The notes under the pieces are model-generated. The model was given only the letters and a program-made list of their open reading frames with translations. It was not told where the DNA came from and searched no databases. 28,643 nt of DNA, from the IMG/VR virus record IMGVR_UViG_3300006752_000148, positions 1 to 28,643 of that record; one strand, written 5' to 3'. This DNA is from a virus. A program made the translations under genes and the position numbers. This document shows, piece after piece, positions 1-28,643 of this stretch (positions are counted from its first letter, which is position 1; the number at the start of each line of letters is the position of its first letter).

Positions 1-12
1 AAGGTATTTGAA

Positions 13-402
13 ATGAAGTCGCAGACTTTCATTATCGACGAAGATAAGAAGGTTCATCGTGGCGCTAATGAGATTCATCCGAATGGTGATGGCTATTGGC
101 ATCTCGATAATGGTTGCTATGAAATTATTATGGAAGGTGTTGTATCAATCGGTGAAGATGAAGCTGGTTGGGTTATTACACGATCCACATTGAACCGTAA
201 TGGTTTGTTTATTACATCAGGTCTTTATGACTCAGGTTATGAAGGTGTGATGGCAGGAGCACTACATGTCGAAGGTGGCAAAGCTCTTCTTAAACCTGGT
301 ACACGTGTAGGCCAGTTCCTTTTATTCAAGTCCGAAAGCCTTAGCTCCTATGATGGTGACTATGGTAAGTCCGGCACACATGATGAGAAATATAATGGTT
401 GA
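13..402 (+). CDS. dCTP deaminase / dUTPase-fold protein
   Basis: A 129-residue protein whose second half fits the dCTP deaminase/dUTPase superfamily. It has an RSTLNRNG block (the family's R-S-S/T substrate motif), then a YDSGYEG segment (family D-x-GY/F-x-G), then a PGTRVGQF strand and a C-terminal Y-x-G-x-YG element. Enzymes of this fold act on dCTP or dUTP and would lower dUTP or supply dUMP to phage thymidylate synthesis; a dCMP deaminase at 4695 fits that pathway. An AAGG lies 8 bases before the ATG, but the frame is open to the window edge, so an upstream start cannot be excluded. It is short for the family and the N-terminal part is not well recognised. Deaminase and diphosphatase activity cannot be told apart from the sequence. 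Its end overlaps the next gene by 8 bases. Confidence 0.65.
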   Translation: MKSQTFIIDEDKKVHRGANEIHPNGDGYWHLDNGCYEIIMEGVVSIGEDEAGWVITRSTLNRNGLFITSGLYDSGYEGVMAGALHVEGGKALLKPGTRVGQFLLFKSESLSSYDGDYGKSGTHDEKYNG

Positions 403-1243
403 TATTACAATTGATATTGCGGAACTCCGCAAACGTAAGATTATGGTTGCCACTCCTATGTATGGTGGTCAATGTGCTGGTACATATACACGTAGCTCTG
501 TCGAGCTTGCTAAGAGCGCAGCGACACACGGCATCGAGGTAGACTTTTGGTATCTGTTTAACGAGTCGTTGATTACTCGTGCACGTAACTACTGTGCCGA
601 TGAGTTTATGCGTAGCGACTGTACGCATTTGATGTTCATTGACTCTGACATTGGATTTGATCCGAACGATGTATTGGCACTAGCTGCTCTTGCTGATCCG
701 GATAGTGATAAAGATGTTATCTGTGGTCCTTATCCTAAGAAGACGATTGCTTGGGAGAAGATTGTGCAAGCTGTCAACAAAGGCTTTGCTGATGAAGATC
801 CAAACAAACTAGAGGCGTATGTAGGCGACTATGTATTCAACCCTGCCGATGGTTCTGGTTCTATCAAGCTGGATGAGCTTGCAGAGGTTCTAGAGTCTGG
901 TACAGGCTTCATGATGATTCAACGTCAAGCATTTGAGAAGTTCGACAAGCATTATGGTGACACTATGAAGTATACACCTGACCATGTTCGTACGAAACAC
1001 TTTGATGGTTCACGTAAGATCAGCTTGTACTTTGATGCATTGGTATGTCCTAAGACTAATCGCTATCTATCAGAAGACTATATGTTCTGTCAGTGGGCAC
1101 GTGAAGCTGGCGCGAAGATCTGGCTGGCTCCATGGATGCGTTTGACTCACCTGGGTGCATATATGTTCGGTGGATCGTTAGCTGACATTGCACAGATCGG
1201 TGCAGTAGCAACTGCTGATGCAGCTAAAGTTAAACAGAGGTAG
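395..1243 (+). CDS. GT-A-like glycosyltransferase
   Basis: A 282-residue protein. Near the N-terminus a Rossmann-like strand KIMVATPMYGG is followed by an NESLITRARN helix, then THLMFIDSDIGFDP, whose D-S-D is a candidate DxD metal/nucleotide-sugar site of GT-A glycosyltransferases. A later GTGFMMI stretch and an LSEDYMFCQWAREAG segment resemble the acceptor/base region (E-D) of such enzymes. The chosen ATG at 395 follows a GAGAAA and overlaps the upstream stop by 8 bases; a longer frame begins at 350 but runs deep into the upstream gene. It sits directly before the sliding clamp and near a nucleotide-sugar dehydrogenase (2850), so it may use a UDP-sugar made or altered by the phage. The acceptor (DNA base, glycan or protein) is not visible. 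Confidence 0.65.
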   Translation: MVDITIDIAELRKRKIMVATPMYGGQCAGTYTRSSVELAKSAATHGIEVDFWYLFNESLITRARNYCADEFMRSDCTHLMFIDSDIGFDPNDVLALAALADPDSDKDVICGPYPKKTIAWEKIVQAVNKGFADEDPNKLEAYVGDYVFNPADGSGSIKLDELAEVLESGTGFMMIQRQAFEKFDKHYGDTMKYTPDHVRTKHFDGSRKISLYFDALVCPKTNRYLSEDYMFCQWAREAGAKIWLAPWMRLTHLGAYMFGGSLADIAQIGAVATADAAKVKQR

Positions 1244-1245
1244 TC

Positions 1246-1917
1246 ATGCAACTGTCTGAGAGAACAATTGAAATCCTAAAGAACTTTGCGACGATCAATC
1301 CATCTATCGTTATTCAGCAAGGTAATTTAGTTCGTCAAGTATCACCTTCAAAGACTATTCTATCTCATGCTTTAGTTGAAGAGGACTTCCCGAATAAGTT
1401 TGGTATCTATGACCTTAACAGGTTTCTTGGAACATTGAGCCTATTCACAAAGCCTGACTTGTTTTTCACTGACCACTATGTGGCAATCAAGTCAGGCTCT
1501 CAGCAGTCTAAATTCTTCTACTGTGAGCCGGAGCTAATCATGACCCCGCCAGATAATGAACTACCTGTTGATAATGTTATTGCAGAGTTCACATTGACAG
1601 AACATGACCTAGCTGCGATTATGAAGGGTGCGAATGTATTGCAAGCCCCTGAGTTTGTTATCGAGCACCGTGCTGGTGATATTGTTATTACTGCTAAAGA
1701 TAGTAAGAACACTGCATCGAATACATTCGAACGTAAGGTTGGGGAAGCATTAGAGTCTCCTGTTGAGTTCTCTGCTATCATTAAAGTAGAGCATGTGAAG
1801 CTAGCGCCAGGTAGTTATGACGTACGTCTTAGCTCTAGTGGTCTAGTACATTTTAAGCAGACTGGTGGTAGTCTGCAATATTGGATTGTTACTGAAAATT
1901 CAAGTAAGTATCAATAA
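1246..1917 (+). CDS. 45: sliding clamp, gp45-like
   Basis: A 223-residue homologue of the T4 processivity clamp (T4 gp45 is 228 residues). The N-terminus has the T4-like LKNFATINPSI block and an IYDLNRFLGTLSLF segment that matches the gp45 core fold. The clamp forms a trimeric ring on DNA that tethers the polymerase (6761), and in T4 it also activates late transcription with the late sigma factor. The gene starts two bases after the upstream stop with a GAGG-type ribosome site (cagaggtagtc). It is followed within 16 bases by its loader gp44, in the same order as T4 (45-44-62-regA-43). The TATAAATA-like late promoters downstream in this window fit its second role. No oddities were seen. Confidence 0.95.
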   Translation: MQLSERTIEILKNFATINPSIVIQQGNLVRQVSPSKTILSHALVEEDFPNKFGIYDLNRFLGTLSLFTKPDLFFTDHYVAIKSGSQQSKFFYCEPELIMTPPDNELPVDNVIAEFTLTEHDLAAIMKGANVLQAPEFVIEHRAGDIVITAKDSKNTASNTFERKVGEALESPVEFSAIIKVEHVKLAPGSYDVRLSSSGLVHFKQTGGSLQYWIVTENSSKYQ

Positions 1918-1932
1918 AGTGATGAGTATATT

Positions 1933-2865
1933 ATGGAACAATTTTTATGGGTCGAGAAGTATCGACCACAGACTGTTAGTGAGTGTATACTTCCTGACCG
2001 TCTGAAACAAACCTTTCAACAATTTGTAGATCAGAAGAACATTCCTAATCTGATTCTAACGGGCGGTCCTGGTGTCGGTAAGACAACAGTTGCTAAGGCT
2101 ATGTTGAATGAGCTGGGTTGTGATTACCTGGTTATTAATGGATCGATGAACGGTAACATCGATACCCTGCGTAATGACATTATGCAGTTTGCCTCATCGG
2201 TCAGCTTGATGGGTGGTCGTAAGTATGTTATCCTTGATGAGGCTGACTACCTAAACGCACAGTCAACACAACCCGCATTGCGTAACTTCATGGAGGAGTT
2301 CGCAAAGAACTGTGGGTTCATTCTTACGTGTAATTATAAAGACAAGATTATCGAACCACTACATTCTCGTTGTAGTATCGTAGACTTCCGTCATAGTAAA
2401 GAAGATAAGAGTGCCATGGGTGCTCAATTCTTCAAGCGTGTGTGTAGTGTACTTGACGATGAAAAGGTTAAGTATAACAAGGAAGTGGTGGCACACTTTG
2501 TAGCTGACACTTATCCTGACTTTCGTCGTACTCTAAACGACCTGCAACGTTATTCTGCTAACGGTGGTATCGATACCGGTGTAATGTCACTAAGTAAAGA
2601 CCTGTCTATCAAAGCACTCGTTGAGCATATGAAGGAGCAGAAGTTCAACGAGCTACGTAAGTGGGTAGCAAAGACTAACTATACGACAGCAGATATTGTT
2701 CGTAAGTTTTACGAGCAATCTAGCGAATACTATGATGCACCAAACTCAGCGAAGATGATTCTTATCCTTGCTGACTACCAACATAAAGCTGCTTTTGTAG
2801 CTGATGAAGAAGTGAACCTTGTTGCAATGCTTACGGAGATTATGATCGAATGTCAATCAAAATAA
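1933..2865 (+). CDS. 44: clamp-loader ATPase subunit, gp44-like
   Basis: A 310-residue AAA+ ATPase matching the T4 gp44 / RFC small-subunit family. Visible motifs are WVEKYRP (RFC box) near residue 6, Walker A GGPGVGKT at 44-51, Walker B DEAD at 102-105, sensor-1 LTCN at about 131-134, and an SRC arginine finger at about 145-147. With gp62 it forms the loader that opens gp45 and places it at primer junctions. It lies between the clamp and a nucleotide-sugar dehydrogenase whose start overlaps its last 16 bases. That insertion separates it from gp62 (3798), to which it is adjacent in T4. Length is normal for the family (T4 gp44 is 319 residues). Confidence 0.96.
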   Translation: MEQFLWVEKYRPQTVSECILPDRLKQTFQQFVDQKNIPNLILTGGPGVGKTTVAKAMLNELGCDYLVINGSMNGNIDTLRNDIMQFASSVSLMGGRKYVILDEADYLNAQSTQPALRNFMEEFAKNCGFILTCNYKDKIIEPLHSRCSIVDFRHSKEDKSAMGAQFFKRVCSVLDDEKVKYNKEVVAHFVADTYPDFRRTLNDLQRYSANGGIDTGVMSLSKDLSIKALVEHMKEQKFNELRKWVAKTNYTTADIVRKFYEQSSEYYDAPNSAKMILILADYQHKAAFVADEEVNLVAMLTEIMIECQSK

Positions 2866-3605
2866 CTATCTTTGGATATGGGTTTGTTGGTCGTGCACAC
2901 GAGAATGTACTCAAAGGTCTCCATGATATTACTATCGTAGATCCAGTATTAGATCTTACGGACCCTGGTAATCCTGATGCCGTTATCATTGCTGTATCGA
3001 CACCACAGTCTAAGACTGGTGAATGTTATATGCAGAATGTATATGATGTACTGAAGCAATGTAAGAAAGATATACCCATCTTAATCAAGAGTACAATCTC
3101 ACTAGAAGGTTGGCAGTATATTGAGAAGGAGTTTGGACACTTAACTATTACATTTAGTCCTGAGTTCTTGCGAGCAGCTACTGCATTACAAGACTTCGAG
3201 AATGCGGATACTTTTTACTTCGGTGGAGGTGACGATGTGTTTTGGGCTGGACTGTTCTGGCAAGAAGGTCGTCGAATGTTCAGTCGTAAACCAGAAGAGC
3301 TGATCATGATGAAGTATAGTGTCAATACTTTTCTTGCTCTTAAAGTAGCCTACTTTAATCAGATCAATGATCTGTGTGACGCTTGGGATATTGACTATGA
3401 TAGTGTTAAAACTCTGATACAGCATGATGAACGTATCGGAGATAGTCATATGGATATCTCTGAGGAACGTGGCTTTGGAGGTCACTGCTTTCCTAAGGAC
3501 ACAGAAGCATTGTTAGCTACTTCAGACGTTAGTAAATCAAACATGTCAATCCTTGAAGCGGCTGTAGAATATAATCGTCTGACTAGAGATTGGTCCAATG
3601 ATTGA
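2850..3605 (+). CDS. short UDP-glucose/GDP-mannose dehydrogenase-like protein
   Basis: A 251-residue NAD-dependent nucleotide-sugar dehydrogenase. It has the Rossmann motif GYGFVG at 9-14, STPQ at 50-53, SPEFLR at 103-108, the central helix K155..N159 with LALKVAYFNQI, and the active-site GFGGHCFPKD with Cys213. These are the signature residues of enzymes that oxidise UDP-glucose to UDP-glucuronate or GDP-mannose to its uronate. The usual enzymes are about 390-450 residues with a third, C-terminal nucleotide-sugar domain; this protein stops soon after the catalytic-Cys loop, so that domain is missing. Catalytic residues look intact. It overlaps gp44 and is embedded in the replication operon, 2 kb from a glycosyltransferase. 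Substrate and product use are unknown. Confidence 0.85.
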   Translation: MSIKITIFGYGFVGRAHENVLKGLHDITIVDPVLDLTDPGNPDAVIIAVSTPQSKTGECYMQNVYDVLKQCKKDIPILIKSTISLEGWQYIEKEFGHLTITFSPEFLRAATALQDFENADTFYFGGGDDVFWAGLFWQEGRRMFSRKPEELIMMKYSVNTFLALKVAYFNQINDLCDAWDIDYDSVKTLIQHDERIGDSHMDISEERGFGGHCFPKDTEALLATSDVSKSNMSILEAAVEYNRLTRDWSND

Positions 3606-3801
3606 GTATCGCACATGGGAAAAAATAATGGCACGTGCTCTCGATTATTATATCGGGCGCAATGATGAAGATGAACCTAAAGTTCCAGTGCTTACAATGA
3701 ACCAAGCACGTCGTGGACTTTACATTCGAATGGTGTTACAATTAGTTAATTGGATTACCTGCTTCTTTATTATTGCAGGTGTTGTGAGGCATTGGGGATG
3801 A
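3598..3801 (+). CDS. small single-pass membrane protein, hypothetical
   Basis: A 67-residue protein, or 57 if the ATG at 3628 is used. The N-terminal half is polar with an acidic RNDEDEPK stretch; the C-terminal third holds a hydrophobic segment (LQLVNWITCFFIIAGVV) long enough for one membrane pass. It overlaps the dehydrogenase stop by 8 bases and its own stop overlaps the gp62 start as ATGA, so it is translated in the same coupled run. The 3628 start has a purine-rich tract (gggaaaaa) in front and gives MARALDYYIG, which may be the real N-terminus. I do not assign a function. Confidence 0.65.
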   Translation: MIEYRTWEKIMARALDYYIGRNDEDEPKVPVLTMNQARRGLYIRMVLQLVNWITCFFIIAGVVRHWG

Positions 3802-4166
3802 ATGTAAATCCAGGCGCCATATTCAATATGGCAACATACCGTAAAGAACAGTATCCAGATGAATCATATAGTGCGTTTGTAGTTAATCGTATTGCTGCTA
3901 ACTATATTGATACATTGTTCCAAGCAAATGAGTTAAACCAATACCATGAACTCGATCAGAGGCTCCAATATGACTATTTACTAAATAGTACTAGGAAAAA
4001 GAAAAGGTTCCGGAAGACTGATAAAGATTATCCGGATAGTAAACTTGACCTGATTAGAGAATATTATGGGTATAATATGAAACGCGCCCAAGAAGTTTTC
4101 GATATTCTTACTGATGAACAAATTAACAAGATCCAGTCAAAACTGGACAAAGGTGGAATGAAATGA
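3798..4166 (+). CDS. 62: clamp-loader small subunit, gp62-like
   Basis: A 122-residue protein placed between gp44 and RegA, exactly where gp62 lies in T4. It has the expected helical character (AANYIDTLFQANELNQY) and ends with a helix-rich segment. T4 gp62 is 187 residues, so this is a compact version, as I recall for marine T4-like phages. It would complete the gp44/62 loader. The start at 3798 forms an ATGA overlap with the preceding stop; a longer frame from 3750 would run through the upstream gene and begin with a Cys/Tyr-rich translation of its membrane segment, so it was rejected. Identification rests on position and size more than on motifs. Confidence 0.8.
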   Translation: MNVNPGAIFNMATYRKEQYPDESYSAFVVNRIAANYIDTLFQANELNQYHELDQRLQYDYLLNSTRKKKRFRKTDKDYPDSKLDLIREYYGYNMKRAQEVFDILTDEQINKIQSKLDKGGMK

Positions 4167-4558
4167 ATGAACTTGAGCAGATGGTGGAGATCCGTCTTAA
4201 ATCAGACGACGACTTTCTTAAAGTCAGAGAAACTCTTACACGTATTGGTGTAGCCTCCCGTAAAGATAAAACTCTATTTCAGAGTTGTCATATTTTACAT
4301 AAGCAAGGAAGATACTTTATAGTGCACTTCAAGGAACTGTTTGCACTTGATGGTAAGCCAGCCAACTTTGGTGAGGAAGATGTTGCAAGACGTAATGCAA
4401 TTGCTAATCTTCTTGACGAATGGGGTTTGGTGGATTTGGTTGAAAGCGAGAAGTCACAAGATCCAATTTGTCCTATCAGCAGAATTAAAGTTCTGCCATA
4501 TAAAGAGAAAGACGAGTGGACTTTGACTCCTAAGTATAACATAGGAAAAAAGAAATGA
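4163..4558 (+). CDS. regA: RegA translational repressor
   Basis: A 131-residue RegA homologue (T4 RegA is 122 residues). Blocks that closely match T4 RegA are DDFLKVRETLTRIGVAS, LFQSCHILHKQGRYFIVHFKEL, the EEDVARRNAIA..LLDEWGL segment and the C-terminal EWTLTPKYNIG. RegA binds A/U-rich sites covering the start codons of early mRNAs and blocks ribosome access. It starts by ATGA overlap with gp62 and ends by ATGA overlap with a 55-residue gene. Possible targets in this window are the two near-identical leaders before 14857 and 16502 (inference). Confidence 0.95.
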   Translation: MNELEQMVEIRLKSDDDFLKVRETLTRIGVASRKDKTLFQSCHILHKQGRYFIVHFKELFALDGKPANFGEEDVARRNAIANLLDEWGLVDLVESEKSQDPICPISRIKVLPYKEKDEWTLTPKYNIGKKK

Positions 4559-4722
4559 GCATAAGTATTATACCTTTTCTCTCAGAGACAGATAGCGTTC
4601 AACAGCTATATGTTGTGAGACAGGTTGTTGATGGACATGAGATTCGTCAACAATCCTTTAGTAGTATGGAAGAAGCAGAGAAGGCAGCAGATACATGGAA
4701 GACGGAATCTTCCCTAAGCTAA
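4555..4722 (+). CDS. small hypothetical protein (55 aa)
   Basis: A 55-residue reading frame starting by ATGA overlap with the regA stop. It reads MSISIIPFLSETDSV, then QQLYVVRQVVDG and an acidic, Ala/Lys-rich helix EEAEKAADTWK. Its last 28 bases overlap the start of the dCMP deaminase gene. The pattern (a beta strand with YVVRQVVDG, then an amphipathic helix) looks like a small alpha/beta fold and not random translation, and it fills what would otherwise be a gap in a continuous run of coupled genes. No function is recognised. Confidence 0.65.
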   Translation: MSISIIPFLSETDSVQQLYVVRQVVDGHEIRQQSFSSMEEAEKAADTWKTESSLS

Positions 4723-5156
4723 AGTTTATTAACTTCTATATGACAACAGCACACACGTGTGCTCAACTATCATACGCACAGAGACTTCAAGTTGGAGCAG
4801 TGATTGTTAAAGACAATCGTATCATTAGCTATGGCTATAATGGCACACCTGCGGGCTATGATAATAAATGTGAAGATGAAGAAGGTAACACAAAGAAAGA
4901 AGTCCTTCATGCTGAAGCCAATGCTTTAATGAAAGCAGCTTCTAGTCCTGAGTCTACAGAAGGCGCTGGATTATATCTTACACACTCACCGTGTATGGAT
5001 TGTGCTAAGATGATTCTCCAATCTCGAATTAAATATGTTGTCTTTAATGAACAATATAGGGATAATAAAGGTATAAAGTTTTTGCAAGATGCAAGGACTT
5101 CAGTGGTTAGATGGTCTGACCTTATAGGTGCTAAACAAAATGGACTTATGGAATAA
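4695..5156 (+). CDS. cd: dCMP deaminase
   Basis: A 153-residue zinc-dependent deoxycytidylate deaminase. The zinc and catalytic residues are H72-A-E74 (LHAEANAL) and C100..C103 (SPCMDC), with the usual VGAVIVKDNRIISYGYNG strand-loop ahead of them. It converts dCMP to dUMP for dTMP synthesis and complements the dUTPase-fold protein at the left edge. T4 cd is about 190 residues; this is the shorter form. The chosen ATG has an AAGG about 10 bases upstream and lies within the end of the preceding small gene, consistent with the tight packing here. Confidence 0.92.
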   Translation: MEDGIFPKLKFINFYMTTAHTCAQLSYAQRLQVGAVIVKDNRIISYGYNGTPAGYDNKCEDEEGNTKKEVLHAEANALMKAASSPESTEGAGLYLTHSPCMDCAKMILQSRIKYVVFNEQYRDNKGIKFLQDARTSVVRWSDLIGAKQNGLME

Positions 5157-5394
5157 AGTAAGACATGAGGGTGGTTACTGGCAATACTTCTATGAAGTAG
5201 ATGATGATATAATTGCGTCTGTTATTCCTAAGTGGGGTGCTAATGGTATGAAGACATGGATGTGTCAGTATCGAGACCATGTTCCATTCAAACGTAATAG
5301 TCTCAAAGCTGGTAAAGCAGATATCCAATGGATCCATGAACAGTCTAAAGATGATAACTTAACTGAAATAAAAATTTGGGATGACGACGAGTAA
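5140..5394 (+). CDS. hypothetical protein (84 aa)
   Basis: An 84-residue acidic protein with many aromatic residues (GGYWQYFYEVDDD, PKWGANGMKTWMC, IQWIHEQ) and an Asp-rich C-terminus. I prefer the ATG at 5140, inside the last codons of the dCMP deaminase gene, over a GTG at 5128. No motif identifies it. It is the last gene before a promoter-bearing gap and therefore probably the end of the replication/nucleotide operon in this segment. Confidence 0.6.
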   Translation: MDLWNKVRHEGGYWQYFYEVDDDIIASVIPKWGANGMKTWMCQYRDHVPFKRNSLKAGKADIQWIHEQSKDDNLTEIKIWDDDE

Positions 5395-5398
5395 ACAG

Positions 5399-5429
5399 TT
5401 GACTTTTCGTTTACAAAGTACTATATAAT
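5399..5429 (+). promoter_or_regulatory. sigma70-like promoter before Hsp20
   Basis: TTGACT at 5399-5404 and TATAAT at 5424-5429 with a 19-base spacer; an overlapping TATATA at 5422-5427 would give the usual 17. It lies in the 94-base gap before Hsp20. The CTGTTGAC/CAGTTGACTT type of -35 recurs at 6726, 14322, 14797 and 16440. Confidence 0.75.
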
Positions 5430-5461
5430 ATGTGGGTGCCGAATTGCCGGGCTCATAACAC

Positions 5462-5480
5462 AACTTGCTTAACAGGAGTT
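5462..5480 (+). promoter_or_regulatory. possible ROSE-like RNA thermometer hairpin
   Basis: In the Hsp20 leader, AACUUGCU (5462-5469) can pair with the ribosome site AGGAGUU (5474-5480) across a UAAC loop, leaving one bulged G (5467). The UUGCU-with-bulged-G opposite the Shine-Dalgarno is the hallmark of ROSE elements that control bacterial small heat-shock genes. The leader here (about 53 bases) is shorter than classical multi-hairpin ROSE leaders, so this is a candidate only. Confidence 0.5.
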
Positions 5481-5488
5481 AACACAAC

Positions 5489-5899
5489 ATGACTAATATT
5501 CAGAACAATATTTTCCCTAAGTCTGCCTTTATTGGCTTTGATAGAATTCTGGAGGACATGCAGTTTGCAGCACAACATGCTAATGACCATTATCCCCCAC
5601 ATAACATTGTCAAAGAAAATGATACAGATTATCTAATTGAGCTAGCAGTTGCTGGTTTTGATAAAGATGATATCGTAGTAGAGCAGAAGGAAAGGTCGCT
5701 GAAGATCGCAGGCAAATATAAATCTAAAGGTCGAGAAGTTGTACACCGTGGTATTTCCACACGTGACTTCGAGCGTAGATTCCGCCTGTCGGAGTATGTT
5801 CAAGTAGCCGGAGCTTCTTTCAAGGATGGTATTCTTGCAGTATCTTTGAAGTTAGAAATCCCTGAGGAGAAGCAGCCTCGTAAAATCAACATCGATTAA
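5489..5899 (+). CDS. Hsp20 small heat-shock chaperone
   Basis: A 136-residue IbpA-type alpha-crystallin-domain protein. The domain spans about residues 38-125: DYLIELAVAGFDKDDIVVEQ, then LKIAGKY, the FERRFRLSEYVQV strand, DGILAVSLK (the GxLxV-type strand) and the C-terminal IPEEKQPRKINID anchor with its I-x-I. It would bind unfolding proteins as an ATP-independent holdase oligomer, perhaps protecting phage or host proteins during infection. It has its own promoter (5399) and a strong ribosome site (AGGAG, 8 bases before ATG) that may be masked by a thermometer hairpin. Hsp20 genes are a known feature of marine T4-like phages. Confidence 0.93.
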   Translation: MTNIQNNIFPKSAFIGFDRILEDMQFAAQHANDHYPPHNIVKENDTDYLIELAVAGFDKDDIVVEQKERSLKIAGKYKSKGREVVHRGISTRDFERRFRLSEYVQVAGASFKDGILAVSLKLEIPEEKQPRKINID

Positions 5900-5913
5900 A
5901 CGAGGAAAACAAA

Positions 5914-5997
5914 ATGACCGATGGAACTATGACAGCCGGTATGGGTGCAGTTACGATTGCACTTCTTGCAGTGATTCTACAACCACTGATGGGCTAA
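5914..5997 (+). CDS. 27-residue hydrophobic peptide
   Basis: A 27-residue frame with a clear ribosome site (cgaggaa, about 9 bases before ATG). After a short polar start it consists of a hydrophobic helix (GAVTIALLAVILQPLMG), long enough to cross or lie in a membrane. It follows Hsp20 by 14 bases and precedes a strong hairpin at 6007, so it probably ends that transcript. Such tiny membrane peptides next to a cell-wall peptidase (6050) can be lysis helpers, but nothing in the sequence proves it. Confidence 0.55.
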   Translation: MTDGTMTAGMGAVTIALLAVILQPLMG

Positions 5998-6006
5998 CTA
6001 AATAGA

Positions 6007-6030
6007 GTTGGGGGCACTTCTGCCCCCAAC
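6007..6030 (+). terminator. perfect 10-bp hairpin, possible terminator
   Basis: GTTGGGGGCA (6007-6016) pairs perfectly with TGCCCCCAAC (6021-6030) around a CTTC loop. The T-run that follows is poor (aactttatt), so it may be a weak terminator, a processing or stabilising hairpin, or a barrier between the Hsp20 and peptidase transcripts. Confidence 0.65.
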
Positions 6031-6049
6031 AACTTTATTGGAGGACATA

Positions 6050-6511
6050 ATGAAACTTTCACCGAATTTTTCACTAGCAGAATTTACCAAGAGTCAAACA
6101 GCTGAACGAAAAGGGTTGGACAACAACCCTAACGAAGAGCATCTTGTAGCTGCACAGTCCTTATTCTTAATGGTAGTACAAAAAGTTAGGGACCACTTTG
6201 GTCCTACAGTTATTAACAGCGGTTATAGAGGACCAGAGTTAAATGAAGCAGTTGGTGGAAGTAGTAAAAGTCAGCATTGTAAAGGTGAAGCGGTGGATAT
6301 CGAAGTGCCTGGTGTCCCCAATGCCACCGTGGCTGAGTGGATAAGGGATAACCTTGATTTCGATCAGCTTATCTTAGAGTTTTATACTCCTGGTATCCCT
6401 GACAGTGGTTGGGTTCATGTATCTTACAAGCATGGTGAGAACCGTAAGTCAGTTTTGACAGCATCCCGTGTTGATGGAAAAACACATTATGCAGTGGGAA
6501 TTAATTCCTAA
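6050..6511 (+). CDS. M15-type peptidase, probable endolysin
   Basis: A 153-residue zinc peptidase of the M15 (D-Ala-D-Ala carboxypeptidase / L-Ala-D-Glu endopeptidase) type. Metal-site residues are visible as SQHCKGEAVDIE (H76, D83) and GWVHVSY (H123), with INSGYRGPELNEAVGG ahead of them, the usual order in Peptidase M15_3 proteins. It would cut peptidoglycan cross-links at lysis. There is no signal peptide, so a holin or other exit route would be needed. The start at 6050 has a strong GGAGG site and is preferred to an upstream ATG that would translate the hairpin. Confidence 0.87.
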   Translation: MKLSPNFSLAEFTKSQTAERKGLDNNPNEEHLVAAQSLFLMVVQKVRDHFGPTVINSGYRGPELNEAVGGSSKSQHCKGEAVDIEVPGVPNATVAEWIRDNLDFDQLILEFYTPGIPDSGWVHVSYKHGENRKSVLTASRVDGKTHYAVGINS

Positions 6512-6577
6512 ACGTGGATTATGAACTTTTTAAAGGTTCAAGTAAACATAACTATATCATTAACATAGGAGCGCCGC

Positions 6578-6736
6578 ATGGAACATCAACTAGATCTTTT
6601 TGCCAGTACAACTCAGTTATCATTAGACCCAGACAATCGAGAATGGGAGTATGATAATGATGGCTCCAAAATATATAAAGTAGATGCTGGCTATGGAATG
6701 AAAACTTCCTACACCCCTCCTTCTGTTGACCAATAA
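6578..6736 (+). CDS. small acidic hypothetical protein (52 aa)
   Basis: A 52-residue frame with a good ribosome site (AGGAG, 7 bases from ATG). It starts MEHQLDLFAS, has an acidic/aromatic middle (DNREWEYDNDGSKIYKV) and ends in TPPSVDQ. The 66 bases before it contain no strong promoter. Its last codons carry the -35 element of the putative gp43 promoter. The N-terminal QLDLF recalls beta-clamp-binding peptides (QL-x-LF) of bacteria, which is suggestive beside a replication block but may be chance. Function unknown. Confidence 0.6.
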   Translation: MEHQLDLFASTTQLSLDPDNREWEYDNDGSKIYKVDAGYGMKTSYTPPSVDQ

Positions 6737-6754
6737 CCAAAGAACGACTATACT
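6726..6754 (+). promoter_or_regulatory. sigma70-like promoter at the gp43 start
   Basis: TTGACC (6726-6731), a 17-base spacer and TATACT (6749-6754). Transcription would begin close to 6761, the A of the gp43 start codon. The -35 lies in the end of the upstream small gene and shares CTGTTGACC with the promoter at 16440. Confidence 0.5.
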
Positions 6755-6760
6755 TATTAA

Positions 6761-9385
6761 ATGAGTGATATTTTTTATACGAACGTCACACGACTGTTCA
6801 ATGATATAGCTGTACGTGGAATCAAGAACGGTAAACCCTTCTCCCGTAAGGTTAAGTATGAGCCAACTCTCTATGTGAAGTCTGAGAAGCCATCAGGTCT
6901 TGTCACACTTGAAGGTGAGCATGTGGCTCCTGTACAGCCTGGTACTATGAAGGACTGTAGACTGTTTATCGACAAATATGATGGCATCGAGAACTTCAAA
7001 GTGTATGGACAGACTAACTATGTCAAGCAGTTTACTAATGCTGCGTTCCCAGGTATCATAGAGTTCGATCGTTCAAAGATTAATGTAACATCTATCGATA
7101 TCGAGGTGCAGTCTGATGAAGGGTTCCCTGACCCTGCTTACGCCGCATATCCTATTACAGCTATAACGATCCACAATAACATTGACGACATATACTATGT
7201 GTGGGGCTGTGGCGAATGGGAATCTGATAAGCGTGACCCTTCACTTGAGGGCGTACATATTCGATACACACAATGTGCTGACGAGGCTGACCTGCTACAT
7301 CGATTCGTCGACCAATGGAAGAAAGCCTATCCTGATATCATTACTGGCTGGAACAGTGAGTTGTTTGATATGCAGTACATTGCAAACAGACTACCTCGTG
7401 TAACTAACATCGAGGCTCGTGAGCTTTCACCCTTCAAGATGTTTGATTGGCAGAAGCGTTTCATTGCTGGTAAAGAGGTAAACTTCCCATACTTCTTTGG
7501 TATTAGCTGTCTGGACTATCTCGAGCTGTTTCGTAAGTTTGGTTATGCATATGGCTCGCAAGAATCCTATCGATTGGATCACATCGCACATGTAGTGCTT
7601 GGCGAGCGTAAGTTGGACTATAGTGAATACGGTGACTTGAACTCACTGTACAAGTTTGACTACCAAAAGTTTATTGACTACAACATTAAAGATACTCAGC
7701 TTGTTGACCGTATGGAAGACAAGCTAGGTCTAATCACTCTTGCTTGTACGATTGCGTATAAAGGTAAGGTTAACTACAAAGACGCCTTTGGTACTGTGGG
7801 TGTATGGGATGCTATCCTGCACAATTATATGATGGACCAAGGTATCGTTGTTAACCCTACTGGCAAGGGTGATAAGGAAGGTAAGATTGAAGGAGCTCAC
7901 GTTAAAGATCCGCATACAGGTATGCACGATTGGGTTGTGTCCTTTGACTTGAACTCTCTGTATCCTCATATCATGATGCAGTATAACATGAGTCCTGAAA
8001 CACTTGTTCCTGTCACTGTTCCTAATGTCTCAGTAGATAAGTTGTTGAAGCAAGAACGGTTTGACTTCGATAAGCAATACTGTATGACTGCTCGTGGTAA
8101 CCTGTTCCGTAAAGATAAGAAGGGTATGATTCCTACTCTTGTTGAAGGTTTGTATTCGGAACGTAAAGGCTATAAGAAAGAAATGCTTGCAGCTCAACAA
8201 GAGCTTGTCGATATGGGTCAGGAGAGTGACTATATCAACATGGTAATCGACCGTATGAAGACGCTTGAGAGCAACGAGAGTGTTGGTCAGACACGAGGCA
8301 ATACTTCATTTGTTAATGACGCTAAGGCCGAGTACGTTAGAGCTAAGTATGATGTTGAGAAGAAGATTGCTACACTAGACAACAAACAGCAAGCGATTAA
8401 GATTCTTATGAACTCCTTGTATGGCGCCACATCTAACGAGCACTTTAGATACTTTGACGTTCGCATTGCTGAGTCGATTACATTGTCAGGTCAGCTAACG
8501 ATCCGATGGGCTGAGAATCGCATTAACAAGTACCTCAATGAGATACTAAAGACTAATGAAGACTACGTGATTGCGATTGATACAGACTCTTTGTATGTAA
8601 ACATGGGTCCTCTTGTTGAGAAAGTTAAACCTAAAGACCCTGTAGTATTCTTGGATAAAGTTTCTAAGGAGAAGATCCAACCCCTATTCGAAACTGCATA
8701 TGACGAACTAAAGGAATACATGAATGCTCCTGAGCAGAAGATGGTTATGGAGCGTGAGGTGATTGCTGAACGAGGTGTGTGGACAGGTAAGAAACACTAT
8801 GCATTGAATGTATGGAATAGTGAGGGTGTACAGTATCCTGAGCCTAAACTCAAGGTTCAAGGTATTGAAGTTGTTCGCTCATCAACACCACAAGTCTGTC
8901 GAGACCTACTAAAGAGTACGATTAATGAGATTCTAACTACAGATGAGAGTACGGTTCAAGCTACGATTGCACGCGTCAGAGAAGAGTTTAACCAGCTTCC
9001 TGCAGAAGATATCGCTTTCCCAAGAACAGCCAATAACATTGATAAATATAGTGAAGGTAATGTAATCTATAAGAAGGGTACGCCAATTCATATTCGCGGA
9101 TCGTTGTTACATAACTACCATCTGGAACGTATGAATCTTACAAAGAAGTATGAACCTGTATATCCTGGTGAGAAGATTAAGTTTGTTTATGTTAGACAGC
9201 CTAACCCTCTTGCCGAGAACGTAATCGCTTTCAAAGGTATATTGCCTGATGAGTTTAACGTAAGAAAATATATTGATTATGACTTACAGTTTAGTAAGGC
9301 GTTTGTAGAACCTATCAAGAACATTCTTGATTCGATAGGGTGGAAACCTGAGAAGATAGCAACATTGGAGGACTTCTGGTCATGA
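6761..9385 (+). CDS. 43: family B DNA polymerase, gp43-like
   Basis: An 874-residue replicative polymerase (T4 gp43 is 898). The exonuclease motifs are SIDIEVQ (D and E at about 112/114, as in T4), GWNSELFDMQYI and YNIKDTQLVDRM. Polymerase motif A is SFDLNSLYPHIMMQYN near residue 395, motif B is QAIKILMNSLYGATSN, motif C is AIDTDSLYVNMG near 607, and KKHYAL corresponds to the KKRY element. All catalytic acids are present, so both synthesis and proofreading should work. The frame is uninterrupted: no intron, homing gene or split as seen in some relatives. There is no recognisable ribosome site upstream, and a promoter at 6726-6754 would give a leaderless mRNA. Its stop overlaps the next gene (ATGA). 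Confidence 0.97.
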   Translation: MSDIFYTNVTRLFNDIAVRGIKNGKPFSRKVKYEPTLYVKSEKPSGLVTLEGEHVAPVQPGTMKDCRLFIDKYDGIENFKVYGQTNYVKQFTNAAFPGIIEFDRSKINVTSIDIEVQSDEGFPDPAYAAYPITAITIHNNIDDIYYVWGCGEWESDKRDPSLEGVHIRYTQCADEADLLHRFVDQWKKAYPDIITGWNSELFDMQYIANRLPRVTNIEARELSPFKMFDWQKRFIAGKEVNFPYFFGISCLDYLELFRKFGYAYGSQESYRLDHIAHVVLGERKLDYSEYGDLNSLYKFDYQKFIDYNIKDTQLVDRMEDKLGLITLACTIAYKGKVNYKDAFGTVGVWDAILHNYMMDQGIVVNPTGKGDKEGKIEGAHVKDPHTGMHDWVVSFDLNSLYPHIMMQYNMSPETLVPVTVPNVSVDKLLKQERFDFDKQYCMTARGNLFRKDKKGMIPTLVEGLYSERKGYKKEMLAAQQELVDMGQESDYINMVIDRMKTLESNESVGQTRGNTSFVNDAKAEYVRAKYDVEKKIATLDNKQQAIKILMNSLYGATSNEHFRYFDVRIAESITLSGQLTIRWAENRINKYLNEILKTNEDYVIAIDTDSLYVNMGPLVEKVKPKDPVVFLDKVSKEKIQPLFETAYDELKEYMNAPEQKMVMEREVIAERGVWTGKKHYALNVWNSEGVQYPEPKLKVQGIEVVRSSTPQVCRDLLKSTINEILTTDESTVQATIARVREEFNQLPAEDIAFPRTANNIDKYSEGNVIYKKGTPIHIRGSLLHNYHLERMNLTKKYEPVYPGEKIKFVYVRQPNPLAENVIAFKGILPDEFNVRKYIDYDLQFSKAFVEPIKNILDSIGWKPEKIATLEDFWS

Positions 9386-9699
9386 GAGAGATACCTGAAG
9401 AATATATGAATTTTGATTTTGGTTTTACTGGTGTAAGTGAAGCTGAATACAAAGGACAGATCGAGAACGTAGAGCAGAAGGCAAAGACAGAAGCCGCTTT
9501 ATCAGTTCAACAAATTGAAGCTCAGAAAGATCAGATTGAATCTGAGCTTAAAGAAAAGGTCGAAGACCTTGAGAAGATTGTTATGCCACTACTAGTTAAC
9601 TTGCTGAAGACTTCAGACAAGGAATACATTTACTGGCCTGACCGGAAAGAAATGGTCCAAAGCCAGATCGATAAAGTTCTAGCTATTACGAGGGGCTAA
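9382..9699 (+). CDS. coiled-coil hypothetical protein (105 aa)
   Basis: A 105-residue protein with an N-terminal aromatic/acidic stretch (EEYMNFDFGFTGVSE), a central predicted coiled coil (about residues 25-70, rich in E/K/Q with regular hydrophobics), and a C-terminal segment KEYIYWPDRKEMVQSQIDKV. It starts by ATGA overlap with the polymerase and ends by TAATG overlap with a membrane/coiled-coil protein, so the two may act together. No enzymatic motif is visible. The position, straight after gp43, suggests a replication-associated or membrane-tethering role, but that is only inference. Confidence 0.75.
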   Translation: MREIPEEYMNFDFGFTGVSEAEYKGQIENVEQKAKTEAALSVQQIEAQKDQIESELKEKVEDLEKIVMPLLVNLLKTSDKEYIYWPDRKEMVQSQIDKVLAITRG

Positions 9700-10652
9700 T
9701 GGGATTTGCTGTTTTAACCCTATTCGTTGCACTAGCTATCTCTGCAGTTGCAGCATGGTATAGTATTGTTGGTTTAATGGCAATCTTTGCTGCAGCAGCT
9801 ATTCCTATTGCGATTATGGGAAGTGTTCTTGAGGTAGGTAAACTACTGACAGCTAGTTGGTTGTATCAAAACTGGACTAAGATACCATTCTTACTAAAGT
9901 CTTATCTGACTACAGCTGTGGTAGTACTAATGTTTATCACGTCGATGGGTATCTTCGGATTCTTATCAAAAGCACACTTAGACCAAACACTAATGACGGA
10001 GGGTTCTAATGACTTACTTATTCAAAACTTGGAAAGACAAATATCTCAACAACGAAGAATTATCACCAATGGAGAAACACTTCTCGGACAGTTGGATAAG
10101 ACGGTCGAAGTTCTCATCGAGTACGATAGAATCAGAGGACCTGAAGGTGCTCTTGCAGTCAGAAAAGGACAAGCAGAGCAAAGAGACGAGCTCAATTCAT
10201 CGATACAGTCTTCGGTTGGCGTCATTAATGAACTCAACGAAAAACTACTCCCGTTACAGAAAGAGCGTGTGGCGCTCGAGGCGGAAGTTGGCCCACTAAA
10301 GTATATTGCGGAGCTAATTTATGGTAATGAAGCAGAAAATATGTTGGACGAAGCTGTTCGACTTGTCATTCTATTACTTATCTTTGTCTTTGATCCGCTA
10401 GCAGTTTTGCTTGTGATTGCAGGCAATATGAGTTTGAGAGAAGCTATGGGCAAGCCACGTAAGATGGTTGAAGTATATAATTGGAAAACAGATGAAAATG
10501 TTGAAACGGAGATAAACGATGACGACGATACTACACATTCCGGACTTCCTGAGACGGATCCCGAAGGAGAAGAAGAGTTCAAAAAAACCTTCGGTAAAAA
10601 CTCCTCCTACGAAAAAAACAAAGTCTTCCACGGAATAAAAAAAAAGACTTGA
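9699..10652 (+). CDS. membrane protein with large central coiled coil
   Basis: A 317-residue protein with three N-terminal hydrophobic helices (about residues 3-22, 24-47 and 68-90), a long charged helical stretch (105-200, Q/E/R/L-rich, coiled-coil-like), a fourth hydrophobic helix (219-242) and an acidic then lysine-rich cytoplasmic-type tail (DDDD, then KKTFGKN, ending KKKT). This layout suggests a membrane anchor whose coiled coil protrudes from one face. It is coupled to the preceding coiled-coil protein and sits between polymerase and UvsX. I know similar proteins from marine T4-like phages but no assigned function. A second small frame (10519) overlaps its 3' end. Confidence 0.85.
   Translation: MGFAVLTLFVALAISAVAAWYSIVGLMAIFAAAAIPIAIMGSVLEVGKLLTASWLYQNWTKIPFLLKSYLTTAVVVLMFITSMGIFGFLSKAHLDQTLMTEGSNDLLIQNLERQISQQRRIITNGETLLGQLDKTVEVLIEYDRIRGPEGALAVRKGQAEQRDELNSSIQSSVGVINELNEKLLPLQKERVALEAEVGPLKYIAELIYGNEAENMLDEAVRLVILLLIFVFDPLAVLLVIAGNMSLREAMGKPRKMVEVYNWKTDENVETEINDDDDTTHSGLPETDPEGEEEFKKTFGKNSSYEKNKVFHGIKKKT
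10519..10638 (+). CDS. possible overlapping small gene (39 aa)
   Basis: Inside the 3' end of the membrane-protein gene, in another frame, GGAG (10508-10511) lies 7 bases before an ATG that opens a 39-residue frame: MTTILHIPDFLRRIPKEKK, then a Lys/Ser/Pro/Thr-rich basic tail. The strong ribosome site, the folded-looking LHIPDFLRR start and the stop shortly before uvsX are in favour. Complete overlap with another frame is against. If real it is a very basic small protein, perhaps nucleic-acid binding. Confidence 0.4.
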   Translation: MTTILHIPDFLRRIPKEKKSSKKPSVKTPPTKKTKSSTE

Positions 10653-10677
10653 TTTATAAACAGATACAGGATATTAT
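10649..10677 (+). promoter_or_regulatory. promoter before uvsX
   Basis: TTGATT (10649-10654), 17-base spacer, TATTAT (10672-10677). The -35 overlaps the TGA of the upstream gene. A start near 10684 would give a leader of about 21 bases containing the GAGG ribosome site of uvsX. Confidence 0.55.
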
Positions 10678-10704
10678 GAGAAACAATGATGACAAGTGAG
10701 GTAA

Positions 10705-11793
10705 ATGATGTCAGACTTCTTTAAGAATATGGTCAAGGACCTAAATGATGAAAATACTAATATGGCTGCTGATGGCAGCAACAGTAGCCAGTTTTCCGGG
10801 TGCGTCGATACCGGATCTTATATTCTCAATGCTGCTCTTTCAGGTAGCCTTTACGGTGGTGTTCCAAATAACAAGATTACAGCCTTTGCAGGGGAGTCTG
10901 CCACAGGTAAAACTTTCTTTGTTCTTTCTGTCGTTAAGCGTTTCCTGGACGATAACCCTACTGGTGCTGTCTTCTATTTTGACACAGAGGCTGCCGTAAC
11001 TAAGGAAATGATGGCGTCACGTGGTATTGACGTTGACCGTATCATTATCTCAGAACCAGAATCTATCCAGAAGTTTCGTCATACGTCTTTGCAGATTCTT
11101 GACAACTATGCTAAGAGTCCTGAGAAGAACCGTCCACCTATGATGTTTGTATTGGACTCATTAGGTCAGATGTCTACAACTAAAGAGTTGGAAGATACAG
11201 CAGAAGGTAAAGAAACTCGTGACATGACGAAAGCCCAAGTGCTGAAAGCTACGTTCCGTGTCTTGAGTCTGAAACTTGCTAAGGTGCAAGTCCCTCTGAT
11301 TGCAACTAACCATGTATACGAAGTTGTCGGCTCATACATTCCTACTAAAGAGATGGCTGGTGGTTCTGGTCTGAAGTATGCAGCATCTACTATTTGCTTC
11401 CTGTCTAAGAAGAAAGAGAAGGATGGCACTGAAGTAGTAGGCAACCAGATTAAGATTAAGATGACTAAGTCACGATTCACTAAAGAGAACAAGCAGGTCT
11501 CTGTGTTGCTGACTTACGACCAAGGACTAGACCGCTACTATGGTCTTACAGACCTGGCAGAGAAATATGGTATCTTCAAGAAAGTGAGTACACGTCTTGA
11601 GCTACCAGATGGCCGCAAAGTATTTGGCAAGGCTATCAATCAGAACCCTGAGGAGTACTTCACTCCTGAGATTATGAATCAACTTGAAGAATGTGCACAA
11701 CAGGAGTTCCTTTATGGCGACTATCAAAGATCAGTACGAGATACTGGAGACGAACTCGTTAGCGAACACAGCAGTCTTGAGACTGAAGAATAA
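10705..11793 (+). CDS. uvsX: UvsX RecA-like recombinase
   Basis: A 362-residue strand-exchange protein (T4 UvsX is about 390). Walker A is GESATGKT at 63-70, preceded by GGVPNNKITAFA; Walker B is MMFVLDSLG near 150; the ATNHVYEVVGSY block and GGSGLKYAAS correspond to the DNA-binding loop region. It drives recombination-dependent replication together with gp41 and gp43 encoded on either side. Two ATG codons (10705, 10708) follow a GAGG site, so the first residue is uncertain by one. Its 3' end overlaps the next gene by 80 bases. Confidence 0.95.
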   Translation: MMSDFFKNMVKDLNDENTNMAADGSNSSQFSGCVDTGSYILNAALSGSLYGGVPNNKITAFAGESATGKTFFVLSVVKRFLDDNPTGAVFYFDTEAAVTKEMMASRGIDVDRIIISEPESIQKFRHTSLQILDNYAKSPEKNRPPMMFVLDSLGQMSTTKELEDTAEGKETRDMTKAQVLKATFRVLSLKLAKVQVPLIATNHVYEVVGSYIPTKEMAGGSGLKYAASTICFLSKKKEKDGTEVVGNQIKIKMTKSRFTKENKQVSVLLTYDQGLDRYYGLTDLAEKYGIFKKVSTRLELPDGRKVFGKAINQNPEEYFTPEIMNQLEECAQQEFLYGDYQRSVRDTGDELVSEHSSLETEE

Positions 11794-12013
11794 CCAATTT
11801 GAAGGCGTAGAGTATTTTTACTCATACGTTCTACCCGGTGAGCCCGATGAGGAAACTGGGGAGATGCCAGTCTCGTTTGTATACGAGATTGTTAATGATA
11901 ATGGTAAGGATGCCGAACACAATGTACAGTTCGAAGATATCCTTGCCGAAGTTTTATATGATGTAGTGGTAGATAATGCTGGAAGAAACGATACTGAATC
12001 ACCTGATGAGTAA
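11714..12013 (+). CDS. hypothetical protein between uvsX and gp41 (99 aa)
   Basis: A 99-residue acidic protein starting inside the uvsX coding region with a good AGGAG ribosome site 7 bases upstream; the longer frame from 11684 lacks one. It contains TAVLRLKNNQFEGVEYFYSYVLPGEPDEETGEM in outline: strand-rich, with EYFYSYVL and PVSFVYEIV strands, then an acidic helix. Its end overlaps gp41 by 38 bases. The extent of overlap on both sides is unusual even here. Function unknown; the context is recombination and helicase loading. Confidence 0.7.
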   Translation: MATIKDQYEILETNSLANTAVLRLKNNQFEGVEYFYSYVLPGEPDEETGEMPVSFVYEIVNDNGKDAEHNVQFEDILAEVLYDVVVDNAGRNDTESPDE

Positions 12014-13361
12014 TGAGCAGTATGCTCGCAAAGTTGCTCCTTACATAGAACCAGAATACTTTGAGAGTGGTAACAACCGTAATCTGTTTCATAAGATTGC
12101 GGATTACCAGAACAAGTATAATGTTGTTCCTACAAAGGAAGCAGTCGTTATCGAACTTGGTAATGACACATCACTTACAGATGACCAATATCAGCAGACG
12201 GTTGAGACGATTGACCGATTCGCGCCTGATGAAAAAACCTCACTTGATTGGTTGACTGAGAAGACAGAAGAGTGGTGTCAAGAACGAGCTGTGCATAACG
12301 CCATCATGGAAGGTATCGATATTATCGATGGTAAGGACGATACACGAGATAAGGGTTCGTTACCTGACATCTTGTCTAAAGCTCTTGCTGTCAGCTTCGA
12401 CCAACATATCGGCCATGACTTCTTAGAAGACACCGATGCTCGTCATGAATTCTATACGAGAGAAGAGGAGAAGATTCCTTTTGATCTGGACTATATGAAC
12501 CAGATTACTAAAGGTGGTCTCCCAGACAAAACACTTAACATTTGTCTTGCTGGTACTGGTGTAGGTAAGTCTTTGTTTATGTGCCACATGGCTGCAAACA
12601 ATCTTACAGACGGCAAGAATGTATTATACATTACAATGGAGATGGCAGAGGAGCGGATTGCCGAACGTATTGACGCAAACCTCTTGAATGTTCCAATCGC
12701 TGAGGTATCAGAGTTACCAAAGCCTATGTATGATGAGAAGATTAATCGCCTGCGCTCTAAGACGCCAGGTAAACTAATCATTAAGGAATATCCAACAGCA
12801 TCTGCGGGCGTTGGACACTTCAGACATTTGCTAAATGAACTGAAGCTGAAACGTAACTTTATTCCTGATATCATTTATATTGATTACCTAAACATCTGTA
12901 CATCTACACGAATGAAATATGGTGCAAATGTAAATAGTTACACGCTTATCAAAGCAATCGCAGAGGAGTTGAGAGGTCTTGCAGTAGAACGCAGTGTACC
13001 GATTGTTAGCGCAACACAGACTACTCGCTCTGGCTTTACTAATAGTGATCCGGGACTGGAAGACACATCAGAGTCATTCGGTCTACCGGCCACAGCGGAC
13101 TTAATGTTCGCCCTAGTCTCCACAGAAGAGTTAGCGGAGATGGATCAGATTATGGTTAAGCAGTTGAAGAACCGCTATAACGATCCGACACATAATAAAC
13201 GATTCGTAATTGGTATTGACAGAGCTAGAATGAGGTTATATGACGTTGAACAATCAGCACAAGAAGGGATATTGGATGGACCACTCATGGATAACACAAC
13301 TTATGGCAAACGTTTTGAAGACGAAACAGCCGACAAATTCAGGAGTTTGTTTGATGAGTAA
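11976..13361 (+). CDS. 41: replicative helicase, gp41-like (DnaB family)
   Basis: A 461-residue DnaB-type helicase (T4 gp41 is about 475). The N-terminus MLEETILNHLMSNEQYARKV and EPEYFESG match T4 gp41; Walker A is AGTGVGKS at 192-199; LYITMEMAEERIAERIDAN follows; Walker B is IIYIDYLN near 300; FGLPATADLMFALVSTEEL and VKQLKNRYND complete the core. It forms the hexameric ring that unwinds the fork and hosts the primase. The ATG at 11976 is inside the preceding gene but gives the T4-like N-terminus. The end overlaps a 56-residue gene by 8 bases. Confidence 0.95.
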   Translation: MLEETILNHLMSNEQYARKVAPYIEPEYFESGNNRNLFHKIADYQNKYNVVPTKEAVVIELGNDTSLTDDQYQQTVETIDRFAPDEKTSLDWLTEKTEEWCQERAVHNAIMEGIDIIDGKDDTRDKGSLPDILSKALAVSFDQHIGHDFLEDTDARHEFYTREEEKIPFDLDYMNQITKGGLPDKTLNICLAGTGVGKSLFMCHMAANNLTDGKNVLYITMEMAEERIAERIDANLLNVPIAEVSELPKPMYDEKINRLRSKTPGKLIIKEYPTASAGVGHFRHLLNELKLKRNFIPDIIYIDYLNICTSTRMKYGANVNSYTLIKAIAEELRGLAVERSVPIVSATQTTRSGFTNSDPGLEDTSESFGLPATADLMFALVSTEELAEMDQIMVKQLKNRYNDPTHNKRFVIGIDRARMRLYDVEQSAQEGILDGPLMDNTTYGKRFEDETADKFRSLFDE

Positions 13362-13524
13362 TTATGAAGTAAGACGTCACGGAAAGAAGTGGAAAGTGTT
13401 TGAACTCTCCACTAACCAATATGTATTCTCAGCTAATAATAAATGGAAAGCCATTCAGGTTGAGAAGAACTTACAAAGTGGTGGGGGCTTTAATGGACAC
13501 ACACCAACATTCTTTAAAGTCTAA
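13354..13524 (+). CDS. small hypothetical protein (56 aa)
   Basis: A 56-residue protein starting 8 bases after AGGAG, at the gp41 stop. It begins MSNYEVRRHGKKWKVFELST, with YVFSANNKWKAIQVEKNL after it: alternating aromatic/basic strands as in small DNA- or substrate-binding beta folds (possibly AP2/integrase-arm-like, not proven). The longer frame from 13240 runs through gp41 and was rejected. The start of the sulfotransferase gene overlaps its last 32 bases. Confidence 0.65.
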   Translation: MSNYEVRRHGKKWKVFELSTNQYVFSANNKWKAIQVEKNLQSGGGFNGHTPTFFKV

Positions 13525-14140
13525 ACCTACTTTAATATTAGGTATAGGACCTGCTAGGACAGGAACATCATACCTTTTCAGCTTGTTCTTGAATGACAAT
13601 TTTAATGTCACTCATATGAAGGAGGATATGTATCTATATAATAACTCCGTCATTAATATATACGAATACAAAAAATGTTTTGGAACTACTGATAAAAATA
13701 TCTATGTTGATGTTAATCCTAGATATTCGTTTATGCCAAATTTGGATGAAGTGATAGCTCAGCTTAACTATCATTTTGATGTCCGATTAATTTGTACAGT
13801 TAGAGATCCGGTCAATTCTGTTATATCAGGTATAGAAGCGGCAGGTATGAGTTATGGTATATATCAAGAACATTATGACTTTAAATTTTTGATTGAGAGA
13901 ATGAAACACCATCCACTTTATGTGAAGTTTCTTGAACATCACGACTTTGAAAGTTTGTCTAAGTTTGTTGGCGCAGATGTAGAAACTCATACAAGAGTAG
14001 TAAATGTCAATCAAAGAGTTTCAAATGTTAAATGTACAGAGTCGATAGAAACAATTAGAAAAAAAATGAACAAACAATATGAGTATTTTTTCCGGAAAAA
14101 TGGAGAAGTTTTTATCAAAACAATATGGGAACATGCATAA
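13493..14140 (+). CDS. sulfotransferase-like protein
   Basis: A 215-residue P-loop protein. The N-terminus TLILGIGPARTGTSYLFSLF carries the 5'-phosphosulfate loop (G-x-x-R-T-G-T-S), and RLICTVRDPVNSVIS fits the 3'-phosphate-binding VRDPxxxxxS motif of PAPS-dependent sulfotransferases. It would move sulfate to a sugar or other acceptor; the acceptor is unknown. The gene is visibly richer in A+T and in AAA/ATA/TTT codons than the replication genes beside it, which suggests recent acquisition. I chose the ATG at 13493 just before the P-loop strand, with GGTGGGGG upstream. Its stop codon lies inside a late-promoter-like CATAAATA. Confidence 0.8.
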   Translation: MDTHQHSLKSKPTLILGIGPARTGTSYLFSLFLNDNFNVTHMKEDMYLYNNSVINIYEYKKCFGTTDKNIYVDVNPRYSFMPNLDEVIAQLNYHFDVRLICTVRDPVNSVISGIEAAGMSYGIYQEHYDFKFLIERMKHHPLYVKFLEHHDFESLSKFVGADVETHTRVVNVNQRVSNVKCTESIETIRKKMNKQYEYFFRKNGEVFIKTIWEHA

Positions 14141-14143
14141 ATA
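14136..14143 (+). promoter_or_regulatory. T4-late-like promoter CATAAATA
   Basis: CATAAATA, one base from the T4 late consensus TATAAATA, containing the TAA stop of the sulfotransferase gene. No protein gene follows for 240 bases; the next transcribed unit would be the candidate RNA at 14150-14308. Confidence 0.5.
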
Positions 14144-14149
14144 AAACGC

Positions 14150-14308
14150 AAAAGTGAGGACCTGAGAAGGAAACGCTATAGGTCCGAGGTGCGTCGATTC
14201 CTTAGAATTGGACTAAAACGACGAAGGAAATGGTAGGGCTACAACGGATGGGGTTACGCCTACCCACTTTCTGCTAAAGACTCGCGGTCAAACGCGGGTC
14301 TTTTTTTT
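14150..14308 (+). ncRNA. candidate structured non-coding RNA
   Basis: A gap with no convincing reading frame that can form a chain of helices: GGACCT (14158-14163) with AGGTCC (14180-14185); CGTCG (14192-14196) with CGACG (14219-14223), enclosing ATTC/GAAT around a CTTA loop; GGTAGG (14232-14237) with CCTACC (14259-14264); then a strong terminator (14276-14308). ACGC in the first loop could also pair with GCGT near 14191. It has a late-type promoter sequence just upstream. It is not a tRNA and I do not recognise a known family. It may instead be a long structured 3' UTR. Confidence 0.55.
14276..14308 (+). terminator. strong rho-independent terminator
   Basis: AAAGACTCGCG (14276-14286) pairs with CGCGGGTCTTT (14293-14303) with a single G-T pair, 6-base loop GTCAAA, followed by an unbroken run of T to 14308. 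It closes the upstream unit 14 bases before the next promoter. Confidence 0.92.
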
Positions 14309-14321
14309 ATGGAAAAAACTG

Positions 14322-14353
14322 TTGACTTTAATTACATTATAAGTGATTATAAT
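14322..14353 (+). promoter_or_regulatory. early-type promoter directly after terminator
   Basis: AAACTGTTGACT with the -35 at 14322-14327 and TATAAT at 14348-14353, spacer 20 bases. The distance from the -35 to the purine-rich ribosome site AAGAGAGAGG (41 bases) is nearly the same as at 14797 and 16440 (40). Confidence 0.7.
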
Positions 14354-14380
14354 ACTATGGTAAAGAGAGAGGAAAATATC

Positions 14381-14584
14381 ATGTTAGAAAATTTTATAAA
14401 CACAGTTATTTCAAAAGCTAGTGAGCTTGCTCGTTCTATGGATGATGGAATGATTAGTCTCAATCAACTTGATGCTATCATTCGTTCTACGAATGAGTAT
14501 ACTGACATTCACTTTCACACACTCGAAGATGCTGTGATGGAAGTAGAAACCATTCTTGAAAACCAAGGCCGTCTAGGTGACTAA
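14381..14584 (+). CDS. small acidic hypothetical protein (67 aa)
   Basis: A 67-residue acidic, helical protein (MLENFINTVISKASELARSM, later a DAVMEVETILE helix). The chosen ATG follows GAGAGAGG; an ATG at 14309 in the same frame lies before the promoter and would translate it, so it was rejected. It is first in the transcript from 14322 and is joined to the next gene by TAATG. Position behind a terminator-promoter cassette suggests an early accessory (host-modulating) gene, but nothing in the protein shows its target. Confidence 0.65.
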   Translation: MLENFINTVISKASELARSMDDGMISLNQLDAIIRSTNEYTDIHFHTLEDAVMEVETILENQGRLGD

Positions 14585-14778
14585 TGTTTGTAATCGCTAG
14601 ACATCCTGGAACCGAGTTCGAGCAGCACCTGCTGCCGTCTCGTCGTAAGTGGGTCGAACCTGGTGAGGGTTGGCATTATACATCTATGAAGATGGCTATC
14701 CGAGCTTACAAAAAAGTGGTCGACCGATATCCCCCATACAAAAACATTACTGAAATAGTGCGTGTTTCTGCGCATTAA
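14584..14778 (+). CDS. small basic hypothetical protein (64 aa)
   Basis: A 64-residue protein with several His, Arg and Tyr: MFVIARHPGTEFEQHLLPSR near the start and a basic helix MKMAIRAYKKVVDRYP later. It begins by TAATG overlap with the acidic gene before it; an acidic/basic coupled pair is compatible with two proteins that bind each other, though this is inference. No family recognised. The promoter at 14797 follows 18 bases after its stop. Confidence 0.6.
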   Translation: MFVIARHPGTEFEQHLLPSRRKWVEPGEGWHYTSMKMAIRAYKKVVDRYPPYKNITEIVRVSAH

Positions 14779-14796
14779 TTGGTGTGAAAAAAACTG

Positions 14797-14828
14797 TTGA
14801 CTTTATATCGGAATCAGGAGATGATAAG
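14797..14828 (+). promoter_or_regulatory. early-type promoter
   Basis: AAACTGTTGACT (-35 at 14797-14802) and a weaker -10 region GATAAG (14823-14828) aligned with the TATAAT of the 14322 promoter; TAAGAT at 14825 is an alternative. Spacer about 20 bases. Confidence 0.6.
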
Positions 14829-14862
14829 ATATAGTCAAGAGAGAGGAAATTTGATTATGATT
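14825..14862 (+). repeat. duplicated leader, copy 1
   Basis: From TAAGATATAGTC through AAGAGAGAGG and AAATTTGATTATGATT this leader matches 16468-16507 except for one extra AG in the second copy. It covers the end of the promoter, the ribosome site and the first two codons of the gene at 14857. The A/U-rich, AUG-containing end is what RegA-type repressors bind in T4 (inference). Confidence 0.8.
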
Positions 14863-15327
14863 ACTTTTGGTATAGAAGGCTTTAAGCATAAGAAGATGAT
14901 GGAAGAGTATGTATTGAACATGCTTGACTATCTGGACATCAGTGATGAGTCAGAAGCTGACATTGAGATCACATTGACTGATCGTTGTGATGGTGATGCC
15001 GGTGGCTATTGTCATGGTGACGAAGAGCAAGTAGAGATTGAGCTTGCTACTCACGTTCAAGACTATGAGATTCCATACGAGCGTCTGATGATTAACTTAG
15101 CTCATGAGATGGTTCATGCTAAGCAGCTTATCAGTGGTGAGCTTTGTGATAAGGGTGTTGTGGGTGTAACCAATACACCTGAGAAGATCGAGCTGTCTAT
15201 GAAGCAGGTATGGAAGGGTGAAGAGTATATCGATTGCCCATACTGGGATCAGCCTTGGGAAAAAGAAGCATACTCGATGGAGAAGAATGTCTTTAAGGCA
15301 TGCTTTCCGATTGGACTTACGATATGA
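14857..15327 (+). CDS. HExxH metallopeptidase-like protein
   Basis: A 156-residue protein with a zincin motif at about 83-87 (LAHEMVHAKQLISGEL) and a downstream PWEKEAYSMEKN whose Glu could be the third zinc ligand (SprT/WSS1-like arrangement). The N-terminal half is acidic and includes CDGDAGGYCHGDE, with Cys/His that might form another metal site. It could be a small protease aimed at a host protein or at DNA-bound proteins. It is first in the transcript from the 14797 promoter; the start at 14857 is set by the AGAGAGAGG site and shared leader. The frame upstream to 14797 passes through the promoter and was rejected. Confidence 0.75.
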   Translation: MITFGIEGFKHKKMMEEYVLNMLDYLDISDESEADIEITLTDRCDGDAGGYCHGDEEQVEIELATHVQDYEIPYERLMINLAHEMVHAKQLISGELCDKGVVGVTNTPEKIELSMKQVWKGEEYIDCPYWDQPWEKEAYSMEKNVFKACFPIGLTI

Positions 15328-15572
15328 AAATGATACTTATTGCTACTGCATTAGCTGGACTTCAACCAATTTATGCAGATGAAGAAACTTGTAACAAAGC
15401 AGTTATTGCTTTAAACCAATCACAAGATTATTCCGATGCTGTGTGCATTCCAATGCCAGAGGGGACTGTTCGTGAGAATGAACGTACCGTAGCTATGGAC
15501 CAGTTCCTCTACATGATGGATGTTCTTACTGACCTAGCTGAACGTGATAACCAATATGGATATTACGAATGA
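15324..15572 (+). CDS. possible exported small protein
   Basis: An 82-residue protein starting by ATGA overlap with the metallopeptidase. The first 18 residues (MKMILIATALAGLQPIYA) look like a secretory signal with an A-x-A-like cut before DEETC. The mature part has two Cys (C at about 23 and near 43, in TCNKAV and AVCIP), which could form one disulfide, and an acidic helix. If exported it would act in the periplasm, for example in superinfection exclusion, but there is no motif to show this. Confidence 0.65.
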   Translation: MKMILIATALAGLQPIYADEETCNKAVIALNQSQDYSDAVCIPMPEGTVRENERTVAMDQFLYMMDVLTDLAERDNQYGYYE

Positions 15573-15838
15573 TTGTCTCAGAGTTTAACTTCAAGAAGAT
15601 TCATGAGTATAAAGGTTATACACTGGGTCTTGAATTGATGGAAGATAGTGATGGCTTTGATAAGCAGTCCTATTCTATCTTTAAGTATCAGAAGGATGAT
15701 ATCCATGAAAGTAATGGACAACAATACATACTAGCATCATATTTACATGTTGAATATTTATCGGGTTTTACTTATACTAGTAAGGGTGTGATAGAGAGCT
15801 TCAAGGAGAGAGTAGATGGCATTTCAACGAGCGGGTAA
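15569..15838 (+). CDS. hypothetical protein (89 aa)
   Basis: An 89-residue protein joined by ATGA overlap to the preceding gene. It looks like a small beta-rich fold: YKGYTLGLELM, YSIFKYQK, QQYILASYLHVEYLSG, then a helix SKGVIESFKERVDG. The tyrosine-rich strands and final helix recall small immunity- or inhibitor-like phage proteins, without any recognisable family. Its end overlaps the next gene by 23 bases. Confidence 0.65.
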   Translation: MIVSEFNFKKIHEYKGYTLGLELMEDSDGFDKQSYSIFKYQKDDIHESNGQQYILASYLHVEYLSGFTYTSKGVIESFKERVDGISTSG

Positions 15839-16061
15839 GTCCCATATGGCTTCGGCCGGTGCTTTGGATCGTAAGGATTCGCAAGCATATAGTATTGACC
15901 CTAAGAAACTTATTACGTTTCTTGGATCATGTGTGGAGCAGCTAGAGCTAGCTGACCACGAAGACGCAGCGTTCTATATCGAGCAGCTGCAAACGTACTT
16001 CGAGGAGGACTGGAAGCCCGGTCGTTCATTCGAAGAACCTCACCGAGTCCTCGGACTCTAA
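15816..16061 (+). CDS. hypothetical protein (81 aa)
   Basis: An 81-residue protein with an AAGGAGAGAG ribosome site. After a basic N-terminus (MAFQRAGKSHMAS) it is mostly helical: DPKKLITFLGSCVEQLELAD and EDAAFYIEQLQTYFEEDW, two amphipathic helices that could form a hairpin. No family recognised. It belongs to the run of small genes transcribed from 14797. Confidence 0.65.
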   Translation: MAFQRAGKSHMASAGALDRKDSQAYSIDPKKLITFLGSCVEQLELADHEDAAFYIEQLQTYFEEDWKPGRSFEEPHRVLGL

Positions 16062-16083
16062 CTTAATCCTGAAAGGATATATT

Positions 16084-16365
16084 ATGACTAAAGTAAACAA
16101 AGCAATTGAACATTTGAAGAACCACCCTGAAGGTGTATCATGGGGTAATATGGCTAAATGGCTGAACACATCATATGATGGTGTTCGTGCTCTGATGAGC
16201 CAGGTTCGTAAACAAGGCTATGTTGTCTATGCAAACAAAGGTGGCTTTGATGACCAAGGTCGTCAGCGTCAAACTAGCTATCGCATTGGCACACCTACCA
16301 AAGAAATGGTTGCATTCTACTACAACCACGTAGGTGCTAAACGTGGCCCAGTAGCGTCTCGCTAA
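16084..16365 (+). CDS. winged-helix DNA-binding protein
   Basis: A 93-residue protein that reads as a compact winged helix: helix 1 NKAIEHLKNHPEG, helix 2 SWGNMAKWLN, recognition helix YDGVRALMSQVRKQG, then a two-strand wing YVVYANKGG..QTSYRIG and a basic tail with KRGPVASR. This is the shape of small phage/host regulators that bind DNA. It has its own AAAGGA site 22 bases after the previous gene and is followed at once by a terminator (16374), so it ends the 14797 transcript. It is a candidate regulator of the nearby terminator-promoter cassettes (inference). Confidence 0.7.
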   Translation: MTKVNKAIEHLKNHPEGVSWGNMAKWLNTSYDGVRALMSQVRKQGYVVYANKGGFDDQGRQRQTSYRIGTPTKEMVAFYYNHVGAKRGPVASR

Positions 16366-16373
16366 AAATATTG

Positions 16374-16406
16374 ACGGAGGGCTGCGATGTAGTCCTCCGT
16401 TTTTTA
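16374..16406 (+). terminator. rho-independent terminator
   Basis: ACGGAGG (16374-16380) pairs with CCTCCGT (16394-16400) across a 13-base loop and runs into T6 (16400-16405). It closes the operon from 14797 and lies 34 bases before the next promoter. Confidence 0.88.
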
Positions 16407-16439
16407 TTCTAAATTTATTTGTTTTTATCAAAAAAACTG

Positions 16440-16470
16440 TTGACCTTTTCGTGGTTATGTCCGATAATAA
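16440..16470 (+). promoter_or_regulatory. early-type promoter directly after terminator
   Basis: AAAAACTGTTGACC with the -35 at 16440-16445 and TAATAA at 16465-16470, 19-base spacer (GATAAT at 16463 gives 17). The architecture matches the promoters at 14322 and 14797. Confidence 0.65.
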
Positions 16471-16507
16471 GATATAGTCAAGAGAGAGAGGAAATTTGAT
16501 TATGATT
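16468..16507 (+). repeat. duplicated leader, copy 2
   Basis: Second copy of the leader at 14825-14862, with AGAGAGAGAGG in place of AGAGAGAGG. It includes the ribosome site and first two codons (ATGATT) of the gene at 16502. Confidence 0.8.
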
Positions 16508-17143
16508 GATTACGGTAAAGTTTATGAAGAAGTAGATTTCTTTTTGCAGTCTCGTGAAGGTCTGTGTAACCCTAAGAAGAAAGAAACCTATGCTATTTTC
16601 GTTAAAGAGTTGGCTGGCATCTTAGCTGGTGCTGCTTATGAAAATAATTTGACTACAGAAGATGTATGTCGTTTCCTTAATCTAGCTTATTACCACACGA
16701 TCGATGATTTGGACACAAGTGGTAAGCTAACAGAGGTAGCTGATCTTATTAGCACTGAGCTTTTGACGCATCCTTTATATGAGATCGTTGAGCATACATT
16801 AATGAAGTATATTCCTGCAAGTGTTCAAGCTGGTCCTGGTGAATTCTTCTTCTGCTTCTTTGACAGCAACTCAACATTTGGTATTGACAACCAGGCTGGA
16901 TATGATATTATCACAGACAATGTGAAGACCGAATTGAAGACTCTTGGTTCTAACTTTACAACACCTGAGCTGTTTGATCAGTATGCAGAAAGTGATGATG
17001 TTGACCGCTTGCTGGTTGTCCATCCTGTATCGAATGCTGCTAAGCCTCGTCAGCGTAGTCAGTATGCATGCGTACGTACTGAGAAGTGGAGAGAAGCATT
17101 TACTCATACTGGTAAGAATGGTTCGCTGGTTCTGGTTGCATAA
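16502..17143 (+). CDS. possible PD-(D/E)xK nuclease-fold protein
   Basis: A 213-residue protein. The N-terminal half is helical. The second half holds GPGEFFFCFFDSN, then GIDNQAGYDIITDNVKTELK, where a D (in GYDII) is followed by E-L-K, the order of the PD-(D/E)xK nuclease core with an upstream Glu. Later come RLLVVHP and a Q/R-rich stretch (KPRQRSQYACVRTEKW). The Pro of the motif is missing, so the call is tentative. It has its own early-type promoter and the duplicated leader. The next gene also has a PD-(D/E)xK pattern, which strengthens the idea of paired nuclease-like proteins. The ATG at 16502 is preferred to a TTG at 16496. Confidence 0.5.
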   Translation: MIDYGKVYEEVDFFLQSREGLCNPKKKETYAIFVKELAGILAGAAYENNLTTEDVCRFLNLAYYHTIDDLDTSGKLTEVADLISTELLTHPLYEIVEHTLMKYIPASVQAGPGEFFFCFFDSNSTFGIDNQAGYDIITDNVKTELKTLGSNFTTPELFDQYAESDDVDRLLVVHPVSNAAKPRQRSQYACVRTEKWREAFTHTGKNGSLVLVA

Positions 17144-17146
17144 ATA
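17139..17146 (+). promoter_or_regulatory. T4-late-like promoter CATAAATA
   Basis: CATAAATA containing the TAA stop of the preceding gene, 22 bases before the 17168 start and its AGAGG ribosome site. One mismatch to TATAAATA. Confidence 0.6.
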
Positions 17147-17167
17147 TATCAGCAATAAGAGGTTCCA

Positions 17168-17983
17168 ATGAGTAGTGCTAAAGCGTTTGCTGATGAGAAT
17201 GCAGCATTTGATAAACTTAAAAATTACCTTAATCGTAAGGCTGATGTCTTTCAAGCTCCGGCTGGAGCAGACGCTGGGTTTCCGGATTATGGATTTACAG
17301 TTTACTTAGATGACAATTCTACTGTGGATCTTCATATCGAGTATAAAAACTCACATACAGCACAGATGGGTAGTATGAGAGATTGGCACTTTGATGGCAG
17401 ACAATTTAGTACACCAGACTCTAATAGTGAACAGAAGGATGAGTTAATATCATTAATGAACAATACTCCTGTTGCTATTAGGAATGGTAAACGACTATTG
17501 AAGGACCTTAAAACATTCTTCTCTGCAGATGTTAAGTCTATCTACTCAGGTTCTCTGACCGTAATTAAAGACAAGCTGCAGCGATATAATTCTTTGATGC
17601 AGTTTGTGGAAAATACTAGAGACTATCAGATAGCTAACATTGCTGATTCGCAACTTGGTAATAAGATTATAACACATTACAAAAACAAGTTTAAGAAGAG
17701 TAGAGTTACAGGTAGAGCATCAGGTCACATTCTATTGATGCAAATTAAAGATGAGATGTGGTATCTCGATACATATGGAACTGTTACTCCAGCTATATTA
17801 GAAGAAGTATCGAAGAAGATTGGTGCAAATAAGACAATACAAAGGATGACAGGTTTGACTGCTCAATTAGAAGTTAGAATCCAACCGAGGGGGACTACAT
17901 CTAAAGGAGCAAAACCTGTATCGATAGACGTGATGGCTAGCTACCGACTTAAAGGTAAGCCAGCAGGAGGAGCATCATTATGA
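17168..17983 (+). CDS. PD-(D/E)xK nuclease-like protein
   Basis: A 271-residue protein with a clear PD-(D/E)xK core near the N-terminus: an E-containing helix (DENAAFDKLKNYL), then AGFPDYGFTVYLDD, and VDLHIEYKNSHTAQMG, giving P-D followed about 18 residues later by E-Y-K. The middle is helical and basic, and the last third has strands LMQIKDEMWYLDTYG and LEVRIQPRG. Such folds cut DNA in repair, resolution and restriction. It follows a late-type promoter and is coupled (ATGA) to a ligase-like protein, so its product may act in late DNA metabolism or packaging. The substrate is unknown. Confidence 0.65.
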   Translation: MSSAKAFADENAAFDKLKNYLNRKADVFQAPAGADAGFPDYGFTVYLDDNSTVDLHIEYKNSHTAQMGSMRDWHFDGRQFSTPDSNSEQKDELISLMNNTPVAIRNGKRLLKDLKTFFSADVKSIYSGSLTVIKDKLQRYNSLMQFVENTRDYQIANIADSQLGNKIITHYKNKFKKSRVTGRASGHILLMQIKDEMWYLDTYGTVTPAILEEVSKKIGANKTIQRMTGLTAQLEVRIQPRGTTSKGAKPVSIDVMASYRLKGKPAGGASL

Positions 17984-19194
17984 GTTTCAAACAATTATTA
18001 AACGAGAACAAAAATACACATATGGAGCACATTGAAGATCTGATCTTCAATGAGGGTGTTGATGGTACACGCAAAGCTATCAACTTCCTTCGGGACATTC
18101 GAGATATGCTTGCTGGCTCTTCTGGCCGTAAGCTATCTATGACTGTTAAGTGGGATGGAGCCCCTGCTGTATTTGCTGGTGTGGACCCTAGAGATGGTAA
18201 GTTCTTTGTCGCCAAGAAAGGCATCTTTAATAAAGAGCCTAAGGTATACAAGACACAAGCCGAAGTCCGTGCAGATACTTCTGGTGACTTAGCTGATAAG
18301 CTAAGCATTGCTTTGAAGTTACTCCCAGCATTAGGAATTAAAGGTGTCATTCAGGGTGACTTTATGTTTGGCCCCGGTGATGTTAAAACCGAAGATATCG
18401 ATGGTAAGAGTTATCTGACCTTCCATCCTAATACTATTTTGTATGCTGTCGAAACAGGTACACCGTTGGCTAAACAAATAAAGCAATCTCAGATTGGTAT
18501 TGTTTGGCACACAGTATATACTGGTGATTCGTTTGAGACTATGAAGGCCTCATTTGGTAAAGATATAACTAAGAATCTAAGACAGACATCAAAGGTATGG
18601 ATGGACGATGCAACTTACAAAGACTATTCTGGAACGGCTACTCTCACTGCTAGAGAAACTGCTCAGCTTACTAAACAGCTTAGTAGAATTGGCAAGCTAT
18701 TTAACAAAGTTAAATCGCCAGTCCTTAATGAGATCAGTAGGGACAATCAGTTTCTGATTCGTATGAAAGCATTTAACAATGCTTCTATCAGAGGACGAGG
18801 TATCAACTTTAATAATGTCAATAAGGACCTAGAGAAATACTTCGCTGATTTTATTCAGAAAGAAATTGATAAGGTCAAAACACCTGCAGCCAAGCAGAAG
18901 AAAGAACAAACCATGGGTAAGTGGTTAAAGTTTCTTCAGAAGAATCGTCAGCAGATACGGATCATCTACCAGCTGATGGGTATGCTTACAGATGCTAAGC
19001 TGACAGTAATTGACAAACTTAACCGTACAAGTCGTATCAACACATTCTTACGTACGGCATATGGTTTTAAAGTGACCAATCAAGAAGGATTTGTTGCTAT
19101 CGATCGACTCAAAGGAGGAGCTGTCAAGATTGTTGACAGGATGGAGTTTAGTAAAGCTAACTTCAGTCCTGACATTATCAAAGGTTGGCAGTAA
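17980..19194 (+). CDS. ligase-like nucleotidyltransferase with capsid-targeting-like N-terminus
   Basis: A 404-residue protein with motifs of covalent nucleotidyltransferases (DNA/RNA ligases): TVKWDGAPAV (K57-x-D-G, motif I), VAKKG (motif Ia-like, 77-81), VIQGDFMFGPG (motif III, compare GEFAGPG of T4 RNA ligase 2) and, near the C-terminus, EGFV (369-372, motif IV) and AVKIVDRMEFSK (motif V). An insertion of roughly 180 mostly helical residues separates III from IV, and there is no room for an OB domain. The first residues MSFKQLLNEN resemble the T4 capsid-targeting sequence (MKTYQEFIAE type) cut by the gp21 protease. I think related marine-phage proteins carry only a DUF label. AGGAGG lies 9 bases before the ATG. 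Confidence 0.6.
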   Translation: MSFKQLLNENKNTHMEHIEDLIFNEGVDGTRKAINFLRDIRDMLAGSSGRKLSMTVKWDGAPAVFAGVDPRDGKFFVAKKGIFNKEPKVYKTQAEVRADTSGDLADKLSIALKLLPALGIKGVIQGDFMFGPGDVKTEDIDGKSYLTFHPNTILYAVETGTPLAKQIKQSQIGIVWHTVYTGDSFETMKASFGKDITKNLRQTSKVWMDDATYKDYSGTATLTARETAQLTKQLSRIGKLFNKVKSPVLNEISRDNQFLIRMKAFNNASIRGRGINFNNVNKDLEKYFADFIQKEIDKVKTPAAKQKKEQTMGKWLKFLQKNRQQIRIIYQLMGMLTDAKLTVIDKLNRTSRINTFLRTAYGFKVTNQEGFVAIDRLKGGAVKIVDRMEFSKANFSPDIIKGWQ

Positions 19195-19916
19195 TGCTTC
19201 AATTTGCTATCCTGGGACTACACAGGTCTGGCACAAACTATCTAGCAAGAACCATGGACCTTAACTTCCGTAAATCTACGAAGTTAAAGTTTGTCACTGG
19301 TAACGGTGCTCCTCATGATGATGGCAGCCGTAATGTGACACCTGATGAGAACAAAGACATCTCTAAGCATTTGTATGGTATGGAGTCTCATGATATTCCT
19401 GTATACAATTATGTGCTAATACATAAATCACCTTATCAATGGATTGATAGTGTCAGATCTAACCCATTAGACTTTGGATCGTTCTATCCAAAAGCAGCTG
19501 CATTTGATATAGTAGAGATGTGCAAAATCTATAATGAATTCCATATGTATTGGAATAACATGAGTCGTTTTAGGAATGTTCGGATCGTGAAATACGAAGA
19601 GCTGTTAACAAACACTGCAGAACTGCTAGACGGTATTAAGAATCACTGGAGCTTGGATCAGAAGTTTGAGAGCTATAATATGCCTACGAATGTACATAAC
19701 TCTGCTAAGCACTTTGACCAAGAGCACTGGGACAGACAATTTTACACTGAACTGCATTGGGATGATATTGAGATAGTCAATGAAAGCATAAATAAGAGTA
19801 TAATGCGGACACTTCGATACGATTATATCGAAGACCCATCGGATAGGCGATACAAGAGGAAACATGGCATTCCAGTTGAGCGACAATCTACATCCCAGCT
19901 CTCCTTTGATTTCTAA
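19194..19916 (+). CDS. second sulfotransferase-like protein
   Basis: A 240-residue P-loop protein. The N-terminal FAILGLHRSGTNYLARTMD has the 5'-phosphosulfate loop (R-S-G-T-N), LIHKSPYQWIDSVRSN matches the K-x-P-x-x-W-x-x-S 3'-phosphate motif, and RIVKYEELL fits the conserved strand-E-E-L seen in sulfotransferases. It differs in length and sequence from the one at 13493, so the two are not a recent duplication. It starts by TAATG overlap with the ligase-like gene, inside the late operon; the acceptor might be a virion glycan or surface sugar (inference). Confidence 0.75.
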   Translation: MLQFAILGLHRSGTNYLARTMDLNFRKSTKLKFVTGNGAPHDDGSRNVTPDENKDISKHLYGMESHDIPVYNYVLIHKSPYQWIDSVRSNPLDFGSFYPKAAAFDIVEMCKIYNEFHMYWNNMSRFRNVRIVKYEELLTNTAELLDGIKNHWSLDQKFESYNMPTNVHNSAKHFDQEHWDRQFYTELHWDDIEIVNESINKSIMRTLRYDYIEDPSDRRYKRKHGIPVERQSTSQLSFDF

Positions 19917-20502
19917 ACCAATCGAGGATAAACTCGTTGGTGAAACAACCATGCAATTCTTTGATAAGGACGGATATGAACTTAACAAACTTGAACAACT
20001 TTATTATACTGCAAATGATGTGGACATTTCTGAGAAGCATTTATGGCACACCGCCAACCACGTCTCATGGATCATTGATGATGAGTCTAGATCCAGAGGT
20101 CCTGTAATTGACCACAGTCTTGTCAATACAAGATGGGCATATACAGGTGAAGCTAAAGAGCAGCTACTTGATTGGGTGGATCGTAAACCAGAGCTAAGAA
20201 AGCTGTTAATGATTCAACCTAAATGGGGCATAGATTTCTCCTTGGATTGGATAGATGATGAAGAGGCGTTTGAGTTGTTTCATATTGAGTTAGACAGATT
20301 TAGTTTTAGTGCTATCAATCATTATAGAACATCTGCAGAAGCATTGATTCTTGGAATGGATTGGGAAGCAGCTGGTAAAGAAGTTAAACGCAGGAAAGAT
20401 GAGTGGATTAAACTAAGTTCAGACGACCAAAGTGACTGGAAAGTCCAACAATTTGGTTGGCATCGCGCTTTTGATAACCGTAAAGTACTTCAAAAGTCAT
20501 AA
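19864..20502 (+). CDS. conserved-looking hypothetical protein (212 aa)
   Basis: A 212-residue protein starting after GAGGAAAC, 53 bases inside the end of the sulfotransferase gene. It is rich in Trp, Asp and His (LWHTANHVSWIIDD, NTRWAYTGEAKEQLLDWV, QPKWGIDFSLDWID, DWKVQQFGWHRAFDN). I recall similar proteins in marine T4-like phages, all unassigned. No catalytic motif is evident. Its stop codon lies in the late-promoter-like CATAAATA at 20498. Confidence 0.75.
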   Translation: MAFQLSDNLHPSSPLISKPIEDKLVGETTMQFFDKDGYELNKLEQLYYTANDVDISEKHLWHTANHVSWIIDDESRSRGPVIDHSLVNTRWAYTGEAKEQLLDWVDRKPELRKLLMIQPKWGIDFSLDWIDDEEAFELFHIELDRFSFSAINHYRTSAEALILGMDWEAAGKEVKRRKDEWIKLSSDDQSDWKVQQFGWHRAFDNRKVLQKS

Positions 20503-20505
20503 ATA
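20498..20505 (+). promoter_or_regulatory. T4-late-like promoter CATAAATA
   Basis: CATAAATA including the TAA stop of the 19864 gene, followed by further ATAAATA-like repeats to 20515. It precedes the nucleotidyltransferase gene at 20544. Confidence 0.6.
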
Positions 20506-20543
20506 GATAAATAAATGATAACCGGTAAGTCTAAGGAAAACCC

Positions 20544-22598
20544 GTGAGCACTGCAGTATTTACATTTGGACGTATGAATCCCCCTACAATTGGCCATCAG
20601 AAGCTAGTTGATAAGGTATCTTCAGTAGCAAAGACAGCTAAAGCTAAAGACTACGTTTTCCTTTCCCAGACACAAAACAATAAAAAAGACCCTCTGAATT
20701 ACGATCAGAAGATTGCCTATGCCAAGAAAGCATTTGGAAAGTCTGTGACTAAGTCTCGCTCTAAGACTATTATACAAGTCATGCAAGAGCTTGAGAAGAA
20801 GGGGCATACCCACATTATTATGGTAGTTGGTTCGGATCGTGTAACCGATTTTGATTCACTGCTAAAGAAGTATAACGGCAAAGACTATAAGTTTTCATCC
20901 ATTCAAGTTGTATCAGCAGGCGAACGGGATCCGGACGCCGAAGGTGCATCAGGTATGTCTGCATCTAAAATGAGAGCTGCAGCCCAGTCTGGTGATGAGA
21001 GCAAATTCAAAAAAGGACTGCCTCCTAAGCTGCGGTCCTCGGCAAGTAAGATATTTAATGACGTGAGGTCTATCATGGAAGACGAACATATCCCAGATGA
21101 TGAACTAGAAATCATTGAGCATTGGGAAGTCCCTGATGAAATGCTCTATGACGAAGAACAACTCGACGAGAACCGTAAACCACTGACGATTCAACAAAGA
21201 CGTAAAATTGGTCTGCGTATGAGACGTCTTGCACCTAGAATGCAACGTCTAAAGAAGATGAAGGCTAAGCGAATGGCGCCAGCCGAACGTCTGAAAATGA
21301 GAGCTAGAAAAGCCGCTATCAATGTACTTCGTAAGCGCGCCGCTGGTAAAACAGGTGCAAACTATTCAACTTTATCAGTATCTCAGAAGATAGCTGTGGA
21401 TAAAATGATTATGAAGAAACGTCCAGCTATTGCAAATATTGCTAAGCGTTTGTTCCCTGGTGTACGTAAGAAAGAGATGGCTAGACTGCAACAACTAAGA
21501 AAAGGTCCTAAAAACGAAGAAAATGTGGTAGAAGCTACCCAAACTACACAGGACAAAGACATAAGTAAGCGCGGCGGCACTCAACCTGCAAAATATCACA
21601 AAGGCCTTTCGAAAGATACAAAGGCAAAGCGCGACGCTCAGTTCAAAAAGCAGGCTGCCATGTCAGATGATAATCCCAATGCCTATAAACCGGCTCCTGG
21701 AGATGCATCTGCTACAACTAAACAATCCAAATATACTAAAGCATATAAAGACATGTACGGTGAGAACGTCACCCGTGCTGATGTTAAGGCTATCAACGTT
21801 AAAGAACCTGACGGCAAGATTGTTATCCGTAAGACTAAGAAAGATGTGCAAGTAGAAGGTGAAAGCCTAGCTAAAGCAAAAGCTGCAATTAAACGTGAGA
21901 AGGATGCTGATAAAGAAAAGCATGATAGAATGCGTGATGCAGCTAGAACAGCAGACACACGATCCAAGAATCGCCAGACTGAGGAGGTCCATGAAATGGC
22001 TAAACGAGGAAGACCAAAGAAGACTGGTGAAACCGGTATTGAAAACATTCAGATGCAGCTTCGTAAGGTTGTAAGTCTTAATGGTCAAAAGCCAGTTGAA
22101 TTTGAAAATGGTAAGAAGATGAAGATGACCCAAAGTCAAGCTAGAACAATCGATAAGAAGATTAGTAATCTACGCATGCCTAAAGACAAACAACAATTTG
22201 TCAACTTCATCAACCAGTCACCAGAGAACATGAAGAAGGCGCTTGACCCTAAGTTTAAGAAGCCAGAACAATTCAAGTCATATCTAATGAATGCTAAGGA
22301 GTCATTAGAGAAACGACAGGAAGTGTTCGAGCAAACAGAAACACCTACTCGTAGACGTTTCCGCAACTTCTCTGAGGAGAAACTGTTGGAAAAGTCAATG
22401 GCCGGACTTCAGAAGAAAGCTGAGAAGTCAGGTATTTCCTACGGGACATTAAAGAAAGTATATGACCGCGGCGTCGCAGCTTGGCGTACAGGTCATCGTC
22501 CAGGAACTACACCTTCACAGTGGGGATATGCAAGAGTGAATGCATTCATCACTAAGAAGAAAAAAGGTGGTCTAAACCACGATAAGGACCTGGCATGA
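20544..22598 (+). CDS. multidomain HxGH-type nucleotidylyltransferase, probable head protein
   Basis: A 684-residue protein with a GTG start after TAAGGAAAA. Residues 1-175 are an adenylyl/cytidylyltransferase domain: FTFGRMNPPTIGHQKL (T-x-G-H at 15-18), MVVGSDR near 93, and GMSASKMR at 137-144, the ISSTxxR-type motif seen in NMN adenylyltransferases. Residues about 205-325 are an Arg/Lys/Met-rich helical domain, followed by a low-complexity Lys-rich linker and a C-terminal domain (SYGTLKKVYDRGVAAWRTGH, then SQWGYARVNAFI) that I know from other phage proteins (possibly DUF5824). The basic middle suits contact with DNA inside the head. The enzyme may thus be packaged; its substrate (NMN or other) is unproven. 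Confidence 0.75.
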   Translation: MSTAVFTFGRMNPPTIGHQKLVDKVSSVAKTAKAKDYVFLSQTQNNKKDPLNYDQKIAYAKKAFGKSVTKSRSKTIIQVMQELEKKGHTHIIMVVGSDRVTDFDSLLKKYNGKDYKFSSIQVVSAGERDPDAEGASGMSASKMRAAAQSGDESKFKKGLPPKLRSSASKIFNDVRSIMEDEHIPDDELEIIEHWEVPDEMLYDEEQLDENRKPLTIQQRRKIGLRMRRLAPRMQRLKKMKAKRMAPAERLKMRARKAAINVLRKRAAGKTGANYSTLSVSQKIAVDKMIMKKRPAIANIAKRLFPGVRKKEMARLQQLRKGPKNEENVVEATQTTQDKDISKRGGTQPAKYHKGLSKDTKAKRDAQFKKQAAMSDDNPNAYKPAPGDASATTKQSKYTKAYKDMYGENVTRADVKAINVKEPDGKIVIRKTKKDVQVEGESLAKAKAAIKREKDADKEKHDRMRDAARTADTRSKNRQTEEVHEMAKRGRPKKTGETGIENIQMQLRKVVSLNGQKPVEFENGKKMKMTQSQARTIDKKISNLRMPKDKQQFVNFINQSPENMKKALDPKFKKPEQFKSYLMNAKESLEKRQEVFEQTETPTRRRFRNFSEEKLLEKSMAGLQKKAEKSGISYGTLKKVYDRGVAAWRTGHRPGTTPSQWGYARVNAFITKKKKGGLNHDKDLA

Positions 22599-23998
22599 GT
22601 AAACTTACCGAAATAACTATTGGTGGAATCAAGATGAAGAAACTTGGCAAGGGTAAACCTGGTCGAATGAAATCGCTTGTGACAAAACATCTTGGTAAGT
22701 CAGCAGGTGAGAAAATTACAAAATCAGATGGAGCTAGACTAATGGCTAAAGGTAAGAAAACTGGTAACAATAAGTTGGTTCGCAAAGGTTCTTTCATTAA
22801 AAATATGATGGGAGAAGCTAAAGCTGATATGGATTCAGAAGCACAGAAGAATTACAATACACCTGCAGCTAAACACAAAGCAGAGAAGACATATCCTCGC
22901 TTTGCTGCATTGACAGATTTGGATCTTAACACTAAAAACAGAAATGAGACTATCAAAGAGTATAGTTATGGACCAGCTAATCCAGGAGATGAAGAAGGTT
23001 CAAAACTGTTCTGGGAACGTAAAGCAGATCTGTGGAATGCTCCTGTAGAACAAGTAAAATCTATGAGATGTAACAATTGTAATGCATTCAACCAGACTCC
23101 AGAAGCCAAGAAAAAAATGGCTGATGCATTAGGTCCTAAAGGTGAAACAATTGTAAAGGAATCAGAGCTAGGATATTGTGAGTTCTTTGAATTTAAATGT
23201 GCTGGTGCAAGAACTTGTGATGCATGGATCGGAGGTGGTCCAATTACTGAAGGTAAAGGACTGTATCACAATATTCATATGAAGCGTAAGCGTGGAGAGA
23301 AGATGAGAAAAACTGGTGCCAAAGGTGCTCCTAAGCCATCTGATTTTGACAGAGCTAAAACTACAGTTAGGGAGAACACTATGAAGTCGTTCCAGGAATT
23401 TATTAGCGAGAAGAAGCTGACTCCAGCTGAGTTAAAAAAGCGTGAAGAAGTAGCTCAGGCTATCAAACGAGATAACCCTGAAATGCCTATGGATAAGAAA
23501 ATGGCTATTGCTACATCTACAGCTAAACGTGTTACAGAATCTCCTAAAGCATGGGACAAGTGGAAGAAGACACCAGCTGGTAAACGATATGCTGCTCTCT
23601 CACCTGCTGAGAAAGAGGCTAAAGCGAAACTTAACCGTGAAGCATTAGCGCTTCGTGCTCTCAAAGCTAAAGGAACAGTCAAAGAAGAAGCATGCTGTGA
23701 TGATTGCAAATATGATCACGTTATCACAGAAGCTGAGCATCAAGGTAAAACGGTTAAGCTAAACGATCCGATCCGTACTAGTGAGGTTCCTTCTAAGAAG
23801 TTTAAAGTGTACGTTAAGGATGGCGACAAGATTAAAGTAGTTCGTTTTGGTGACCCAGGTCTGTCTATCAAACGAGACGATCCAAACAGACGTAAGTCAT
23901 TCCGAGCTAGACACAACTGTGATAACCCAGGTCCTAAGACAAAAGCACGCTATTGGTCGTGTTATCAGTGGCGTTCCGGGTCTAAAGTAGACAGCTAG
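22595..23998 (+). CDS. Lys-rich late protein with Cys cluster and internal capsid-targeting motif
   Basis: A 467-residue protein joined by ATGA to the gene before. Residues 1-75 are very basic (KKLGKGKPGRMKSLVTK). A central block has five Cys (RCNNCNAF at 159/162; GYCEFFEFKCAGARTCDAW at 195, 202 and 208), spaced as in small iron-sulfur or zinc proteins such as HiPIP-like folds. At residue 263 MKSFQEFISE, a near match to the T4 capsid-targeting sequence, begins a second part with a Lys/Ala-rich helix region, ACCDDC, and a basic C-terminal domain (RFGDPGLSIKRDDPNRRKS, then HNCDNPGP). It looks like two genes joined, or one gene with an internal start. Likely a head-interior protein. Confidence 0.75.
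   Translation: MSKLTEITIGGIKMKKLGKGKPGRMKSLVTKHLGKSAGEKITKSDGARLMAKGKKTGNNKLVRKGSFIKNMMGEAKADMDSEAQKNYNTPAAKHKAEKTYPRFAALTDLDLNTKNRNETIKEYSYGPANPGDEEGSKLFWERKADLWNAPVEQVKSMRCNNCNAFNQTPEAKKKMADALGPKGETIVKESELGYCEFFEFKCAGARTCDAWIGGGPITEGKGLYHNIHMKRKRGEKMRKTGAKGAPKPSDFDRAKTTVRENTMKSFQEFISEKKLTPAELKKREEVAQAIKRDNPEMPMDKKMAIATSTAKRVTESPKAWDKWKKTPAGKRYAALSPAEKEAKAKLNREALALRALKAKGTVKEEACCDDCKYDHVITEAEHQGKTVKLNDPIRTSEVPSKKFKVYVKDGDKIKVVRFGDPGLSIKRDDPNRRKSFRARHNCDNPGPKTKARYWSCYQWRSGSKVDS
23381..23998 (+). other. possible internal start: 205-residue capsid-targeted product
   Basis: In frame within the 22595 gene, ATG at 23381 follows AGGGAG by 6 bases (acagttagggagaacact). Translation from here gives a protein that begins MKSFQEFISE, the form of T4 internal-protein targeting peptides, which need to be at the N-terminus. 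A separate short product from the same gene is therefore plausible. Confidence 0.45.
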
Positions 23999-24001
23999 AA
24001 T

Positions 24002-24009
24002 TATAAATA
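24002..24009 (+). promoter_or_regulatory. perfect late promoter TATAAATA
   Basis: An exact match to the T4 late-promoter consensus in the 27-base gap between two late genes, followed by GACAGAGG and the 24026 start. It is the clearest of the late-type sites in the window. Confidence 0.8.
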
Positions 24010-24025
24010 GGACAGAGGTAAAAAC

Positions 24026-25555
24026 ATGACTAAGAAGTATCAAACACTGGAAAGCGCGATCCGCTCCATTTACGAAGCTAAAATGATGAAGGTAAGCATC
24101 AAAGGCGAGGGTGTAGCTACTGTTCCTGCTCGTTCTGAGAAAGAAGCCATCACCAAGGCATTTAGAAAATTAGGTATTGCAACCAGGTTTACTAGAGATG
24201 CTAAGTTCATGAAAGGTGTATCTGTATCAGAATCAGTCGATGAACATGATAACTGTGGTACAGATGAGTGCTGCGGAACTTGCAATGAAGAGCAAATCGA
24301 TGAGTTAAGCAGAAACACTGTAGGCAATTACATGAGCAAATCTGCTGCTTCTGTATCTGGTAAAGATGCTAAGACACAGGACAAGCGTATCAAAGGTCAG
24401 TCAATGGCTGATAAGAAACTGCGTAAAGCTGATGGTTATTCCAGTGATGCTAAAGTAGCTGCTACTGAAGAAGAAATTAAAGAAATGGAAGAGTTCGTTC
24501 AACTGGATGAGATTCTTCCTGCTGTAGCTGCTGTAGCCGGTAGAGCTGCTGCCGGTGCCGTTGCTAGAAAAGGTGGTGGTAAGATTGCTCAGAAGGTTGC
24601 CAAAGTAGGCACCACTATGGCAGTCAACAAAGCTACTTCCAAAGCTGCTTCAGAAGGCGCAATGAGTCGTATGGCTACTCAAGATGCTGAAAAAGAGCGC
24701 CTCGGTCCAAACAAAGTTAAAGGCACAGGTCTCAAAACATTCAAGAAGAAGCCAGCTGCCAAAGATACTATGGTCGCCAGCCCTAAAACACAGCGTGTAA
24801 AAATGACGACAGCTAAAGCTGCCAAGCGCATGGTCGCAAAGGGTGCTGTATATGCTGAAGATTCGCAAGAAACAGTAGATGAAGCTCAAGGTCAGCCAGT
24901 TGGTGTCAGTGTTACAATGAAACACAAGGACTCCGGTAAGAAGCAAACCACTAAGTTCCCTGGTACACACTCTGCTGTTGCTGGTGCTAAGTCACATATT
25001 GCTCAGATGCAGAAAAAAGGCTATCAAGTACACAGCAAGAATTTGATGTATGGAAAGAACGAAGCCGAAGAAATGGGCAAGAAAGTCAAAGGCAAGAAGG
25101 GTGAAGAAGAAGTTATGATCAACCCTACTGTCAAAGAAGTTAAAGAAGATGCGCTTGACGAAAGACGTTTGAAAAAAGGTCTAGGTGGTAATCTTCCAAA
25201 GCACATGACAGCCACTAAAGATGAAATCATGAAAGTGATTGGCAAAGCATCTAACGAAAGAGCTGCTATTGCCGCCATCAAGAAGAAATTTAAAGTTCAG
25301 GATAAAGATGCTAAACTAATGATGAAAGGCATCATGGAATCCAATGAGATGGGTACTGCTGAACTGACTAAGAATTATGTAGATGCAACTCCAGGACAAG
25401 AAGTTCCAGAAGTTTCAACTGCACATCAACACGTAGCTAAACCAGAGATTGCTCCTACAGCCAAACAAGTGGATGAGTTGGACGATACTGAAGAGCTTTC
25501 AACATATCAAAAATCATTAAAACATGTCATGTCGAGACTAAAGGAGATCAAATAA
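24026..25555 (+). CDS. Lys/Ala-rich probable prohead core or head-interior protein
   Basis: A 509-residue protein transcribed from the TATAAATA at 24002. It is dominated by Lys, Ala, Glu and Asp with an Ala/Val-rich hydrophobic patch (EILPAVAAVAGRAAAGAV, about 168-185), a small Cys cluster (CGTDECCGTC, about 77-86) and several short acidic phrases of the type Q-I/L-D-E-L/I that look like T4 gp21 cleavage contexts (EQIDELSRN, VQLDEI, VDELDD). A domain near 290-345 (VGVSVTMKHKDSGKK..KFPGTHSAVAGAKSH) may be folded. The make-up fits a scaffold or internal protein processed during head maturation. No enzymatic motif. Confidence 0.65.
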   Translation: MTKKYQTLESAIRSIYEAKMMKVSIKGEGVATVPARSEKEAITKAFRKLGIATRFTRDAKFMKGVSVSESVDEHDNCGTDECCGTCNEEQIDELSRNTVGNYMSKSAASVSGKDAKTQDKRIKGQSMADKKLRKADGYSSDAKVAATEEEIKEMEEFVQLDEILPAVAAVAGRAAAGAVARKGGGKIAQKVAKVGTTMAVNKATSKAASEGAMSRMATQDAEKERLGPNKVKGTGLKTFKKKPAAKDTMVASPKTQRVKMTTAKAAKRMVAKGAVYAEDSQETVDEAQGQPVGVSVTMKHKDSGKKQTTKFPGTHSAVAGAKSHIAQMQKKGYQVHSKNLMYGKNEAEEMGKKVKGKKGEEEVMINPTVKEVKEDALDERRLKKGLGGNLPKHMTATKDEIMKVIGKASNERAAIAAIKKKFKVQDKDAKLMMKGIMESNEMGTAELTKNYVDATPGQEVPEVSTAHQHVAKPEIAPTAKQVDELDDTEELSTYQKSLKHVMSRLKEIK

Positions 25556-26139
25556 TGTCAGACGGAAAAAGATACGGCTTGTCAGATAGCCTTCTCGATG
25601 CAGTGAGAAGTGTTCAGGCCCAAGATAAAAACCTAGAGACTAACGAAGAAAAGCACCGCGGTGCTTTGGGTGTTAATCAACAGAAACAAACTGAAGAGCC
25701 TATTGAAGAAATGTCATCTAAAGAGAAGATGAAAAAAGGCCTTTACAATGGTAAAATGGATCCAGTAGGTAAAGCTGATAAAGACATCGATAACGATGGT
25801 GATGTGGATGACTCTGATGAGTATCTGCACAAGCGCCGCAAAGCTATCAAGAAGTCTATGGCTAAAGAAGCTGCTGGTTCACGTTCACAAGATAAAACTG
25901 CTGGTGAAACTGCACCAGTCAAACAAGGTGCTTCTGATATCCATAAGTGCGCCAAGCAAGTTGCTCACGAAGAGTGGGGCAAAGGTGAAACTATTGCTGA
26001 AATGCATGGTGATTGGGATGAAGACGGTAATGTTCCTTGGTATGATGTGCTGTTTGCACATGGTATTGAGAAAGTCATGACTGAAGACTTAGAAATCATC
26101 TCAGAAATGCATCACGGTCACAAGAAAAAAGATAAGTAG
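25555..26139 (+). CDS. late protein with EF-hand/dockerin-like calcium motif
   Basis: A 194-residue hydrophilic protein joined to the preceding gene by TAATG. Residues about 78-100 read GKADKDIDNDGDVDDSDEYL, with D-x-D-N-D-G-D-x-D, the calcium loop of EF-hand and dockerin-type repeats, followed by HKRRKAIKK. The rest is charged with a His-rich end (EMHHGHKKKDK). I recall this single-calcium-loop motif in structural proteins of marine T4-like phages. It probably belongs to the head interior or a maturation step; calcium binding is predicted, not shown. Confidence 0.7.
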   Translation: MSDGKRYGLSDSLLDAVRSVQAQDKNLETNEEKHRGALGVNQQKQTEEPIEEMSSKEKMKKGLYNGKMDPVGKADKDIDNDGDVDDSDEYLHKRRKAIKKSMAKEAAGSRSQDKTAGETAPVKQGASDIHKCAKQVAHEEWGKGETIAEMHGDWDEDGNVPWYDVLFAHGIEKVMTEDLEIISEMHHGHKKKDK

Positions 26140-26144
26140 AATAG

Positions 26145-26152
26145 TTTAAATA
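26145..26152 (+). promoter_or_regulatory. T4-late-like promoter TTTAAATA
   Basis: TTTAAATA, one base from the consensus, in the 24-base gap before 26164 and just upstream of its AGGAG site. Confidence 0.5.
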
Positions 26153-26163
26153 GGAGAAGTAAA

Positions 26164-26499
26164 ATGGCTTCATGGACAATGACAGACGAAGCTGCTGGCG
26201 TACCAAAATATTCAAACACCACACTTGGTGTTGTTGGTGCTTCATCAGGTCTTCATGCTAACAGCACAATTGGCGCATTCATCGCGAATACGTCCACGGG
26301 TGTTTTTGGTGTATCTACCGCAGAGCTTGCATATGCTAACAACGATGCTAGTGGTGCAACAGCACACTCTGGTTGGGTCCTTCGTAAAGAAGGTCAAGGC
26401 GGGCGTGCAGGACGTGTTCAATACGAAGTACTCGTTGCAGCTTCCAGTATTACTGGTGACGCTGATAAAGACGATGCTTTATTTGACGAAGACGAATAA
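26164..26499 (+). CDS. small virion structural protein
   Basis: A 111-residue protein rich in Ala, Gly, Ser and Thr (strand-rich): TLGVVGASSGLHANSTIG, then AHSGWVLRKEGQGGRAGRVQYEVLVA and a C-terminal acidic tail DADKDDALFDED. The HSGWVLR..GGRAGRV phrase is one I know from small structural proteins of marine cyanophages and relatives. It likely decorates the virion or forms part of the neck/tail. Strong ribosome site (AGGAG) and a late-type promoter. Confidence 0.7.
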   Translation: MASWTMTDEAAGVPKYSNTTLGVVGASSGLHANSTIGAFIANTSTGVFGVSTAELAYANNDASGATAHSGWVLRKEGQGGRAGRVQYEVLVAASSITGDADKDDALFDEDE

Positions 26500-26510
26500 G
26501 GAACTGAATA

Positions 26511-26852
26511 ATGGCTGACAAAAAAGTATCAGAACTAACAGAACTGACCTCTGTAGTAGGTCGTGACGAGTTGTACATTGTTGATGACCCAGCTGGTACA
26601 CCTGTCAGTAAAAAGGTTCAAGTCAATTCACTGTTTAGCTCGGTAGCTGCAAACACTAGTTTTGCAGGTACTGTAGCGGCAGCGAATGGTATTGTGACGC
26701 TTGGTAAAGCGACATCTGTAACTTCAAATAACACAACAACATTGCTTGGCGCTGGCTTACAAGGAAGTATCTTCTGGGATACTAGCTACTTGTATGTCGC
26801 CGTATCAAACACTGTTGTAAAAAGGGTTGCCCTATCTGATTTTGATAGCTAG
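26511..26852 (+). CDS. virion fibre/structural protein
   Basis: A 113-residue protein beginning MADKKVSELTELTSVVGRDE, then ELYIVDDPAGTPVSKKVQVNSLF: this KVSELTEL..ADELyIVDxPxGTxxSKKV form is the start typically seen in phage fibre or baseplate-associated structural proteins. The rest is Ser/Thr/Val-rich and probably beta-sandwich, with GSIFWDTSYLYVAVSNTVVKRV at the end resembling a fibre head strand pair. AAGGA ribosome site 9 bases upstream. Confidence 0.7.
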   Translation: MADKKVSELTELTSVVGRDELYIVDDPAGTPVSKKVQVNSLFSSVAANTSFAGTVAAANGIVTLGKATSVTSNNTTTLLGAGLQGSIFWDTSYLYVAVSNTVVKRVALSDFDS

Positions 26853-26860
26853 TATATTAT

Positions 26861-27250
26861 ATGAAACAAATTAATGATGGTAACTTCGGTGTTTTCGCCG
26901 CGAAGTATTATGATAATCCTGATTGCTTAGATATGTTAGAGTTTCAGGATGATATAAACAGAATCAAGTACATAAAGAGACTGTTTAAGAAATATCATGA
27001 TACTGGAGTTTTGAAGGATAGATTAATAATTAATCACTTGATTGTTTTATATAATGTTTTTGAGCATGAGGCATGTACAAAGATGCTGACGTTCAAATTA
27101 GTTAACTATCTACCATATCTCAAGCCTTTCTTAGAGTTATTGAGTTATTGGCCAGATCGGATCGAAGGACTAGGTGTAGAAGACGTAGTCCTCAAATCAG
27201 AGGAAGTAGATTCGGACGAGTATATCGTTCAAACACTTGGGAAGATATAA
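26861..27250 (+). CDS. conserved-looking late hypothetical protein (129 aa)
   Basis: A 129-residue helical protein (DDINRIKYIKRLFKKYHDTG, then LIINHLIVLYNVFEHEACTKML, LKPFLELLSYWP). I recall this arrangement in late-region proteins of marine T4-like phages, where its role is unknown. The gene is A+T-rich and has no obvious ribosome site (ctagtatattat before ATG), so it may depend on coupling to the upstream stop 9 bases away. TAATG overlap with the next gene. Confidence 0.7.
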   Translation: MKQINDGNFGVFAAKYYDNPDCLDMLEFQDDINRIKYIKRLFKKYHDTGVLKDRLIINHLIVLYNVFEHEACTKMLTFKLVNYLPYLKPFLELLSYWPDRIEGLGVEDVVLKSEEVDSDEYIVQTLGKI

Positions 27251-27807
27251 TGGCAACTGCATCACCAGCTATGGACTTTGTTGTTTTATTTCAACTAGTC
27301 AAACGTATTGCACAACCGTTTGAAGAATTTCCTGCGTTTGAAATGGGTCTAATTGACAAGGACGGTAAACGACTTCGTAAGGCTAAAACAAGCCTTGAGA
27401 AGAAAAAACACACCTACTTGGACAGATTTGTGTTGAACCTTAAACGACTTCTTAGTAAGGTACCAGGAGGTAACAGTAGAGTTGCTACTGTTGCTGGTGC
27501 TTTACTTCTGGTCCGTGAAGATCTGGATGTGGAACACACAGACGAATATTTAATGGAGCAATTGACCGAGTTGATAGAAAGTCTTGAGTCTAATCAAGGT
27601 AAGACTTTTATGGATATAATGGAAGATGCTCCAGCCAATGCCACAGGTGCAGCAGTTGCAGGGACAGGTGATGACCCTGTACATTGGAAAAAAGCTAAGA
27701 AGCTAAGACTTGGAAAGCGCGGCGACAGACGTTCATATGGTAAGAATATGGATGGTTACGCATTTCTAAGACGAGCAATGAAAAAGGAAGTACGCAATGT
27801 TTCGTAA
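27250..27807 (+). CDS. late hypothetical protein (185 aa)
   Basis: A 185-residue protein. The N-terminal half (FVVLFQLVKRIAQPFEEFPAF, EMGLIDKDGKRLRKAKT, then a KKKHTYLDRFVLNLKRLLSKVPGG segment) looks like a compact helical domain I associate with late proteins of marine phages. The C-terminal half has a Gly/Ala linker and a basic end (KKLRLGKRGDRRSYGK, RRAMKKEV). It starts by TAATG overlap; the longer frame from 27148 is a shadow of the upstream gene. Function unknown; a virion component is likely from the context. Confidence 0.7.
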   Translation: MATASPAMDFVVLFQLVKRIAQPFEEFPAFEMGLIDKDGKRLRKAKTSLEKKKHTYLDRFVLNLKRLLSKVPGGNSRVATVAGALLLVREDLDVEHTDEYLMEQLTELIESLESNQGKTFMDIMEDAPANATGAAVAGTGDDPVHWKKAKKLRLGKRGDRRSYGKNMDGYAFLRRAMKKEVRNVS

Positions 27808-28435
27808 TATGTTAAATAAAACCATTCACAAGACTCAGCACGTTCAACGTAACTTTGACTTGAGTAAGGAAATTCCGGAAGAAGATAGGTTAGTTATCGA
27901 GGAAGCTGCTACCCAGTGTCCAAGTAAACAAAATGTTGCCTTCTACGATGTTCTATCAATTACTGATAGGGATATGATTGAATCCATCCACGAAGCCACG
28001 GAAGGCTTTGTTAAGTATGATGAAGATTCAGGAGAGTCTAAGACACTCACTAATAGCCAGACTTTAGCCAACATGCTTTTGGTGTTTCTTGAGAGAAAAA
28101 CTGAGCATGATGAGCATAGAGTTGACCTGGGTACTAAGACAGGTTACAATGACTCTGCTCTAGGTGGAAACTTTGAAACAGATATGCACATGGCTGTAGG
28201 TATTGCCGCAGGATATGTCAACATGACCGCAGGTGTACTTGGATATGGTACAGGCTGTTGCAGATGTCTTGATAAGAATGAAGTCAAGAAGATACTAGCA
28301 ACTAACCAAGATCCAGTTCTTATGATGGGTGTTGGATATGCTGATGAATCACGCAATCGCCGCGAGCATCATGTATCTGGAGAAGTGTTTCCTACTATCA
28401 AAAAAGAAGAAATCTATCTAGAAAGAATTGACTAA
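27797..28435 (+). CDS. nitroreductase-fold protein
   Basis: A 212-residue protein that reads as an FMN-dependent nitroreductase: QRNFDLSKEIPEEDRLVIEEA, then TQCPSKQNVAFYDV (the APSxxNxQP-like segment), DMHMAVGIAAGYVNMTAGVLGYGTGCC (family G-L-G-x-x core helix) and DPVLMMGVGYADESRNRREH (the iGYP-like strand). Such enzymes reduce nitro groups, quinones or flavins with NAD(P)H. Ribosome site AAGGA, with the end of the previous gene overlapping by 11 bases. An oxidoreductase among virion genes is odd; it may be a metabolic add-on or a structural use of the fold. Confidence 0.8.
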   Translation: MFRNMLNKTIHKTQHVQRNFDLSKEIPEEDRLVIEEAATQCPSKQNVAFYDVLSITDRDMIESIHEATEGFVKYDEDSGESKTLTNSQTLANMLLVFLERKTEHDEHRVDLGTKTGYNDSALGGNFETDMHMAVGIAAGYVNMTAGVLGYGTGCCRCLDKNEVKKILATNQDPVLMMGVGYADESRNRREHHVSGEVFPTIKKEEIYLERID

Positions 28436-28643
28436 TGGCTGCTGTACATACTCTCAAGAAGACTAAGCGTGAAGTAGTATTGAAAATCTACAAGACTGAG
28501 AGTAATGGTGGTACTGTTCAGGTAGAGGCAAATGGTAGCTACATCATGGTTGATGGTGAGAATTATGTACAAAGCACGTCAACAGTAGAAGGATCCAGAT
28601 TCACCATTAAGGAAATATTCTGGGGTGCCAAGAAAGATAAGCA
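28435..28643 (+). CDS. virion protein, partial (runs off the window)
   Basis: A TAATG-coupled frame open to the right edge (69 complete codons). It starts MAAVHTLKKTKREVVLKIYK and continues with beta-rich sequence (VEANGSYIMVDGENYV) to RFTIKEIFWGAKKDK. The TIKEIFWG..KD phrase and the Lys-Lys-Thr start are ones I know from small structural proteins of marine T4-like phages. The C-terminus is outside the window. Confidence 0.7.
   Translation, partial: MAAVHTLKKTKREVVLKIYKTESNGGTVQVEANGSYIMVDGENYVQSTSTVEGSRFTIKEIFWGAKKDK

What the first reader, a model, noticed from the sequence alone, without database searches (positions are those of the whole stretch)
17980..19194. Ligase-like enzyme that may be packaged in the capsid
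Motifs K-W-D-G, A-K-K-G, QGDF, EGFV and V-K-I occur in the order of DNA/RNA ligases, with the III block close to GEFAGPG of T4 RNA ligase 2, but a large helical insertion separates III from IV and no OB domain is visible. The N-terminal MSFKQLLNEN resembles T4 capsid-targeting peptides. A head-packaged ligase would be delivered with the DNA, for instance to seal ends or counter host nucleases or tRNA damage. As far as I know this family has no established activity.
Basis: partly seen in the sequence, partly recalled or inferred. Interest (0 to 1): 0.8.

Follow-up and report, generated by a model that had tools for sequence, protein, structure and literature searches.

The report
Ligase-fold phage enzyme, probably head-packaged
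A protein of unknown function found in hundreds of marine T4-like phages (Pfam DUF6267) looks like a divergent but intact RNA/DNA-ligase-type enzyme, and in this phage's lineage it begins with the same kind of tag that phage T4 uses to load proteins into its head, so it may be injected into the host with the phage DNA.

Summary
ORF 17980-19194 (404 aa, start supported by an AGGAGG Shine-Dalgarno) is Pfam DUF6267 (E 5e-111), of unknown function. tblastn finds it in 468 phage records, nearly all of them marine cyanophages. Among 250 distinct relatives, some near 25% identical, K57, D59, G60 (motif I), D127 (III), E369-G370 (IV) and K383 (V) never vary. A confident AlphaFold model of a short relative (pLDDT 93) matches, over its whole length, only covalent nucleotidyltransferases among the top 50 re-aligned PDB entries. 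RNA ligases lead: Naegleria Rnl Z 8.6, T4 Rnl1 8.1, T4 Rnl2 7.5. Sequence profiles find no significant ligase match. I conclude it is a divergent, probably active branch of the ligase superfamily; substrate and cofactor are unknown. Head packaging is likely in this clade: 28 distinct leaders conserve exactly positions 4, 7, 8 and 10 of the T4 IPIII capsid-targeting sequence (MKTYQEFIAE). The neighbouring NMNAT-like protein carries the same leader in S-SM1 and S-SCSM1, where published proteomics found it in virions. Many cyanophage DUF6267 proteins lack the leader, and S-SCSM1's is not marked as virion. No activity or virion location has been shown for this protein.

The parts
17980..19194 (+). 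DUF6267 gene, 404 aa, ligase-fold nucleotidyltransferase
   Evidence: Pfam PF19782 E 4.8e-111; AF2 model pLDDT 85.7; ligases head the structural re-alignment
17965..17970 (+). Shine-Dalgarno AGGAGG supporting the start at 17980
   Evidence: sequence read
17980..18006 (+). T4-type capsid-targeting leader MSFKQLLNE (predicted prohead-protease cut after E9)
   Evidence: leader conserved at T4 IPIII positions 4, 7, 8, 10 in relatives; T4 reference MKTYQEFIAEA; role of those positions PMC9026906
18148..18159 (+). motif I K57-W-D59-G60, predicted nucleophile K57
   Evidence: invariant in 250 distinct relatives; aligned blind on Rnl5 nucleophile K170
18211..18222 (+). motif Ia-like A-K-K80-G
   Evidence: K80 in 250 of 251 aligned sequences
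18352..18363 (+). motif III Q125-G-D127-F (Asp replaces the usual Glu)
   Evidence: D127 invariant; aligned blind on Rnl5 motif III Glu
18502..18519 (+). motif IIIa-like strand VWHTVY, H177 and T178 invariant
18649..19029 (+). helical insertion (residues 224-350) between IIIa and IV; shorter in 296-aa cyanophage members
   Evidence: AF2 secondary structure; alignments A1, A2
19084..19095 (+). motif IV E369-G-F-V
   Evidence: E369, G370 invariant
19123..19131 (+). motif V V-K383-I (single Lys, as in the Naegleria Rnl family FKAIS)
   Evidence: K383 invariant; Naegleria Rnl sequence
17168..17983 (+). Upstream gene overlapping DUF6267 by 4 nt; fast-evolving; possible PD-(D/E)XK nuclease (PDYG...IEYK)
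   Evidence: no Pfam or NCBIfam hit; only the loose motif matches here; genes at this position are enriched for the motif
20544..22598 (+). HIGH-superfamily nucleotidyltransferase (NMNAT-like) with C-terminal DUF5824; usual downstream partner
   Evidence: PF01467 E 3e-5, PF19141 E 3e-19; NadD-like TIGR00482 E 5e-5, below cut-off; fused to DUF6267 in S-PM2

Best explanation
DUF6267 is a divergent, catalytically intact branch of the lysine-dependent covalent nucleotidyltransferase superfamily (polynucleotide ligases and capping enzymes), closest in fold to RNA ligases. Inferred mechanism: K57 attacks ATP (NAD+ is less likely, since no NAD-binding Ia domain is seen) to form lysyl-AMP. Motifs III, IV and V bind the nucleotide and metal, and AMP is passed to a 5'-phosphate end, which is then sealed. 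The helical insertion and C-terminus probably replace the OB domain for substrate binding. In this phage's clade the protein also carries a T4-type capsid-targeting leader. It is therefore probably co-assembled with the prohead core, trimmed after the leader Glu by the prohead protease, and injected with the genome to act in the first minutes of infection on nicked or broken nucleic acid. Shown computationally: fold, invariant active site, leader pattern. Inferred: activity, substrate, packaging, injection.
For: Fold: the short-relative model (pLDDT 93.3, pTM 0.88) re-aligned to PDB gives 50 of 50 top entries as ligases or Lys-nucleotidyltransferases, full length (residues 2-296): Naegleria Rnl Z 8.6 (175 aligned, rmsd 3.7), T4 Rnl1 8.1, T4 Rnl2 7.5, TbREL1 7.3, DNA ligases 5.4-5.8. 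The window model gives T4 Rnl2 first, Z 6.7. Active site: motif residues invariant in 250 sequences. Blind profile alignments of both family alignments put K57/K35 on the Rnl5 nucleophile and D127/D104 on motif III Glu. Purifying selection. Packaging: 28 distinct 14-residue leaders, chosen without the motif, all have L/F at 4, F/Y/H at 7, I/L/V at 8, E at 10, the positions that matter in T4 IPIII (PMC9026906; sequence). 67 of 84 aligned loci of this clade have it, against 5.6% of other genes and 0 of 675 internal Met. The same leader starts NMNAT-like T4-GC190 of S-SM1 (MKKFSAFLNEA) and S-SCSM1 ORF91 (MKSFLQFLKEA), both reported in virions (PMC3037559, PMC9602691).
Against: No significant sequence or profile match to any ligase family: Pfam, PDB sequences and hhalign all fail (3 of 60 shuffled profiles score as high). 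Foldseek itself gave no significant PDB hit, and the Z values are in the range where the tool warns of common arrangements. Motif III has Asp, not Glu; motif V has one Lys; the Rnl motif Ia Arg is Lys. No ligase-type accessory domain was recognised. Six of 18 DUF6267 phages also have a canonical ATP DNA ligase, so it is not simply the replicative ligase. Many cyanophage members lack the leader, and S-SCSM1's is not annotated as a virion protein.
Confidence: 0.7

Rival explanations
1. It has the fold and transfers a nucleotide from the active-site lysine, but is not a polynucleotide ligase: it adenylylates or guanylylates an RNA 5' end (capping-like), a protein or a small molecule.
For: Motifs III and V deviate (Asp, single Lys). 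Invariant residues not typical of ligases as far as I know (H14, H17, E19, H177, N267, K340, R387). No recognised nucleic-acid-binding accessory domain. Tight link and S-PM2 fusion with an NMNAT-like enzyme.
Against: The structural ranking places polynucleotide ligases, not capping enzymes, at the top. All core motifs are intact.
Confidence: 0.22
2. It is the long-missing replication ligase of marine T4-like phages, acting during DNA replication, and packaging is secondary or absent.
For: Cyanomyoviruses were noted to lack g30 ligase, with unidentified distant homologues considered possible (PMC2984593). 12 of 18 DUF6267 phages have no PF01068 match and none of 18 has a LigA match. Many relatives lack the leader and sit outside the packaged cluster.
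Against: Six of 18 also carry a canonical ATP DNA ligase. RNA ligases, not DNA ligases, are the nearest folds. No OB domain. PMC2984593 itself judged host ligase substitution more probable.
Confidence: 0.15
3. It is catalytically dead: a structural or scaffolding head protein on a degenerate ligase fold.
For: Leader suggests prohead-core association; no activity is known.
Against: Every catalytic motif residue is invariant in 250 diverse sequences, which is not expected of a pseudoenzyme.
Confidence: 0.06
4. The N-terminal leader is not a capsid-targeting signal but an unrelated amphipathic N-terminus.
For: Not tested for this protein. The P1' residue is often E, K, Q or N rather than Ala. About 5.6% of other genes near these loci match the pattern.
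Against: Conservation is confined to positions 4, 7, 8 and 10. The same leader starts proteins reported in virions of S-SM1 and S-SCSM1. Many of the other matching genes are neighbours that may themselves be packaged.
Confidence: 0.2

Closest known systems
Naegleria gruberi RNA ligase (Rnl5 family; PDB 5cot, 6vt0-6vtg)
   Same: Best structural match over the full nucleotidyltransferase domain (Z 8.6); motif order I-Ia-III-IIIa-IV-V; T-V-K-x-D-G at motif I, Q-G-(D/E) at motif III, single Lys at motif V.
   Different: No detectable sequence homology; Asp for Glu in motif III; His-Thr instead of Phe-Asp in IIIa; helical insertion before motif IV; no N-terminal OB domain.
T4 RNA ligase 2 (Rnl2; PDB 2hvr, 2hvq, 1s68)
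   Same: Top structural match of the window protein (Z 6.7).
   Different: Not hit by the RNA_ligase profile; GEFAGPG block not conserved across DUF6267; no Rnl2 C-terminal domain recognised.
T4 internal head proteins IPI, IPII, IPIII with capsid-targeting sequence
   Same: N-terminal leader with the same spacing of hydrophobic residues and Glu.
   Different: T4 internal proteins are small and basic and none is a ligase; trimming of DUF6267 is undemonstrated.
Cyanophage virion NMNAT/cytidyltransferase (T4-GC190; S-SCSM1 ORF91)
   Same: Neighbouring gene with the same leader, reported in virions; fused to DUF6267 in S-PM2.
   Different: A HIGH-superfamily enzyme, unrelated in fold to DUF6267.

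Membership tests
DUF6267 (PF19782) | Profile match above curated cut-off | tested here: met
   372 bits against cut-off 27
Covalent (Lys) nucleotidyltransferase superfamily | Motif I Lys in K-x-D-G, plus motifs IV (EG) and V (K), in order | tested here: met
   All invariant in 250 sequences
Covalent (Lys) nucleotidyltransferase superfamily | Motif III acidic residue | tested here: met
   Invariant, but Asp127 instead of the usual Glu
Covalent (Lys) nucleotidyltransferase superfamily | Nucleotidyltransferase fold | tested here: met
   Predicted structure; 50 of 50 top re-aligned PDB entries. Foldseek alone not significant
Covalent (Lys) nucleotidyltransferase superfamily | Lysyl-nucleotide intermediate | not testable with these tools
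   Needs an assay
RNA ligase families (PF09414, Rnl2/Rnl5) | Sequence-profile membership | tested here: not met
   No PF09414 hit by any family member; hhalign to the Rnl5-type alignment not significant
RNA ligase families (PF09414, Rnl2/Rnl5) | RNA 5'-P/3'-OH sealing | not testable with these tools
   Needs an assay
ATP-dependent DNA ligase (PF01068) | Profile match and OB domain | tested here: not met
   No hit; no OB-type region predicted after motif V
NAD+-dependent DNA ligase (LigA, PF01653) | Profile match and N-terminal Ia NMN-binding domain | tested here: not met
   No Pfam hit for any member
T4-type capsid-targeted internal proteins | N-terminal CTS with hydrophobic positions 4, 7, 8 and Glu 10 | tested here: met
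   window leader MSFKQLLNE is one residue shorter with the same internal spacing
T4-type capsid-targeted internal proteins | Present in virions and trimmed after the Glu | not testable with these tools
   No virion data for this clade; leaderless S-SCSM1 homologue not annotated as virion
T4-type capsid-targeted internal proteins | Prohead protease (gp21-like) in the same phage | tested here: inconclusive
   Window is a 28.6 kb fragment without head genes; relative C48C1 has a head maturation protease annotated

The most novel reading that the evidence does not exclude
Marine T4-like phages inject a packaged nucleic-acid processing kit with their genome: a fast-evolving PD-(D/E)XK-type nuclease encoded directly upstream, the DUF6267 ligase and an NMNAT-like cofactor enzyme. 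Together they would cut and reseal incoming, host or competitor nucleic acid, or repair defence damage, before any phage gene is expressed.
Probability: 0.2. Interest if true: 0.88.

Novelty: new variant of a known kind. Interest (0 to 1): 0.72.

Why it matters
DUF6267 is present in hundreds of sequenced marine T4-like phages and carries no functional annotation in Pfam, PHROGs or the records seen here. Recognising a ligase-type active site turns it into a directly testable enzyme. It also offers a candidate for the DNA ligase reported missing from cyanomyoviruses, and, if packaged, an example of a nucleic-acid-sealing enzyme delivered with a phage genome; I found no report of one in the papers searched. 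The leader pattern, calibrated against published virion proteomics, gives a simple way to predict other head-packaged proteins in marine phages.

Tried and rejected
Sequence routes to a ligase (Pfam, NCBIfam, PHROGs, PDB sequence search with single sequences and profiles, hhalign against an Rnl5-type alignment) gave nothing significant. Foldseek alone on the window model missed the ligases; re-alignment and a shorter relative without the long insertion resolved it. NAD+ dependence coupled to the NMNAT partner was considered; no Ia domain was found, so it is kept only as a possibility. A simple replacement of the g30 ligase was rejected as the whole story because six of 18 genomes carry both. 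A scan of bacterial and archaeal genome contigs gave only 29 hits, mostly MAG contigs that look like binned phage. The paper on viral NAD systems (PMC9503650) does not mention this family in the passages searched. No paper in the library names DUF6267. A viral-contig search with the Vibrio jumbo-phage homologue found nothing.

Full report
WHAT IS THERE. The window is a 28.6 kb viral contig fragment of a T4-like marine phage; its UvsX is closest to Methylophilales phage Melnitz among phage records (62%). ORF 17980-19194 encodes 404 aa and starts at an ATG with AGGAGG 9 nt upstream, overlapping the previous gene by 4 nt. It is Pfam DUF6267 (E 4.8e-111) and phrog_455, both of unknown function. 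tblastn finds it in 468 phage records, nearly all cyanophages plus Melnitz, HTVC008M, DLP6, C48C1 and a few Vibrio and other phages. It is T4-GC 71 of the cyanophage gene clusters.

ACTIVE SITE. I collected about 350 loci and aligned 250 distinct proteins. K57, D59, G60, D127, E369, G370 and K383 are invariant, as are H14, H17, E19, Y155, H177, T178, N267, K340, R387, F390, N394 and F395. Against its 97%-identical relative in L001 there are 88 synonymous and 23 nonsynonymous differences (pN/pS 0.07). This is the pattern of an active enzyme. The order is that of the lysine nucleotidyltransferases: I (KxDG), Ia (K), III (QxD), IIIa-like (HT), IV (EG), V (K). Differences from classical ligases: Asp instead of Glu in motif III and one Lys in motif V; Naegleria Rnl likewise has FKAIS there.

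FOLD. AlphaFold of the window protein (39 sequences) gave pLDDT 85.7. Foldseek against PDB found nothing significant, but re-alignment of its candidates put T4 Rnl2 first (Z 6.7) and ligases in nearly all top 33 rows, matching residues 57-213 only. Cyanophage relatives of about 296-320 aa lack much of the helical insertion. A model of one (L217, 95% identical to the P-SSM2 protein) reached pLDDT 93.3 and pTM 0.88. Its re-alignment list holds 50 ligases or related nucleotidyltransferases in 50 rows, now covering residues 2-296: Naegleria RNA ligase Z 8.6, T4 Rnl1 8.1, T4 Rnl2 7.5, TbREL1 7.3, fungal Trl1 7.0, archaeal Rnl about 6, DNA ligases 5.4-5.8. Taken one at a time the Z values are moderate; the evidence is the uniformity of the list, the full-length coverage and the agreement with the motifs. 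Blind profile alignments of both family alignments with an Rnl5-type alignment place K57/K35 on the nucleophile and D127/D104 on motif III Glu, although the scores are marginal (3 and 4 of 60 column-shuffled profiles score as high).

PACKAGING. In T4 the first 10 residues of IPIII (MKTYQEFIAE) suffice for packaging; residues 4 and 7 matter for targeting, 8 and 10 for processing (PMC9026906). In the window's clade, 28 distinct 14-residue leaders, picked only as the nearest upstream Met, have L/F at 4, F/Y/H at 7, I/L/V at 8 and E at 10 in every case, while 3, 5, 6 and 9 vary. The window's MSFKQLLNE has the same spacing, one residue shorter. By a regular expression the leader is on 67 of 84 loci of this clade, 140 of 2516 other nearby genes, and 0 of 675 internal Met of phage C48C1. 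Calibration: the NMNAT-like cytidyltransferase T4-GC190 of S-SM1 starts MKKFSAFLNEA and was detected in virions (PMC3037559); ORF91 of S-SCSM1 starts MKSFLQFLKEA and was detected in virions (PMC9602691). Those authors note that such proteins might be carry-over from CsCl purification. DUF6267 itself lacks the leader in many cyanophages (0 of 127 short members), and S-SCSM1's is labelled hypothetical, not virion. So packaging is a clade property and the enzyme presumably also works when made inside the cell.

NEIGHBOURS. An NMNAT-like gene follows DUF6267 within about 4 kb in most loci of the window clade and within 2 kb in nearly all Syn9-type and S-RIM44-type loci; in S-PM2 the two are fused. 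The gene directly upstream is highly variable (135 distinct proteins in about 30 unrelated groups), with no known family. Yet 78 of 125 carry a PD-(D/E)XK-like signature, against 84 of 954 other genes and 14% of shuffled sequences. These counts include related sequences and the signature is permissive, so a nuclease is a hypothesis; the window gene itself matches only the loose form. The Melnitz version has both a perfect leader and the motif KTDILIGNMRFSLK, and the S-SCSM1 gene before its NMNAT is annotated virion protein.

WHAT IT PROBABLY DOES. Most likely it adenylylates K57 with ATP and seals nucleic-acid ends. Fold similarity favours RNA ligases, but the substrate cannot be decided here. 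It is not simply the missing replication ligase of cyanomyoviruses (PMC2984593): six of 18 DUF6267 phages also have a canonical ATP DNA ligase, though 12 do not. Delivered in the head, it could act before phage gene expression, on nicks in the incoming DNA or on cleaved tRNA. This last step is inference.

Noticed in passing
window 17168-17983 and upstream-gene positions of L001-L199: The gene directly before DUF6267 is one of the most variable positions: about 30 unrelated groups, enriched for a PD-(D/E)XK-like motif (62% against 9% of other genes). Possible hypervariable packaged nuclease.
   Followed up: partly
window 23381-23410, inside ORF 22595-23998: An internal Met begins a near-perfect T4 capsid-targeting leader, MKSFQEFISE; relative L001 has an ORF at 7783-8409 covering only this part, with the leader near its start, so this may be a separate packaged protein or the product of a fusion.
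   Followed up: partly
L202 (phage C48C1 50001-100000) and loci L001-L080: Several small genes around DUF6267 also start with the capsid-targeting leader, suggesting a cluster of head-packaged proteins; the frame of an annotated C48C1 DNA helicase (L201 19419-20918) also contains such a start.
   Followed up: partly
window 13400-14140 and 19185-19916: Two proteins with sulfotransferase-like P-loop N-termini (GIGPARTGTSYL, GLHRSGTNYL); the second lies directly after DUF6267. The second has no Pfam, PHROGs or NCBIfam hit.
   Followed up: no
L081 (S-PM2) 5992-7771: The deposited S-PM2 genome splits DUF6267 into two genes (T4-GC 71 and the start of T4-GC190), whereas a 591-aa S-PM2 protein in BFVD is the complete DUF6267-cytidyltransferase fusion; the old split looks like a frameshift.
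   Followed up: partly
window 16496-17143: A second upstream gene with no family hit shows by eye a nuclease-like stretch GYDIITDNVKTELK; the motif search did not match it.
   Followed up: no
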